Positions 1 through 64,000 of a stretch of DNA of 64,000 nt are shown piece by piece. Source of the DNA: an uncultured Saprospiraceae bacterium. GTDB taxonomy: Bacteria > Bacteroidota > Bacteroidia > Chitinophagales > Saprospiraceae. The stretch is from the NCBI GenBank assembly GCA_937941765.1, contig CALDGQ010000056.1:1-64000 (forward strand), written 5' to 3'. The notes below the pieces were generated by a model. It was given only the letters and a program-made list of their open reading frames with translations. It was not told the origin of the DNA and made no database searches. The translations under genes and the position numbers were made by a program. Positions within the stretch are counted from its first letter, which is position 1; each line of letters opens with the position of its first letter.

Positions 1-17
1 AAAGAACTAAAAGATTG

Positions 18-938
18 ATGAATACCATGCAACATTTCAAAACACTTTCAGCATATTTTGACTACATTCAATTGCCTCCACCTGAACATCCAATGTTGAG
101 TGTATTGCTTGCCAAGGAAGAGAATTTTCTTCCTTGCCCAAAAGAGAGTTCACCTCCTGTCACAAATGATTGTTATTCCATTAGTTTAAAAAAGATTGTC
201 AAAGGCAACTTAAACTATGGACGAACAAAATATGATTTCACGAATGGCGCATTGATATTTCTTGCTCCAAGGCAAGTTTTGCAATGGGACAGTAGTGTAG
301 TTTTTGAGCAAAAAGGTTTTTCGATAAACTTTCATGAAGACTTGCTCAAAGGAACCGATTTAGCACAACAAATTAAGAAATACGGGTTCTTTTCTTACTC
401 CGTAAATGAAGCCTTACATCTTTCACCAAAAGAAGAAAAGTTGATAGAATCCATTGTGGAAAATATTGAAATAGAGTATCAAAACAATCAAGATGAATTT
501 AGCAAAGACATCATCATCTCCCAATTAAGCACGCTTTTTAAATATGCTAATCGTTTTTATGAAAGGCAATTTTTGAATAGAAAAGAATTGTCGAATGATT
601 TGTTAGAGCAATTTAATCGGCAATTAGGCGACTATTTTGAATCGGGACAACTACAAGAAAAAGGTATTCCAAGCATAGAGCTATTAGCAGAAAAGATGTC
701 GGTTTCACAACGCTACCTTAGTGATACACTTAAAAAAGAAACAGGTAAAACCACCACCGAACATTTGCAATTATATTTGATTGATGAAGCCAAAAATATT
801 TTATTGAAACCGAATAAAAGTATTTCGGAAGTAGCGTATGAATTGGGGTTTGAATACCCACAATATTTTTCAAGATTATTCAAAAAGAAGGAAGGTGTGA
901 GCCCTACGGAATATAGAGAAAAGTATAGAATGAACTAA
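18..938 (+). CDS. AraC-family transcriptional regulator
   Basis: Cytoplasmic DNA-binding regulator of about 306 residues. The last 105 residues carry the double helix-turn-helix of the AraC/XylS family: a first helix pair around IELLAEKMSVSQRYLSDTL and a second around ISEVAYELGFEYPQYFSRLFK, followed by the usual GVSPTEYR ending. The N-terminal 200 residues resemble the cupin-like sensing half (LIFLAPRQVLQWDSS), so a small ligand is likely but cannot be named. In-frame starts exist at TTG 15, ATG 18 and ATG 27; ATG 18 is chosen, but the window begins only 17 bases upstream so the ribosome site cannot be judged. No partner gene is visible downstream on the same strand, so the target may lie before the window. 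Family call is firm; the regulon is unknown. Confidence 0.9.
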   Translation: MNTMQHFKTLSAYFDYIQLPPPEHPMLSVLLAKEENFLPCPKESSPPVTNDCYSISLKKIVKGNLNYGRTKYDFTNGALIFLAPRQVLQWDSSVVFEQKGFSINFHEDLLKGTDLAQQIKKYGFFSYSVNEALHLSPKEEKLIESIVENIEIEYQNNQDEFSKDIIISQLSTLFKYANRFYERQFLNRKELSNDLLEQFNRQLGDYFESGQLQEKGIPSIELLAEKMSVSQRYLSDTLKKETGKTTTEHLQLYLIDEAKNILLKPNKSISEVAYELGFEYPQYFSRLFKKKEGVSPTEYREKYRMN

Positions 939-1296
939 ATGAGAACGGTGATAAGTTGTGATCGTTTTAATATATTTAGGAAATAATATATAACAGTGTG
1001 CATGCAATTAGCTTAAAGGGTAGGGTGTTCAAAATACTGAAAACAAAATGTTTAACATATTTAACAGCTATTTATTAAGTCACAGAAAAACGATTTACCC
1101 CAACGGGCAGGTTTGTTAAGTTGTAAAAAACTCCAACGGAGCTGAAGCACTAAAAATGGGCAACGCCCATTTATTAATCACGTTCTTCAGATTAGCGCCA
1201 AAGGTGCGAAAGCATTTCAAATTTAAGGGTAAAAGAATGAGCGTCAAAACTCTGAGTGACCGTAGCAATTTTATAATCAAAGAAATAAAAACAACT
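939..1296. other. Intergenic region with short interspersed motifs
   Basis: No convincing gene. It lies between the ends of two convergent genes. It holds small palindromes such as CTCCAACGGAG (about 1131-1142) and GGGCAACGCCC (about 1158-1169). The segment 1118-1143 (AAGTTGTAAAAAACTCCAAC and onward) recurs in inverted orientation at 22250-22273, so this is probably part of a dispersed repeat. A 76-codon reading frame on the minus strand here has no coding character. Confidence 0.5.
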
Positions 1297-3189
1297 TTAT
1301 AATTTCTCAAATAATTCAACACTTCTTGTACCTGATTTCGTATCACTTATTTCGATAGAATAATTTCCAGCTGGAAATTTACTTACATCAATAACGTTAG
1401 TTTGTTGTTGTAATATTCCTGATTCTATTAATGCACCTGAAATAGAGCGAATTTTAAATTCAAATCTTGGGCTTAAAGAAGACAACTCAATTGTCAACAT
1501 GTTGAAAGTTGGGTTTGGGTATAAAGAGAAGGTTGGAGGATCTATTCCTCGAATTGAAGAAGTTATCAAATCCATCCCATCACAATCTTCATCCACATCA
1601 TTGTCAGGAATTTCTGTAGCATTTGGATTGATGGAAGGATTTGTATCATCACAATCTTCATCAGAATTAAAACCATCCATATCATTATCGATTACCAATG
1701 CGATGCCATCACAATCTTCGTCAATATCATTGTTAGGAATTTCAGCAGCACCTGGATTTACCTGATTATTTTCATCATCACAATCTTCATCAGAATTGAA
1801 ACCATCCATATCAATGTCAATAATTTGAGCGATGCCATCACAATCTTCGTCAATATCATTATTAAGAATTTCTGTAGCATTTGGATTGATTTGATTGTTG
1901 GCATCATCACAATCTTCATCAGAATTAAAACCATCCATGTCATTGTCAATTACCAATGCGATCCCATCACAATCCTCATCAATGTCATTGTTAGGAATTT
2001 CCGGAGCATCTGGATTGATAGAAGCATTGGTATCATCGCAATCGACATCTGATTCAAAACCATCATCATCCAAATCGAGATCAATAAATTCGTAGTTTTG
2101 AAAAAAACGGAAATAATCATCACCACTTGAAATTCCGAAAAAATCTAAATCGCCATCTGCTCCAACATCAGCTGGGGTAAGTAGTGTTAAGTTATAGTTA
2201 CTTGAATAAACTTCATTAGAAGAAAAAGAGCCGTTACCATTGTTATCAAAAATCTTTATTTTCTTAGAAATAGTAGTTTCTGATGTAGCAACAATATCTA
2301 TATCGCCATCGCCATCCTTATCAATCGGATAAGATTTTCCTGCCGAAGCACCACCAATTTGAGTTAAACTAAAATTTTGATTGCCATCATTCTCTAAATA
2401 ATTAAGGGATCCCCAATGGTTAGGTAACACATCCATATCTCCATCATTATCCAAATCTACTACATAAGATTCATGAGGATACTCAAAATTTGGTGCAAAA
2501 ATATGTTCATTAAAATCTTCATTGCCATTATTTTCAAACCATCTGATTTTCCCGCCATACCAGGTAGAAGCCAGTAGGTCCATATCTCCATCACTATCCA
2601 AATCACCTACTTCAATACCGTTGAAGTGATCATCGTCAATTTCAAAAACAACATGATTTATGAAATTCATATTCCCGATGTTTTCATGCCAAGAGATTTT
2701 AGAATCTCCAAAAGAATCTGTAATAGCTATCACATCCAAATCTCCATCGCCATCAACATCTTCCGCGGTTACTGATTCGCCTTCACCAGAATTATCATTT
2801 AAAGCATAGATGGCATGCATCGTAAAATTTTGATTTCCGTCATTTTCCATCCAACTTATTCCATGAAACCATTGACTCGCTGCGGTAAGAATATCCATAT
2901 CACCATCTTGATCCAAATCAATTGCAAAAACTTCTTCTATATTATCTTCATTGTCAACAAGAACATGAGAAGTGAAATTTTGAAATCCATCGTTTTCATA
3001 GCAAATAATGTCGTTCAGAAATATTGTTCCAACTACTGCATCTAAATCTCCATCACTATCAATATCTGCAACCGTTAAACCTCTAGGACTATCTACATAT
3101 TCCGAAAAAAATGAAGAAACTGGTTGTGCCAAAAGCACAGAAATATATCCAGAAAAAAGAATTGTAAATAGAATTTTCATTGCCTTCAT
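1297..3189 (-). CDS. Secreted FG-GAP/VCBS and MopE-type repeat protein with T9SS sorting tail
   Basis: Predicted cell-surface or secreted protein, 630 residues. Residues 1-22 form a signal peptide ending at LLAQ. Residues 30-370 are FG-GAP/VCBS-like repeats, each with an Asp-rich calcium-type loop (DxDxDGDxD, for example DIDSDGDLDAV) and a phrase like ENDGNQNF, expected to fold as beta-propeller blades. Residues about 375-545 are tandem 43-residue MopE-like repeats containing DxDMDGFNSDEDCDD and DIDEDCDG, typical of metal-binding motifs. The last 75 residues (YPNPTFNMLTIEL to the end) are a type A T9SS C-terminal sorting domain, so export through the outer membrane is expected. ATGs at 3187 and 3178 (minus strand) are both possible starts. 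Ligand and role are unknown. Confidence 0.88.
   Translation of the reverse strand: MKAMKILFTILFSGYISVLLAQPVSSFFSEYVDSPRGLTVADIDSDGDLDAVVGTIFLNDIICYENDGFQNFTSHVLVDNEDNIEEVFAIDLDQDGDMDILTAASQWFHGISWMENDGNQNFTMHAIYALNDNSGEGESVTAEDVDGDGDLDVIAITDSFGDSKISWHENIGNMNFINHVVFEIDDDHFNGIEVGDLDSDGDMDLLASTWYGGKIRWFENNGNEDFNEHIFAPNFEYPHESYVVDLDNDGDMDVLPNHWGSLNYLENDGNQNFSLTQIGGASAGKSYPIDKDGDGDIDIVATSETTISKKIKIFDNNGNGSFSSNEVYSSNYNLTLLTPADVGADGDLDFFGISSGDDYFRFFQNYEFIDLDLDDDGFESDVDCDDTNASINPDAPEIPNNDIDEDCDGIALVIDNDMDGFNSDEDCDDANNQINPNATEILNNDIDEDCDGIAQIIDIDMDGFNSDEDCDDENNQVNPGAAEIPNNDIDEDCDGIALVIDNDMDGFNSDEDCDDTNPSINPNATEIPDNDVDEDCDGMDLITSSIRGIDPPTFSLYPNPTFNMLTIELSSLSPRFEFKIRSISGALIESGILQQQTNVIDVSKFPAGNYSIEISDTKSGTRSVELFEKL
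1561..2076 (-). repeat. Tandem 129-bp repeat encoding MopE-like motifs
   Basis: Four units with an exact 129-bp (43-codon) period; the marker ATCATC(A/G)CAATC occurs at 1645, 1774, 1903 and 2032. Each unit encodes a DCDD...NNDIDEDCDG module. The near-identity of units at DNA level suggests recent expansion or ongoing homogenisation inside the gene. Confidence 0.85.
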
Positions 3190-3469
3190 TTTTATTAAAA
3201 CCTTACAAATAATCTCATTTTATTAAAGATGTAAAGTAATCACTTTCTTTCAGAATATGGGGACGATTGAGCGTAGATTATTCGATTCTGTCTGTAAATA
3301 GTGCATTTTTTACTAAATAATGACTGACAGTTTCGGTAATATTGATTTTATCATTAAATTAAATTTTAGCAAAAGAAAAGATAGTAAAATAACATGGTGT
3401 ACACTGTCACGCAACTACAATTTGCAGGGTACAACACCTATTTGATTTCGGAATATCAGAAAAGACCAA

Positions 3470-4282
3470 ATGACCAAAAAAATTGTTCAAATATTTTCAG
3501 GACTTTTTCCTAATTTTTTCGTAAAAATTGCATTTGACAAACTTGCCAATCCTCAAATTCGAAAACTTAGAGAAAGAGAAGTTGAGATTTTAAATACTGC
3601 CATTAAGCAAGATTTTTCCTTTATGGAATTTGATATAAAAACATATCACTGGACAGGATCCAAGGAAAGTATCTTGCTTATTCATGGCTGGGAAGGGCAA
3701 GCTGGTAATTTTTCGGATTTAATTTTAAAATTAAAAAAGGAAGAATTCAATATTTTTAGTTTTGATGCTCCTTCCCATGGATTTAGTAGTAAAGGTCAAA
3801 CTAGCTTATTTGAATTTACAGAATTGGTAGGAACATTAATTAGAAAATATAATGTTAGAAAATTGATAAGCCACTCGTTTGGAGGGGTGGCAACTACACT
3901 GGCATTATTTAACAATCAAGATATCGAAATAGACAAATATGCTTTGATAACAACGCCTGACAAATTTATCGAAAGAATTGAAGATGTTTCAATTCAATAT
4001 GGCATCAACAAAAAAGTAATTCAGAAACTTATCCAAAAATTAGAAAACGATTACGAAATAATTGTCAACCAAATGAATGTAAGTGATTTTGTCAAGGAAA
4101 TTAAAGTAAAAGAATCCATAATTTTTCATGACAAAGCAGATAAAGTAATACCAATTACCAGATCAAAAAATGTACATAAGAATTGGAAGCAATCAACTTT
4201 TAAAGAAGTAGAAGGAACTGGACATTTTCGTATCTTAAGAGATGAAAATGTTTTAAATCAAGTCGTGAACTTCATTAAGTAA
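3470..4282 (+). CDS. Alpha/beta hydrolase
   Basis: Cytoplasmic serine hydrolase of 270 residues. The oxyanion-region HG motif is seen in LLIHGWEGQAGNF (about residue 71), the nucleophile elbow is SHSFGG (about residue 137; the canonical first Gly of GxSxG is Ser), an acid lies in HDKADKVIP (about residue 224), and the catalytic His is in GTGHFRIL (about residue 252). Length and layout fit the general alpha/beta hydrolase fold; substrate cannot be inferred. The gene stands alone, 84 bp before the DUF2200 gene. It has no signal peptide. Confident on fold, not on reaction. Confidence 0.85.
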   Translation: MTKKIVQIFSGLFPNFFVKIAFDKLANPQIRKLREREVEILNTAIKQDFSFMEFDIKTYHWTGSKESILLIHGWEGQAGNFSDLILKLKKEEFNIFSFDAPSHGFSSKGQTSLFEFTELVGTLIRKYNVRKLISHSFGGVATTLALFNNQDIEIDKYALITTPDKFIERIEDVSIQYGINKKVIQKLIQKLENDYEIIVNQMNVSDFVKEIKVKESIIFHDKADKVIPITRSKNVHKNWKQSTFKEVEGTGHFRILRDENVLNQVVNFIK

Positions 4283-4366
4283 TTAACAAAGTAAATTTAT
4301 TATAAAGTAGAAAGATTTTTTTCATAGTTAATAAAAGGACACATTTAAAAATCAAATTCAAAAAAG

Positions 4367-4744
4367 ATGAAAGTTACACACGAAAAAAATGAAAAAGTGG
4401 CTAACATGATATTTGGATCCATCTATCCGCTTTATTTGAATCGGTTGGAAAAAAATGGAAGAACAAAAGCAGAACTCGACCAAGTACTTAGATGGTTTAC
4501 TGGTTTTGATCAAAAGACTTTACAAGCACTTATTGATAAAAAAGCAACCTATAGCGCATTTTTTAAAAAAGCTAAAATACATCCAAACGCACATATGATT
4601 AAAGGAGTCGTATGTGGTTATCGTATCGAAGAAATAGAGGATGAATTTGAATTGTATAAACAATGCAGACAAATGGAAAAGCTGATTGATGAATTGGCAA
4701 AAGGACGGAAAATGGAGAAAATTTTACGGGAAGAAAAAAAGTAA
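4367..4744 (+). CDS. DUF2200 family protein
   Basis: A 125-residue soluble protein that I recognise as DUF2200: it has the order VANMIFGSIYPLYL (residues 11-24), a K/R-rich segment, VLRWFTGFDQ, then a helix ending KAKIHPNAHMIKGVVCGYRIEEIED. Members are small cytoplasmic proteins of unknown function. It is only 8 bp upstream of the GNAT gene, so the two are probably co-transcribed. The tail is strongly charged (KGRKMEKILREEKK). No catalytic residues can be named. Confidence 0.85.
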   Translation: MKVTHEKNEKVANMIFGSIYPLYLNRLEKNGRTKAELDQVLRWFTGFDQKTLQALIDKKATYSAFFKKAKIHPNAHMIKGVVCGYRIEEIEDEFELYKQCRQMEKLIDELAKGRKMEKILREEKK

Positions 4745-4752
4745 CAACGTAA

Positions 4753-5319
4753 ATGGAAATCAAGATAAAACCGTTGTCAAAAGATTTAAGAGATGATTAT
4801 TTGTTTTTCTTTGATAATATCATTTTTGAAGATAATCCGGATAGGGCAAAATGTTATTGTTACGACTACCATTTCCTTGGAGATATACCAACATGCACAC
4901 GTGCAATGAGCCGTGCCGCTGTATCAAATCTTATCGATGAAACTAAGCTGACCGGTTATTTGGTTTTTAATAATGATCAACCAATCGGATGGTGTAATGT
5001 CAACAACAGATCAAATTATCAAAGATTGCTAAGAGACTATGATTATGTCGATAATCCCAATGATAAGGTTTGCTCCATTGTCTGCTTTTTAATTCATCCC
5101 GATTATAGAAGACAAGGGATTGCTAAAAAGATTCTTGAAAAAATCATAATGGACCATTCAAGTAAAGACTTTGATTATTTTGAAGCATATCCGAAAAAAG
5201 CAGCAACTTCATGCGAAGGAAATTTTAAAGGTCCATTGGAATTATATACGCAATTCGACTTCGAAATAATTAAGGAATATGAGGACGTTTATGTCGTGAG
5301 GAAAAAGATAAAAACATAA
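4753..5319 (+). CDS. GNAT family N-acetyltransferase
   Basis: A 188-residue acetyl-CoA-dependent transferase. The acetyl-CoA pyrophosphate-binding motif A is visible at about residues 108-130: VCSIVCFLIHPDYRRQGIAK, with R-R-Q-G-I-A as the (R/Q)xxGxG/A loop. The N-terminal part contains several Cys (KCYCYDYHF, PTCTR), as in GNATs of the GNAT-with-Cys-rich-start group seen in Bacteroidota and Firmicutes; whether they bind metal is not known. The preceding DUF2200 gene is 8 bp away and probably shares the transcript. The acyl acceptor is unknown. Confidence 0.85.
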   Translation: MEIKIKPLSKDLRDDYLFFFDNIIFEDNPDRAKCYCYDYHFLGDIPTCTRAMSRAAVSNLIDETKLTGYLVFNNDQPIGWCNVNNRSNYQRLLRDYDYVDNPNDKVCSIVCFLIHPDYRRQGIAKKILEKIIMDHSSKDFDYFEAYPKKAATSCEGNFKGPLELYTQFDFEIIKEYEDVYVVRKKIKT

Positions 5320-5669
5320 AACATAAATCCAGCGGAATTTATCACGCGCGATCAAATATCTGAAAACTTCCATATACTCCACATTTACTTGGGAGCAGTC
5401 CTTCAAGTGAGTCCTATCTTTTTATAAAAATAACTTCCATCTTGTAAGTCTCCGCTTGCGAAGTTGATTGTTATATTTAGCAGTAAATAGTTTCTGAATC
5501 GGAGTCCTCTTTCTATCAAACTACTGGCTTAATATCCTACCCACCACCAATTTTCAAAATTATTTTATAAAAATTCACAACTACGCAAAATAGTTGCGCA
5601 CTAGCATTTCATATTTGCATCATCAAACGCAAAGAGATGTGTTTAGAAAGTTCATTGACAAAATGTGGA
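5320..5669. other. Upstream region of the candidate structured RNA
   Basis: No gene seen. It contains an inverted repeat CAACTA (5578-5583) / TAGTTG (5591-5596). A CATATTTG box at 5610-5617 is one base off the Bacteroidota -7 consensus TAnnTTTG, but no TTTG at the right -33 spacing is visible, so the promoter assignment is weak. It may hold the promoter of the hairpin-rich transcript that follows. Confidence 0.3.
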
Positions 5670-6550
5670 ATTCAAAAATGAGTTTCACTTTGAATAGAAA
5701 ATCGATGATTCATTGAATCATTGGGGCGGCTTATCGTCCTTAGATAAACTTGGTAACAAGGATAAATCTTTTTGCAGGCTAGCAGAAAGAGACTGAATTT
5801 ATTCAGTGCACGTAAGCAAGCAACCGATGTAATTCATTTTTTAGCCTGGGGCAACCGCTGGGGTTGAAAAGGGATTATAACCAATCAAATGGTTTGAGAA
5901 GGAGACTTCAATAAGAAAAGTTGTAGTAACTGGTGAAATAAAAGCTATCCACTTTTGTTGTGCTAGTTGCAATACAAAAGATGCCCAATTAGAAATAATC
6001 CGGGATCTTGAAATATCGTGAATCGGGAGATTTACAAGAAGAAGGTTGGTATTTTGTAGGCCAAAATCTACGAAGCCATTTCCGAAGCTCTTCTTCTAGC
6101 CAATACTCTTTTGAGTCTGTTTTTACCGACAGAACTTCTATTAATGAAGCAAAAGACTTCGGACGATGTAGGAGTATACAAATAGTACATAAAAAGTATT
6201 ATTTGTATCAGTAGTTGCCTAAACCCATTGAAAAATATGGGATAGTAGAGGCCGCAAACCTTTACTATGTGGTAAACATTCTTTCAGTGCCGCTCAAAAA
6301 ATGAGCCGCCTGTTAATGGTGGGGGACCAACCCCTGTAATTGCAAAACGCAACATAAGGTTGCTATGCAGACCAAGTCTAAGTTGCCGAACATCTACATC
6401 GTTAATACAATTTGTATAAGTTGTATAAGGCATCGAATAAGTACAGGATTCTAGCGATAGATGAATGTGGAAAACAAGGGAACGCGAAAGCCATAATCCT
6501 TGGAAAGCTTATTCTTGAACGACCGTATTCTCAAATCGTTCTATTTTTTT
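5670..6550 (+). ncRNA. Candidate large structured non-coding RNA
   Basis: About 880 bases with no credible protein gene but a dense series of perfect or near-perfect local hairpins. Examples: ATTCAAA/TTTGAAT (5670-5695); ATGATTCA/TGAATCAT (5705-5721); CTTG-GTAA-CAAG with a GNRA tetraloop (5749-5760); TCTTTTTGC/GCAGAAAGA (5767-5790); ACTGAA/TTCAGT (5792-5807); CAACC/GGTTG (5852-5866); AACCA/TGGTT (5879-5894); CTTTTGT/ACAAAAG (5952-5980); ATTTTG/CAAAAT (6051-6067); a 10-bp stem ATAGTAGAGG/CCTTTACTAT with loop CCGCAAA (6242-6268); GCTCA/TGAGC (6292-6306); GGGG/CCCC (6322-6334); GCAAC/GTTGC (6349-6363). The series closes with a hairpin plus seven T (6517-6550), which fixes the strand. It does not match the signatures I know for RNase P, tmRNA, 6S, SRP, or group I and II introns. 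Function is unknown. The 5' end is uncertain. Confidence 0.5.
6517..6550 (+). terminator. Rho-independent terminator of the candidate RNA
   Basis: Stem GAACGA (6517-6522) / TCGTTC (6536-6541) with a 13-base loop, followed by TATTTTTTT. It fits intrinsic termination on the plus strand. Confidence 0.55.
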
Positions 6551-6636
6551 AAAAAAAATATTATTGTGTTGGCTTTTATTTGAAAACTGACACCTATTCA
6601 ACAATACATTGACATTATTTTATTTTGTTAATGTAT

Positions 6637-6810
6637 TTTTTTTGACTTTTATTTGAAAAATGTTTTGGATTGGGGTAACAATATGGATGGGAAGTAGATG
6701 TATTAGTGGTGTGGTGTTTTTTTTTGTGAGGTGTTGTGGTTTTTTGATTTGTAAGTGAATTGTGGGGATTGGGGTGGTTTTTTGTATATTGGGGGATTGG
6801 TAGTACCGTA
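6637..6810 (+). other. Strand-asymmetric G/T-rich tract
   Basis: For about 170 bases the plus strand is nearly all G and T with very few C. G-runs such as GGGGATTGGGGTGG and GGGGGATTGG alternate with T-runs. A two- or three-layer G-quadruplex is possible. The words CTTTTATTTGAAAA are repeated just before and inside it (about 6573 and 6645). The minus-strand 86-codon frame over it is an artefact of composition. It separates the RNA terminator from the HEPN gene. Confidence 0.6.
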
Positions 6811-6947
6811 TTTTCCTTTGTTTTCCTTTTGCAACTCATTTGTTGTAAGATGTTATAAGGACGTCTTATATGCAAGCGAAAAGTATACCTTATGATGGAG
6901 ATAAAAGATATATTCGTACCTTTTAGGTGATAGGTGTGGATGTGTAA

Positions 6948-8900
6948 ATGTTAGCATTAATTAAAAGACTAAAAATGTTACTAAGATATAATGGTTTTAA
7001 TAGAAAAGGAATTCCTCAAAAAGAAGTTGATAAACGATTTCAATATTTTCTTCACTATTGGAAGATTCTGAAAATAGAAAGAAAATATCAATTTATTCAA
7101 GAGGTTAAATTTGAATCACACCTTTCATTACTATCAAAAATAGAAAAACAAATAAAGTATAATTTCAAGAGTGCTTTTAGCAATATTAATTTTCTATTTG
7201 TAAACCATCAATATTTCAGTGAATCTAACCCGCTTCTAAAAACCAAAAAAGTTAACAACTTAGTAGTTAAATTAAATCTCCATCTTAATCCAAGCGGGAT
7301 TGAATCGAGAGATAATAGAAAGCAAATATTCAAACAAGAAGGAACTCGTTCTATTTTCCTAAAAAAGATTGAACAATTGAGAAAGATCTTAACTAACAAA
7401 AATTTCTACTCATTTTTTTTGGTCGATAGACTCATAAAAGAAATTGGAACAAACTCTCCAATCGACGAAAATTTTAAACAAAACATTAAGTTCTTAACTA
7501 ATTCATTCATCTCGTTACTTTACGATTTCGGATACAGTGCTGAATATATTTTTGAGATTCCTAATATTATTACTTTCAATTCTGCTCTAAACAAATTTCC
7601 ATTTGAAAAAGTTAGAAATGATTTCACGACGAAGACAGAATTTGAAAATTATGCTAATAAGGAAAGACAAAAAATGACGTTAACCAAAACAATTGGAGCG
7701 TTAAAAAACTTATTAAATAGAAAATATAAAACAGGATATTACATTTTTAAAATTTCAGATTTTTGTTTAGAAAATCCTAAAACGGTAAAAATTGGTAACG
7801 TTGAATTCTACAATCCCCAGTTAATCAGAAAAATTAAACAAAAGGAATATCACACTGATGAGGAAATTAAAAGAATTGAATATTTTTCTCCTGAAAAAAA
7901 AATTGATAAAAATAAAGTTTCAAAATGCAATGCATTAGTTCAAACATCAATAATAGACTCCAATAGAATTGAATCTCCTAAAGAACTTTATGATTCATTC
8001 CAACAAGTTAAAGATTCATTATCTACACTTAATCATCTGTCCGAAAAATACTCGAAATATAGTAAGGGCAACGGCTTTGTTGAAATCGACAAATTCATTA
8101 GGCTTTTTGATGACAAAACCATCAATACTTATAACCTAGGAATTTTCAATTCTCCGGTTAAACATTTAAACATAGATGATAAAGATTATTCTAAATATTT
8201 TAAATACTCAATCAAAACAATAAATACACTTGACCAAGATATAGATTTTCAAAAAACCTTGTTTAGAATAAAATGTGAAATTAACAAATATAAAGAAGAA
8301 GATAATAAGTTCAATTTTAAAGAATTATGGATACTTTGGGATTCATTACTTTCATATGAAGAATTTGTGCAGCTAATTAAAAATTCGATTTACATTAAGC
8401 TCGAAATCAATTTCATAGTAGAAACTAAAGTACTACTTTCAAACATTCTTGATGAGTCGCATTATTTATCAAAAAATAAATATTTTACATTAGATAAAAA
8501 GCAACAGAAAAAGCATGGTCTTAATTTTCCTTATAGAAGAATAATACCAACTAATTTGTTTGTAAAACAATTCGAAAAAATAAATGAAACATTGGAAGTT
8601 GAAATTATTGATGAAATTTCAAAAAACCTAAAACTTTATTTGACCGAGCCACGCAAATTCTATGAAGTTGTAAATAACTGGATTGAATCATCAATAAAAG
8701 AAATCTATATCCAAAGGAATATGGAAGTACATCATTCGTTTCGGGATAATCTTTCCAGGTTACGTTTAAAAAGCATTTTTATGTTGTTCTCAGAAATTGC
8801 ATCAAGTTTTTTAATTGAAAACATAGACAAAAGAAACCCTAAACGAATTGATTTGGCTTTAAGAAGAGTTGAAAAAATTAAGAATAAAAAAAGAAGGTAA
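6948..8900 (+). CDS. Large AT-rich protein with C-terminal HEPN-like motif, putative defence ribonuclease
   Basis: A 650-residue soluble protein, Lys- and Asn-rich, encoded in noticeably more AT-rich DNA than its neighbours, which suggests recent transfer. I do not recognise the first 550 residues. Near the C-terminus the sequence IYIQRNMEVHHSFRDN holds R590-N-M-E-V-H595, which fits the R-[N/D/H]-x3-H signature of HEPN ribonucleases, set in a predicted helix (SIKEIYIQRN) followed by another (RLKSIFMLFSEIASSFLIENI). That arrangement, a large unknown region plus a C-terminal HEPN, recalls ApeA and other abortive-infection proteins, but overall similarity cannot be tested here. ATG 6948 is the first start in frame. 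It follows the candidate RNA and the G/T tract in the same direction. Expected role: RNA cleavage in response to phage or stress; inference only. Confidence 0.6.
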   Translation: MLALIKRLKMLLRYNGFNRKGIPQKEVDKRFQYFLHYWKILKIERKYQFIQEVKFESHLSLLSKIEKQIKYNFKSAFSNINFLFVNHQYFSESNPLLKTKKVNNLVVKLNLHLNPSGIESRDNRKQIFKQEGTRSIFLKKIEQLRKILTNKNFYSFFLVDRLIKEIGTNSPIDENFKQNIKFLTNSFISLLYDFGYSAEYIFEIPNIITFNSALNKFPFEKVRNDFTTKTEFENYANKERQKMTLTKTIGALKNLLNRKYKTGYYIFKISDFCLENPKTVKIGNVEFYNPQLIRKIKQKEYHTDEEIKRIEYFSPEKKIDKNKVSKCNALVQTSIIDSNRIESPKELYDSFQQVKDSLSTLNHLSEKYSKYSKGNGFVEIDKFIRLFDDKTINTYNLGIFNSPVKHLNIDDKDYSKYFKYSIKTINTLDQDIDFQKTLFRIKCEINKYKEEDNKFNFKELWILWDSLLSYEEFVQLIKNSIYIKLEINFIVETKVLLSNILDESHYLSKNKYFTLDKKQQKKHGLNFPYRRIIPTNLFVKQFEKINETLEVEIIDEISKNLKLYLTEPRKFYEVVNNWIESSIKEIYIQRNMEVHHSFRDNLSRLRLKSIFMLFSEIASSFLIENIDKRNPKRIDLALRRVEKIKNKKRR

Positions 8901-9141
8901 CACCATATCCAATAAAAAGTAGAACTTAACTATTTAACTATTTCCCCATCTTAAATCATTTCAGCTAGAAAAATAGAAGGTCTTTCACCAAAAAAAGAGA
9001 TGTCTTAGTTTTACAAAAGAATTGTTAGAAAACACTTTTTAAAATAAAGAAACAATCGAAATACAACGAGAAAATATAATCAAAAAGTGAAGTGAAATTC
9101 TAGAAGTATGATGAAATAATATTAAACCACCCAAAAGCACC
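8901..9141. other. Convergent intergenic spacer
   Basis: AT-rich spacer between the ends of the HEPN gene and the minus-strand operon. No gene, hairpin terminator or repeat was recognised. Confidence 0.4.
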
Positions 9142-10104
9142 CTACTTAATCATACCCAAATGCAAAATCCGACCACCTGCCTGATTAACTGGACTCACAC
9201 TTTTTCCTATAACGACGCCTCTTGCTGGAGAAAGATATTCTTTTAGGATATCGCCAAACACATTTCTCAAAGTTGCAATCTTCTGTCCCTTTTCAACTAT
9301 TTCTGTAACATTAGGATGAACGGTTAAGAGGCCTCCTTGGTCGCAATAAATCCAAAAAGATCTTTTGCAAAGAATTGTTTCATCTGATATTTCTTCTACT
9401 TCTGAATCTGTGATTCCAATATATCCTAACAAATTATGAATGCCTGTCAGTCCGTCTCTGATCATTCCTTTTTGAAATAAGTTTGGATTTCCGACCTCCA
9501 AAGTTATTGCGGGAATATCCAATTCATCTGCGGTTCCTCTCAAGGTTCCATCACTTGGAGGATTGTGAACTATGATCTGTGCATTTTGTAACAAAGCCAT
9601 TTTCCTAACGACTTCATCGCTCATATCGGCTCTGATATAGTAGGAATTTACACGACCATTACTTGCGGTATGAAGGTCCAATAAGTAATTGAAGTGTTTG
9701 ATAACATTATTGACAATTTTCCATGCGTAGACTTGACTGACCGTTCCGTTTTCTTTTCCCGGCATGATGTGATTCAAATCAACGCCATCTAAAAAGCGTC
9801 TTTTTTTTCTAAGAAAGGAGGGCGTATTTAAAACGGGAATGCCGACGATCGTTCCTTTAAGTTCAGCGATATCGATTTCATTAAATAGGCGTTGAATCAC
9901 TGGAATACCATTTAATTCATTTCCATGAACGGCTGCTGTAAGTCCGACAACTTTTCCTTTTTCATTTCCTTTAGCCACAATTACTGGGATCTTTATCGGA
10001 ACACCCATTCCATCTTCAACCAATTCTAGCCAGTATCTACTGATCGCATTTTTTGGAACCTCGTCTAGGTTGAGTTCATTTATAACCTTGATTTCATTAA
10101 TCAT
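9142..10104 (-). CDS. AstE/AspA-like M14 metallo-deacylase
   Basis: Zinc-dependent hydrolase of the succinylglutamate desuccinylase/aspartoacylase group, 320 residues. The zinc ligands are visible as AVHGNE (H60, E63) and DLHTAS (H145), and the catalytic Glu is E203 in ITLEVGNPN. The family removes acyl groups from N-acyl amino acids; an amide bond made by the neighbouring ligases is a plausible substrate, but this is inference. It is the last gene of a four-gene minus-strand operon; its ATG overlaps the upstream stop as TAATG, indicating translational coupling to the ATP-grasp gene. No signal peptide, so cytoplasmic. Confidence 0.85.
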   Translation of the reverse strand: MINEIKVINELNLDEVPKNAISRYWLELVEDGMGVPIKIPVIVAKGNEKGKVVGLTAAVHGNELNGIPVIQRLFNEIDIAELKGTIVGIPVLNTPSFLRKKRRFLDGVDLNHIMPGKENGTVSQVYAWKIVNNVIKHFNYLLDLHTASNGRVNSYYIRADMSDEVVRKMALLQNAQIIVHNPPSDGTLRGTADELDIPAITLEVGNPNLFQKGMIRDGLTGIHNLLGYIGITDSEVEEISDETILCKRSFWIYCDQGGLLTVHPNVTEIVEKGQKIATLRNVFGDILKEYLSPARGVVIGKSVSPVNQAGGRILHLGMIK

Positions 10105-11105
10105 TATTGCTTGCTTTTTTCTTCATAATAATCCCAAATTAAATCTATTGCTTTTTCGACAAGTGGTTCTTTTCTCATCGCTGCGATTTGGGGTAATCCT
10201 CCAATACTGGTGGTATTGATTTCTGATAATACTCTTTTTCCATTATCGTTGACCAAAGTGTCTATACCATACATGACAATTCCTTGTTTTGATAACAAAT
10301 TATTTACGATACTGACAATTTTTGTTTCTTCAGGTTCAACTTCTGCCATATTGGAACTTCCGCCCATCGATACATTACAAAGCCAAGAATTCTTTGCTGG
10401 CAATCGCAGGGAAGCTCCGAGGATTTGGCCATTCACCACAATGATTCTTTTATCTCCTTGATGGACGTTCTTGAGATATTTTACGCCAAGATAATCAATT
10501 GGATTTTGATGGTATTGGTCTGCAAATTCATCATAAGTAAAAGTATTTAAACCTGAACTGACAACTTCATTTTCAATTTTAACAATGCCTCTTCCGCCAT
10601 ATTCATTATAAGGTTTCAAAACTATTGGGAAATGTTGCCTGAATTCATCAATCTCATCGATTGAGGTACAGATTTTCATTGGTGGACAAATTGTTGGGAA
10701 ATTTATCAGAAAATTTTTACTTCCTGTACGATGAATAGATTTTGGATTGTTAATAACAATTGTATTTGAAAACACTCGATCTATGTAGTCCAAAAAATCA
10801 CTACTTAATGGTGGAGGCAATCTCAACCAAACTAAGTCGTACTCATTAAAGTTTACTTGATGAATGTTTTTTAATAATGGATGATCTGTTTTGTTGTAAG
10901 CAAAAGATTCCGTGATTGTCGTTGCCCATAGACTCACGTTTATTTTGCAAGAAAAGAAATCATTGTTTTTCGAATTTCCTTTACTAACAATAGCTACACT
11001 TTTAGTTTTAGAATGAGCAAGCATCTTGACAGACAAATCATATAAAGAATTTTCTGAAGAGTGATTGGTGTGATCCGTTAATAGGAGGACTTTTCTTTTA
11101 GTCAT
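10104..11105 (-). CDS. Glutathione-synthetase/RimK-type ATP-grasp ligase
   Basis: ATP-dependent carboxylate-amine ligase, 333 residues. The N-terminal half has the phrase LVWLRLPPPLSSDFLDYID, close in layout to the MRKDPP segment of GshB. The ATP-grasp fold is shown by FPIVLKPYNEYGGRGIVKI (Lys and Gly-rich phosphate loop, about residues 165-183) and the metal-binding LSEINTTSIGGLPQI (about residues 298-312). Such enzymes join an acyl-phosphate to an amine, for example adding an amino acid to a peptide or polyamine. It sits 26 bp downstream of the decarboxylase gene and overlaps the M14 gene by one base. The true substrates are unknown; a plain GshB is unlikely given the context. Confidence 0.82.
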   Translation of the reverse strand: MTKRKVLLLTDHTNHSSENSLYDLSVKMLAHSKTKSVAIVSKGNSKNNDFFSCKINVSLWATTITESFAYNKTDHPLLKNIHQVNFNEYDLVWLRLPPPLSSDFLDYIDRVFSNTIVINNPKSIHRTGSKNFLINFPTICPPMKICTSIDEIDEFRQHFPIVLKPYNEYGGRGIVKIENEVVSSGLNTFTYDEFADQYHQNPIDYLGVKYLKNVHQGDKRIIVVNGQILGASLRLPAKNSWLCNVSMGGSSNMAEVEPEETKIVSIVNNLLSKQGIVMYGIDTLVNDNGKRVLSEINTTSIGGLPQIAAMRKEPLVEKAIDLIWDYYEEKSKQ

Positions 11106-11131
11106 TTCATTCTCGTCTTTTGAATACCAGA

Positions 11132-12550
11132 TTAAGGATTAGTTTTATAACCAAGTATACTTAACATTTCATCTACGGTCTGTTCATTTCTATAAACGTA
11201 ATCTACAAAATTGCCTTTGTCATCTCTGTCTATAACAATAAGTTTGGGAGCTGGAATCAAGCAATGTTTGATGCCGCCATAACCACTGATTGAATCTTGA
11301 TAAGCACCTGTGTGGAAAAAGCCAATATAAAGTGGTTCATCCTCTTTATCTTCGATAATTGGTAAAAACAATTGTTGATTGAAATCTTCAGAATTGTAGT
11401 AATCAAAATGATCACAACTGATGCCTCCGATATTGACTTTGGTATATTCTTTATCCCATTTATTGATGGGCAGCATAATGAATTTTTCCAAAATTGACCA
11501 AGCATCAGGAATGGTGTTCATCAAACTATTGTCGACCATGTACCAAACTTCACGATCATTTTGTTTCTTTTGTTCAAGGACTTGAAAGATGATGGCGCCA
11601 CTTTCTCCAACAGTATATTTACCGAATTCCGTAAAAATATCTGGATCTTCAATTTTTGCTTCAACACAAGCAGCTTTTATATTACTTACAATTTCATTAA
11701 TGATATATTCATAATCATAGTCGAAACCTAAGTTGTTTCTAATTGGGAATCCACCACCTAAGTTGAGTGCTTTTATCTCTGGGCAAGCTTGTTTTAATTC
11801 TACAAAAAGTTTCATCGCTTTTTGGAATTCTCCCCAGTAATAGACATTGTCCTTAATCCCAGAATCAATAAAAAAGTGAACCATCTTTAAGCTGAGTTTG
11901 TCATCACCTGCTATTTCTTCCCGATAGAAATCTAAAATCTCAGCTGGCCGAATGCCAAGCCTGGAGGTGTAATAAGCAGATTGAGGTTCTTCATCGATGG
12001 CAATTCTAATACCTATTTTTAGTTTTCCTTTGTAGTCATCCAAATAAGCTTTTACTTTTTTTATTTCAGACTTTGAATCTAGAACCAGAATGGAATTTTT
12101 AAACCCTGCTTTATTTAGAGCGATTATTTTTTTGAGGTAGTCCTCTGTTTTATACCCGTTATGAATCAGGATTATTTTTTTAGTAAGCTGACCTTCTTCT
12201 AATAGTTTAAAGATCAAATCGATATCGAAAGAAGACGATGTTTCTAAATGTACTTTTTCATTAAGTGCGGACTTGATGACATGAGAAAAATGACAACATT
12301 TGGTGCAATAACAATAATGGTATTGACCTGAGTAGTTGTTTTTTTTAATGGCTCTATTAAAAAGATTTCTTGCTTTGCGAATTTGTTCTCCAATTCGAGG
12401 TAAATAGACTAATTTGAATGGAGTGCCATATTTTTCTATTAAATACTTGAGTGAGATTCCATGAAAATTGAGATAGCCGTTTTTCAGATCGAAACCTTCT
12501 TGTGGGAAGTAATAACTTTGTTCTATTAAATCAAAATAACTGTTCTTCAT
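11132..12550 (-). CDS. Arginine-decarboxylase-like fold-III PLP enzyme
   Basis: Fold-type III PLP decarboxylase, 472 residues, shorter than classical SpeA (about 630). The Schiff-base lysine is K84 in HYCYCTKCCHF, HLETSSSFD follows as in SpeA/LysA, the phosphate-binding loop is LNLGGGFP (G265-G267), and the C-terminal active-site Cys-Asp pair lies in GISCDHFDYY (C379, D383), followed by HTGAYQ. The combination is most like arginine decarboxylase (agmatine formation) but substrate could be another basic or acidic amino acid. It is second in the operon, 83 bp after the first gene. Its amine product could be the acceptor for the two ATP-grasp proteins encoded on either side; this is inference. 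Confidence 0.8.
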   Translation of the reverse strand: MKNSYFDLIEQSYYFPQEGFDLKNGYLNFHGISLKYLIEKYGTPFKLVYLPRIGEQIRKARNLFNRAIKKNNYSGQYHYCYCTKCCHFSHVIKSALNEKVHLETSSSFDIDLIFKLLEEGQLTKKIILIHNGYKTEDYLKKIIALNKAGFKNSILVLDSKSEIKKVKAYLDDYKGKLKIGIRIAIDEEPQSAYYTSRLGIRPAEILDFYREEIAGDDKLSLKMVHFFIDSGIKDNVYYWGEFQKAMKLFVELKQACPEIKALNLGGGFPIRNNLGFDYDYEYIINEIVSNIKAACVEAKIEDPDIFTEFGKYTVGESGAIIFQVLEQKKQNDREVWYMVDNSLMNTIPDAWSILEKFIMLPINKWDKEYTKVNIGGISCDHFDYYNSEDFNQQLFLPIIEDKEDEPLYIGFFHTGAYQDSISGYGGIKHCLIPAPKLIVIDRDDKGNFVDYVYRNEQTVDEMLSILGYKTNP

Positions 12551-12633
12551 CAGTAGTAATTTTCTTTATTCCATTTAACAATCATTCTTGTATACATCTG
12601 TTTATGTTTATTTTTTATCAAAATATATAGGGA

Positions 12634-14070
12634 TCAATTAATTAAAATTTCGTCTAGCAAACTTGCATCATTATTTAAACTTTTGAAAAGTTTCATTCTA
12701 AATTTTCCTTGTTTATTTACCAAGGTTTGCGCCATTTTATCAATCGCTACCATTGACAACACCGTTTGTATGTAGCATTCAATTAAATCATCCAAACCAA
12801 TGCCTAGTTTGTTGAAATCACGTCTATCCATCAATACCAGTCGATTTGTATCACTTCCCCAAGTTCCGTCTTTGTTTTTATAGGAAAGGTTGGTTCCGAG
12901 CATAGACCAACTATCAATACTATTGGAGATATTGTCTACCAGTGGTTTACTTGCTCGGCGTGCATACGTGCATAATGGTTTGATTCCATTTTCAGTAGTA
13001 CTAACCATCATTCTTATATCTGCTACGAAAGTTTGATTTTTGTTATTAGGCATAGTTCCGACATGATACAATTTCCCAGCAGCAGTTGTACTGCTCCAGT
13101 TGGAATTTCCAATCAAACTTTGCACGATAAATAAATCATAATCAAATTCCATTTCCATAAACGCATCGAGTTCGTCTGCTGTGACGATGGTATAAACACC
13201 TTGACCTGCGTTACTATACGGAACTTTAATAACAGCATGCCCACCTAATTTTCTGACCCATAGTGGAATCTCATTCTTAGAGACATCCCAAATAGTTTCT
13301 GGCATATTAATCTTCAATCCAAATTCTTCGATCTCCGAATTGAATATATCATATGCTTTAGCTGCAACCATCTTGTTGCGTCCTCCTGCTAAACAAGCAA
13401 TAGTTGGATTCAGAATCTTTGTTTTTGAATTTACTGGAATTCGATTCCAAGGCTTCTGAGTGACATACCTAAACGCGGCTCTAATTGGTTTCCATTCTTC
13501 ATCTATCAGGACATATAATATACCATCCACAAATTTTGCCGAAGGATTGTCATCATCTTTATGGAATGAAACATAATACACCGACTCTTTCATTACATCT
13601 GCAATAACTTCCGCATAACCCGAGACCTCCATAGGATTTTTATCATAGATAACTGCAAGTCCTCCTTTGATTTTATTTCTCAGATTCTTTAGCATTGGTT
13701 TAAAAGTTCTTTCAACCATTAATCTATAACTTCCTTGTTCCTGATTGTCATCCACCAAAGGCATGGATTTTTGACCGGACGGACATGAATTATTCTCAAT
13801 CACAACCATTTGCCTTTTGCCGCCTGCTGAGGTGACATTTAATAAATCCGCTCCCGCCCATAGAAAATATTTAGATTTATGGTGCAATATTTCATTCAAT
13901 TTTTCCCTATTTACGGTTGGATGCAAATGACAATATCTCGTCACGATTCGCTCTTGCTCAAGACTTAAGAAAAAGCTAATCATCGGATGTATCGTAGCAT
14001 TTAATGCTTTAGGATACCAGTGATTATGCGGCTCAAATTCATTTGGATGAACGATTCTTGTCTTGTTCAT
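12634..14070 (-). CDS. ATP-grasp-like protein of unknown substrate
   Basis: First gene of the operon, 478 residues, no signal peptide. I do not recognise a named family, but the middle contains HAVIKVPYSNAGQGVYTI (about residues 275-295), which has the Lys and Gly-rich loop of ATP-grasp folds, and later DIRMMV and CTYARRASKPL offer the Arg residues often seen near the nucleotide. An N-terminal signature IENNSCPSGQKSMPLVDD is striking and conserved-looking. Because a decarboxylase, a GshB/RimK-like ligase and an M14 deacylase follow, an amide-forming ligase role is likely. Transcription would start in the 265-bp gap upstream. Fold call moderate, reaction unknown. Confidence 0.65.
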   Translation of the reverse strand: MNKTRIVHPNEFEPHNHWYPKALNATIHPMISFFLSLEQERIVTRYCHLHPTVNREKLNEILHHKSKYFLWAGADLLNVTSAGGKRQMVVIENNSCPSGQKSMPLVDDNQEQGSYRLMVERTFKPMLKNLRNKIKGGLAVIYDKNPMEVSGYAEVIADVMKESVYYVSFHKDDDNPSAKFVDGILYVLIDEEWKPIRAAFRYVTQKPWNRIPVNSKTKILNPTIACLAGGRNKMVAAKAYDIFNSEIEEFGLKINMPETIWDVSKNEIPLWVRKLGGHAVIKVPYSNAGQGVYTIVTADELDAFMEMEFDYDLFIVQSLIGNSNWSSTTAAGKLYHVGTMPNNKNQTFVADIRMMVSTTENGIKPLCTYARRASKPLVDNISNSIDSWSMLGTNLSYKNKDGTWGSDTNRLVLMDRRDFNKLGIGLDDLIECYIQTVLSMVAIDKMAQTLVNKQGKFRMKLFKSLNNDASLLDEILIN

Positions 14071-14335
14071 TTGGTCATTTTATTTAGTGTTTTAATTAGT
14101 GCAACAATAGGACGCATTTTGTGAATAAAGTTACTCTTAAAAATCAATTTTGGTTATTTTTATTTATCAATTTCAAAATAGATTTTGTTGATTTACTTTA
14201 TCAATATTTAATCGACATTGTACTAGGTATTTGAAATAAAAGATCCTCAAAATTGAAAAGGAAAAATTATAGCAATTTAAAATATAAATATAAAAGATTG
14301 CTATATTTAATTAGTAATAAAATAAACCTAACAAA

Positions 14336-14881
14336 ATGAAAATCACAAAGTTACTTGCAATTCTTTTTATACTAACATTGACGGTACAATGTGGCTCTGA
14401 TGATGAACCTACACCGGATCCAGTCCCTGAAAATATTTATCAAAATTGTTGCGATGTGCTACCTACGGAAATGGATTTTAATCCTGGTAAAATATATGTA
14501 CCGAATATATTTACACCATATGGCGATGGTATCAATGATGTTTTTTATCTTTTCTCAGATGATGGCATTGAGACGATTGAAGTATTTAAGGTAATGGATG
14601 CAGATGGAAATGTGGTCTATGAAATTTTGGATGTTTTGCCAAACAATTTGACATATGGTTGGGCGCCTGATGAAAACGAACCAGCTGGATTATTTGGATA
14701 TGAGATCACAGTGAAAAATACAGATGGAAATGAATTCGATATTACTGGTAACATTTGTGTGCTTAGGTGCGACGTAGCCAATCCATTTGACAATTTTGGA
14801 AATTGTGGATGGCCTACTCAAAATTCTGGTATGGGTGAATTTGATCCCACTTTACCGAGCCTTGAAGAACCATGTCCATAA
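14336..14881 (+). CDS. Lipoprotein with CHU_C-type domain
   Basis: A 181-residue predicted lipoprotein: hydrophobic leader and Cys19 in LTVQCGSDD, then an acidic Pro-rich spacer. Residues about 50-150 resemble the gliding-motility-associated CHU_C domain: KIYVPNIFTPYGDGINDVFY matches the usual pattern F-x-P-N-x-F-T-P-N-G-D-G-x-N-D, and is followed by IEVFKVMDADGNVVYE and GLFGYEITVKNTDG. CHU_C normally acts as a type B T9SS signal at the C-terminus of very large proteins; here it makes up nearly the whole of a small lipoprotein and is followed by a Cys- and Pro-rich tail. So it may be an envelope protein using the fold for another purpose. Stand-alone gene. Confidence 0.75.
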   Translation: MKITKLLAILFILTLTVQCGSDDEPTPDPVPENIYQNCCDVLPTEMDFNPGKIYVPNIFTPYGDGINDVFYLFSDDGIETIEVFKVMDADGNVVYEILDVLPNNLTYGWAPDENEPAGLFGYEITVKNTDGNEFDITGNICVLRCDVANPFDNFGNCGWPTQNSGMGEFDPTLPSLEEPCP

Positions 14882-15070
14882 TTAGGAGTCGGTTAAAATT
14901 TTAGGATTGGCATTATACAGTTTGCACTAAAAGATTTATAATGTACCAACTGAATTTAATCGATAAATTTCAGTCATTCCTATATTATTTTTTTTGAAAC
15001 AATTATAGTTGAGTAGTTTGACACTACAAAATACAACTAGCTTTTATTGTTGAATCTAAAATAATAAAAC

Positions 15071-16159
15071 ATGAATGGTTTAAAAGGCAAAATCTCAGCG
15101 ATTCATTTCTTTGGAATCCTTTTCTTTTTTTTAGCAAATTTTCAACTAAACGCACAGCAAGGACTGAAAGCGGAGTATTTTGATGGTGTCGATTTGAACC
15201 GGCTAGTCGATGTTAGAAATGTATCCAATATTGATGAAAATTGGGACCGATATCCACCAGTTGCTGGCTTGGATCCACATAGATGTTCTATCAGATGGAC
15301 TGGAAAAATCGTACCAGGCAAAACAGGAAATTATAAATTTAGTGCAAGAGTAGATGATGGCATTCGAGTTTGGATCAATAAGCAGTTGATAATTGATGAA
15401 TGGGAACTCAATGATGTTGGGATTTTTCAAAATTCAATTGACATGATCGCCAATCGTGCCTATAATATTACGGTTGAATATTTTAATGCATTGAATGAAG
15501 GTGAAATTCGGTTGCTTTGGAAAATACCTAATGCTGAAAAAAGTTGGTATGAAACGATTTTTGGAGGAGAAGAAGCGGTTGTTATTGCACCTGAATATTT
15601 TGTCCAACCAGATGCACCCGAGCCAACACGACATGAATTTTCATTTTGGAATGTCGATGAACCAGTGGAAGCAGCTCCTTTGGTGCAACCTGAAATTACG
15701 ATGCCTAAAAAGTCGAAACCAATTCCAAAAAAGAAGGTCGAACAGCCAGTTGCTACAACAATCACTCCACCAAAAGTGGACACTAAAAAACCTGTCGTAA
15801 CCGCCAAAGTCGTAGAGCGGTTCATACCCAAAAATATCGCTTTTGAACAAGCAAAGATTGTCATATTGGAATCCTCATATGAAGAATTAAATTTGTTTGC
15901 TCAATTCATGTTGGACTATCCTCAATTGACGGTGATGATTGAAGGACACACCGATCCAGTGGGTGATGCCGCCATGAATCTAGCGTTATCCAAACAAAGA
16001 GCTTACAAAATAGCGAACTATCTTGTCGACAAAGGTGTCAACAACAATCGGATCGAGGCGGAAGGTTATGGTGGTTCGAAACCGTTGGTAGTTCCGAAGG
16101 AAGGGAGTTATTATCCAGCGAATAGGCGAGTGGTTTTTATTGTTGGTGGTTGGGAGTGA
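15071..16159 (+). CDS. PA14 domain plus OmpA-like peptidoglycan-binding protein
   Basis: Envelope protein of 362 residues. Signal peptide to about residue 29 (FQLNAQQ). Residues 30-155 form a PA14 domain (GLKAEYFDGVDL, IRWTGKIVPGKTGNYKFSA, DDGIRVWINKQLIIDEW, GEIRLLW), a carbohydrate-binding beta-barrel type. A Pro/Lys linker (residues 185-245) leads to an OmpA C-terminal domain (residues 250-362) with MIEGHTDPVGDAAMNLALSK and RIEAEGYGGSKPL, which binds peptidoglycan. The arrangement suggests a wall-anchored protein presenting a sugar-binding domain. Spacing to neighbours argues for a single-gene unit. Confidence 0.88.
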   Translation: MNGLKGKISAIHFFGILFFFLANFQLNAQQGLKAEYFDGVDLNRLVDVRNVSNIDENWDRYPPVAGLDPHRCSIRWTGKIVPGKTGNYKFSARVDDGIRVWINKQLIIDEWELNDVGIFQNSIDMIANRAYNITVEYFNALNEGEIRLLWKIPNAEKSWYETIFGGEEAVVIAPEYFVQPDAPEPTRHEFSFWNVDEPVEAAPLVQPEITMPKKSKPIPKKKVEQPVATTITPPKVDTKKPVVTAKVVERFIPKNIAFEQAKIVILESSYEELNLFAQFMLDYPQLTVMIEGHTDPVGDAAMNLALSKQRAYKIANYLVDKGVNNNRIEAEGYGGSKPLVVPKEGSYYPANRRVVFIVGGWE

Positions 16160-16517
16160 TTTTTTGTAAAAATAATTAATCGATTGTTGCTACGCCCCTT
16201 CAGGGCTGGACGAGTATTCGTGAAATACTTGGGGCGTCCCGATAAACTATCGAGATGCCCCAAGTTAGATGCTTGACCCACTTTGGGGTGATAAATTCCA
16301 ATCAAAATTCTAACTATAAAACGTTAGACATTTCTCGCGCAATAAAATGAACACCCTAGGGTTAGGGCGAATGGTTGCAGCATTCTTTTGGAAATTATAT
16401 CATTGCGTTGCGACTTTGCGTTCGATTTTTGCGTGAGGAAATTTACTAAACACGACTTTGCAATCCACAACTTTGCGAACCATTTTTCTTTATGTATTTT
16501 GTTGTAAAATCAACAGA
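16160..16517. repeat. Intergenic region with a long hairpin
   Basis: No gene. An imperfect 18-bp inverted repeat, ACTTGGGGCGTCCCGATA (16227-16244) and TATCGAGATGCCCCAAGT (16248-16265), has a 3-base loop; the two mismatches are G-T wobbles, so RNA pairing is complete. No T-run follows. CGCCCCTTCAGGGC upstream (about 16193) is a second short palindrome. It looks like a dispersed palindromic repeat, perhaps used as a transcript end. Confidence 0.55.
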
Positions 16518-18428
16518 ATGAAAAAGCAACGCATTTTAATCTCATTGGTATTGGTCTATTGTTTTGTATTTAATTGCTCATTGCAAGCGCAAGAAAAAGC
16601 AAAAGAAAAAACACCCGATACTACTTTTCAAGAACTGGAAGAAATTGCCATTATCGATCAAAAAATAATGATGCCAATGCGAGATGGAATTCGGCTTGCA
16701 ACGGATATCTATCGACCTAAAACAGCTGAAAAAGTACCGATTATTTTTTCACGTACTCCTTACAATTTCAATTCTTGGGGTGATGGTGAACGCCAAACTA
16801 GAACGGCAAAAAGAGCATTGGAAGCGGTAAAAAGAGGATACGCTTATGTAGTTCAAAATGAACGAGGCAGATATTTTTCAGAAGGAGAATGGGATATTTT
16901 AGGGGTTCCATTGACGGATGGTTATGATGCGTTTAGTTGGATGAAAGCGCAGTCTTGGTCCAATGGAAAAATAGGAACATTCGGTTGCTCGTCTACGGCA
17001 GAATGGCAGATGGCGGTGGCTGCTTTGGATCATCCAGCACATGCAGCAATGGTGCCACAAGGGTATGGTGCAGGTGTCGGTAGAATTGGTGATATCAATG
17101 AGCAAGGCAATTGGTTTCGTGGTGGCGCAGAACAAATGTTATTCTTTTCCTGGTTGTACGGTGTTGAACATGACAAATTTAAACCACGAATTCCTGCCGG
17201 TGCAACTCAAGAAGATTTAATTAGAATTTCTAGGTTTTACGATTTAGCACCAGAAAATCCGAAAGTAGATATGGTAGCAGCGATGAAGCATTTACCGCTT
17301 CAAGATATCCTGAAAAATATCAATGGTAAAAATGAAATTTTTGATAAAATGATTCGTCGAAAACCAAATGATGAAGCTTGGTATAAAGGAGGAATTTATC
17401 ATGATGATATGGAATTAGCGGTACCAAGTTTTTGGTTTGCATCTTGGTATGATGTTTCTATTACTCCCAATTTGGCCTTGTTCAATCATGTCAGAAACAA
17501 TGCAAAAGATGCTGAGATTAGAGACAATCAATATTTAGTAATTGCTCCAACATTACATTGCCGTTTTACGCGTGCAACCGAAAATACCATCGTTGGTGAG
17601 CGCAGTGTTGGAGATGCAAGACTTGATTATAAAGATCAAATTTATGCTTGGTTTGACTTTTGGTTGAAAGGAACTAAAAATGATTTTAAAGAGAAAACAC
17701 CTAGAGTTCAATATTACACGATGGGTAGCAATGAGTGGCAATCATCAACCACTTGGCCTCCTGAGAATGCAAAATTAACTACCTATTATTTAAGTAGTAC
17801 GGGTAATGCAGGTAGCAAAATGGACGATGGACAATTATCAATATCAAAACCAACTACTGATAATGCAGATGAGTTTACTTATGATCCAATGGATCCAGTG
17901 CCATCTTATGGAGGTAATGTTTGTTGTACGGGAGGTGCTGTTAAAGGAGGTGCATTTGATCAACAAGAAATGGAAAAAAGAGATGATATTTTGGTTTATA
18001 CAACTGATGTTTTGAAAAAAGGAGTAGAAATTTCAGGTTTTATTGAGTCCACATTATATGTTTCTTCGGATGCCAAAGATACCGACTTTACGATTAAATT
18101 AATTGATGTATATCCAGACGGGAAAGCGTATAATTTGGATGAAACCATTCAGCGGGTTAGATATCGAGAAGGCTACGAGCAAGAAGTTTTTATGGAAAAA
18201 GGTGAGGTCTATAAAATTGATTTGACGCCTATGTCAACAAGTAATTTTTTCAAAAAAGGACATCGCATTCGCATTGAAATATCAAGTAGCAATTTCCCTC
18301 GATTTGCAAGAAATTTGAATACTGGAGGTAATAATTATGATGAAGTAAAAAGTGTCATTGCTAAAAATGTAATACATCATTCACCAAAATATACTTCTCA
18401 AATTCGATTACCTATTGTTTTGAAATAG
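16518..18428 (+). CDS. S15 family CocE/NonD-type hydrolase or X-Pro dipeptidyl-peptidase
   Basis: Exported serine hydrolase, 636 residues from the ATG at 16518. That start is preferred because [18 protein letters not shown]...LQAQ is a clean signal peptide; an in-frame ATG at 16458 would add 20 residues in front of it. The S15 features are [17 protein letters not shown] (residues about 41-57), IFSRTPYN, the nucleophile S158 in [11 protein letters not shown], and a C-terminal galactose-binding-like jelly roll starting at [20 protein letters not shown]. The family cleaves acyl, ester or X-Pro bonds; glutaryl-7-ACA acylase-like and cocaine-esterase-like members share this layout. Likely periplasmic, scavenging peptides or acylated compounds. 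Stand-alone gene. Confidence 0.87.
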
Positions 18429-18536
18429 GGATGGTTGTTTAAATTTTGTTGTTTTCAAAACCATACAAAAGATCGCTTTTATCAAAATTTTAAAACAATA
18501 GTTACACGAATAAGAATCTGCAGTAAAAGTATTTTC

Positions 18537-20024
18537 TTATTGTGAATTGATTGTTTCTGGTTTTGGACTAATAGTGCAACCACCTATTTTAGCTTCAAAA
18601 TCAGCTCCAAGTGCCACTTCAAATGAAGGATTTAATTGAATGTAGTTTGCTGCATCATAAGTTACGTTTTGGGTCGTTTCTATTTTGTTAGAAGCGTCAA
18701 TTTGATCCCAAACCTGATAAGTCGCATTCGGCACAGGATTATAAAAATAATGATCTTCTGGACAACAGTCTCCGTTTGAAACCTTAGACAATGTGACAGT
18801 GACATAACTTGCATTACCACTTTGATCTATCGCCCAAAGGTCCACTTCAATATCTTCAAGTTCACTACAATGAAAAGTACATGAAGCACCTGCAGTTGGA
18901 GGAAGCGTATCTGTTTGAGTCGATCCAAGAGAAGGGCATTGAAGCCATAAGGTAAAAGGACCGCAATTGTCGGTGGTTGCAATATTAAAATCATCAGCGA
19001 GTATAGTTGTTGGCTCGAAAGGAGATAATAAAAACGTTAAATTCGTTGCAATAATGTTAGGTGCAATTTGATCAATGACATAGATGTTTTGAGTGCAGAA
19101 ACTCTGATTCCCACAATCATCCGTTGCTGTCCAATTAATTACATAGGTTCCTATTGTGAATTCTGTGTTGATGGTAGAACCAATTCCTGATTCCAAAATA
19201 TTTCCTGAAATATCATTGATTTCATAAGTGATAGGTACAAAATTTGAACAATTGTCAACAGCAGTAGGACCAATTATGGTTGTAAAAATATCACAACTTT
19301 GGGTTACTTCTAGAAGCAAGGTAGAAGGACAAGTCATAACTGGTGATATATTATCTGCTGCAAAAGTGATGTTTTGAACACAACTGTAGAAATTACCATC
19401 CATGTCTATAATGTAGAAATATCTTTCAATTTCTGGAGGGCAATTCGGGATAAATTCATCAATATATTGAATGCTCACGTTACAATTCGAGTAAAAAATT
19501 GGCTCCCCAGTTAAAGAAAAATCATTTGCATCGACCGTGCAATCTTGTAAAGTGACATCGGCTGGGCAACTGAAAAAAGGAGCACCATTATAACAATATG
19601 AACACAATCCATTGCCTAAGCCTGCATCCACATCGGTAGCATCAAAAACATCACTCACAAAAATATTAACGGTGGTACCTAAACAACTAAAATCATTATC
19701 TATGGAATCATCATTGCCCACATTATATTGTGTCAAGTTATTAAATGTAGTTGAAATTTTTACATAGTAAGTTCCAGTTCCCAAATTGTCGAAAGAATAT
19801 TGACCATTGGAGTCAGTGGTAGTGTTGGTTTGGAAACCAAAAACAGTAGAGTAGAGTTCTACCGTTTCGTTTGTAATCAATGTTTCTAAAGGTTCTTTAA
19901 TACCATTGTTATTGATGTCAATCCATACCTGACCAGAAATGACAGCTGCATTACTAGATATACCTAATTGGATAAAAAATAATAGGAATAAATATTTGGT
20001 ATCGAAAAAGTTGAATGTTTTCAT
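18537..20024 (-). CDS. Secreted SdrD-B/HYR-domain surface protein
   Basis: Secreted protein of 495 residues. Signal peptide to about residue 27. Residues 29-95 form an SdrD B-like (Cna-B-type) domain: SGQVWIDINNNGIKEPLE, TTTDSNGQYSFDNLGTGTYY. Then come HYR/Ig-like modules with paired Cys (FSCPADVTLQDC; MTCPSTLLLEV; INWTATDDCGNQSFCTQNI). The last 60 residues (YQVWDQIDASNKIETT, AANYIQLNPSFEVALGADFE) match the 3-coathanger stack domain that often precedes a T9SS tail, but the protein stops right after AKIGGC and shows no recognisable sorting tail. So it may be a shortened form of a larger adhesin. No operon partners. Confidence 0.8.
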   Translation of the reverse strand: MKTFNFFDTKYLFLLFFIQLGISSNAAVISGQVWIDINNNGIKEPLETLITNETVELYSTVFGFQTNTTTDSNGQYSFDNLGTGTYYVKISTTFNNLTQYNVGNDDSIDNDFSCLGTTVNIFVSDVFDATDVDAGLGNGLCSYCYNGAPFFSCPADVTLQDCTVDANDFSLTGEPIFYSNCNVSIQYIDEFIPNCPPEIERYFYIIDMDGNFYSCVQNITFAADNISPVMTCPSTLLLEVTQSCDIFTTIIGPTAVDNCSNFVPITYEINDISGNILESGIGSTINTEFTIGTYVINWTATDDCGNQSFCTQNIYVIDQIAPNIIATNLTFLLSPFEPTTILADDFNIATTDNCGPFTLWLQCPSLGSTQTDTLPPTAGASCTFHCSELEDIEVDLWAIDQSGNASYVTVTLSKVSNGDCCPEDHYFYNPVPNATYQVWDQIDASNKIETTQNVTYDAANYIQLNPSFEVALGADFEAKIGGCTISPKPETINSQ

Positions 20025-20489
20025 GTGACTTAATTTTTAGGTTATTAAATGAATACAAGTAACATTGAACCGAGCATAAATGCCTTGTCTGAGGTCGAAA
20101 ACACATTATGGTTAAAGTTAATATATAGACCGTTTTCTCACTTGACCTATGATATCATATTGTTGACTTATGGTAACATTTGGAGTAATCTGTAATCACA
20201 AATAGTTGAGATGTTTAATTAAATATTGATAATTATTTGAAAATTGTAGGAAATAAACAAATACAAAACTGAAGCTTGAAAACAGCATAAAGTTAAGTGT
20301 TGTTAAAAAATTCGAAGGAGGTAATTTGCAAGAACGGATGCGTATTTTATTGGTTTTGAATAGCTTTAAAACACCATAAAGACGTTCATTAAAACGGACC
20401 TGTTTAGATTCATTTGAAGTGAATCAAAAAATATTTAATTTATTGGTAGTTTAGTGGCTTCAATAAGTCATAACAAACCTAAACATATT
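20025..20489. other. Divergent promoter region
   Basis: About 465 bases between the divergent starts of the surface protein and the S41 peptidase. AT-rich, no gene, no strong palindrome. It must hold both promoters, but no confident -33/-7 pair was found. Confidence 0.4.
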
Positions 20490-22022
20490 ATGCACCATCA
20501 TTTTATAAACAAACTACTATTTTGTGTAAGTATTTTATTCCTACTTCCGTTTTTTACAATCGCTCAAGATGACGAGGCGATCCCTTCCAAAAAACTACTC
20601 AAAGATTTTGATACGCTGAAAGAAATGATCGGAGCACACCCAGATCCGTACACACATATATCAGAGTCAGATTTTAACAAGACAATTGCAGCAATTGAAT
20701 CTTCTTTAAATGAACCTCATACGGTTTTGGAGTTTTATAAAAAAACAGCTTCTTTGGTCGCATTGATAAAGGATGGTCATAGTCAAGTGGTATTGCCTAA
20801 AGATTGGTTGTTAGAGCAGCGCGAAGCATTTGGACTCTTTCCGTATGAAGTGTTTTTGACGAATGATGATCAACTCTATGTTGTCAATAATTTAACAAAT
20901 GAAACGATTCCAGTTGGTGCACAAATTTTATCAATCAATGGAATATCTGTTCCTAAGTTTTTAGAAATAATCGATCCGTATATATCTTATGAGCGTAAAA
21001 ATTTTAGAAACACCATAATTGATAGCGCTTTTGAAAAATATCTTTATCTAGCTTTCGGTTTTTCTGAAAATACGGTGTTGGAATATTTTTCTGCAGATAC
21101 CGTTTCAATTAATGTAGAAAACATCCCCAAAAAGGAATGGAAGCAATTGAGAAAAGAACAATTCAAAGAGCGCAAAGAAAATAGATCAGTCAAAAAATCC
21201 ACAGATTCATTTGAAAGCAACTATTCAACTGCATCTAACAATATAGATCCATATGCTTACAACAAAGTCAGTGAAGGGGTAGGAATGATTAGTATTTTTT
21301 CTTTTTCAGTACCTGATTTACAAAGTTATAAGATATTTCTAAATAAGACATTTAGAGAAATAAGGAATGATAAAATTCATTCATTGATAATTGATGTAAG
21401 AGGAAATTTTGGTGGATGGCCAAAAGTATCTTCTTGTCTTTTTCATTATATCTCAGATACTTATTTTAAGACGATGGCTAAATCAACCATGAAAGTAAGT
21501 AATCCTTATAAGAATTATGTTTTCGATAGATGGCCTTCACTTAGAACCAATCGTCAAAATATACCAACCCGTAATCACTATGTTGATTTTAATTCAATTA
21601 TTAGTAAGAAAGCGGGTGCTTATGTAGAAGAAGAAGCATTTTTTAATGAAAAGCCGATCACCGAAAAATATGAATTCAAAGGTGATTGTTACTTATTAAT
21701 CAACAGAGATTCTTACTCTGCCTCCTCAAGTTTTGCATCCACTTTTCAATGTTATCAAATGGGCGTTATTATCGGTGAAGAAACAGGCGGTACCAAAATA
21801 TTCAGAGCCAATGCGATTTCCAAATTATTAAATAAATCCGGTTTAGCAGTTGGAATTTCTACGACCAAACTTTATACAACTTGCTTTGATAAAGAAATGG
21901 AAGCTATTCAGCCTACAGCAAAATATGAACCTTCTATCTTGGAAATTCTTTCTGATATGGATACGCAATTGTTGTATACACAACGATTGATTCGGCAGAT
22001 TCAGCGTAAGAAGAAGGAGTAG
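20490..22022 (+). CDS. S41 family peptidase
   Basis: Exported serine peptidase, 510 residues from ATG 20490, where MHHHFINKLLFCVSILFLLPFF is a signal peptide; an ATG-less extension upstream to 20454 is less likely. The N-terminal helical part (KLLKDFDTLKEMIGAHPD) and a divergent PDZ-like segment (VPVGAQILSINGISVPKFLE) are followed by the S41 core: LIIDVRGNFGGWPKV (about residues 311-325), LLINRDSYSASSSFAS with the Ser nucleophile of the S-x-S-A-S stretch, and IIGEETGGTKIF. Likely periplasmic peptidase acting on unknown protein ends. It ends at 22022, just before a palindromic element. Confidence 0.87.
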   Translation: MHHHFINKLLFCVSILFLLPFFTIAQDDEAIPSKKLLKDFDTLKEMIGAHPDPYTHISESDFNKTIAAIESSLNEPHTVLEFYKKTASLVALIKDGHSQVVLPKDWLLEQREAFGLFPYEVFLTNDDQLYVVNNLTNETIPVGAQILSINGISVPKFLEIIDPYISYERKNFRNTIIDSAFEKYLYLAFGFSENTVLEYFSADTVSINVENIPKKEWKQLRKEQFKERKENRSVKKSTDSFESNYSTASNNIDPYAYNKVSEGVGMISIFSFSVPDLQSYKIFLNKTFREIRNDKIHSLIIDVRGNFGGWPKVSSCLFHYISDTYFKTMAKSTMKVSNPYKNYVFDRWPSLRTNRQNIPTRNHYVDFNSIISKKAGAYVEEEAFFNEKPITEKYEFKGDCYLLINRDSYSASSSFASTFQCYQMGVIIGEETGGTKIFRANAISKLLNKSGLAVGISTTKLYTTCFDKEMEAIQPTAKYEPSILEILSDMDTQLLYTQRLIRQIQRKKKE

Positions 22023-22580
22023 GTTACCCATCCCTGTACCGACTTTGACTCCGATAGCTATCGGAGTCGAACTTCCCTTCCCTTTAAAAGAGCTACCGTT
22101 TTTACACATCTCTAGTTAGATAAAAAATTGAATCTTCAAGAAGTGTTTTGTCACGATTTTTGACACAAAAATGCGCGCCAAAACACTTGGAATGACATCA
22201 AATAACCTAGCGTCCCGAAAGCTTTTCGGACACTAGGCTATTTGATGTCGCTCCGTTGGAGCTTTTTCAACTTATGTATAAACGGTAGCTTTAAAAAAGG
22301 AAGGGGAGTGCATGATCTTGTTACGTGTGTATGCGTACTCCTCGCGTATGACTCGCGTACTCACCCACTCACCCTCCTTTTCCAAGGAGGGTCGAACGCA
22401 GTTCGGGGTGGATCTAGCGCATGGTAATAATGTAAAAAAATGCACCCAGCAAAAAATATATGGGTAAAAAGTCGGAAGCCTGCCTAGCAGAATCCATTCA
22501 AAAAGGGATTGGGTAAAAAAAATGGGAACACATCAAACAATGCGTTCCCAAATTATTTCTATCTAAAAAATAAGTTCAAT
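22023..22580. repeat. Nested inverted-repeat element between convergent genes
   Basis: No gene; a 61-codon frame here is not coding. Outer arms: CCCTTCCCTTTAAAAGAGCT(ACCGTTT) at 22075-22101 against AAACGGTAGCTTTAAAAAAG(GAAGGG) at 22280-22305. Inside are AAGTGTTTTG/CAAAACACTT (22141-22188) and GACATCAAATAACCTAG (22194-22210) against CTAGGCTATTTGATGTC (22233-22249). Just before lies the perfect 20-bp palindrome ACTCCGATAGCTATCGGAGT (about 22048-22067), and after it CCCTCCTTTTCCAAGGAGGG (about 22372). It looks like a miniature inverted-repeat element or composite repeat and could act as a two-way transcript end. Confidence 0.65.
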
Positions 22581-25106
22581 TTATCCTTTGATCTTACCTT
22601 TTTTAATCATCATCTTTTCAAATTTAGAAGCAGAAGATTTATTGTCAGTTGACTTTCCACCATCCAAATCTTTTTGTAATTTAATCAACTTATCCCAGTT
22701 GCCATCAGCTGCGAGTGCAGATTGTTTTGGCCAGCTCGTAGGATTGTGCATTTGGTATCTAGGTCCTGCAGCAGATAAGATATCTTTCAATCTACTTACT
22801 TTTGCATCTCCTAATTGTCTCCAAGTAACAATTCCGTCCTTCGCTAGAAGTTGGTTAATTTTTGGTCCGATTCCTTCAACAACTTGTAAGTTATCTGATT
22901 TCAAACCGTACGTTTCATCTTTATAAACTTCTGTTGAAGATTTCTTAGAAGTTTTCTTACTAGACTTTGATACTTTGACACCGCTTGTTTTCTTGCTGCC
23001 TTTTTTAGCAGTTGTTGTAGACTTTGTATCAGTCATTCTTTTTCCGGTTACTTCAACACTGTTAGCGGTTGCTTCCTCGTAATCTTCTTTTGTAAGGTAA
23101 GTTGATTCAGAACCTGCGATTCTGTTGTATTCTTCCTCCGATACTTCTCTAATTTCTGATGGAAACATACTTTCGTCCACTTCATTTACCTTATTTACTT
23201 CGTTCACTTCATTTACCGTTTTAGAAATGTATTCTGTTTTACCAGTCTCAACTGTTCTTCTCGTTTCATCATCCACTCTTTTGCCTGTTCTGATCATCCG
23301 TTCTTTACCAGTACGGTAAGTTTTTAGATTTGGACGATCGACCACGCTACGGCTAGTCTCTTCTCCTTTTCTAGAAACTTGTACTTCTTTGATTACTTCA
23401 ACAGGCACTTCCTTGATCACTTCCACTTCTCTAATCACTTCCACTTCCTTGATCACTTCTACTGGCACTTCTTTGATGACTTCTACCGTTTTGATCACCT
23501 CTTTGATGACCTCTACTTCTTTGATCACTTCTACTTCTACCTCTCTTACAACTTCTACTTCTTTAATAATTTCAACCGGTACTTCCTTGATTACATCTCT
23601 TGTTACTTGTACTTCGTTGGTTACTTCAACTGGAATTTCCTTATTCACATCAACCGTCTTTAATACTTCAACAGTATTGACCAATGTAACTGGCACTTCC
23701 TGAAGGGTAGGTACTGTTTTAACCACTTCAACTTCTTCAACTACAGCTACAGGTACTTCTTTGATAACTTCAACTTCCTGGAACTTCGTTTCAGAAACAA
23801 CAACTTCAACCGGTACTTCTTGGATAATTTCGATTTCTTTAATGACCTCTACTTCGTTCGTTACTACAACTGGTTTTTCGATAGTTGTTTGTACTTCTTT
23901 AATTACTTCATTTGTCTTATTCAAAGTAATAGGCACTTCAACTTTCAAAGTTACTTCCTTAATCGTCTCTATCGTGTTATTTGTAACAACTGGTACTTCT
24001 TTAGTTAGCTCAATTTCCTTGATCGTTTCAACTCTATTTTCAACAGGAACCGGTACTTCTTTGAATACTTCTACTTCTTTGATTTTTTCCAAAACAGTTT
24101 CAACAGGAACAGATACTTCTCTGACTGCTTCCACTATTTTCATTTTTTCGATGGACTCTGTTAATGGAACTGTAATTTCTTTGTTAACATGAACTACATC
24201 TACTTTATGAATCACATTTTCTACCTCAACAGCAATCTCTTTCACCACTTCTACTTCTTGTAGTTTGACTACTTCTTTGATTACTTCAACAGGGACTTCT
24301 TTGATAATTTCAATTTCTTTGATGACCTCAACTTCTTGGATGACAGGAACAGGGATTTCCTTGATCACCACTACTTCTTTAATTTTTTCAATTTCCTTGA
24401 TGACTTCAACCGGGACTTCTTCTTTCACAACTACTTCCTTAATCACTTCCACTTCCTTGATTACTTCAACAGGTACTTCCTTGATCACCTCAACTTCCTG
24501 AATGACTTGTACTTCCTTGATGACTTCAACAGGCACTTCTTTAACTACTTCAATTCTTTTAATAACTTCTCTATCCGTATAAACAGGAACGGCTACTTCT
24601 TTAATGACAGTCACCTCCTTGATTACCTCCTGCACATTATTCATTTCAACAGGTACTTCTTTGACCATTGAAACTTCTTTAAAAACTTCTACTTCATTTG
24701 TTACCTGTACAGGCACTTCTTTGATCACTTCCACTTCTTGTACATTTGTCACTTCTCTAATGACTTCAACTGCTACTTCTCTGCTTACATTAATCGGCTG
24801 GAAGACGTTGACTTCGCGAACAACTTCTACTGGCTTTTCACGCATTACTTCCACTTCTTGGAATTTCGTTCTATCACGGTATACTTCTGCGTGAATTTCT
24901 TTGACCACTTCGACCTCTTTGATTACTTCTACCGTTTTTAAAACTTCAACTGGTACTTCCTTGATGATCTCAACCGTTTTAATCACCTCATGAGATGGAA
25001 TTACGTTTTGATCCAAAAGCATCGTGTAAACTTTTTCAGATTGGTTTGCATTTAAACCAGCAACATTTTGTAGCCGATTGATAAATTTTTGTTTGCCGTT
25101 TTTCAT
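22581..25106 (-). CDS. VEVIKEV-repeat protein with C-terminal helix-hairpin-helix domain
   Basis: An 841-residue protein without signal peptide. Residues 1-35 (INRLQNVAGLNANQSEKVYTM) look globular-helical. Residues about 40-590 are a long low-complexity array in which Val, Glu, Lys and Ile recur in units such as EVIKEVPVEVIKEVEV, with Pro at a regular place (VPVEV); the period is roughly 14-17 residues with drifted units. Residues about 600-740 are Arg/Lys/Thr/Ser-rich. Residues about 745-825 contain LQVVEGIGPKINQLLAKDG and a following YQMHNPTSWPKQSALAADG, the helix-hairpin-helix domain common in Bacteroidota proteins and related to HhH DNA-binding units. So a long extended scaffold with a possible nucleic-acid-binding end is likely. 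Function is unknown. Confidence 0.8.
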   Translation of the reverse strand: MKNGKQKFINRLQNVAGLNANQSEKVYTMLLDQNVIPSHEVIKTVEIIKEVPVEVLKTVEVIKEVEVVKEIHAEVYRDRTKFQEVEVMREKPVEVVREVNVFQPINVSREVAVEVIREVTNVQEVEVIKEVPVQVTNEVEVFKEVSMVKEVPVEMNNVQEVIKEVTVIKEVAVPVYTDREVIKRIEVVKEVPVEVIKEVQVIQEVEVIKEVPVEVIKEVEVIKEVVVKEEVPVEVIKEIEKIKEVVVIKEIPVPVIQEVEVIKEIEIIKEVPVEVIKEVVKLQEVEVVKEIAVEVENVIHKVDVVHVNKEITVPLTESIEKMKIVEAVREVSVPVETVLEKIKEVEVFKEVPVPVENRVETIKEIELTKEVPVVTNNTIETIKEVTLKVEVPITLNKTNEVIKEVQTTIEKPVVVTNEVEVIKEIEIIQEVPVEVVVSETKFQEVEVIKEVPVAVVEEVEVVKTVPTLQEVPVTLVNTVEVLKTVDVNKEIPVEVTNEVQVTRDVIKEVPVEIIKEVEVVREVEVEVIKEVEVIKEVIKTVEVIKEVPVEVIKEVEVIREVEVIKEVPVEVIKEVQVSRKGEETSRSVVDRPNLKTYRTGKERMIRTGKRVDDETRRTVETGKTEYISKTVNEVNEVNKVNEVDESMFPSEIREVSEEEYNRIAGSESTYLTKEDYEEATANSVEVTGKRMTDTKSTTTAKKGSKKTSGVKVSKSSKKTSKKSSTEVYKDETYGLKSDNLQVVEGIGPKINQLLAKDGIVTWRQLGDAKVSRLKDILSAAGPRYQMHNPTSWPKQSALAADGNWDKLIKLQKDLDGGKSTDNKSSASKFEKMMIKKGKIKG
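23390..24990 (-). repeat. Degenerate tandem repeat array inside the VEVIKEV gene
   Basis: DNA units of roughly 42-60 bases such as ACTTCTTTGATCACTTC(C/T)AC recur dozens of times on the plus strand, the complement of EVIKEV codons. The units are diverged, and the array gives several long antisense frames rich in Thr/Ser/Phe that are artefacts. Confidence 0.75.
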
Positions 25107-25588
25107 TACCTGGATGTCTTTTAATTATTTTGTTATTAAATTAAGTAGTTATATGTAATTATACTATGTATTAAGGCACAGTGTTGCGAAAATCATAGCA
25201 ATTATGATTACAATTATATTGTTATTTTTTGTTGGAAATAGAATAGCATATTTAACAGTCATTCAGATTGTTAAACTCGATTCTAGTCAAAGTTCAAGCC
25301 TATAAAAGTTTGTTTAAATTTGGTCCAACTTACTTGTGGGGTATACAAGCAGGTGTTTTAGAAAAGAAAACTGGGGAATAAAATAGATTAAAATTTGGAG
25401 TCAATAGGTACGATTTTAATCTATCTGAGATTATGCTCAAAAATAAGAAATTTAAATAAAAACAAATGCCTTTTAAAAAAATATATAATAGATAAATGAT
25501 TTTATTTATTCCTACGCTTACTTTTTTAGATATTTAGGGTACAAATAATCGGAGCGCTATCTGGTTCAAATGTTAGAAATAATGTCGC
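25107..25588. other. Divergent promoter region
   Basis: 482 AT-rich bases between the divergent starts of the VEVIKEV gene and the TPR gene. No gene or strong palindrome. Presumably holds both promoters; no confident boxes found. Confidence 0.4.
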
Positions 25589-26458
25589 ATGAAAAAAATT
25601 GATAAAAATAAAAGCTTAGTAGTTCAGAATCAGGGCTTAATCAATTTTACGAAGCTTCAAATTGGGTTGACTGATAAATTGTTAAAGAAAGAATCCACCA
25701 ATTGGTTGGATGAGGCAAAACAATATTTAGAAGCGGCATCATATCCTGAAGCCATTGACGCTTGCAATAAAGCCATTGAAATTACACCGGAATTTTCAAC
25801 TCCTTACCGATATAGTGCGATTGCACGAATGAAATTAGGTGATATTGCAGATGCATTCGAGGATTTTGAATTGGCAATCCAATACGATTCTACAGATATT
25901 GAAATTTATTTGGAAAGAGGGTTTATGCATTATGACTTAGAAGACTTCCCTGCAGCAATCACTGATTTCACAAAAGCCATCACATTGGATCCCAATCACA
26001 GTCAAGCATACTTTAGTAGAGGTTATGCTTTTTATGATTTGAAAAAATTTTCGAATGCGATTGAAGATTTTTCAAAAACGATTGATATCGATCCAAATCA
26101 TGTTGAAGCTTGGTATAACAGAGGTTTTGCCAGAATTGATGTAAAAAATTATAGAGGTGCGGTGGCAGATTTTACTGCTTCCATCCGATTGAGACCAGAT
26201 GATATCAATGCATATGCCAATCGGGGTGAAGCACGTTATCAATTAACACATCTTCGAGGTGCGATTGCAGATTTTACCATGGTCATACAGATGGATCCGA
26301 AAGCAGCTAATGCCTATTATAACAGAGGAGTTGCGCAATTTGATTTAATGAATGAAGCAGAAGCCCTTCAGGATTTGGAAATCGCATTGTCAATGAATCA
26401 CCCTGGTGCTCAAAAAGCAATTGAAAAAATAACTACTAGACGAAGAAGAGGCAGGTAG
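25589..26458 (+). CDS. Tetratricopeptide repeat protein
   Basis: Soluble 289-residue scaffold of about seven TPR units (34 residues each), beginning near residue 38. Typical unit: AEAWYNRGFARIDVKNYRGA-like, with the conserved A-x-x-x-R-G and D-P-N/K positions (for example LDPNHSQAYFSRGYAFYDL, IDPNHVEAWYNRGFARIDV). TPR arrays mediate protein-protein contacts. There is no signal peptide or membrane segment. The next gene starts 47 bp downstream on the same strand and encodes a PLD-like/J-domain protein; with a TPR and a J-domain side by side, a chaperone-linked role is conceivable but not shown. C-terminus is Arg-rich (TTRRRRGR). Confidence 0.88.
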   Translation: MKKIDKNKSLVVQNQGLINFTKLQIGLTDKLLKKESTNWLDEAKQYLEAASYPEAIDACNKAIEITPEFSTPYRYSAIARMKLGDIADAFEDFELAIQYDSTDIEIYLERGFMHYDLEDFPAAITDFTKAITLDPNHSQAYFSRGYAFYDLKKFSNAIEDFSKTIDIDPNHVEAWYNRGFARIDVKNYRGAVADFTASIRLRPDDINAYANRGEARYQLTHLRGAIADFTMVIQMDPKAANAYYNRGVAQFDLMNEAEALQDLEIALSMNHPGAQKAIEKITTRRRRGR

Positions 26459-26505
26459 CCTTCGTTTCAAAATTATTACTCAAAAAAAACAAACTAATTA
26501 CAACT

Positions 26506-27909
26506 TTGAAACAATCCACTTATCTGCAACAAGAAATTCGACCTTTTATCATTAAGCACTTAACGGCGGCTACCAATCAAATCCATTTGGCCATTGGTTG
26601 GATAGCAGATAAAGGATTGCAAGGACTGTTATTAAAAAAAGCAATTGAAGGTGTGGAGGTCAAATTGATTTTGGTCAAAGAAAATGATGCACATCTGAAT
26701 AATACTGGTTTTCAAGAATTGAGAAGTAAAGGCGTTCAAATAATAGGATTGAACAATGACTATAAAGACTATTTTATCGATCATAAATTTGGTGTCATTG
26801 ACAATAACACCGTATTGACTGGAAATTATCAATGGGGATATCGCAAGGAATCCGAAGATGTTGCGATCACTATTTATGAAAATATTCCATCTCTTGCCAT
26901 TGGATTTGATATCGAATTTGATTACTTATTGAAAGTTCAACAGCTATCTGAAAACGAAGTTAAACCTTCCAATCCTATTGTTGGATTATTAAAAAAAATA
27001 GAAGTGCTCAAAACCTTGCTGAGCATTGGTGATACAGAATTTATTCATTTGAGATTAAAAGAGATTGAGCCATTTAGTGTCGATCCTAATATCGCACAGA
27101 TTCTTGAGCAGCTGAATCAAAAAGCATTCGAGGAAGCATTGGCATTAATCAAAACATTCACACAATCTCATCAGACTTTAAGAGCTTGTATCGATCCACC
27201 AATTGATAGTTATCGACGCGAAATTCAAATGCTGGAAGATGAAATTGCAACGATCAGTACTGAATATAACGAAACTCAAAAATTATTACACAAATTCAGT
27301 AAGATGCACACGGATGTGTTAGGTGAAGTGTTGCAGCAATTGTTGTATCAAACAAAAGTAAAAGCTGAAATCAACGCCGAAAAAGAAGCATTGGAAGAAG
27401 CCGAAAAAGATCATGAAGAATACACCAAATCCTACGAAGAATCAAAAAAGGAAACCATAAAAACACTGACCAGAGAAGAACAAAAAGAACTCAAAAAATT
27501 GTACCGTCAAACTTCTCTAAAATGTCACCCAGATAGAGTAGTGGAAGAACTCCATGGTCAAGCCGAAGAAATATTTGTAGAATTGAATCAAGCCTACAAA
27601 GCCAATGACTTGGAAAAGATCCGTGAAATCAACCAACAATTAAAATCCGGTATCATGTTACCCAAATCCGAAGGAATCACGGAGCTGAAAAAACTAGCCA
27701 GTACTTTCAAAAGTTTGACTCAAAAATTAGAAGCTTGGCAAGAAAAATTGGATCAATTGAAAGGAGAATCATCGTACAAAGCAGTCAGCAGTATTGAAAA
27801 TTGGGAGATTTATTTTAAGGAGAAAAAAGATATTTTGTTAGCACAACTCGATCGGTTGAAAGCTGCTAATGAAATTAAATTGAAGGAGATTGAGGGTAGT
27901 AAGATTTAG
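26506..27909 (+). CDS. PLD-like domain and J-domain fusion protein
   Basis: Cytoplasmic 467-residue protein with an unusual fusion. Residues 1-140 form a phospholipase-D-like half: IHLAIGWIADKGL, then FIDHKFGVIDNNTVLTGNYQW. In the catalytic HxKxxxxD signature the first His is replaced by Asp (D92-H93-K94...D99), so ordinary PLD catalysis is doubtful. Residues about 235-320 are coiled coil. Residues about 325-385 contain a J-domain-like stretch, ELKKLYRQTSLKCHPDRV, with the HPD tripeptide at 341-343 that stimulates Hsp70. A second coiled coil ends the protein. The start is a TTG at 26506; no in-frame ATG lies near. Probably in one operon with the TPR gene. Confidence 0.78.
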   Translation: MKQSTYLQQEIRPFIIKHLTAATNQIHLAIGWIADKGLQGLLLKKAIEGVEVKLILVKENDAHLNNTGFQELRSKGVQIIGLNNDYKDYFIDHKFGVIDNNTVLTGNYQWGYRKESEDVAITIYENIPSLAIGFDIEFDYLLKVQQLSENEVKPSNPIVGLLKKIEVLKTLLSIGDTEFIHLRLKEIEPFSVDPNIAQILEQLNQKAFEEALALIKTFTQSHQTLRACIDPPIDSYRREIQMLEDEIATISTEYNETQKLLHKFSKMHTDVLGEVLQQLLYQTKVKAEINAEKEALEEAEKDHEEYTKSYEESKKETIKTLTREEQKELKKLYRQTSLKCHPDRVVEELHGQAEEIFVELNQAYKANDLEKIREINQQLKSGIMLPKSEGITELKKLASTFKSLTQKLEAWQEKLDQLKGESSYKAVSSIENWEIYFKEKKDILLAQLDRLKAANEIKLKEIEGSKI

Positions 27910-28068
27910 GTCGGTGTAGTAGTAAATTAAATATTTTACACTGATAACAACATAAACCCAATTCGCAACCATGTCATTTAACTTATGTTAATTCCTGATC
28001 AAAACAAGTCAAAGGTGAATTCGTTTGGAGCAACCCGCTAAATGCCAATACTTTTAATGGTTTAAAAA

Positions 28069-28539
28069 ATGGATAGTTTAAGCAAACAATCAACATCAGG
28101 AACAAGACTATTTCCAATCCACATTTTGATAAAAGACTTGTCTTTCATGATCTTTTATTTTATAATCATGAAATATAATCTAACTTACGAAACCTATCTT
28201 CCTGAAACTATTAGTAATTTTCCTGCAGCACCTGATATGAATTTAATTAGCATGATTGGTGGTGCCTTATTTTACAATTGGATACCGATGATGCTTAGTT
28301 TTCTAGTATATTTTCCAATTGTAATAGGACTTCAAAAACTGAATCTAACAAAAAAATTACAATTGCTGTTAACAGGTTTTATTCTGACGCTTACAACACC
28401 TATTTTTTATTTAATAATGAACAATTTTGAATCAAACAGTTATTATCAATCTAACGCACGAATCATAGCATGGACTTTATGTTTTGTTTGTTCAATAGGA
28501 TTTTATATGCTCGTTAACAAAAATAACAGCTCAAAGTGA
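28069..28539 (+). CDS. Small integral membrane protein, unknown
   Basis: A 156-residue protein with about four hydrophobic segments (LSFMIFYFIIM, MMLSFLVYFPIVIGL, LLLTGFILTLTTPIFYLIM, IIAWTLCFVCSIGFYMLV), so it is predicted to sit in the inner membrane. I do not recognise a family. It is separated from its neighbours by more than 150 bp, so is probably transcribed alone. Confidence 0.65.
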   Translation: MDSLSKQSTSGTRLFPIHILIKDLSFMIFYFIIMKYNLTYETYLPETISNFPAAPDMNLISMIGGALFYNWIPMMLSFLVYFPIVIGLQKLNLTKKLQLLLTGFILTLTTPIFYLIMNNFESNSYYQSNARIIAWTLCFVCSIGFYMLVNKNNSSK

Positions 28540-28722
28540 AGTTGAAAATATTTCAAATCGATGCGTTTTATAAGACTAATGTGCAAAATAGCATTCTTTA
28601 ATCAAGATAAAACGTTAAACACTAATTGTTAAAATGACAAAAAAAACCGATATTTAGATTAATTAGCTAATGAGAATCGTTAAATATTCACATACTTGGT
28701 TTTTTAAAATATAAAATATAAA

Positions 28723-28968
28723 ATGACCTATCATATAAATGTAAGCAAGACTAATATCAAAGAGTTCATTGCAATCATGCATCAGCTGAGCAGTCTTGGT
28801 GTCGTTGAATCCATTAATTCAACTAAAGATTTAGTTACCGAAGGTGAAAAATTAGATGCGGATACACTTAATAATATCTTGAATAATTCAAGAGAAGAAA
28901 TTAAGGATGGGAAATCCTTTTCTATGGAAGATGTCAAAAAACAAATCAATAGTTGGAAGAGAAAATAA
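28723..28968 (+). CDS. Putative antitoxin of a ParE-type pair
   Basis: An 81-residue protein upstream of and overlapping by 16 bases a RelE/ParE-family toxin. Its length, its order and the C-terminal part (DADTLNNILNNSREEIKDGKS and VKKQINSWKRK), resembling the toxin-wrapping tail of ParD/Phd-like antitoxins, support the call. The N-terminus has no obvious ribbon-helix-helix or helix-turn-helix motif, so autoregulation is uncertain. Confidence 0.65.
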   Translation: MTYHINVSKTNIKEFIAIMHQLSSLGVVESINSTKDLVTEGEKLDADTLNNILNNSREEIKDGKSFSMEDVKKQINSWKRK

Positions 28969-29273
28969 AAATTGTGTGGTCGTTTTCAGCATTAGAAATG
29001 ATGGCTGAAATACATGAATACATCATTGAAAAAAGCGAAAAATCAGCAGATAAATATATTGATGGTATCTATGATTCTGTCAAGAAATTGGAAAAGCATC
29101 CGGAAGCATGTGGTCCTTGTATAAATAAAAAATTAAAAGAGGTAGGATATAGATGTTGTAAATATAAAAATCACATTATTATCTATCTTTTATCGGCTAA
29201 GATTATTGAAATTCTAGCAATTATCCATTCTAGTAGAAATCCTACTTCTGTTGAAGATATCCTTAACAAATAA
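28953..29273 (+). CDS. RelE/ParE family toxin
   Basis: A 106-residue protein with the ParE layout: IVWSFSALEMMAEIHEYI, then a helix (SADKYIDGIYDSVKKLEKHP), then strands GYRCCKYKNHIIIYLLSAKIIEILAIIHSSRNP ending in the usual H-x-x-R-x-P. ParE toxins poison gyrase and RelE toxins cut mRNA; which applies cannot be told here. The start is TTG 28953 inside the antitoxin gene, or GTG 28974 just beyond its stop. An odd pair of adjacent Cys (RCC) is present. Confidence 0.8.
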   Translation: MEEKIKIVWSFSALEMMAEIHEYIIEKSEKSADKYIDGIYDSVKKLEKHPEACGPCINKKLKEVGYRCCKYKNHIIIYLLSAKIIEILAIIHSSRNPTSVEDILNK

Positions 29274-29583
29274 ATTACGTCAGTGCCAGATATTAAGGTT
29301 AAGGCCTATTGCATATTTTGTTTACCTTTTCCTTTTAGGTGATTACTAGTTATTAATTTCTGGAAGTTAATAATTTGCTTGTCATCCCGAATTTTGGCCG
29401 TGCCAAGATATTGAGGGATCAAGCAATATAATGAATTTCAGATTTCGACCGTAGTGGAGAAATCTACCTCAACCGTAGCAGAAATTATTAATTTTGACTT
29501 CAAATATTCTAACAGCAAGTCGGCAAAAGAGTAAAATGAAAAGAAATAAAACCAAGAACTGAAACCAAGAACTGAAACTAATC
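29274..29583. repeat. Intergenic region with an inverted repeat
   Basis: No gene. Arms TTGCTTGTCATCCC (29375-29388) and GGGATCAAGCAA (29415-29426) pair with a bulge, giving a hairpin of a kind dispersed in many bacterial genomes. Just before the next gene the word CCAAGAACTGAAA is repeated in tandem (about 29551-29577). Confidence 0.45.
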
Positions 29584-30024
29584 ATGGAAAATAAAACCAT
29601 AAGAAAAATAGAGTTAGAAAAATTCACCAACACCATAGGACTAGAAATGGGAATGGCGATTGTCAATCTAGCAAAAGAAAGAAATCAAAACATTGCAGTC
29701 CAAATAGAAAGATTGAATCACACTATTTTTCTTTTTGTAGGAGATGGTTTGCCAAAAGACAAACACAATTGGTTGAAAAGAAAAGCGAATATTACCAAAC
29801 ATTTTGAAGAAAGCTCGCTTAGCATAAAAGAGGATTTAGCAAATGGAAATATGACTTTAGGAAAAACATTTGCTTTGGATGAAAACGAGTATGTAGCGAA
29901 AGGAGGTGCGATTCCAATTTTTGTAAAAACTGCCGGTATGGTTGCAGTGGTATCCGTTTCTGGTTTAAAAGATGTGGACGATCATCAAATTATACTGGAT
30001 GCTCTGACAGGAAAATTTATTTAA
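29584..30024 (+). CDS. HbpS/UPF0303-like heme-degrading domain protein
   Basis: A 146-residue soluble protein with the UPF0303/HbpS layout: LGLEMGMAIVNLAKERNQNI-like start (residues 18-37), a core VQIERLNHTIFLFVGDGLPKD, WLKRKANITKHFEESS, and a terminal stretch GGAIPIFVKTAGMVAVVSVSGLKDVDDHQ. Family members bind or degrade heme or act as sensors in Gram-positives; the role here is unproven. A methyltransferase gene begins 10 bp downstream, so the two probably form an operon. Confidence 0.8.
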   Translation: MENKTIRKIELEKFTNTIGLEMGMAIVNLAKERNQNIAVQIERLNHTIFLFVGDGLPKDKHNWLKRKANITKHFEESSLSIKEDLANGNMTLGKTFALDENEYVAKGGAIPIFVKTAGMVAVVSVSGLKDVDDHQIILDALTGKFI

Positions 30025-30034
30025 TCAAAATATA

Positions 30035-30802
30035 ATGAATTTTAAAAGTTATTCCGTTTACGATCAAGAAGATTTCTTCGAAGTCTACAACGAAAGAAGA
30101 AAAAGAGGAAACGCACCAAATGAATTAATTGAACAACCGATCATTGATGAACTCATTGGAAATGTGGAAGAAAAATCCATTTTAGATTTAGGATGTGGTG
30201 ATGGTAAATACGGAATTAAATTGTTAAAAAGAGGTGCTAGATATTATCATGGCATTGAAGGCTCGAAAAAGATGTCTGATCTAGCAATGGCAAATTTAAA
30301 AAACGATATACCTCTTGAAAGAATGGGTAATTACACTGCGAATATTGAAGTCGGTGATATTGAACTAGTGCCATTTGAAAAAGTAAAATATGATATCGTT
30401 CTCTCCCGTTTGGTGCTGCATTATATTGAAGACTTAGAAAGTTTATTAACAAGAATTCACAAAAGTTTAAATGAAGAAGGCATCTTTGTTTTTTCCGTGG
30501 AACATCCAATCATCACTAGTAGTTATGAATCCTATCACTTAAAAGTGAAAAGAGAAAACTGGATCGTTGACAATTATTTTGATTGTGGTGAACGAATCAA
30601 TCAATGGATCGGTAAAAACGTGATAAAGTATCATAAAACCATCGAAACGTATTGGAAGCTTTTCAAAAAAACGAATTTGGAAGTAGTAGAAATAAGAGAA
30701 TCAAAACCACAAAAAGTAAATTTCAAAGATAAGGAGGAATTTAAAAGAAGAAATCGCATCCCGTTGTTTTTGATATTTAAATTGAAGAAAGTTAATTTAT
30801 AA
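30035..30802 (+). CDS. Class I SAM-dependent methyltransferase
   Basis: A 255-residue enzyme with motif I ILDLGCGDGKYGIKL (about residues 49-63), an acidic residue after strand 2 (YHGIEGSKKM), a third motif NIEVGDIELVPF, and a fourth YDIVLSRLVLHYIEDLESLL, typical of methyltransferase domain 11/25 families. Cofactor is S-adenosylmethionine; the acceptor is unknown, with small-molecule methylation most likely by resemblance to UbiE-like enzymes. Second gene of a likely operon with the HbpS-like gene. Confidence 0.88.
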   Translation: MNFKSYSVYDQEDFFEVYNERRKRGNAPNELIEQPIIDELIGNVEEKSILDLGCGDGKYGIKLLKRGARYYHGIEGSKKMSDLAMANLKNDIPLERMGNYTANIEVGDIELVPFEKVKYDIVLSRLVLHYIEDLESLLTRIHKSLNEEGIFVFSVEHPIITSSYESYHLKVKRENWIVDNYFDCGERINQWIGKNVIKYHKTIETYWKLFKKTNLEVVEIRESKPQKVNFKDKEEFKRRNRIPLFLIFKLKKVNL

Positions 30803-30927
30803 AATGAAGTTACTATTCAAAAAAGAAATTTGTGAATAAAAAATAAGCGATTCATCGAATGGATATTTATAATGACCAAATATTTTTTACTTTTAGTCAT
30901 GCAAATTAATAGCAACTTGTTCTCGAT

Positions 30928-31836
30928 ATGATTTCATTTTTGAAGCAACCGTTTCCATGTACTTTTGGGCATAAAATTAATTTTTATGTAGCCGCTTTAG
31001 TCGGTACTTTTGTTGCTGCTTTTTTATTAATTTTTATGCCTTTTGGAATATCAGAATCGAGAGATGCCAATACTATAATAAAAACGATTGGTTTTGGATT
31101 CGTTTCATTTACTGTGATGCTATTTATCTACTTTGTGCTACCAAAAATGTTTACCAATTTTTTTCTTGAAAAGAACTATACGATTGGAAAAGAATTAATT
31201 GTCAATATTTTCATGGTATTACTTATTGGATTGGCCAACAGTATATATGCCAATAATTTTATTGCACATCCAGAAACACACTCTTATTTAGGAATGATAT
31301 GGAATACTTTTTTAGTCGCTATTTTTCCGATTTCTTTTTTGACATTGATCCAGTTCAATCGCCTGACAAAAGCAAATATTCTAGCTAGTCAAGAAATAAA
31401 ATTACCAGTGAATCAAAAGCAAACTAAAGAATTCGAAACTGCCAAATTAATAACATCTGAACCTACAACTGCTGAATTCAAAACCACTGCCAAACAATAC
31501 TATTTTATTTCTGGGGAACAAGAGAAAAAGCAATTAAATATGGAAAATTTGTTGTTCCTTGAATCAGATGGTAATTACGCACATTTACATCAATTTGCCG
31601 ATAATCAATATTCTAAATCAATGCATCGAACAACCCTCAAATTGTTGGAAGCAGAGAATTCATTTCCAAATATTATAAGATGTCATCGCTCCTACATCGT
31701 CAATTTAGATCAAGTCAAAGAGGTCAATGGGAATGCGCAAGGCTTGAAGCTAACACTCCACAATTATGAGGACGTGGTACCGGTATCTCGTAAATATATC
31801 AATGACGTAAAAAGTTATTTTAACCAATCAAAATAG
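30928..31836 (+). CDS. Membrane-bound LytTR-domain transcriptional regulator
   Basis: A 302-residue regulator. Residues 15-150 contain four hydrophobic segments (FYVAALVGTFVAAFLLIF, FGFVSFTVMLFIYFVL, LIVNIFMVLLIGLANSIY, FLVAIFPISFLTLIQF). Residues about 195-300 form a LytTR DNA-binding domain: LNMENLLFLESDGNYAHLHQ, MHRTTLKLLEAENSF, IRCHRSYIVNLDQVKEVNG, and VPVSRKYINDVKSYF. It lacks a receiver domain, so the membrane part probably senses directly. A TonB-dependent receptor gene lies 153 bp downstream and is a plausible target, though the regulated site cannot be shown. Confidence 0.88.
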   Translation: MISFLKQPFPCTFGHKINFYVAALVGTFVAAFLLIFMPFGISESRDANTIIKTIGFGFVSFTVMLFIYFVLPKMFTNFFLEKNYTIGKELIVNIFMVLLIGLANSIYANNFIAHPETHSYLGMIWNTFLVAIFPISFLTLIQFNRLTKANILASQEIKLPVNQKQTKEFETAKLITSEPTTAEFKTTAKQYYFISGEQEKKQLNMENLLFLESDGNYAHLHQFADNQYSKSMHRTTLKLLEAENSFPNIIRCHRSYIVNLDQVKEVNGNAQGLKLTLHNYEDVVPVSRKYINDVKSYFNQSK

Positions 31837-31989
31837 CAGGAATAGGTCCAAATTAAGCTTGTTATTCGTCCCTGCCGCTTTACAAACATCACTTTTGATT
31901 TGATAGATATCCCTCAACCTTTGCCGTTGTCACTTATTCAAAATTGCAACTAACAACCATTGTAGATTGCAGCTAAATAAACAATTAAA

Positions 31990-34368
31990 GTGATGAATAA
32001 AAGAAATTATTATCTGATTCTGGTATTTGTACTGATGTTTCAATTTGCCAATGGTCAAGACCAACTTGTACAAAATATTAAAGGTCAAGTAACTGAAAAA
32101 GCAACTGGGCTGCCGCTGATAGGTGCCAATCTATTTATATTGGATTCAGACCCAATTATTGGTGCAGTAACGGATATCGATGGATACTATAAATTTGAAG
32201 ATTTACCGGTTGGTAGATATCGATTGGGTTGCTCTTATATAGGGTACAAAAGTGCCGTAACAGGAAGTGTTTTGGTGACTTCAGGAAAAGAATTTGTCCA
32301 AGATTTTTTATTGGAAGAAGACTTATATAATATCGAAGTCGAAGTGACTGCGGTCAAAGAACAAGATGTAAAAGCTGCAGAAATTGGTACGGTCAGTTTG
32401 CAAGTTTTTAACTCAGCATTAGCAACTCGTTTTGCAGGTAGCAGAAGTGATGTCGCTAGAATGGCTGCTGGATTTGCAGGTGTTTCTGCTAATGATGATT
32501 CTCGAAATGATATCATTATTAGAGGAAATTCACCATCAGGTTTATTGTGGAGAATGAATGGAGTGGATATTCCCAATCCAAGTCACTTCGGTGCGTTGGG
32601 TGCAACAGGTGGTCCCGTAAGTATGCTCAATAACAATTTATTGACAAATTCGGTTTTTATGACAGGTGCTTTCCCTTCTGTTTATGGAAATGCCTTATCT
32701 GGAGTTTTTGATTTAACAATGAGAAAAGGAAACAAAGACAAAATAGAAGGTTTGTTTGGCATAAGTTTCAATGGTTTCGAAGGTGGGTTAGAAGGACCTC
32801 TGGGAAAAAAAGGCGGAAATTTTTTGGTCAACTATCGGTATTCTGTAATTGACCTGATTAGCAAACTCGGTGGAAATTCTGGTGGTGGAACAGGTACAGG
32901 TGATGCGATTCCGAGATATCAAGATTTAAGTTTTCACATCAATTTACCTACAGAAAAACTGGGATCCTTTTCAATGTTTGGAATTGCTGGAAATTCAGGG
33001 ATTGATTTTTTATCGGACCTTGAAACATCAGAATCACCAAATTTATTTTCCGACAACAATCAAAACTTGTACTACAAAACAAAAATGCAAGTGTATGGTT
33101 TGACGAACAAACACTATTACAACAATCATTCTTATGGAAAATTTACTTTAAGTTATTCCAATTCTGCTGCAAACACAGAAGTGGATACCTTGAGTAGTGA
33201 TTTTGAAGTAACACCAGTTTACAGAGATGATTCAAGTCAAGATCGATTGACGGCTGCTTATCAATATAAAAACAAGTTTAATAAAAAACATAGCTTGATT
33301 GTAGGAGCGACGATTAATCAACTATCCTTTAATTTTATTGACAGCACACTTACTAATAACAATGATTTTAGAATTTTAAGAGATTTTGATGGAAGCTCAA
33401 TTTTGGCTCAATCATATGCGCAGTGGCAATATAAATACAATGAAAGACTAACGCTAAACTTAGGAATTTTTAGTCAACAATTTTATTTAAATAACACTGC
33501 AGTTGCAGAACCTCGCTTCAATTTGAAATATGACTTTTCTCCATCATTAAGCATGAGTTTTGGTGTCGGAAGACATTCAAAATTACAAGATTACCAACTG
33601 TATACCATAGAAACACAACTAGAAGATGGTAGCTACATCAAAACCAATGAAGACTTGGATATGACAAAAAGTGATCAAGCAGTCTTGGGATTGAAATGGG
33701 GATTTGCTGAAAAGTGGAATCTGAAATCTGAATTTTATTATCAAAATTTATCAGACATACCGGTGGAAAGTAAGCCTTCCACTTTTTCAACCATCAATTT
33801 AGGTGCAGACTTCAATATTCCAAGTAGAGATAGTTTGGTCAATGAAGGAACTGGAAAAAATATCGGTTTGGAATTGACATTGGAAAGAACTTTCAACAAA
33901 GGATTTTATCTCATGTCAACACTTTCTGTTTTTAAATCAACCTATAAAGCTAGTGATGGAAACACCTATAGTACGGCTTTCGACAATGGATATGTTGCCA
34001 ATATTTTAACTGGAAAAGAATTTAAATTGAATGATAAATATTCAGTTGCACTCGACACTAAAATTACAATGGCAGGTGGGCGAAGATATACGCCGATTGA
34101 TCTAGATGCTTCAATTGCAGAAGGGGAAGCAGTACTCGTTAAGTCAGCAGCTTTTGATCAACAGTTTGATGATTACTTTCGAACAGATCTGAAAATTTCA
34201 ATACGTCAAAATTTAAAACGTTTTAGTCAGTCCTGGTCGGTTGATTTACAAAACTTATTTAACAATAAAAATGTATTTGGTCAAAGCTATAATAACAGAA
34301 CAAATGAAATTGATATCACCAACCAACTGGGTTTTTATCCTGTCATAGAATATAAATTGGAGTTTTAA
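31990..34368 (+). CDS. TonB-dependent outer-membrane receptor
   Basis: Outer-membrane receptor of 792 residues. Signal peptide to about residue 23. Residues 27-112 form a carboxypeptidase-regulatory-like domain (IKGQVTEKATGLPLIGANLF, DIDGYYKFEDLPVGRY). The plug follows (about 120-240), with NDDSRNDIIIRGNSPSGLLW and VFMTGAFPSVYGNALSGVFD. The rest is a beta-barrel ending in aromatic FYPVIEYKLEF, the usual outer-membrane insertion end. Substrate unknown; no SusD partner follows, so it is not a SusC-type. It ends at a strong terminator, so it is a single-gene transcript, possibly under the upstream LytTR regulator. Confidence 0.9.
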   Translation: MMNKRNYYLILVFVLMFQFANGQDQLVQNIKGQVTEKATGLPLIGANLFILDSDPIIGAVTDIDGYYKFEDLPVGRYRLGCSYIGYKSAVTGSVLVTSGKEFVQDFLLEEDLYNIEVEVTAVKEQDVKAAEIGTVSLQVFNSALATRFAGSRSDVARMAAGFAGVSANDDSRNDIIIRGNSPSGLLWRMNGVDIPNPSHFGALGATGGPVSMLNNNLLTNSVFMTGAFPSVYGNALSGVFDLTMRKGNKDKIEGLFGISFNGFEGGLEGPLGKKGGNFLVNYRYSVIDLISKLGGNSGGGTGTGDAIPRYQDLSFHINLPTEKLGSFSMFGIAGNSGIDFLSDLETSESPNLFSDNNQNLYYKTKMQVYGLTNKHYYNNHSYGKFTLSYSNSAANTEVDTLSSDFEVTPVYRDDSSQDRLTAAYQYKNKFNKKHSLIVGATINQLSFNFIDSTLTNNNDFRILRDFDGSSILAQSYAQWQYKYNERLTLNLGIFSQQFYLNNTAVAEPRFNLKYDFSPSLSMSFGVGRHSKLQDYQLYTIETQLEDGSYIKTNEDLDMTKSDQAVLGLKWGFAEKWNLKSEFYYQNLSDIPVESKPSTFSTINLGADFNIPSRDSLVNEGTGKNIGLELTLERTFNKGFYLMSTLSVFKSTYKASDGNTYSTAFDNGYVANILTGKEFKLNDKYSVALDTKITMAGGRRYTPIDLDASIAEGEAVLVKSAAFDQQFDDYFRTDLKISIRQNLKRFSQSWSVDLQNLFNNKNVFGQSYNNRTNEIDITNQLGFYPVIEYKLEF

Positions 34369-34392
34369 TATTTTGAATAAATTGGTTCTTAT

Positions 34393-34430
34393 AATCCTGC
34401 ATTTTTCAACATTGAAAAATGTGGGATTTT
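34393..34430 (+). terminator. Rho-independent terminator after the TonB receptor
   Basis: Stem AATCCTGCATTTTTC (34393-34407) with GAAAAATGTGGGATT (34414-34428), including two G-T wobbles, loop AACATT, then a short T-run. Position 25 bases after the stop fits. Confidence 0.7.
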
Positions 34431-34526
34431 AAGTTTGGATAATCATGAAACTACGTTCTTTTTTTATTTAAATAAATAATGTAATTTAGTTATGGATGAA
34501 GATTTTTTTTAAATAAATTTTAATTA

Positions 34527-34861
34527 ATGAAAAATATTGGTTTTTCCGAAATGTCAATCATCCCTAAATCAATACGATTCCTTTTTTCTACATGCTTTAT
34601 TTCCTTCAATGGGAGTTCAGAAAAAACAACCCCAACTAAAACAATTAAGGAAACTAAAATCAACACCAAAGAAAAGGAAAAAGAAGAAATCCTGATTTAC
34701 AAAATGGCAACCGTATTACAGGAGCTACCGATTATACTTCCGTAGCTAAAAATAAAAAAGACACCATAATTCGATTAAGTAACTTTGAAAGGGAGATGCA
34801 TAAAAATATTCGTTTAACGAAAAAATATGTTAGCATCAGGAATCGGAAAATTGAAAGATAA
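34527..34861 (+). pseudogene. Small gene broken by a frameshift
   Basis: Two reading frames together look like one small protein. The first frame from ATG 34527 gives a hydrophobic start and a Lys/Thr/Glu-rich stretch (TPTKTIKETKINTKEKEKEE) and then runs to a stop at 34745 with unconvincing sequence. The second frame, after the A-rich run near 34672-34690, reads PDLQNGNRITGATDYTSVAK and then a Lys/Arg-rich end ...SIRNRKIER, stopping at 34859-34861. A one- or two-base slip in the A-run would join them. It may be a real frameshift, a sequencing slip, or chance. No family recognised. Confidence 0.35.
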
Positions 34862-34872
34862 ATAACAATGTT

Positions 34873-35451
34873 ATGACAAGACAAATCCGAGACCGTTTAA
34901 TTTATAATGAAAACGAATACGGTCTTAATGTAGAATTATTAGAACGTTATTTTAGAGAATTTCCGAATAAAAAACCAGAATCGGAGTTAAAGGAAACAGC
35001 TTTATGGCGAGGATACATTGCCACTTTTGAAATAAAGGATCAGCAATTATATGTCAGAGAAATAGAAATATTTAAAAATGCTGATCTCAATGCAAAAGTC
35101 GTAAAAGATTTATTTCCCAACAACAAAAAATTTGATTGGTTTTCTGGATTAATAAGAATCGATGATTTCAGATGAGAATATGATAGTGAATTGGAGACAC
35201 ATAAATTCAAGTACTTAGAAATCTATCAAGGAAATGTAGTTCAAAAAAGAGAAATGGATTTTGAAGAATTAGAAATTTTTAAAGCCTACCAATTCGAATA
35301 CTTCAAAACAATCAATGAGTATAACAAAGTACAGGGATTTTGGAAAAATAATAACCCCGGAATTACCGAAGCACAAATTGATGAGTATATTTTTGATGGA
35401 TTGCTAAAACTATATTCAAAAGAGATGTTTGATAATGAATTAGGTTGTTAG
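34873..35451 (+). pseudogene. Small hypothetical gene interrupted by an in-frame TGA
   Basis: An open frame from ATG 34873 runs 100 codons to TGA at 35173-35175, and the same frame continues without another stop to 35451. Read through, the protein is about 192 residues: ...FDWFSGLIRIDDFR-[TGA]-EYDSELETHKFKYLEIYQGN.... Both halves have good codon use and the phrase WRGYIATFEIKDQQLYVREI. The alternative start in the second half is a TTG at 35191, poorly placed. So the likely history is one gene with a nonsense change (for instance GGA or CGA to TGA), or a sequencing error. I do not recognise the family. Confidence 0.6.
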
Positions 35452-35511
35452 AATCATTTTTTTCAGAGTTTTGAAAATTATAAGTCTTATATTTAGAATT
35501 AAAACTTACAA

Positions 35512-36342
35512 ATGAATGAAATTGTATCTGTAGATTGGCTAGAACAACATTTAAATGATGATGACTTAATAATCTTAGACGCCAGTTTACCTTCAACTAT
35601 CGGAGGAACAAAATCAGCACATCAAGACCTCACTATAAAAGGTGCAAGGTTTTTCGATCTAAAAAACAACTTCACCAATAAGAATAGTAATTTCCCTAAC
35701 ACGATTCCTACACCTCAACAATTTGAAATTGAATGTCGAAAATTAGGCATCAATAATTCATCCAAAATAATCATTTTTGACAATCTGGGCATTTATTCAA
35801 GTCCGAGAGCTTGGTGGTTATTGAAACTAATGGGACATCCCAATGTCCATGTTTTAAATGGTGGATTACCAGAATGGATGGCCAATGATTATCCAACTGT
35901 TAAACGTGTAGACAAAAATTACGAGCTTGGAAATTTCAAATCAGACTTCAATAAATCTAAGGTAAAAAGTTATGAAGAAGTTTTAGAAAATGTAAAATCG
36001 AAAATATTTACAATCGTTGATGCCCGATCTGAAGGTCGATTTCTAGGAATAGAAAATGAACCAAGGAAGCATTTGAAAAGTGGAAGTATTCCTGAATCTA
36101 TTAGCGTGCCTTATAAAAGTGTGCTCGAAAACGGTAAATTTAAATCAGAAGCGGAACTGAAAAGTATTTTGAAAGAAGTCTCCTCGAATTCAAAGGAAAT
36201 TGCTTTTAGTTGTGGTTCCGGAATGACAGCATGTATTGTTATGTTAGCCAGTGAAATGGTTTTTAAAACCGGACAAAATATTTATGATGGCTCATGGACG
36301 GAGTGGGCAGAAAAGCAAAATTTGAAAGTGGAAGCTGATTAA
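35512..36342 (+). CDS. sseA: 3-mercaptopyruvate/thiosulfate sulfurtransferase
   Basis: Two-domain rhodanese of 276 residues. The N-terminal inactive domain (about 1-135) has VDWLEQHLNDDDLIILDA and LNGGLPEWM; the C-terminal domain (about 150-276) has IVDARSEGRFLGIENEPR, then the active-site loop AFSCGSGMTA with C234, and YDGSWTEWAE. The CG[S/T]G[M/V]TA loop is that of mercaptopyruvate sulfurtransferase rather than thiosulfate rhodanese. It transfers sulfur from 3-mercaptopyruvate to thiols or cyanide. No signal peptide. It stands alone downstream of the broken gene. Confidence 0.9.
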   Translation: MNEIVSVDWLEQHLNDDDLIILDASLPSTIGGTKSAHQDLTIKGARFFDLKNNFTNKNSNFPNTIPTPQQFEIECRKLGINNSSKIIIFDNLGIYSSPRAWWLLKLMGHPNVHVLNGGLPEWMANDYPTVKRVDKNYELGNFKSDFNKSKVKSYEEVLENVKSKIFTIVDARSEGRFLGIENEPRKHLKSGSIPESISVPYKSVLENGKFKSEAELKSILKEVSSNSKEIAFSCGSGMTACIVMLASEMVFKTGQNIYDGSWTEWAEKQNLKVEAD

Positions 36343-36395
36343 TTGTTTAAAAATTGAATAAAGATATTTCTATCTCAAATTAAAAAAAATTAAGA

Positions 36396-36530
36396 ATGAG
36401 TGCCTTTTCAAAATATGTTTTAATCATTTTGTTTTTTCCAATCTCCTTACTTTTCGTTGCATATTTTCAAGTGAAAAAAGCGAACAAGGAATATTTCGAT
36501 ATAGAAAAAGATGATCTTATAATAGATTGA
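36396..36530 (+). CDS. Short single-pass membrane peptide
   Basis: A 44-residue reading frame with a clear hydrophobic helix (YVLIILFFPISLLFVAYF, residues 7-24) followed by a charged tail (QVKKANKEYFDIEKDD). It lies 53 bp after sseA on the same strand. Small membrane peptides like this are often missed. No homology can be named, and it could be a chance frame. Confidence 0.4.
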   Translation: MSAFSKYVLIILFFPISLLFVAYFQVKKANKEYFDIEKDDLIID

Positions 36531-36565
36531 TTTGGAAAAATGGAACAAAATTGTTCCTCCTTTAT

Positions 36566-37810
36566 CTAATGTGGTTTTGCAAAACGCTCATATGGATTCG
36601 AAGACTTCTTATCATTAAGATTGTATCCTCTAGCATAATGATCATTAATAAATTGCTCGTAAGAAACAGATGATTTAAAATCAATAATCTGGGTTGATGA
36701 TGGAACCAAATTTACATTGCTAACAGGATGATCACCAGGTAAATTTTCAATAATGTTGGATAAGTCAAAATTGATTTGAGGCGCACTAGCTCCTGTTATA
36801 TCCCAAGTTAAAAGGTAACCTTGTTGAGTGTCATGTAGTGTATAATAAGTGAAAAAATCGTATTCCACATCACATTCCATTTGATACTTATCAATCGAGG
36901 TATCAGTGACCTCAAAATCTAAGTCAGCTAGTTGATATTCTGTTGCTACTTCATCCATTGATCTTTCTGAAAAATAACGACCATTCTCATTAACGGCACT
37001 TGTGAGTACAAAATAAGTGTCAAAAATTTGATTTGGGAAATGTAGTGTTATTTTGTTATCATCAATAGTCCCATTTTTAGCAATTTCAACATATTGATTA
37101 TCTGTACCTTTTGATCCGTAGACGGTTTGATAGACGGTTGTGTTCTGAGGAGCCGTCACGATAACGGAATCTTCCATTACTGGTATGTCGTCATAATTAA
37201 AAGTTACATTATGGAGGCCAGTCATCTCCTCATAAAAAATAAATTTCCTATCGGGAGATCCTTGTTTTTGCCAATAAATAAAAATGTCTTCAGGTGCATT
37301 TGATACTGGAACTTCGAGATGAATAGAAGCGTCGTCCATTGAATAATCATAACCACTTCCAGCAAAACTTCCATTAAAAGTTATTATCTGAAAATCTGGT
37401 ATGTTTTCTATATGTACATCTGCCAACTGACTTGAATTTGGGTTAAATGCTATTTGCACATCTTGACCAGAAATATCTAAATAAGTCTTTAGGGTGTAAT
37501 GAAATCCAGGGTCACTATCATCAAATGGAATCCATTTATCGTAAGTTACAAAAGTAAGATGGTATTGCTTATTTTGTAAATCGAAATCGCCTTCAATGTT
37601 TACAGTTGTATTGTTGGATAATAAGCTGGTGGATAGCACATTTCCTTCATCGTCAGAAATAATGGCGTATCCCTTTGAAGTGTAATCTATAGTTGTTCTG
37701 AAATATTCAGGTACGATGTGGATAGTAACCAATGATACATTAGGTGTATCCTTTCTACAACCGTTCAAAAAGAGTGGGACTAAAAGGAGTAAAAATAGTC
37801 GGTATTTCAT
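36566..37810 (-). CDS. Predicted lipoprotein, unknown
   Basis: A lipoprotein of 414 residues from the ATG at 37808-37810, chosen because MKYRLFLLLLVPLFLNGC is a lipoprotein signal with Cys18 followed by RKD; the in-frame extension to 37846 would bury it. The rest is mostly beta-strand-like (SVDIEGDFDLQNKQYHLTFV-like patterns, YGSKGTDNQYVEIAKNG), with no family that I recognise. Expected on the periplasmic or outer surface of the outer membrane. It is flanked by convergent and divergent genes, so it is a single-gene unit. Confidence 0.7.
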   Translation of the reverse strand: MKYRLFLLLLVPLFLNGCRKDTPNVSLVTIHIVPEYFRTTIDYTSKGYAIISDDEGNVLSTSLLSNNTTVNIEGDFDLQNKQYHLTFVTYDKWIPFDDSDPGFHYTLKTYLDISGQDVQIAFNPNSSQLADVHIENIPDFQIITFNGSFAGSGYDYSMDDASIHLEVPVSNAPEDIFIYWQKQGSPDRKFIFYEEMTGLHNVTFNYDDIPVMEDSVIVTAPQNTTVYQTVYGSKGTDNQYVEIAKNGTIDDNKITLHFPNQIFDTYFVLTSAVNENGRYFSERSMDEVATEYQLADLDFEVTDTSIDKYQMECDVEYDFFTYYTLHDTQQGYLLTWDITGASAPQINFDLSNIIENLPGDHPVSNVNLVPSSTQIIDFKSSVSYEQFINDHYARGYNLNDKKSSNPYERFAKPH

Positions 37811-37973
37811 ATCTTGATTAATTGAAGTTTGCACAAGAGATCTCATTGCAAAATACTAATTTTAAAATTATCAATTTCACTTCAGGAATTAAATTAGCAA
37901 CAAACTTGGTTTTAATTAGTTTAAATAATGTAGTATAATTGAATGCGGATTATAAAATAGCAATTGAATTAGA

Positions 37974-38897
37974 ATGAAAAAAAAACAAAAAGTTGGATGG
38001 GAAATTTCCAGTCTTACACAAGCATTACTTGATGAACACGGTGGGAAAGAGATTACCTTAACCGAATATTGTAAATCAAATCCATTGAGTGCTATTAATA
38101 TTGTAAAAAATAAATTCATACTTATCCGAAAATATAAAGCGCGTGTTTTTCAAAAAAAGATTCAAATATTGAATGCTCCGAATTTGGGAGAAAGTGATTA
38201 TTATCCATTAGAGCAACCAGGATTGGTACTTGTTGATTGTGACAGCAAAGGCGCTAGTGAATACTATGTTGGATTACCAGTTTCATTGACTTATAAAAAA
38301 GTGACATTAAAAAATGACACCATCACCATTCATCATTCTGAAGGAGAAACAGTAACAAATTTCAAAGAGATTAGAAAGTTACAATCATTTGTTGATTTGT
38401 CGGAGCAAGAGATGTTGGATAATTTTAAGCGGCTTGTTAATCATGTTGAACCAGAAGTTATTGTAGAAACAATTAAGAAAAATGTAATCAAAGATGTTTT
38501 CTTCGGGAAGCTAATTTTAAACGTTGATAGAGATGATTTTGAATCAGTTGTAGATATCAACGATGTACCAGTTAATATCTCTTTTAGCAATACCACTGAA
38601 AAACAAATGAAACTCAACCTCAGAAGTGCTGAAAAATTAGTTCAAAATCTTGATGAAATTGAGCGTGCAATGATTGTTGAATTATTACCTTTGAAAAATG
38701 ATGTCTGGTTGGAAGAAGATGAAAAAGAAATTACTGCAAAAGCGTTTAAGAAAGAAGTCAAAGTCGATTTGATTACTATTTATGATGAAGGTCACCCAAC
38801 TATATATTTCAACGCAAATGACTTGTTTGGAGGGCACGATATTGAAGTTCGTTTTGATGAAAATCATGAATTCGAAGGAGCTAATATTGTTGGGTAG
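37974..38897 (+). CDS. Protein with C-terminal DUF2262-like domain
   Basis: A 307-residue soluble protein. The last 130 residues match the usual DUF2262 pattern: KDVFFGKLILNVDRDDFESV, a helix LRSAEKLVQNLDEIERAMIV, VWLEEDEKEITAKAFKKEVK, and an end YFNANDLFGGHDIEVRFD...GANIVG, where the GH-x-I step is typical. The N-terminal 170 residues are not recognised. DUF2262 proteins are scattered in bacteria and sometimes lie beside polymorphic toxins as possible immunity proteins; nothing in the surroundings shows that here. Confidence 0.6.
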   Translation: MKKKQKVGWEISSLTQALLDEHGGKEITLTEYCKSNPLSAINIVKNKFILIRKYKARVFQKKIQILNAPNLGESDYYPLEQPGLVLVDCDSKGASEYYVGLPVSLTYKKVTLKNDTITIHHSEGETVTNFKEIRKLQSFVDLSEQEMLDNFKRLVNHVEPEVIVETIKKNVIKDVFFGKLILNVDRDDFESVVDINDVPVNISFSNTTEKQMKLNLRSAEKLVQNLDEIERAMIVELLPLKNDVWLEEDEKEITAKAFKKEVKVDLITIYDEGHPTIYFNANDLFGGHDIEVRFDENHEFEGANIVG

Positions 38898-39018
38898 TTA
38901 CAATGAAGATTGGCATGTTAAAATATTGTTGTAATATTGCTAAACATTCGATTATGCTAAAATAAAAAAAGGGAAAACGAGTGTATTCAATTAGGCACTA
39001 AACAAAAGAGAAAACTAA

Positions 39019-40359
39019 ATGACTCAACTCAAAGACTGGCTATCCACAACAAAAACGGACGACCAATCAACCGTTTTATTTTTGATCAAAGGCTACTTCC
39101 TGCTGACTGTTTTGTGTTTCATTTTTCTCTTAATGCCTTTTAGTCAAAATGCATCCAACACCCTAATCAATCACCTGTTTTTCGCTGTCTCTATCGTCAG
39201 CACGACCGGAATCGCACCAACGGATTTTGCAACTTCCTATAACTTTTATGGACAACTCATTAGCTTGTTTTTTATCCAATTAGGTGGGGTCGGGTACATG
39301 GCGTTAAGCTCATTTATTATCTTGAAAGAATTTGACAGACTACCCAGTATCTCTGCCCGATTATTAAAACTGGAATTCAATTTACCGCAAAAATATCCAC
39401 TAAAAGCTTTTATTTTCAGTGTATTTATTTTTACAATATTGATAGAAATCATCGGAGCGATATTTTTATATTTTGGATTCAAAGAAATGGGGGTTGCCAA
39501 CCCAATTTGGAACGCAATTTTTCACAGCGTTTCTGCATTTTGTACTGCTGGATTTAGTTTGTTTGGAGATTCGATGACTTCGTTTAAAGACAGCTCGTTG
39601 ATTACTATTACGATTCTGGTTTTATCTTTATTGGGTTCTATCGGGTTTATCGTGTTATTAGATTTTTGGTTGAGAATAATTCGGAGACGAAAAAGCATTA
39701 CGTTGACTTCCAAAATCATCTTGTTCAGTACTTTTCTTTTCTGGACAGCAGCAGCTATTGCCATTTATGTTTCCAATACTGATTTGTTATCGCTAGGTTG
39801 GGAAGGAATGAAAATATCCATGTTTCAAAGTATTTCTGCGCACACAACGGTGGGTTTCAATAACTATGATATCAGTGCGATCGATCACGGAGGCATCTTT
39901 GTGTTGATCCTACTTATGGTTATTGGTGCGTCTCCTGCAGGTACTGGTGGTGGTATTAAGACGACTTCTATTACTGCCATCATTGCAGTATTGCTGTCCG
40001 TTCTCAAACGACGTAAACACGTTACTTTTTTCAGAAATGAAATTCCAGCACCTAATATTTACTTAGCGATATCCTCTGTCGTTTTTTATATCTTCATTCT
40101 AGCAATAGGAGCTTGGCTAATGTTATTAATTGATGGCGACAACTTCGCTTTTGAGCAAATTTTATTTGAAGCAACTTCTAGTTTGAGTACAGTCGGATTG
40201 TCTACGGGTATCGCCGGTGAGTTGTCCTATGCCAGTAAAATAATCTTAATGTTTTTGATGTTTGTCGGAAGACTAGGAGTCTTGACTTTTGGGTTTGCTT
40301 TGATTTCAAAAGCTCCTTTGATTCGAAACAAACCTGGTGTGGAGGAGATTGCTATTTGA
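39019..40359 (+). CDS. TrkH/KtrB-type potassium uptake membrane subunit
   Basis: Integral membrane protein of 446 residues with about ten membrane segments in four M1-P-M2 repeats. The pore-loop fragments are FAVSIVSTTGIAPTDF (repeat 1), FHSVSAFCTAGFSLFGD (repeat 2), FQSISAHTTVGFNNYD (repeat 3) and FEATSSLSTVGLSTGI (repeat 4), each ending at the selectivity-filter Gly of the Trk/Ktr family, and GASPAGTGGGIKTT forms the gating loop after repeat 3. It carries K+ (or Na+) across the inner membrane. The size fits KtrB. The cytoplasmic TrkA/KtrA partner is not in the window. Confidence 0.9.
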   Translation: MTQLKDWLSTTKTDDQSTVLFLIKGYFLLTVLCFIFLLMPFSQNASNTLINHLFFAVSIVSTTGIAPTDFATSYNFYGQLISLFFIQLGGVGYMALSSFIILKEFDRLPSISARLLKLEFNLPQKYPLKAFIFSVFIFTILIEIIGAIFLYFGFKEMGVANPIWNAIFHSVSAFCTAGFSLFGDSMTSFKDSSLITITILVLSLLGSIGFIVLLDFWLRIIRRRKSITLTSKIILFSTFLFWTAAAIAIYVSNTDLLSLGWEGMKISMFQSISAHTTVGFNNYDISAIDHGGIFVLILLMVIGASPAGTGGGIKTTSITAIIAVLLSVLKRRKHVTFFRNEIPAPNIYLAISSVVFYIFILAIGAWLMLLIDGDNFAFEQILFEATSSLSTVGLSTGIAGELSYASKIILMFLMFVGRLGVLTFGFALISKAPLIRNKPGVEEIAI

Positions 40360-40371
40360 AAAAAGGAATTA

Positions 40372-40561
40372 AAAATAGACCGTTGTTTCGTGAACTCACT
40401 TGAGCATACGTCAGACTGTGCGAAATGCACGAAAGTTGTTTACCAAACACCGAGAGGTTAGAAACCTTCGGCTCGCTTTTGTTTAACCGAGCCACAGGTT
40501 TCTAACCTCTTGGCGTTTGTATTCTATTTTCGCACAGTCTGACGTAACAACGGTCTATTTT
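40372..40561. repeat. Large palindromic repeat, copy 1
   Basis: A 190-bp inverted-repeat element between convergent genes. Outer arms AAAATAGACCGTTGTT (40372-40387) and AACAACGGTCTATTTT (40546-40561) match perfectly over 16 bp. Next arms ACGTCAGACTGTGCGAAA (40408-40425) and TTCGCACAGTCTGACGT (to 40545). Inner arms GAGAGGTTAGAAACCT (40452-40467) and AGGTTTCTAACCTCT (40496-40510). The two inner pairs recur almost unchanged at 58737-58873. It probably forms a long stem in RNA or DNA and may act as a two-way terminator. No transposase present. Confidence 0.85.
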
Positions 40562-40589
40562 ACATTTTACATTTTTAATTTTACATTCT

Positions 40590-42242
40590 TTAATTCTTCA
40601 ATTTAACAATCCGTTCCGAATGCACCACCGTATTAATATCCTTAAATCGGACCAAATAAATTCCACTTCCTAAATCACTAAGGTCTAATTTTGTCAAACC
40701 AGGTTGTAATTGGCCTTTAGAATTTAACTGACCGACCGCATTAAAAATCTCATAATTTATAGTGGTAAATGCGTTGTTGGATATTTCCACGTTTACTTCA
40801 TTGTTAAACAAACTAGGATAAACTGCAATCGCAGATCCCCGATAATCATTTTTGATGTTGACAACTTTCGAGTAGTTTTTGTTTCCATCATAATCAATTT
40901 GAACCAAACGATAAAAATATTCATTCACCAAAAGTTTGTCATCTAAATAGTCATAATTATTGATTGAATTACTCGTCCCTGCACCTTCAACAAAAGTCAA
41001 TTGCTCAAAATTAAAACCATCTTTGCTACGCTCGAGAATGAATCCTTTATTTAGAATTTCAGTTTCAGTAACCCAAGTCAATAGGTTTCCATTTGAGTTA
41101 GAGCGACCAGAAAATTCAACAAGCTCAACTGGCAAAATACCATTACAAATAGGAGTCAAAGAACTATAATCCGTAATTGAAACATCACAAACATTACTTT
41201 TAAAAGTCATATTATTTGCTTGCCAATTCATTGCTAAAGATTGATCCGCGGTAAACATTGCCATACTCACATCATCCGTATAGTCCATATAGCTATAAAA
41301 AGCATGATATTGTCCAGGACAACTTTGAGGAGCATCAACACAATTTGTAACAGTAATTACACCTCCCGTGTCACTTTGCTGATTTGGAGTATCCGTTATC
41401 TCGCAAGGTCCAGGTGTCATCATATCTCCATCAGTTGCACAAGCAAAGGCATCAAACGTGTGCAGTAGTCCAAAGTAATGTCCAAATTCATGGATGGTAG
41501 TTCCTCCAGTATTGTATTCCGGTAATGAATTCAAAAGACCGCCAGAAGTACAACTTTGTCCTAATCCACCAAAAGCAGAAGGGTGAACGTGCACACCATC
41601 ACCATTTACCAAACCAGGATAAGGAGAAACACCCAATGGTGGTTCGCTATCAGAAACAAACACATTTAAATATCCAGCCCAATCTGCTCCTGCGCTTGGC
41701 CAGTCATGTTGACCTACGGTTACAGCTGGTTGCCCATTTGGAATACCAGAACTGGCAGGATGATTCATCGTAGCCAAACAAAAAGAAATGCAAGCACCTT
41801 GACCTTGAGTAGGGGCATTACTCAACGGATAAGCAGTCGGACATGCAGCATTCAACGCAAGATATTTTTGATAATCGCCAGCCGCTCCACCAGATGTAGC
41901 ACTAAAAGCTGCATTCAATTCCTGTATCTGAACATCAATTATTTGCATCAAACAATTTGCATTGCTACAATCTAAAGCGACTGCATCTTCTGCTGGATTT
42001 GTCGAATTGAAGTGGATAGCAATTGGAACAACTATAGGTGTGCAAGGTGATGTGCACATACTACTTTTTTCGTGATTCGAAACTAATTCTTTCAATTCTT
42101 GAATGCGTTGGATATATGCTTGATCATTTTCTAATTGCCACTTATGATATTCGTCGGCTCCACAAGTTCTTTGTGCATTTGCAATTGTACTAATAAAAAG
42201 TATCAGCAAAATAGCAATTGTAGTAAATGTTGATTTATTCAT
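40590..42242 (-). CDS. Secreted M43 (pappalysin-like) zinc metalloprotease with T9SS tail
   Basis: Secreted protease of 550 residues. Signal peptide to about residue 23. The zinc site HEFGHYFGLLH (H251, E252, H255, H261) is the extended HExxHxxGxxH of metzincins, and the Met-turn lies in FYSYMDYTDD. Eleven or so Cys in the catalytic part suggest disulfides. After residue 375, VELVEFSGRSNSNGNLLTWV starts the Ig-like spacer common before T9SS tails, and YPSLFNNEVNVEI to RIVKLKN is a type A sorting domain. So it is exported and probably cell-attached or released. Substrate unknown. Single gene. Confidence 0.9.
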   Translation of the reverse strand: MNKSTFTTIAILLILFISTIANAQRTCGADEYHKWQLENDQAYIQRIQELKELVSNHEKSSMCTSPCTPIVVPIAIHFNSTNPAEDAVALDCSNANCLMQIIDVQIQELNAAFSATSGGAAGDYQKYLALNAACPTAYPLSNAPTQGQGACISFCLATMNHPASSGIPNGQPAVTVGQHDWPSAGADWAGYLNVFVSDSEPPLGVSPYPGLVNGDGVHVHPSAFGGLGQSCTSGGLLNSLPEYNTGGTTIHEFGHYFGLLHTFDAFACATDGDMMTPGPCEITDTPNQQSDTGGVITVTNCVDAPQSCPGQYHAFYSYMDYTDDVSMAMFTADQSLAMNWQANNMTFKSNVCDVSITDYSSLTPICNGILPVELVEFSGRSNSNGNLLTWVTETEILNKGFILERSKDGFNFEQLTFVEGAGTSNSINNYDYLDDKLLVNEYFYRLVQIDYDGNKNYSKVVNIKNDYRGSAIAVYPSLFNNEVNVEISNNAFTTINYEIFNAVGQLNSKGQLQPGLTKLDLSDLGSGIYLVRFKDINTVVHSERIVKLKN

Positions 42243-42461
42243 GATGTGAAATTAAGGTGGTAAAATTCTTTTTAGAATAAGCTAATTTACTATATAAAAA
42301 TGGGATGCAGCATATGCTTTTTGGGTATTTTATTAACTAATACAGGACAGAATACAAAATAGTTTAAGGTAGTGAGCGGGTTGTGAATTTTACATTCATA
42401 ATTCTTCATTTCGATGTCTTCATTTTTCTTAATCCCTCAACTACTTTAATGGTAAAAAAGA
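42243..42461. other. Spacer between two minus-strand genes
   Basis: AT-rich spacer that holds the promoter side of the M43 gene. No hairpin or gene seen. Confidence 0.35.
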
Positions 42462-45400
42462 CTACTCCTTCAAAATAATAGCATCAATCTCTCGTTCCCG
42501 AATCGCTTTATTAAACTTAGGAATCTCAACTGTTTTAATCGTCTCCAAATCTTTCAAATACATATCAATCTCCTCAACCAATTCCTCTTTAACAGCAATT
42601 GCTTGATCTGTAGGAGGATAATCCCCACCACGCGTAATCGAATTCAAATGCGCTAGTTTATTGGTCAATTTTATAGGAAAATTCAGTGGATCTTGCGAAC
42701 TCTGATTCTTAGTTTGATACAGCGCTTTTTCAATCACCATCATTGATGAATCAGTTTGTTCAAACATCGTTTTTAACGCATCATGATGTTCATAATCTGC
42801 CAGACGGTTCAAATAATTTTTCATTTGTTTCCGAATATCACGGATTTCAATAATCGCTTCATGTGATTCCGTCAACTTATCACCAATGTCTGAGATGAAC
42901 TTAAATTGTTTTTCAAAATCTGCTTGAGAATTTTCATTTTTAGGATTTTTCAACACTTCAAAGTCGACTATTTCAGTACGTTCGTCTACTGTTAGTTTTA
43001 CTTGATATTTTCCAGGAATTGCTTTTGGTCCACCCAATGATCCCCACCATAACACCATGCCGTCGAATTTTTTTGCAGCAGGGTAGGAAAGATTCCAATT
43101 GAAAGTATTCATCCCTTTTTTGACTTTTAATTTGTCTGATTTTTCTTTGGCTTTATTGGAATAGGTTCTTATTTCTTCTCCTTTTGTATCTAGAAAAGTG
43201 AGACGAACTGTTGAGGTGTCTTTTAGTTCCTTGAGATAGTAATTCAATACCAAACCAGCTGGATGATTGGTGCCTGCAGTCTTTGATTTGGACCAATCGC
43301 CACCGCCCATTCGATAGGTTGTTTTAGGTTGAAATAGAATGAGGTCTTCATTTTTATCCGCATCTTTTATTTGATGTACCAAACTTAAGTCATCTATCAA
43401 CCAAACACTACGACCTTGTGTTGCTACAATCAGATTGTTATTTTTAATGGTCATATCCGTAATCGGTACAATCGGTAAATTCAGTTGAAATGGTTGCCAA
43501 GAACTGCCATCATTGAAAGAAATATAAGCACCGGTTTCTGTTCCACAATATAAAATATCTTTCTTTTCAGGATCAGCTCTGACCACTCTTGTGAAGTGCT
43601 CATTGTCAATTCCATTCACAATTTTTGTCCATGTTTTCCCGTAATTTTTGGTCTTAAAAAGATAAGGTCTAAAGTCACCAGACTTATAGGATGTTGCTGC
43701 GATATAAGCACCACCTGCATCATGTGGATCCGCTTCGATACTGTTAATCATACACCATTTTGGCAAATTTGTAGGAGTAATGTTATTCCAATTCTTACCG
43801 CCATCACGAGTGATATGTACCAACCCGTCATCAGAACCTACCCACAATGTTCCTTCTTCAAAATTGGATTCGGTACCTGCAAAAATAGTACAGTAATATT
43901 CTACAGAAGTATTGTCTTTGGTAATCGGTCCACCTGAAGATTTCATTTTGGTAGAATCATTGGTAGTTAAATCTGGAGAAATGATTTCCCAACTTTGTCC
44001 ACCATTGTCACTTGCATGAACGACATTCGAACAAGTATATAAACGTTTTTTATTGTGCTTGGAAAAGAAAATTGGAAAGTTCCATTGAAAGCGATATCGC
44101 ATCCCTTCTACACCATGTCCCATCGGATTGTCTGGCCAAACACTGATATTTCGACTTTGATTCGTTTTATGATTTTTTCTTCCCAAGTATCCATCATAAC
44201 AACCACCATAAACAATGTCATTATCAGTAGGGTCAATCGCTAAATGACCACATTCACAACCAGCAGTAGATTCCCAGTCATCTTCAGAAATAGAACCACC
44301 AAAAGAACGGTGCTTGATTCGGATAGCGGAATTATCTTGTTGAGCCACGTAAATTCTATATGGAAAATCATCGTCTGTGGTCACTCTGTAAAACTGAGCA
44401 GTTGGTTGATTCTTATAAGAGCTCCAAGATGCACCTCCATTGTTAGAAACTTGTGCACCACCATCATCCGCGATAATCATACGTTGTGGATTTTCGGGTG
44501 CAATCCAAAGATCATGATGATCGCTATGTGGTGTACGAATAGCATTAAAAGTCTTCCCTCCATCTGTTGATTTATGAAAACGTACATTCAAAACATAGAC
44601 TGTGTTTTCATCTTGAGTGTTCGCATAAATACGAGTGTAGTACCAGGCACGTTGACGTAATTTTCTATCACTATTTATTTTAGTCCAAGTTTTACCAGCA
44701 TCATCACTTCTGAAAACGCCACCTTCTTCCGCTTCTATTATTGCCCATACTTTGTTAGAATTTGCTGGAGAAACCGTAATGCCGCTGATACCCAAAGTAC
44801 CTTTAGGCATCCCTTCATTTTTTGAAATATCTGTCCAAGTATCACCACCATCTGTACTCTTCCATAATGAAGAACCTTCGCCTCCGCTCGACATGTCATA
44901 AGGGGAACGCTTCACACGCCATGTGCTACCATATAGTATACGTGGATTATTTGGATCAAAAGTAATATCTACCGCTCCAACTTCATTATTGACAAATAAT
45001 ACTTTTTTCCAAGTATCGCCACCATTCGTGCTTTTAAAAATACCCCGCTGCTCATTGGGTTTATAAATATTTCCTAGAGCTGCTGCAAATACGATGTTAG
45101 GGTCACGTGGATGTATACGGATACGTACAATATGACGTGAATCTTCTAATCCTTTTTGTTCCCAAGTTTTACCTGCATCTACGCTTTTCCACATACCATA
45201 TCCAGAACTAACATTTCCTCTCACTGTCACTTCTCCACCTCCAGCATAAATCACATTGTTGTCATATTCACTGACAGCAACCGCTCCGATTGAACCACCG
45301 AAAAATCCATCAGAAATATTTTCATAAGTTTCACCAGCATCTTCTGTTTTCCAAACACCTCCACCAGCTGCACCAAAATAATACAACTTGTCATTGCCAG

Positions 45401-45596
45401 GAATGCCAGTTACTGCGGCAGATCGACCGCCTCTAAATGGACCGAGTTCTCTAAATTTGATGGCGTCTTTAAATGTTGGATCAATTGCTTCAGAAGTGGA
45501 AACCGCTTTTTGATTCCGTTTCTTTTTTTGTGCAAATGAGTTCGTAGTAATGAAAAGGAGTGCAAATATTGCAAATAAATGAAGTGACTTTCTCAT
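42462..45596 (-). CDS. Sortilin/VPS10-like BNR-repeat protein
   Basis: Exported protein of 1044 residues. Signal peptide to about residue 22 (TNSFAQKKK). Residues 45-740 are a double beta-propeller of sortilin/BNR type with many Asp-box motifs (S-x-D-x-G-x-T-W), for example KSVDAGKTWEQKG, KSTNGGDTWKKV, RSDDAGKTWTKI and KSTDGGKTFNAI. The C-terminal 300 residues hold a beta-sandwich (STVRLTFLDTKGEEIRTY) and a helical end. Members in Bacteroidota are often labelled glycosyl hydrolase, but the Asp boxes are structural and no catalytic residues are evident. No T9SS tail. Likely periplasmic or surface. Divergent from the HYR gene block. Confidence 0.87.
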   Translation of the reverse strand: MRKSLHLFAIFALLFITTNSFAQKKKRNQKAVSTSEAIDPTFKDAIKFRELGPFRGGRSAAVTGIPGNDKLYYFGAAGGGVWKTEDAGETYENISDGFFGGSIGAVAVSEYDNNVIYAGGGEVTVRGNVSSGYGMWKSVDAGKTWEQKGLEDSRHIVRIRIHPRDPNIVFAAALGNIYKPNEQRGIFKSTNGGDTWKKVLFVNNEVGAVDITFDPNNPRILYGSTWRVKRSPYDMSSGGEGSSLWKSTDGGDTWTDISKNEGMPKGTLGISGITVSPANSNKVWAIIEAEEGGVFRSDDAGKTWTKINSDRKLRQRAWYYTRIYANTQDENTVYVLNVRFHKSTDGGKTFNAIRTPHSDHHDLWIAPENPQRMIIADDGGAQVSNNGGASWSSYKNQPTAQFYRVTTDDDFPYRIYVAQQDNSAIRIKHRSFGGSISEDDWESTAGCECGHLAIDPTDNDIVYGGCYDGYLGRKNHKTNQSRNISVWPDNPMGHGVEGMRYRFQWNFPIFFSKHNKKRLYTCSNVVHASDNGGQSWEIISPDLTTNDSTKMKSSGGPITKDNTSVEYYCTIFAGTESNFEEGTLWVGSDDGLVHITRDGGKNWNNITPTNLPKWCMINSIEADPHDAGGAYIAATSYKSGDFRPYLFKTKNYGKTWTKIVNGIDNEHFTRVVRADPEKKDILYCGTETGAYISFNDGSSWQPFQLNLPIVPITDMTIKNNNLIVATQGRSVWLIDDLSLVHQIKDADKNEDLILFQPKTTYRMGGGDWSKSKTAGTNHPAGLVLNYYLKELKDTSTVRLTFLDTKGEEIRTYSNKAKEKSDKLKVKKGMNTFNWNLSYPAAKKFDGMVLWWGSLGGPKAIPGKYQVKLTVDERTEIVDFEVLKNPKNENSQADFEKQFKFISDIGDKLTESHEAIIEIRDIRKQMKNYLNRLADYEHHDALKTMFEQTDSSMMVIEKALYQTKNQSSQDPLNFPIKLTNKLAHLNSITRGGDYPPTDQAIAVKEELVEEIDMYLKDLETIKTVEIPKFNKAIREREIDAIILKE

Positions 45597-46888
45597 TTTG
45601 TGTTGTTTAGTTGGTGTAATTTAACACACGAAAAATAAAATGAAGTATTTTGACTTTGAAAATATAAAATTGATTGGAAGTTTGTTTGTAAACTTTGGAA
45701 AATTAAAATTCGACTATTCTGTAGTTGCGAAAATTGCTAACATATTAAGCTAAAATAGTTTTGTTGTGTTGGTGTATGTCTCGTGAACGATATTTTAATT
45801 CTATTGAAATAGTTGGGGATCGTTCAGAGCTTAGAAGCTTACTTTAGATTTTCTAAACTGCAGCATGTAAAACATCTGCCATAAATATTCCGTACTTCAA
45901 TGGTAGTTGATTGCACTTCATTTAATTTTTTTATAATAGTATATGCATCTTTAAATGGATTCGGAAAAATAGAAACATTGGTCAACGAATTGTTAACTTT
46001 TTGTGCATTAACATAACAACAAATAGCCAATGAAAATTATTGTGTAATAACGAAAAATTACTTTTTTAAAAGTAATTGCTTGTCACAAAATGATAACCAA
46101 CTTCGTAAATTGATGTATTTATCATATAATTAAAAGCAAATTATTTTTATCTTTAATTTAACTGTGAGAATCAAATTATAAATACATCCCAAAACCTACC
46201 TTAATTTTTTTCTCGATTTCTTATAGTAATGCATTTGTTTGAGTTACACCAAATCAACTTTGTTGAATATTAATGGAGTGGAACGCTAACACCTAAGAAT
46301 GCACTTCATTATCACACCTTACCTAAACAACATGACTTTTTGTCGACCTGACTTGATTCGGGCTTACATTGTTATGTTGAAATTTAACTGTATTTTTTAG
46401 CTGAACATAATTTCGAAAAAGCTAAAAAGAATTAAAAAGAGGGAAAAAAAGTTTGCAACTAAATCAAAATCAATGACTTATGAAGATTCTATTTTAAGGA
46501 AATTCCGAGCATTTTTTATCCAAAATGATGTAGTGTTTAAATAAGGATGCTGTGGTCAATCCACAACAATTTAAATTCAACATCAATTACACACCTTACT
46601 TCTTTTCGATACATACTTAACAGCGATGTAAAACTATTCGGGCGCTTTGTAGTCCAGCGGTCTTGCAACATACCTTTTTAGGTGACACTGAGAGACCAGT
46701 TTTTTTGGTCAATATCTTTGAAGCTAAAGCTATGTATTGAAACATCCCAGTTACCAAACCTACCTGACCTCAGTCGGGCAGATACTGTTATGTCAGAACT
46801 GAAACTACAAGCATATTTTTTAGATGGACACTTACATGAAAACATTCGACTTTTAAAAATAAATTATTCAAAAATTAAAAAATGACTT
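45597..46888. repeat. Intergenic region with duplicated leader of the giant gene
   Basis: Apart from the remnant at 45839-46030 no gene is credible. Two diverged copies of the leader and N-terminal codons of the giant gene lie in tandem about 410 bp apart: copy A 46347-46560 and copy B 46763-47000. Shared anchors in the same order: CCTGAC (46347; 46763), TCGGGC, GTTATGT, ATTTTTTAG, AATGACTTATGAA (46472; 46881), TCCGAGCA, AATGATGTA, and AACATCAA. Copy A stops after a few codons (ATGAAGATTCTATTTTAA), so it is decayed. The 67-codon frame at 46682-46885 is probably just leader. Confidence 0.7.
45839..46030 (-). pseudogene. Remnant: signal-like start joined to a partial T9SS sorting tail
   Basis: A 63-codon frame reading ...AICCYVNAQKVNNSLTNVSI, then FPNPFKDAYTII and IEVRNIYGR. 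NVSIFPNPF...NIYGR is the first half of a type A T9SS sorting domain, placed only some 15 residues after a signal-peptide-like stretch ending NAQ. The normal end of the domain (the L-x-x-G-x-Y/I strand) is missing and the tail reads FTCCSLENLK. No normal ATG is present (TTG start). So it looks like the leftover of a secreted-protein gene that lost its middle and its end. Confidence 0.6.
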
Positions 46889-49800
46889 ATGAACAATCTT
46901 TTACAAGAAAAATCCGAGCAGTCATTAATTTACAATGATGTAAAATTTGATCAGGATAAGTCCTGGTGTTTTACCCAAAGCATTTCAAATATAACATCAA
47001 ACACACAACTACCATTTTTTATCAACAAACCACCTGGTTCAGCTTATTGGCGTATGTTAATAGCTTTGCTTGTCTTTTGTTTTACACTTGGCGGACAAAA
47101 TTTATTCGCTAACAATTTGACTGGTCATTTGATTGAATGTGATGTGCTGACCGTTCAGCGTTCAAGTGATATTGGTACTGTATCTGTCGATGGGCAAAAT
47201 GGTTCTGGTGAAACAGCTGGAGATATTAATACATACGGATTGTACGATAATGTGGACTTTGCCGGCGCGTTTCCTCCCGGATATCAGATTTCCGAAGTAG
47301 AAGTTCAAGTGACCTTCACAAAAATGGATTCAGAGGAATGCGGGGTGGATGATCCTGACGACAATTCAACCTTTGATGCAGAAATTAGTATGGACCTCAC
47401 AACTTCACTCGGAACAGTGAACTTGATTCAAATGGAAAATTATGTTAATTGCGTAACAGGTGTCAACACAGTTACTGTGACTTTCAATCAATCAGCTGCT
47501 TCCATTGTATCTGGTTGTCCTACTTCTGGTACTTTTTTACCAGCAAACGGCTCTCTGGATGATTTTATTGGTTTAGATCCAGCAATTGAATTTGAACTTC
47601 ATATTGGAGATAATGTTGCTTTAGATATTTTATGCGTGGAAAGCTTTTCAGTAAACGTAACAGCAATTGAAGAAACCGAAGCTCCTGTGATCAATTGTGA
47701 TGTTGCACTTCTTTTAGAGGAGAATCTCGTAGAATGTAATATTACTTCGGTTATTTCTGTTACCGATAATTGCGATGCCAATCCAAGCATCACATATTCT
47801 GTTGAAGGTGAACCAATTTCTTTTCCATATGATTTTGGTGATTTTGCTACGCTCGAAATAACAGCTACAGATGAAAGTGGAAATTCCACTGATTGTCTAG
47901 TTGGTGTAATTAGATATCCCACAGCTGTACCTTGCGATGATGGAATCTGTGAAAACGGGATGGAATTTTGGGATGGTTGTAGTTGTCAAAATGGAGAACC
48001 TCCAGTAGACTGTACACCGACAATCACTTGCCCTGCCTTGGGACAAGTTGAATGTACGGATGGAAATACCCATCCAGATGCAACTGGATATGCAACAGTC
48101 GCGGAAGGCTGTGTTGTGGACATTGAATTTAGTGATGGTCAAATCAGCGGTTCTTGTCCAGAGGAATTTATAAGAACATGGACCGCAACAGATGCCTGCG
48201 GTAGGACGTCAACCTGCGATCAAATTATATCCAAAAAAGATGTCATTCCTCCTACGATCGATTGTCCTGATGACATAACCATTGAGTGTAGCGTTTCAAC
48301 CGACGACACGAATATTACTGGAAAAGCAACTGCAGAAGATAATTGTGCACTTGCAACAGAAGATGCGATAACTTATGTCGACTCAGAACCTATTGGAGAT
48401 TGTGTCAAAGTATTTACTAGAACTTGGACGGCAACAGATGCTTGTGGAAATACAACTAGTTGCGAACAAGAGATTACAATCGAAGATGAGTCTGCTCCTG
48501 ACTTGACCTGCCCAAAAGATGTGACGGTTGATTGTGCTGATTTGGAAGCAAATATTCACCCTGATAATACAGGCGAGCCAGAAGTTGAGGAAATATGCAA
48601 TATCGATATGCTTTCAATTACCTATTCGGATGCAGAACCAACAGGTGACTGTGCTACCATTCTATCATTCGAAAGAACATGGACCGCAACAGATGGCTGT
48701 GGGAATACGTCAACTTGTAAACAAACCATTTACATCTTGGATGAAACGCCACCTACGATTACCTGTCCTCCGAATATTGATGTGTCTTGCGAAATTGGTG
48801 TTGATCCTGCCGATACTGGGATGCCAACAATTATGGATGATTGCAATGAATTTACATTCGATTTTATGGATGGGGAGATAACAGGTGATTGTCCACAAAC
48901 TTTAGAAAGAACTTGGACGGCCATAGATGTCTGTGATAACGAAAGCTCATGTGTTCAAGTTATCAATATCTTTGATAATGCGCCGCCTGTGCTTTCAGGA
49001 ATTCCTGTGAATGTAACCGTTGAGTGCGATGCAGTTCCTCCACCACCGGAAGTGACAGCAACTGATCTTTGTGATGAAGAACTAACAGTAAACTTTACAG
49101 AAGAAAGAACGGATGGGAACTGTCTCTACAACTATACATTGTTAAGAACCTGGTCGGCTGCAGACAACTGTGGAAATGAAGTAGTAGAGTCGCAAACGAT
49201 TACCGTTCAAGATACGGAAGCACCCGTTATTATTTGTCCTGAAGACATAACATTAGCATGTGATGCTTCAACAGTACCAGAACAAGAAGAATTTGGATTT
49301 GAAGAACCAGAATTAGAAGAATATATTTCAGAAGAATACGAATTAGAATTATTTAGAGAATATGGATTAGAAGGAACAATAGTCGCCGCAACAGCAACGG
49401 ACAATTGTGGAGTAGCAACAATTTCTTATACTGATGGAGATCCAACCGGAATTTGTCCAGTAACCTTTATGAGGACTTGGACCGCTACAGATGAATGCGG
49501 CAACAGCGCTTCTTGTATGCAAACGATTACCCTTGTTGATGAAGAAGCTCCAACCATCACTTGTCCTACCAATACGGAAGTATCTTGTGATGAAAGTTTG
49601 GAACCCGATAATACGGGTGAACCAACGGTAGATGATAATTGTAATACAGTCACCTTCGCGCATTTAGATGATCCGGTAACAGGTAATTGTCCACAAACTT
49701 TATTGAGAAATTGGACAGCAACAGATGCTTGTGGAAATACGTCAGCTTGTACCCAAACAATTACAATCGTTGATAATTCACCACCAACAATCGCTTGTCC

Positions 49801-52800
49801 AGATGGTGTAACTGTCTCTTGCGATGAAAGTCTTGATCCTTCCAATACTGGATCAGCAACTGCAGAGGATAATTGTAATACATTTAACATCACTTATGCG
49901 GATGAACTAACAAGCGATGGTTGTACTCAAACCTATATAAGAACATGGACTGCAACTGATTTATGTGGAAACTTGTCATCTTGTACACAAAATATAACTG
50001 TCGAATTTGATGTACCTCCTATTATTGTATGTCCAGATGATATAAAATTAATTTGTCTAGATGCAGATACAGATCCGAATGTCATAGGATCAGCAACTGC
50101 TACAAGTGCTTGTGGTTCCGCTACCGTATCTTATGAAGACGGAGTAATTTCTGGTGAGTGTCCTATTTCATTTATAAGAACATGGACAGCAACTGATGCT
50201 TGTGGAAATACTGCTACCTGTGAACAATTAATTACGAAGAAAGATAACGTAAGTCCACAATTAACCTGTGCTCCTCCAGTAACCATTCATTGTGGGGAAT
50301 CTTCCGATCCTGAATTTACTGGGGAGGCATCTGCTGAAGATAATTGTGGAAGTGTAGAAGTTGATTATAGTGATGGACCAATTACTGGAGTATGTCCACA
50401 AAAATTTATAAGAACATGGACTGCAACGGATGAGTGTGGAAATATTTCTGCCTGTGAGCAAATGATTACCATTGTTGATTATACCGTTCCAACGATAGCA
50501 TGTCCGAATGTGTTTGTAATTGCATGTGAAGCGGTTGATACGGATCCAGATATCACAGGAATTCCAATGGCAGAAGATCCATGTTTAGCAGATGTATTTT
50601 ACAACGATGGAGCATTGCCAGATGATTGTCTGGAAGGTGATTTTTTTGTAAGAACATGGACCGCAGTAGATTTTTGTGGAAACCAAACTTCTTGCGAACA
50701 GAAAATCTATATCATTGATGAAACGCCACCGACGATTACCTGTCCTGAAGATACGGAAGTGTCTTGTGAGATTGGTGTCGATCCAGCCGATACTGGAATG
50801 CCAACTGCAATAGATAATTGCAATGAATTTACATTCGATTATATGGATGGAGAGATTATGGGTAGTTGCCCAGAAACTTTTGTAAGAACTTGGACAGCCA
50901 CAGATGCCTGTGGTAATGTGAGCTCATGTGATCAAGTTATCAATATTTTTGATAATACTCCTCCTGTGCTTTCAGGCGTTCCTTTGGATTTAACCGTTGA
51001 GTGTAATGCCGTGTCTGAAGCTCCAGAAGTGACAGCAACTGATCTTTGTGATGAAGCAGTAGAAGTAAACTTTACCGAAGTAAGTACGGATGGAGACTGT
51101 CCTTACAATTATACATTGTTAAGAACCTGGTCGGCTGCAGACATCTGTGGAAATGAAGTAGAAGTATCACAAACGATTACCGTTCAAGATACAGAAGCTC
51201 CTGTTATTATTTGTCCTGAAGATATAACATTAGCATGTGATGCTTCAACAGAACCAGAATTTGAAGAAAATGGATTACAAGAATTTAATGGTGAAGCAAA
51301 TAATGACGGTGGAAAGGTTTATTTGAGAAGTAACATTGGTCTTCCTTGGAACCTGATGGGGAACGAAAATGCAATGGATGATGTTTTTGGAGTTGGAAAT
51401 TGGCAAGACTTGAGATATGAAACAGTTGATGTAGTAACATTGTTATCAAGCACAAACGATTTCATTTTTATGGAAGGTGGTGATGATAACGCTAATGCAA
51501 TGGAAGCATTTTTAGATGTCAATTTACCTGCCATAGAAGCTTGGGTAAGTAATGGAGGAAGTTTAATCCTGAACGCAGCACCGAATGTGGGGGATGGAAT
51601 GAATTTTGGATTTGGTGGCGTTGCCTTGACTTATCCTGATGAAAGTTATGATCTTTCTGTGGCTGCACCAGGTCATTCGATTTTTACTGGGCCTAACTTA
51701 CCTACCGGAGATATATATTGTAATTTTGGTGCTCATGGTATTATTTGTCCACCGGGAATGACAGCATTGCTGACTCAGGCAGGTAATAATAAAGTCGTGT
51801 TGGCCGAAACTTCATGGGGAAGTGGAAACGTAATTTTTGGAGGACTACCATTGCCATGGTACGATGATTCATTATTTAATCAACCTGTTTCTCATAACAC
51901 GCTACTCAACTTAATTGCATACGCAGGTGGGCAAGGAGCAACAGCAAGCAATGTCGCTGCAACAGCAATTGACAATTGTGGAGAAGCAACCGTTACTTAT
52001 TCTGATGGAGAAGAAACCGGAACTTGTCCAGTAAGCTTTATTAGAACCTGGACCGCTACAGATGAATGCGGAAATAGTACTACTTGCACGCAAACAATCA
52101 CGCTTGTTGATGAAGAAGCTCCAACCATTACTTGTCCTGCAGCTACGGAAGTATCTTGTGATTCAAGTTTAGAGCCTATTTCTACGGGTGTACCAACTGC
52201 AGATGATAATTGCAATGCTGTTACCTTTTCACATTTAGATGATCCAATAACAGATAATTGTCCACAAACTTTAGTGAGAAATTGGACGGCCACAGATGCT
52301 TGTGGAAACGTATCAACTTGTACCCAGACGATTACAATTGTTGATAATTCACCGCCAATAATCACTTGTCCAATGGATGCAACCGTCTCCTGTGATGAAA
52401 GTTTGGATCCTGATAATACGGGATCACCAACCGCAGAAGATAATTGTAATGCTGTTACCTTCACTCATGAAGATGGACCAATAGAAGGGAGTTGTCCACA
52501 AACTTTTGCAAGAACATGGACGGCAACAGATGCTTGTGGAAACGAGTCATCTTGTACACAAACCATTACCATTGAATTTGATGTGCCACCTGTCATTGAA
52601 TGTCCAGCTACAATAAAGCTCATTTGTCTTGATGCAGATACGGATCCAGATATCATCGGATCAGCAACCGCTACAAGTGCTTGTGGTTCCGCTACTGTAT
52701 CTCATGAAGACGGAGCAATTTCAGGAGATTGTCCAATTTCTTTTATCAGAACTTGGACCGCAACGGATGATTGTGGAAATACTTCTACCTGTGATCAAAC

Positions 52801-55198
52801 AATCACATTGAAAGATAATGTTGGACCACAAATAACTTGTGTTGCTGATGCAACCATTCAATGTGGAGAATCTTCGGACCCCGAAAATACAGGTGGCGAA
52901 GCAACCGCAACAGATAATTGTAATGGTGTAGAAGTCAGCTATAGTGATGGACCAATTTCCGGAGTTTGTCCAAAAAAATTCATTAGAACGTGGACGGCAG
53001 TCGATCTCTGTGGAAATGCATCCTCTTGTACCCAAATGATTACAATTGAGGATGAAACGGGTCCTGCACTCGAATGCCCTAATGTATTTACTGTTGATTG
53101 CAATAACTCCGATGTTAGTCCTGATGTTACAGGATATGCAGTTGCAGAAGATCCGTGTTTAGCATCCTTGACTTACATGGATGAAGATGCGGGCGTACTT
53201 TGTGGGGATGGGGATCATTTTGTTAGAACTTGGATTGCAGTTGATGAATGTGGGAACCAAACCACTTGTGAACAAAAAATCTACGTTACGGATGATACAC
53301 CACCTACTATTACTTGTCCGGCAGATACGCAAGTGTCTTGTGATGAAAGTATAGATCCTATCGATACTGGTGAGCCAACTGGGGTGGATGATTGTAATGA
53401 CGTAACATTCGACTATAGCGATGAATTTAATGGAAGTGCCACTGGTAGTTGCGCTCAAATTTTGATAAGAACATGGGCGGCAACTGATGCTTGTGGCAAC
53501 GAAAGTACTTGTGAACAAACCATTACAGTCGTCGATGATGCACCACCAGTTCTTTCAGGCGTACCAGATGATATGACCTTAAATTGTGTCGGAATAAATG
53601 ATCCTATAGTCACTGCTACCGATAATTGTGATGGTGAACTAGCAGTGACAACTACTGTAACGTCAGAGCCAGGAGAATGTCAGCATGAATTCACAATGAC
53701 GATAACCTATACCGCAACAGATGCTTGTGGAAATGTGGCGACGGATGATTTTACCATCGTTAGTATTGATATAACCGCTCCAGTGTTAGACGAAAAGCCG
53801 GATGATTTGGATGTGGCTTGTGACAATGTTCCTGAACCACCTACGATAACTGCATCTGGAGTCGACCTTTGCGATATCAATCTGGTAGTTGAATTCTCGC
53901 AAGAAACTGTTCCTGGAATTTGTATTCATACCTACACATTGTTAAGGACTTGGTCCGTTTCTGATGCTTGCGGGAATATTGATAGCCATACTCAGACTAT
54001 AAATGTTTCGGATACTGAAAATCCTGTGATCTCTTGCCCTGCTGATGTGGTTATTAATTGTGAAGAGATAGAAACTGCAATATTAGGAGAAGCAACTGCT
54101 ACGGACAATTGTGGAGATCCTACCATTACATTTGAGGATGGAGAAATTACGGGTGACTGTCCAGTTTCAATTATAAGAACATGGACCGCAACAGATGATT
54201 GTGGAAATCCTTCCTCTTGTATGCAAACCATAACCATAGATGATGAAGAGGGACCAACAATAACTTGTCCGATTGATGCAACTGTTAGTTGCGCAAATGC
54301 AGATACAGATCCTGCAATAACAGGGGAAGCAACTGCTACCGACAATTGTGGAGATCCTGATATCACATTCGAAGACGGTGAAATTTCAGGAAGTTGTCCT
54401 ATGACATTTACAAGAACATGGATCGCAACAGACGCATGTGGAAATGCGACCGAATGCATGCAGGAAATTTCAATTCAAGATGACTCCGCACCAATGACAA
54501 GTTCTTGCAATGATATTTCAATCTCCGTTAATGAAGACGGTTTCACTTCCTTGACAGAGACAGATCTTCTGGCAATACTGGGAGATGTAGTTGACGATTG
54601 TACCGCATTCGATGAATTAATGATCAGTGTAAGTCCTAATAGTTTCAGCTGCGATGATATCAATAGTACAATTCCAGTGACGATAACAGTAACAGATGCT
54701 TGTAATAACAGTGTTGAGTGTATAGCCGATATCACAATTGCGGGTTTCTGTGATGATGAAGGATTTATTGATTTAGTACCATCGTTATCGATTATGTCTG
54801 CAACGATTAATGATATCGAACCTGTAGCTGGAATATTGAAGATTAATGAAATTGGTGGACATCAAACTGATGGTTCTACCGTCACAGTATATGTTTCTAA
54901 CGATTCCAAATTGAACTTTACTTGGGATCCTACTTTGACGAGTGTTGCTGGGACCACAGTTGATAATTCAATCTGGGACTACGCTATGATAGGTGGATGG
55001 CATATGTTTACTTCTAACAATACATTCACAGAAGTTTCTGCCTATGGTGTTGCTAAATTGGGTTTTTTAGGAATGTTTGACGCCAATAACGGACAAGGAA
55101 GTACCTCATTTACTATGATTATCGATACAGGCAGTGGTGGAGAATTAGTGCCAGAGAATAATATAACTGCTCAAATCGTTGATTTTTTCCCAGAATAG
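46889..55198 (+). CDS. Giant HYR-repeat surface protein
   Basis: A 2769-residue surface protein. A polar 50-residue start precedes a hydrophobic segment (MLIALLVFCFTLGG, 56-69) and FANN, so it is an extended signal peptide. After a beta-domain (80-265) come about 24 HYR/Ig-like modules of 75-85 residues with the refrain RTWTATDACGN and two Cys each (ITCP...; ...STC). Modules 4-11 and 12-19 form an eight-module super-repeat. In the second copy a domain of about 215 residues is inserted (about 1467-1685; VYLRSNIGLPWNLMG...FGGLPLPWYDDS), reminiscent of ThuA/class I glutamine-amidotransferase-like folds. The end (about 2640-2769) is a different beta-domain (VTVYVSNDSKLNFTWDPTL), with no T9SS tail. 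Likely an adhesin. ATG 46889 is the only plausible start. Confidence 0.88.
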   Translation: MNNLLQEKSEQSLIYNDVKFDQDKSWCFTQSISNITSNTQLPFFINKPPGSAYWRMLIALLVFCFTLGGQNLFANNLTGHLIECDVLTVQRSSDIGTVSVDGQNGSGETAGDINTYGLYDNVDFAGAFPPGYQISEVEVQVTFTKMDSEECGVDDPDDNSTFDAEISMDLTTSLGTVNLIQMENYVNCVTGVNTVTVTFNQSAASIVSGCPTSGTFLPANGSLDDFIGLDPAIEFELHIGDNVALDILCVESFSVNVTAIEETEAPVINCDVALLLEENLVECNITSVISVTDNCDANPSITYSVEGEPISFPYDFGDFATLEITATDESGNSTDCLVGVIRYPTAVPCDDGICENGMEFWDGCSCQNGEPPVDCTPTITCPALGQVECTDGNTHPDATGYATVAEGCVVDIEFSDGQISGSCPEEFIRTWTATDACGRTSTCDQIISKKDVIPPTIDCPDDITIECSVSTDDTNITGKATAEDNCALATEDAITYVDSEPIGDCVKVFTRTWTATDACGNTTSCEQEITIEDESAPDLTCPKDVTVDCADLEANIHPDNTGEPEVEEICNIDMLSITYSDAEPTGDCATILSFERTWTATDGCGNTSTCKQTIYILDETPPTITCPPNIDVSCEIGVDPADTGMPTIMDDCNEFTFDFMDGEITGDCPQTLERTWTAIDVCDNESSCVQVINIFDNAPPVLSGIPVNVTVECDAVPPPPEVTATDLCDEELTVNFTEERTDGNCLYNYTLLRTWSAADNCGNEVVESQTITVQDTEAPVIICPEDITLACDASTVPEQEEFGFEEPELEEYISEEYELELFREYGLEGTIVAATATDNCGVATISYTDGDPTGICPVTFMRTWTATDECGNSASCMQTITLVDEEAPTITCPTNTEVSCDESLEPDNTGEPTVDDNCNTVTFAHLDDPVTGNCPQTLLRNWTATDACGNTSACTQTITIVDNSPPTIACPDGVTVSCDESLDPSNTGSATAEDNCNTFNITYADELTSDGCTQTYIRTWTATDLCGNLSSCTQNITVEFDVPPIIVCPDDIKLICLDADTDPNVIGSATATSACGSATVSYEDGVISGECPISFIRTWTATDACGNTATCEQLITKKDNVSPQLTCAPPVTIHCGESSDPEFTGEASAEDNCGSVEVDYSDGPITGVCPQKFIRTWTATDECGNISACEQMITIVDYTVPTIACPNVFVIACEAVDTDPDITGIPMAEDPCLADVFYNDGALPDDCLEGDFFVRTWTAVDFCGNQTSCEQKIYIIDETPPTITCPEDTEVSCEIGVDPADTGMPTAIDNCNEFTFDYMDGEIMGSCPETFVRTWTATDACGNVSSCDQVINIFDNTPPVLSGVPLDLTVECNAVSEAPEVTATDLCDEAVEVNFTEVSTDGDCPYNYTLLRTWSAADICGNEVEVSQTITVQDTEAPVIICPEDITLACDASTEPEFEENGLQEFNGEANNDGGKVYLRSNIGLPWNLMGNENAMDDVFGVGNWQDLRYETVDVVTLLSSTNDFIFMEGGDDNANAMEAFLDVNLPAIEAWVSNGGSLILNAAPNVGDGMNFGFGGVALTYPDESYDLSVAAPGHSIFTGPNLPTGDIYCNFGAHGIICPPGMTALLTQAGNNKVVLAETSWGSGNVIFGGLPLPWYDDSLFNQPVSHNTLLNLIAYAGGQGATASNVAATAIDNCGEATVTYSDGEETGTCPVSFIRTWTATDECGNSTTCTQTITLVDEEAPTITCPAATEVSCDSSLEPISTGVPTADDNCNAVTFSHLDDPITDNCPQTLVRNWTATDACGNVSTCTQTITIVDNSPPIITCPMDATVSCDESLDPDNTGSPTAEDNCNAVTFTHEDGPIEGSCPQTFARTWTATDACGNESSCTQTITIEFDVPPVIECPATIKLICLDADTDPDIIGSATATSACGSATVSHEDGAISGDCPISFIRTWTATDDCGNTSTCDQTITLKDNVGPQITCVADATIQCGESSDPENTGGEATATDNCNGVEVSYSDGPISGVCPKKFIRTWTAVDLCGNASSCTQMITIEDETGPALECPNVFTVDCNNSDVSPDVTGYAVAEDPCLASLTYMDEDAGVLCGDGDHFVRTWIAVDECGNQTTCEQKIYVTDDTPPTITCPADTQVSCDESIDPIDTGEPTGVDDCNDVTFDYSDEFNGSATGSCAQILIRTWAATDACGNESTCEQTITVVDDAPPVLSGVPDDMTLNCVGINDPIVTATDNCDGELAVTTTVTSEPGECQHEFTMTITYTATDACGNVATDDFTIVSIDITAPVLDEKPDDLDVACDNVPEPPTITASGVDLCDINLVVEFSQETVPGICIHTYTLLRTWSVSDACGNIDSHTQTINVSDTENPVISCPADVVINCEEIETAILGEATATDNCGDPTITFEDGEITGDCPVSIIRTWTATDDCGNPSSCMQTITIDDEEGPTITCPIDATVSCANADTDPAITGEATATDNCGDPDITFEDGEISGSCPMTFTRTWIATDACGNATECMQEISIQDDSAPMTSSCNDISISVNEDGFTSLTETDLLAILGDVVDDCTAFDELMISVSPNSFSCDDINSTIPVTITVTDACNNSVECIADITIAGFCDDEGFIDLVPSLSIMSATINDIEPVAGILKINEIGGHQTDGSTVTVYVSNDSKLNFTWDPTLTSVAGTTVDNSIWDYAMIGGWHMFTSNNTFTEVSAYGVAKLGFLGMFDANNGQGSTSFTMIIDTGSGGELVPENNITAQIVDFFPE
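51290..51945 (+). other. Inserted amidotransferase-like domain within the HYR array
   Basis: Encodes about 215 residues rich in Gly/Asn with no Cys pair of the HYR type: KVYLRSNIGLPWNLMGNENA, FIFMEGGDDNANAMEAFL, WVSNGGSLILNAAPN, GHSIFTGPNLPTG, WGSGNVIFGGLPLPWY, NTLLNLIAYAGG. The strand-loop order (EGG, GG-x-L, G-H-S/P-I-F/L, A-G-G end) is like ThuA-type or GATase1-like folds used in many secreted proteins, often without catalytic residues. In the sister copy of the super-repeat a short acidic linker lies at the same place (about 49260-49385). Confidence 0.55.
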
Positions 55199-55228
55199 TC
55201 TAGGTAATAAAAATTTGAACTGTCAACT

Positions 55229-55264
55229 AAAAGAAGTGCTGGCAAAAAAACAGCACTTCTTTTT
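55229..55264 (+). terminator. Rho-independent terminator after the giant gene
   Basis: Perfect stem AAGAAGTGCTG (55231-55241) with CAGCACTTCTT (55251-55261), A-rich loop, then a T-run. It separates the giant gene from the next one. Confidence 0.85.
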
Positions 55265-55279
55265 CAAAAAATATAAATA

Positions 55280-56317
55280 ATGAAAAATATAAATTACATT
55301 TTCACCATCGCAATTCTAATGTTATCTAGCATTTTGTTTGCTCAAAATCCACTGGTGTATCAACCGACTATGTCGGCGAATCCTATTTCTGAAAATTCAA
55401 CAATGACAGGTAGATTTAAACTGTCCAACTTAGGAGTTGATCTAGCAACTATGCCACTTGCACTAGAAATTGATATCAGTTATAATAACGTCAGACCAAC
55501 GGGACCTCCGACAGGACCAGGTGCCGCTTTTTTTATTTGGACTTATGATCAAACCTTTAATGTTCACAAAGGAGTCCAAATAATGACGATTCCAACTAAT
55601 TCTCCTCCTCCGGAATATTGTGTCGATTTAAGTTTTGTGGTGGATAGTGGAACTGCTGGTGGTCAAGGAGGATTTAAAGCCGAATTGAATAGTATCATTT
55701 CTCCTCCCAATATTGAAACCGATGACGCTGCTTCATTGTATCATCTCATCATCGAAGAGATAAGATTGCCTGTCGAACTAATGACTTTTACAGGTAGAAA
55801 AATTGATATAGGGAATTTACTGGAATGGGTCACTGCATCTGAAAACAACAATGCAGGATTTAGAATTCAGAAATCTGCTAATGGTCAAAATTGGGAAAAT
55901 ATTGGTTGGGTCCTAGGTCATGGTACCACTTCAGAAATCAATGGGTATGAGTTTTTGGACAGAGTTCCTTTTTACGGAGACAATTTCTATAGACTGAAAC
56001 AACTAGATTTAGATGGAACCTTCTCGTATTCTAACATTGTAAATCTTATTCACGAAAGCGAAGGAATAGAAATCAAAGTTTTACCTAACCCGTCACCTGG
56101 AGAAATAGATGTGACCGTTAGAAATCCAGATAAACATAAAATGAAAATTTCTTTGCATGACAGCTCAGGAATTTTGATTTGGAGATCTGATGTTATTGTA
56201 GGTTTAAGCACCTGGCAAAAAAGTTTTAACCTGAAACAGAAAGAAGCTTATTTGCTCACTGTAGAGATTGGTAAAAAGACTTATACAGAAAAGATTTTAA
56301 TAATTGATAAAGTATAA
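55280..56317 (+). CDS. Secreted protein with T9SS sorting tail
   Basis: A secreted protein of 345 residues. Signal peptide to about residue 21 (SSILFAQ). Residues 25-175 form a beta-rich domain of unknown type with Pro-rich loops (RPTGPPTGPGAAFF). Residues 178-260 are the Ig-like spacer common in Bacteroidota (LPVELMTFTGRKIDIGNLLEW, NGYEFLDRVPFYGDNFYRLK), and VLPNPSPGEIDVTV to KILIIDKV is a type A T9SS sorting domain. The gene follows the giant gene by 81 bp but a terminator stands between, so it is at most partly co-transcribed. It might be a surface partner of the giant protein, which lacks such a tail; inference. Confidence 0.85.
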   Translation: MKNINYIFTIAILMLSSILFAQNPLVYQPTMSANPISENSTMTGRFKLSNLGVDLATMPLALEIDISYNNVRPTGPPTGPGAAFFIWTYDQTFNVHKGVQIMTIPTNSPPPEYCVDLSFVVDSGTAGGQGGFKAELNSIISPPNIETDDAASLYHLIIEEIRLPVELMTFTGRKIDIGNLLEWVTASENNNAGFRIQKSANGQNWENIGWVLGHGTTSEINGYEFLDRVPFYGDNFYRLKQLDLDGTFSYSNIVNLIHESEGIEIKVLPNPSPGEIDVTVRNPDKHKMKISLHDSSGILIWRSDVIVGLSTWQKSFNLKQKEAYLLTVEIGKKTYTEKILIIDKV

Positions 56318-56329
56318 CCTCAATCAAAA

Positions 56330-56361
56330 AAAGGCGTTTCATTGTAAAATGAAACGCCTTT
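56330..56361 (+). terminator. Rho-independent terminator after the T9SS-tailed gene
   Basis: Stem AAAGGCGTTTCATT with AATGAAACGCCTTT, loop GTAA, 13 bases after the stop codon. It is symmetric, with A-run before and T-run after. Confidence 0.85.
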
Positions 56362-57272
56362 ATAAATTAAGGTGTGTCTCGTCCTAAAATAGCGTTTCAA
56401 TATAAAATGAGAACCTATAAAAAAATTATAGAGTCCGGTCATCTCTCTTTATGAAAAATAAATTTCCGATCCTACGCCTTTGTTTTAGCCAATAATGGTG
56501 ATTTCGAATTTTTAGGATGATTGGGTTACAGTTTCGATGAAATTTTTGAGAATTTATTTTAGCTACTCGGACAGACTTGGCAAGTTTCATCCTTGCTTTA
56601 GACTAGGCAGGTTTGGTCCAAGCTATCTGCCAAGCAAAACCTGCCTAGTCTTTCTGAACCCATCTTTTCTGAACTGAACCCAAATACTCCAAAAAAAAAG
56701 ACGTTTCGAAGGCTCGAAACGTCTTTAACAACAAATTATAATCCCATGAACATATCCAAGTTTGTGTCTAAATTTGGTATCTGGTTATCAAGCAGACTTT
56801 TTGGAATTTTAAAAAATGCGTCCCGAAAGGGCTTCCGGGACGCAACAACAAATTATAATCCCATGAACATATCCAAATTTAGAGGAGCTACTTTTTAGCT
56901 CGTAGAGAATGTTTATCAAGTATTCTCTGTGTAATTTTCTTTATCACTTTACCTTCTCACTAATTACAATGTAAATATGGGCGCTTTTGTCACTGTTTAC
57001 AAAGACAAAAACGAGCAATTGTGAATGATGTAAATGTCTAAAATGTTAATAAAACCATCATAAGTGATTGATTATCAGTAAAAATTATGTAAATAAAACG
57101 AAATTTGTGAAAAAAATATTGCGAAAAGCTAAAAAAAAAAGCTAAAAATAGTGTCAAGTTTTTTTGAGTTAAAGGTGATTTGGGTAGAAAATCCAATAAA
57201 AAAACTTAAAATATTGTTTAAAAAAAGTGATTCCTACCTCGTTTTGAATAAAACTCATACTTTCAGCACTTT
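56362..57272. repeat. Intergenic region with hairpins and a repeated 33-bp word
   Basis: About 0.9 kb with no gene. GACTAGGCAGG (56601-56611) pairs with CCTGCCTAGTC (56641-56651). A second hairpin, GACGTTTCGA/TCGAAACGTC (56701-56724), is followed by AACAACAAATTATAATCCCA(TGAACATATCCAA) at 56728-56760. A third, GCGTCCCG/CGGGACGC (56819-56843), is followed by the same 33-bp word at 56844-56876. So a hairpin-plus-word unit occurs twice about 115 bp apart. The last 300 bases are AT-rich and should hold the promoter of the DUF4403 gene. Confidence 0.65.
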
Positions 57273-58649
57273 ATGATTTACGAAAAGTTAAACTTATTAA
57301 TATTAATTATAATGTTTCCTGCATGTATACTGATGTCTTCATGCAAAACAGTGAAACCAGTCAGACCTATGGAGCAATATGAGCATTTGAATGAAGAATG
57401 GAAGACATCAGAGATAAATGTACCTGTAAGTATCGATTTTGGAGCAATGGAAAAGGAGATCAATGCTGAATTAGGTGGTATACTATACGAGGAAGACACA
57501 GATGCATACGCTATTCGTGCTGAAAAAACAGCTGATGTTACGCTTGCCTTGAATGGACAAGAGTTGAAATATTATGTCCCATTGAAAATATGGGTACGTA
57601 AAGATATCGGTGTAGCAGAAGTCCAGGCAGAAGGTGAAGTAGCTATGGAATTCAAAACGAATTTTGAAATCAATAAAGATTGGGACATTGTTACTACAAC
57701 TGAATTATTGGATCACGAATGGTTAACAAAACCTAGATTAAAAATGGGTTTCATAGATATACCTGTCGAAAATCTAATGTCCATAGTTCTGAAAAAAAGT
57801 AGTGCAACGATTACTAAGCAAATTGATGATCAGATTGAATCAAGATTAGATCTAAGATATTATATAGAAGATACCTGGAAAACACTGGAAGCGCCGATCG
57901 AAATTTCGAAAGACCCAAAACTTTGGTTGGAAGTAGAACCCACTGCCATTAGTATGACCCCACTCAAATCAAATGGTCAGTTAGTCACTAGTAGTATCTA
58001 TATTGAAACCAATGCGTCGATATCAATGGGTGAGCAACCGAAAAGTGACTCGACCACACCAAAAACTTTACCTCCGTTAGATATCGCAGGTGCTGCTATC
58101 AAAGGTTTTCAATTAAATATGATTGCCGATGTCCCTTATGAAGAAGCAGCAATCTTGGCCAAAAAACATATGGTTGGCGAAACTTTCGAACAAGGTAAAT
58201 ACAAAGTCAAGGTAGAAGATATTGACATCTATGGTTCTAATAAAAAATTGGTTGTAGAAACAGATCTTTCAGGGAGCTATAAAGGAAAAGTATATTTGGA
58301 AGGAATTCCTTTTTACAATGAATCGAAAAACCAAATTGAAATGCGGGAAGTAGATTATGAATTGAAAACGAAAAACTTTCTCGCTAAAACTATGTCGTGG
58401 ATATTTCATAAAAATTTTGAAAAAAGAATCAAAAAGCAATTGGTATTTCCGCTAGACAAACAATTTGAAACAATCAAAACAAAGACTGCCGAACAATTAA
58501 AAGATTTTAAGGTCAATGATAATATGAGAATTCAAGGTATCTTAGATGAAATAAAAATTGAACGTACTTATTTAACTCCGAAATCAATTCGAGTGCAATT
58601 CGCTTCTTCTGGTAACTTGAATTTGTTTATTGATGGACTTGAGAATTAA
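57273..58649 (+). CDS. DUF4403 family lipoprotein
   Basis: A lipoprotein of 458 residues with signal and lipobox CILMSSC (Cys near residue 24), then the DUF4403 layout: VPVSIDFGAMEKEINAELGG near the start, a middle with VPLKIWVRKDIGVAEVQAEG, TTTELLDHEWLTKPRLKMGF, KQIDDQIESRLDLRYYIED, and a C-terminal copy of the fold (MRIQGILDEIKIERTYLTPK). The family is common in Bacteroidota and is thought to share the lipid-binding tubular fold type; function is unproven. Probably anchored at the outer membrane facing the periplasm. Stand-alone gene. Confidence 0.88.
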   Translation: MIYEKLNLLILIIMFPACILMSSCKTVKPVRPMEQYEHLNEEWKTSEINVPVSIDFGAMEKEINAELGGILYEEDTDAYAIRAEKTADVTLALNGQELKYYVPLKIWVRKDIGVAEVQAEGEVAMEFKTNFEINKDWDIVTTTELLDHEWLTKPRLKMGFIDIPVENLMSIVLKKSSATITKQIDDQIESRLDLRYYIEDTWKTLEAPIEISKDPKLWLEVEPTAISMTPLKSNGQLVTSSIYIETNASISMGEQPKSDSTTPKTLPPLDIAGAAIKGFQLNMIADVPYEEAAILAKKHMVGETFEQGKYKVKVEDIDIYGSNKKLVVETDLSGSYKGKVYLEGIPFYNESKNQIEMREVDYELKTKNFLAKTMSWIFHKNFEKRIKKQLVFPLDKQFETIKTKTAEQLKDFKVNDNMRIQGILDEIKIERTYLTPKSIRVQFASSGNLNLFIDGLEN

Positions 58650-58698
58650 CTTTTTATGATGTATGATGATTTTCTCTTTTCGGCTTTGCCGATTATCG

Positions 58699-58920
58699 AA
58701 TGTATGATGTATGATATGACGTTGATGCGCGAGTAAACGTCAGGCTGTGCGAAAATACTCGTTCGAGATGAGAGGTTAGAAACCTTCATCGCGTAACACA
58801 CACACGGTATTCGATATTCGAGCAAAAGGTTTCTAACCTCTTTGCTTTTGGGAATTTTCGCACAGCCTAACGTGAGCACGCAAACTAACGGTCATATCAT
58901 AAATCATACATCATACATTT
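58699..58920. repeat. Large palindromic repeat, copy 2
   Basis: A 222-bp element. Outer arms AATGTATGATGTATGATATG(AC) at 58699-58720 and GTCATATCATAAATCATACA(TCATACATTT) at 58891-58920, with a small bulge. Inner arms ACGTCAGGCTGTGCGAAAA (58737-58755) and TTTTCGCACAGCCTAACGT (58855-58873). Core arms GAGAGGTTAGAAACCTT (58770-58786) and AAGGTTTCTAACCTC (58826-58840). Inner and core arms match copy 1 at 40372-40561; the outer arms are different but again pair with each other. Confidence 0.85.
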
Positions 58921-58963
58921 AAGAATTGCCATAGCAATACGAAAAAACAATCAACAGAAAACT

Positions 58964-60460
58964 ATGAAAGAAGCCATTGCAGCAGGTCACGATCTCACCG
59001 CCGATACAGCACTGCAAATTTTAAAAGATGGAGGGAATGCATTCGATGCAGCCATTGCCGCTTACCTAGTTTCATTCGTTGCAGAACCTTGTATGGCATC
59101 AGCAGGTGGTGGAGCTTTTGCGCAAGTGATGACAGCAGATGGAACTATCAAAGTTTTCGATTTTTTCTGTCAAACACCGATTGTTAAACGAAATGTAGAT
59201 GAACTACAATTTTATCCAATTGATGTTGATTTTGGGGAAGCTATCGAAACGTTTCACATAGGTCGTGGTGCTTGCGCAGTGCCAGGTGCGATTGCAGGTG
59301 TGTATGCTATGCATAAAAATCTAGGTTCCATGCCAATGAAAGATTTGGTTGAACCAGCGATTCTTGCTGCAAAAAATGGAGTGATCATTAATGATTTTCA
59401 ACATTTCGACTTAGTATTGTTAGAAAAAATATTTAGAGAAAGTGAAAAAGGAAAAGAGTTGTTTTTTAAGGATGACAAAGTCTTGCAAGTTGGAGATACC
59501 TTGAAAATGCCGGCAATGGCCGATTTTTTGGATTATATGAGTCGGGAAGGAGAAGCGGCTTTTTATCAAGGAGAAGTTGCAGAGAAAATTGTAAGAGATT
59601 TCAAAGATAATGGTGGTCAATTGTCTCTAGATGATTTTAAAAATTATGAGGTCGTCATTCGAGATCCGTTACAGTTCAATTATAATGGAAAATCGATTTA
59701 CACCAACCCTGCACCTTCAACAGGAGGTTCGATTATCGCGCTGCTTTTGAATTTTATTGATGCAACCCCTGCCGATCAACATCCTTGGGATTTTGGTCAC
59801 ATGAATCAAGTGCGCAAAATGTTGGAAAAATTTACTACTGTAGGGACTAAGCCTGCATCTATAGCTTCACAACTTGCAAAATTTAATATTTTTGATAAGT
59901 ATAATTTGCACGAAACCAACCGAAGAGGCAGCACTTCGCATTTTAATATAGTTGATAGAAAAGGGAACGCTGTTGCACTAACCACTACAATTGGTGAAGG
60001 CTGTGGTCATTTTGTTGAAGGTACTGATATTCACATGAACAACATGTTGGGTGAAGCTGCTTTACTTCCAAATGGCTTCCATAGTTGGGAAGAAAACGTG
60101 CGCTTGTCTTCTATGATGTCACCTACTTTGGTTTTGGATGAACACAATCGATTAGAAACCGTACTAGGCTCTGGTGGCGCAAGCAGAATTCCAACAATGA
60201 TTGCACAAGTCTTGCATTACCTCATTGATTATAAGATGGAATTAAATGAAGCCATTGCAGCACCTAGAATGCATATGGAACATGGAAAATTGGACGTAGA
60301 AGGTGGATTTAAAAACCAATTTAATCAAAAAAACTTCCCTTACGAAATCAATCATTGGAAAGGAAGTTCCTTGTTTTTTGGCGGCGTTCATACCTTAAAT
60401 AGACGAAAGAATGAATGGCTTGCTGTTGGAGATCAACGTAGAGATGGTGTTGCCCGGTAA
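58964..60460 (+). CDS. Gamma-glutamyltransferase-family Ntn hydrolase without signal peptide
   Basis: Ntn-hydrolase of 498 residues that is expected to self-cleave into two chains. The N-terminal AIAAGHDLTADTALQILKDG and ASAGGGAF, and the nucleophile T324 in RRGSTSHFNIVD, mark the family, with later MMSPTLVLDEHNRLETVLGS and GGASRIP. In classical periplasmic GGT (about 580 residues) the nucleophile is the first Thr of TTHxS; here the order is T-S-H-F. It lacks a signal peptide and begins right at the conserved core, so it should be cytoplasmic. It may cleave glutathione or other gamma-glutamyl or acyl amides. The gene is bracketed by two related palindromic elements. Confidence 0.85.
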   Translation: MKEAIAAGHDLTADTALQILKDGGNAFDAAIAAYLVSFVAEPCMASAGGGAFAQVMTADGTIKVFDFFCQTPIVKRNVDELQFYPIDVDFGEAIETFHIGRGACAVPGAIAGVYAMHKNLGSMPMKDLVEPAILAAKNGVIINDFQHFDLVLLEKIFRESEKGKELFFKDDKVLQVGDTLKMPAMADFLDYMSREGEAAFYQGEVAEKIVRDFKDNGGQLSLDDFKNYEVVIRDPLQFNYNGKSIYTNPAPSTGGSIIALLLNFIDATPADQHPWDFGHMNQVRKMLEKFTTVGTKPASIASQLAKFNIFDKYNLHETNRRGSTSHFNIVDRKGNAVALTTTIGEGCGHFVEGTDIHMNNMLGEAALLPNGFHSWEENVRLSSMMSPTLVLDEHNRLETVLGSGGASRIPTMIAQVLHYLIDYKMELNEAIAAPRMHMEHGKLDVEGGFKNQFNQKNFPYEINHWKGSSLFFGGVHTLNRRKNEWLAVGDQRRDGVAR

Positions 60461-60463
60461 GAT

Positions 60464-60650
60464 AATGTATGATAAGTTAATGCATGATTTATGATATGAC
60501 CTTGTTTTGTAAATTAATGTATGATATGTTAATGCATGATTTATGATATGACCTTGTTTTGCAAGCTAACGTATGTACACGTGATAAGCATGCACACGTC
60601 ATAACGATCATATCATTAATCATTAATCATACATCATATATCATACATTT
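60464..60650. repeat. Palindromic element with 52-bp tandem duplication
   Basis: Right after the GGT-family gene, a 52-bp unit (AATGTATGATAAGTTAATGC...) occurs at 60464-60515 and again at 60516-60567, differing at a few positions. The arm TATGATATGAC (60542-60552) pairs with GATCATATCA (about 60606), and the end ATCATACATCATATATCATA (from about 60627) pairs with the AATGTATGATA words. The outer arms are the same AT-rich words as in the element at 58699-58920, so the gene is flanked by two relatives. The GAGGTTAGAAACC core is absent here. Confidence 0.75.
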
Positions 60651-60714
60651 AAAAATCCGCTCGCCGATGAGAGAAAAGTATTATATTTGCAATCACAACA
60701 ATTTAGAACAATAG

Positions 60715-62133
60715 ATGAATAAACTATTCCTACTTCTTATCTGTTTTTTACCCCAATTTTTAGTCGCAAAACAAATTTCCATATCAGGAAAAGTACAAGA
60801 TGCAAAAACATCTCAGATAGATCTTGTTTACTTGAAAAATGAATTGACATCTGACCCAACTATATTTAGAGTCAACTTAAATAGCGACAATGAATTCAAT
60901 ATCAACTTGGATGTTGGTGAAATTGAATTTGTCAACATGATTCATGGAGATGATAATGCTGAACTATATGTTGGCGGTCATGATCAAGAGCAAATGAAAT
61001 TAACCTTTGTCGGAGGAGCTATGTTAAGTTCACTTCATTTTGAAGGAAGAAATGCTGAAGCCAATCGGTTTTTGACTTACTACCACCGGTCTTATAACAA
61101 AGGAGGCACGAAATTGACTAAATTTTCCAAAGCGAATTTTTCCATGTATGTAAATAGTGAAGTGGAACGTCAAGCCAAAGGATATCAATTGAGAGATTAC
61201 TTTGAATATCGCGAACGGGAATACAAATATAAGATGGATTACATACGCAAAACTATCAATATCTCTGGCTCATTCAGAGAAGTGATGGAGAAGCGTATCA
61301 AATGGGGATATGAATTAGAAAAAATTGCTTATTTCCTTTTCAATGAAGATAAATTTGAAGCAAATACTTTAAGAAACTATTGGACCAAATACCAATTGAT
61401 GCAAGGTATTGATTTGAATGATGGGAAATCATTAAAGTATGCCGTATATCGCAATTTGTTGACTGCTTTTATCCATTACTTGATTTTGGAATCTCCTGGT
61501 GATGAACGACAAATCGATTTTGCCTACTACCGATTTATCAGTGGAAATTTAATGGGACGATCCAGAGATTTTTTGTTAGCAAAATTGATGATGGAAAATA
61601 ATCAAAACGGAAACCCTAGAATTGCACACTCAAAATACAAAGGCTTTAAAAGAGAAAATACCTATCCAACTTATGCAGTTATTTTGGAAGAACTTTTTGG
61701 TGCCAATTTGGAATATGTCCCTCAAGTAGTGGTCCCTGATTTTGAAGCACTAGGTGAAGATGGTAGTACTGTCAAGTTGAGTCACTATACCAATAAAGTA
61801 GTTTACATAAGTTTCTGGGCAAGTTGGTGTGGACCTTGTATCAAAAGTATGCGAGAGACTTTAGCAGTTCGTCAACAGTTAGAAAGTGAAGGCATCGTTT
61901 TCATCAATATCAATCTCGACGACTCGGAACAAGAATGGAGAAGTGCACTTCAAAAACATACTTTTAATGGCGTCAATGTTTTTGGTACAGAAATGACCGC
62001 ATTCAATAAAGTGATTCGAGTCAGTGCATTACCTCATTACTCCTTGGTAGATAAAAATGGTCGACTTGATTTCATTTCTACACCAGATTTAAATGAGAGT
62101 AAAGAAGAATTGCGAGCAGTTCTAAAAAGGTAA
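60715..62133 (+). CDS. TlpA-like thioredoxin-fold protein
   Basis: Periplasmic disulfide reductase-like protein of 472 residues. Signal peptide to about residue 18. Residues 20-115 look like the beta-sandwich domain often found before TlpA domains in Bacteroidota (ISGKVQDAKTSQIDLVYLKN), followed by a helical middle. Residues about 340-472 are a TlpA/ResA thioredoxin domain: VVYISFWASWCGPCIKSMRE with C372 and C375, cis-Pro in VSALPHYSLVDKNGR. The role is probably to reduce periplasmic disulfides, for example in cytochrome c assembly or stress response. Terminator downstream, so a single gene. Confidence 0.9.
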   Translation: MNKLFLLLICFLPQFLVAKQISISGKVQDAKTSQIDLVYLKNELTSDPTIFRVNLNSDNEFNINLDVGEIEFVNMIHGDDNAELYVGGHDQEQMKLTFVGGAMLSSLHFEGRNAEANRFLTYYHRSYNKGGTKLTKFSKANFSMYVNSEVERQAKGYQLRDYFEYREREYKYKMDYIRKTINISGSFREVMEKRIKWGYELEKIAYFLFNEDKFEANTLRNYWTKYQLMQGIDLNDGKSLKYAVYRNLLTAFIHYLILESPGDERQIDFAYYRFISGNLMGRSRDFLLAKLMMENNQNGNPRIAHSKYKGFKRENTYPTYAVILEELFGANLEYVPQVVVPDFEALGEDGSTVKLSHYTNKVVYISFWASWCGPCIKSMRETLAVRQQLESEGIVFININLDDSEQEWRSALQKHTFNGVNVFGTEMTAFNKVIRVSALPHYSLVDKNGRLDFISTPDLNESKEELRAVLKR

Positions 62134-62183
62134 TTAAACGTTCTTGTCTGTTTTATAAGTATATCCCTAAATATTTAAGTACC

Positions 62184-62233
62184 AAAAGGTCATTCTTTTT
62201 CCAACTATATCGGAATAAGAATGACCTTTTTTA
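62184..62233 (+). terminator. Rho-independent terminator after the TlpA-like gene
   Basis: Stem AAAAGGTCATTCTT (62184-62197) with AAGAATGACCTTTT (62217-62230), loop about 19 bases, followed by a T-run. Strong on the plus strand. Confidence 0.85.
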
Positions 62234-62793
62234 TTTAGGCATAGATCATTGAAGCTCAAAGAGAGGCGATATTTAAATTTCCTGATTCAATGTTTTGCTA
62301 CTCAATTTCTTACACTTCAAAAATATATTCTATTTAATTATTCTATTCTGGCCAGCTAAAAACAAAATTTAATTAGGCTTTTTTAAAATTAACACAAATT
62401 TCTTGGTGAAAATGTAACTCTAATCTATTAATTAGTATATATTTGGTCAACCAATTTATTGGTCAACCAATTTTGAAACGAAAAACTATTGCTTAAGAAT
62501 TTGAATAAAATTCAAGGAGACAATCTTGTATACCTAATTTTAAATCAACATTTTAAAGCGCATCATTTCTGGCATATTCAGGCCTGAAAAAATTTCCACT
62601 CAAAAGTTAATTGATCAACATTTTGGACACTGCTGAAATCGGTTTAAATAAACTATTTCATAGCGTATTTTTTGCGACGATGCAGTGATAACCCACTTAA
62701 AATGATATTAAAGAATATCAAAAAATAGCCCATGAACAATTATTAAAATAAGAGCATGTAACTCATACTCTTACTAGTAAAACTTGTTAACTA
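62234..62793 (+). other. Upstream region of the SusC gene
   Basis: 560 bases with no gene. The left part is AT-rich. From 62438 it holds a -7-type box and two tandem palindromes (listed separately). If transcription starts near 62452 the SusC mRNA would have a leader of about 340 bases. No riboswitch was recognised in it. Confidence 0.5.
62438..62470 (+). promoter_or_regulatory. Promoter -7 box overlapping two tandem TTGGTCAACCAA operators
   Basis: TATATTTG at 62438-62445 is a perfect match to the Bacteroidota -7 consensus TAnnTTTG. It overlaps the first of two identical palindromes TTGGTCAACCAA at 62443-62454 and 62459-62470, 16 bp apart. The palindrome has the TTGGTnnACCAA form used by FadR-type GntR regulators. 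Position over the expected start suggests repression. No GntR gene lies in the window. A proper -33 TTTG was not found at the standard distance. Confidence 0.6.
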
Positions 62794-64000
62794 ATGAAAA
62801 AACATTTATTAATTATGTGCAAATCTATGAATTTACGGCTTCACCTTAAAGCCGCTCTTACGCTTTGCCTCTTTTTGTTTGGAGCTGCAATTATGCAAGC
62901 TCAAACAGTAAGTGGGCAACTTTTAGATAGTGACGGTTCACCTTTGATAGGTGCAAGTGTCATTGTCCAAGGAACCGATCGCGGAACTATTACAGATGTT
63001 GATGGTAATTACTCCATTTTAGCATCTGATGGCGACGTTTTAAAAGTAAGCTACATTGGCTACGAAGATCAACTAATTACAGTTGGTGCAGATGCCAATT
63101 ATTCCATTTCTCTTGGTACTGATTCCGAGTTACTCGATGAAGTTGTGGTCGTTGGATATGGTACCAGAAAAAAATCCCACAATACAGGTGCGATTGCCCA
63201 AATAGAAGGGGCCGATGTCGCAGCAATACAGTCGAGTCGTGTAGACGAGGCTTTAGGTGGGAAATTGGCCGGTGTTCTTATTCAGAATCAAGATGGTGCA
63301 CCTGGTGCAGATCCTAAGATTCAGATTAGAGCAGCATCGTCAATTTCAGGTGACTCCAACCCACTAATTGTGGTGGATGGGTATCCGATTTCAGGAAGTT
63401 TAGCTACCGTCAATCCAAATGATATTGAAAGTTTGGAAGTATTAAAAGATGCTGCATCTGCTGCGATTTATGGATCACGAGGTGCAAATGGTGTTATACT
63501 TGTAACAACGAAAAAAGGAAAATCTGGAAAAACTAGTGTCAATTACAACGCTTATGTTAGTACTTCTAGCAGGTACGTAAAAGATAATATCAATCCTACT
63601 GCTGCAGAATGGGCAAGTACTATGGAAACTAATGTTGCAAATGGTACTTATGATATTTCACAAGTGGATCCTGATTTTTACCAATATAGATTAAACGCTG
63701 CTAAAAATTCACCTGATGTTCAAGCGGTAGAAGATTGGTTATTCCAAAATGGAAGTAGCATGAATCACAACCTAAGCTTTAGCGGAGGTACTGACGATAT
63801 AAATTATTTTGCTTCTGTTGGATATTTAGACACAGAAGGTATTGTAAGAACACAAGGGTTTAAAAGATACAATGCTCGTTTGAATCTCGATGCTAAATTA
63901 GGACGTAAGTTCAAAACTGGATTAAACATTAATGGATTTTTGGGAGATAGAGATATGGTCGGTCATGACATGAGAGATCTTTTGAGAGCTTATAGTGTAC
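62794..64000 (+). CDS. SusC/RagA-type TonB-dependent receptor (partial)
   Basis: Open frame from ATG 62794 to the window end, at least 402 codons, cut off by the window. Signal peptide to about residue 37 (LFLFGAAIMQAQ). Residues 38-115 form the carboxypeptidase-regulatory-like domain (VSGQLLDSDGSPLIGASVIV, DVDGNYSIL), then the SusC signature LDEVVVVGYGTRKK and the plug (GKLAGVLIQNQDGAPGADPK, IRAASSISGDSNPLIVVDGY, LKDAASAAIYGSRGANGVIL), then the barrel begins. SusC proteins import glycans or peptides with a SusD partner, expected beyond the window. Tandem palindromes upstream suggest regulation by a GntR-type repressor. Confidence 0.92.
   Translation, partial: MKKHLLIMCKSMNLRLHLKAALTLCLFLFGAAIMQAQTVSGQLLDSDGSPLIGASVIVQGTDRGTITDVDGNYSILASDGDVLKVSYIGYEDQLITVGADANYSISLGTDSELLDEVVVVGYGTRKKSHNTGAIAQIEGADVAAIQSSRVDEALGGKLAGVLIQNQDGAPGADPKIQIRAASSISGDSNPLIVVDGYPISGSLATVNPNDIESLEVLKDAASAAIYGSRGANGVILVTTKKGKSGKTSVNYNAYVSTSSRYVKDNINPTAAEWASTMETNVANGTYDISQVDPDFYQYRLNAAKNSPDVQAVEDWLFQNGSSMNHNLSFSGGTDDINYFASVGYLDTEGIVRTQGFKRYNARLNLDAKLGRKFKTGLNINGFLGDRDMVGHDMRDLLRAYSV

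Follow-up and report, generated by a model that had tools for sequence, protein, structure and literature searches.

A tRNA-free chromosomal copy of the large RNA GOLLD with the operator of a putative WYL-linked RNA-repair regulon in a Saprospiraceae bacterium

GOLLD, a very large bacterial RNA, is known from phage and prophage genomes, where it often lies close to tRNA islands, and its function is described as not known (PMC12286853). For one member, env-38, and for that member only, cryo-EM has shown a hollow cage formed as a homo-14-mer; a ribosome pull-down has also been reported for GOLLD, and the GOLLD sequences of the same study were collected with a cut-off of 1e-5 (PMC12286853). In Salmonella, the rsr-yrlBA-rtcBA genes bring a Ro60-type protein, a tRNA-like Y RNA and RtcB under one control and are induced on tRNA cutting (PMC7790460). 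WYL proteins have been described as repressors of defence genes (PMC4012209, PMC11888443), and jumbo phages combine tRNAs with RtcB and Rnl1/Rnl2 ligases, in some cases also with TROVE (PMC7824862). We found GOLLD and RtcB together in no open-access paper, subscription papers lying mostly outside the scope of the search; GOLLD was likewise absent among the open-access matches listed for Ro60/TROVE, and the open-access papers that pair GOLLD with Bacteroidetes are, by title, about plant and soil bacteria.

Here we describe a GOLLD copy in a 64,000-nucleotide stretch of chromosomal DNA from an uncultured Saprospiraceae bacterium (the window). The RNA family is already known, and what is new is the setting, namely, a tRNA-free GOLLD under an RNA-repair operator. 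The features of the locus are collected in the table.

Table. Features of the GOLLD locus in the window
Feature	Positions	Strand	Evidence or remark
Palindromic operator CTACGCAAAATAGTTGCGCA, core TNCGCAA-N5-TTGCGNA at 5582-5600	5581..5600	+	Pattern search; common to rtcB promoters
CATATTTG, -7-like promoter element, a constant distance downstream of the operator	5610..5617	+	TTTG spacing across operator sites
GTTCATTGA, boxA-like element in the leader	5650..5658	+	Motif search
GOLLD 5' domain, with GGCGGCTT stem at 5725	5690..6036, start approximate	+	Alignment to 11 relatives; outside the Rfam model
GOLLD 3' domain (RF02032 model positions 1-416)	6037..6539	+	111.3 bits; shuffle z -19
Linker region of the 3' domain	6099..6200, limits approximate	+	tRNA absent here, present in most relatives; self-folding
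Terminal hairpin followed by a T run (probable 3' end)	6518..6551	+	Sequence, MFE fold

The structured RNA and its relatives

The preliminary description of this DNA had proposed that about 880 bases without a gene, unusually dense in local hairpins, form a large structured RNA, possibly of a new class. The lack of genes was borne out, the sole open reading frame (ORF) of at least 50 aa that overlaps positions 5670-6550 being a frame of 68 aa at 6008-6214, which lies within the conserved RNA. The density of structure held up equally well: the predicted folding energy of the plus strand at 5640-6560 is -272 kcal/mol, whereas 20 dinucleotide-shuffled versions give -208 +/- 7, for a z of -9.1 (-3.95 on the minus strand), and the MFE fold contains many local hairpins, one of which, near the 5' end, has a 10-bp stem. 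Of the terminator placed at the end of the segment, the hairpin (approximately 6518-6540) and the T run that follows it (6543-6551) were seen, and a strict terminator scan gave no call at 6518-6551. The element is larger than had been described, with a promoter element upstream at 5581-5617 and a GOLLD 3' domain that ends at 6539. Because the promoter element occupies this position, the RNA probably starts near 5625; its length is about 900 nt.

Rfam at gathering thresholds returned no match across the whole window, so that the Rfam scan proposed earlier as a check is misleading at default settings. A permissive scan of positions 5000-7000 did find GOLLD (RF02032), aligned on the plus strand over the full model (1-416 of 416) with E values of 2e-30 to 6.4e-30. 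The score lies below the Rfam curated cut-off of 150 bits, at which a member is called automatically, a threshold that belongs to the database and not to the molecule, and the copy passes the bar of 1e-5 used for GOLLD in PMC12286853. Homology to GOLLD, one of several families named at the outset as possible matches, is thus supported by an alignment to the entire model, and the suggestion of a new class is refuted by this match to a known one; neither ROOL nor OLE appeared in that interval, even at E values as high as 10. The Rfam model covers the 3' half only. Both features of the class are present in the window copy, that is, the full 3' domain and a large, structured, less conserved 5' domain, and the stretch around the linker (6060-6235) folds with a z of -3.8. 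Judged by sequence and predicted structure, the RNA encoded here is a divergent GOLLD.

Matches to RF02032 were found at 21 loci in 18 of the 199 genomes of the window's family, the window's own genome included, by a search whose stricter filters are able to lose weak matches; the same model matched none of 14 control genomes. Five loci, in 5 of the 18 genomes, reach 150 bits and 16 of the 21 fall short of it, which means that the Rfam default threshold overlooks most GOLLDs of this family. All 21 loci, the window copy and the five at or above 150 bits among them, could be aligned and placed in one tree. In this tree, the window and locus L049 form one clade (100/100) among tRNA-linked copies (100/99), and locus L034 stands outside on a long branch. 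The window and L049 copies share 68% identity over 937 aligned columns that span both domains.

An alignment over both halves was made for a single subfamily of 12 sequences (the window and 11 relatives), nine more divergent loci of the 21 being left out. RNAalifold predicted 212 pairs, and for 135 of them one or more of the 12 sequences has both bases changed with pairing retained; this covariation, present in both halves, supports the original proposal of a large structured RNA. Relative to 40 column shuffles, the consensus energy has a z of -37 (over the 854 columns in which 10 or more of the 12 rows are filled), and the 5' and 3' parts taken separately give -29 and -19 (60 shuffles each). 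Searches beyond these loci yielded little: a sequence profile of the GOLLD loci matched only known GOLLDs and, elsewhere, just its own tRNA-bearing part, with no further operator-linked GOLLD; two DNA patterns found no GOLLD in viral contigs; and blastn against phage and plasmid collections gave no match. TROVE/Ro60 relatives were seen on seven viral contigs (L206-L212, 8 to 176 kb), none of which has a GOLLD match.

Genomic setting and promoter of the GOLLD copies

ARAGORN called tRNA genes in the fetched DNA of 18 of the 21 GOLLD loci, 14 of which have a tRNA inside the 3' domain (the anticodon is unclear in three). No tRNA was called in the fetched DNA of the other three, the window (64 kb), L034 (genome G145) and L049 (genome G180); the fetched stretches range from 3.5 kb (L034, a whole contig) to 18 kb. 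The usual tRNA and phage neighbourhood of GOLLD, which is not a requirement for membership, was not found in the window. The copy there is flanked by a repeat protein (recognized from sequence), a hydrolase, a DUF2200 protein, an acetyltransferase and a 650-aa protein, and six flanking proteins scanned include no phage structural family. The ORF for the 650-aa protein (6948-8900) lies on the same strand, 400 nt beyond the RNA end, and Pfam, NCBIfam, PADLOC and PHROGs all gave nothing for it. Between the RNA and this ORF, positions 6655-6800 are rich in G and T and poor in C. The window GOLLD is, in sum, chromosomal, tRNA-free and about 900 nt long.

Genes related to RNA repair also occur beside tRNA-linked copies. 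TROVE ORFs lie downstream of GOLLD once in genome G034 and twice in genome G100, and a phage-type RtcB lies 2.8 kb from another GOLLD of G100; these make up 3 of the 17 tRNA-bearing stretches, as judged by BLAST. On contig C44 of G034 (locus L035), two different GOLLD types (1268-1741 and 3004-3478) lie within a single tRNA array, with a TROVE gene after them.

When positions 5560-6600 were used for a DNA search, the only matches other than GOLLD parts were to the 5' edge, on contig C108 of the window's own genome and in the relatives G001 and G036. The shared element consists of CTACGCAAAATNNTTGCGNA followed by TTTG. In the 6.25-Mb genome, the strict operator pattern has three sites (none with the reversed control) and the loose pattern, TNCGCAA-N5-TTGCGNA, has four (control, none). 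The window carries the operator with TTTG at the fixed spacing (5581-5617) and contains no other match within one mismatch, as compared with 11 of 100 window shuffles that also contain one. TTTG occurs near the expected spacing at 115 of 134 strict operator sites, and TAnnTTTG is presumably the -7 element of Bacteroidota. Farther downstream, the motif [AG][TC]TC[AT]TTGA occurs in the 700 nt that precede the 3' domain at 16 of the 21 GOLLD loci (a raw count). The leader element, which has the form GTTC(A/T)TTGA, resembles a boxA and may serve antitermination as in rRNA; no 16S gene for comparison of leaders was found in the four genomes queried.

The operator stands upstream of GOLLD without mismatch in the window and at L049 and with one mismatch at L034, that is, at exactly the three tRNA-free loci and at none of the remaining 18. 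Under random assignment, this coincidence would have a chance of 1 in 1330, a figure that is too strong because the window and L049 are related. Within 235 kb of GOLLD flanks, four places match the operator within one mismatch, and three of these are the operator-bearing GOLLDs. Matches with two mismatches lie upstream of L043, L045, L048 and L052; operator-like matches at L043, L044 and L045 (two or three mismatches) were rejected, since they fall in tRNA genes. In G145, the operators at GOLLD and at an RtcB-type gene are altered identically, both having CTGCGCA as the right half. Mapped on the tree, the tRNA-free, operator-bearing state needs two changes, and the tree is compatible with two gains of the operator link as well as with one gain and one loss. 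Among 37 named operator-bearing genomes, chosen from the 115 listed stretches described below, two have a GOLLD; both had already been sampled and both GOLLDs are without the operator.

RNA-repair genes that carry the same operator

In the window's own genome, one further site (C108:4843) lies between a WYL-domain gene and the divergent rtcB, and another (C108:6823) precedes a noncoding stretch and then the gene for a RING-type protein (MXAN_6230/SCO0854) of 747 aa, whose score of 134 bits is under the model cut-off of 600. Downstream of the fourth, loose site (C119:8325, L225) come a DUF4145 ORF and an ORF for a reverse transcriptase, which may form a defence system controlled in the same way. 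A search for TROVE in this assembly, which is 81.6% complete, was negative. G180 (6.8 Mb) has three loose sites, at rtcB, a DUF2828 ORF and GOLLD; G034 and G073, whose GOLLDs have no operator, each have two, one of them at rtcB. The loose search found two sites in G145, neither at GOLLD nor at RtcB, because its GOLLD and RtcB sites both carry a mismatch.

A scan of named genomes for CTRCGCAAAATNNTTGCGYA returned at least 115 stretches (L088-L202) with at least 130 sites, at least 111 of which have TTTG at the right spacing; the titles of 80 listed stretches are mostly of Flavobacteriia and Saprospiraceae. The first three ORFs within 2 kb of each site were counted. Among the matches listed, 93 TTTG sites are followed by 1.2 kb of sequence or more; 58 of these precede RtcB, TROVE, RlaP-type, PNKP-ligase or T4-type RNA-ligase ORFs, and the count rises to 82 of 93 when RING/SCO0854, SPFH and DUF2828 are added. 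The TTTG sites include many from close Flavobacterium relatives, which are not independent. Of the 19 listed sites without TTTG, one has any of these gene classes, a contrast that is largely one between phyla because such sites are mostly outside Bacteroidota. By class, the at least 111 TTTG sites listed include RtcB (41), RING/SCO0854 (18), TROVE (10), SPFH (9), RlaP/nucleotidyltransferase (7), PNKP ligase (4), T4-type RNA ligase (4) and DUF2828 (1). Pfam or NCBIfam identified one representative per class, and BLAST assigned the others; the Pfam families are RtcB, TROVE, PNKP_ligase, RNA_lig_T4_1 and RlaP.

A divergent WYL gene lies within 2.5 kb of 46 of 89 sites (first 80 loci of the matches listed). 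For rtcB itself, 20 genomes were chosen and gave 28 RtcB matches: 12 are of the window genome's own type, 10 of which have the operator and nine a divergent WYL gene (L067 has neither and L079 is cut), and 16 are of the other type, with the operator, within one mismatch, in one of them (L072, in G145). The position of the WYL gene points to the WYL-domain protein encoded divergently from rtcB as the most likely regulator. Taken together, the sites delineate a putative WYL-linked RNA-repair regulon, comprising RtcB, Ro60, RNA ligases, RlaP, SPFH and RING/SCO0854 and marked by the palindrome with TTTG at fixed spacing, in many Flavobacteriia and Saprospiraceae.

The noncoding stretches between the operator and the RING-type genes are probably Y-RNA-like transcripts. 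In an alignment of such stretches from 11 loci, the ten that come from outside the window's own genome showed, by eye, a tRNA with an insert replacing the anticodon arm, together with repeats GGTCAA...AACTTACTTC. The stretch in the window's own genome (L056, C108 6843-7337) aligns weakly and has the repeats and a T-loop-like GGTTCGATTCC; ARAGORN called no tRNA in it, and Rfam gave no match at E < 0.04. By this resemblance, the stretch and its counterparts in Flavobacterium (e.g., L094, L114 and L144) are perhaps multi-module Y RNAs.

Possible role and comparison with known systems

A promoter element common to GOLLD and RNA-repair genes suggests that GOLLD may help the cell to cope with RNA damage. 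We regard it as probable that the locus is a tRNA-free chromosomal GOLLD whose promoter carries the operator of the RNA-repair regulon, with the WYL protein encoded divergently from rtcB as the most likely regulator, and that GOLLD would act in the RNA-damage response by the following steps: (i) RNA damage, for instance, tRNA cut by defence or toxin nucleases, would be sensed by the WYL protein; (ii) the WYL protein would switch on rtcB, the Y-RNA-like transcript with the RING/SCO0854-type protein, and GOLLD together, as their shared operator suggests; (iii) GOLLD would form a cage, as published for env-38; and (iv) the cage would shelter or hold RNA or RNPs until repair. Under the repair operator, GOLLD would thus do the same work as the tRNA-linked copies, minus the tRNA cargo. 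On our reading of the tree, GOLLD may have been drawn into the regulon once or twice. What speaks against this is the small number of operator-linked GOLLDs, three in all, with the window and L049 forming one lineage and the L034 site bearing a mismatch; the 37 named genomes added no further case, the operator is rare at other-type rtcB loci, and TROVE was not detected in the window's own assembly. A wider proposal, held tentatively and close to evenly balanced, is that GOLLD cages are part of the bacterial RNA-damage response. On this view, a GOLLD once linked to tRNA genes would have lost its tRNA cargo, in one lineage or two, and come under the operator of RtcB, Ro60, Y RNA and RNA ligase. 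It would then offer damaged RNA a shelter or scaffold that can be induced, and the copies in phages would do likewise against tRNA-cutting defence.

The first alternative is that the copy is a remnant of a phage or tRNA-array element without a role in the cell, its operator being due to chance or a borrowed promoter. The published GOLLDs indeed come from phages and prophages, in the neighbourhood of tRNA islands (PMC12286853), and tRNAs accompany most relatives in the window's family. We nonetheless consider a remnant unlikely: the six flanking proteins scanned include no phage structural family, blastn found nothing in the phage and plasmid collections, the window and L049 copies have retained structure despite their divergence, and the operator occurs three to four times per genome in the window's own genome (G000) and G180. 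It is improbable to a somewhat greater degree that the operator, although real, serves the 650-aa ORF or read-through, with the RNA as a long leader. The position and strand of that ORF would allow this, and long noncoding stretches separate operator and protein gene elsewhere, but the downstream ORFs differ across the 21 GOLLD loci and the window RNA ends with a hairpin and T run. That the RNA is of a new class and matches RF02032 through general complexity, a thought to which the score below the cut-off might give rise, is very hard to reconcile with a full-length match at E 6e-30, with relatives that exceed the cut-off when aligned over the same positions and fall into a common alignment and tree, and with the lack of matches in the control genomes. 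A degenerate protein-coding region, for which one could cite the 68-aa frame, can be dismissed given the covariation in both halves and the absence of any other frame of at least 50 aa. An integron cassette, an idea prompted by the small ORFs, was considered and set aside.

With a stand-alone GOLLD tied to a defined operator, as in the preferred reading of an RNA-damage role, the function of this very large bacterial RNA becomes a question that can be approached by experiment. Among known systems, GOLLD itself (RF02032, env-38) is the closest, sharing with the window copy the 3' domain (1-416), the linker, an ornate 5' domain, a length of about 900 nt and relatives with tRNA genes; the window copy differs from the GOLLDs of PMC12286853, as they are described there, in its score below the Rfam cut-off, in having no tRNA in or near it and no phage genes seen around it, and in its RNA-repair operator. 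ROOL and OLE are comparable as giant ornate RNAs, ROOL also being a cage (PMC12286853). The WYL regulators of defence are alike in that a WYL protein stands beside genes of nucleic-acid conflict, whereas here the palindrome recurs at RNA-repair loci (PMC4012209, PMC11888443). Compared with the RNA-repair sets of jumbo phages (PMC7824862), the set described here is chromosomal and scattered over the genome. Finally, Salmonella rsr-yrlBA-rtcBA likewise joins RtcB, a Ro60-type protein and a tRNA-like Y RNA, but its regulator is RtcR (sigma-54) (PMC7790460), whereas here a WYL gene accompanies the palindrome at scattered loci and GOLLD is added to the set.
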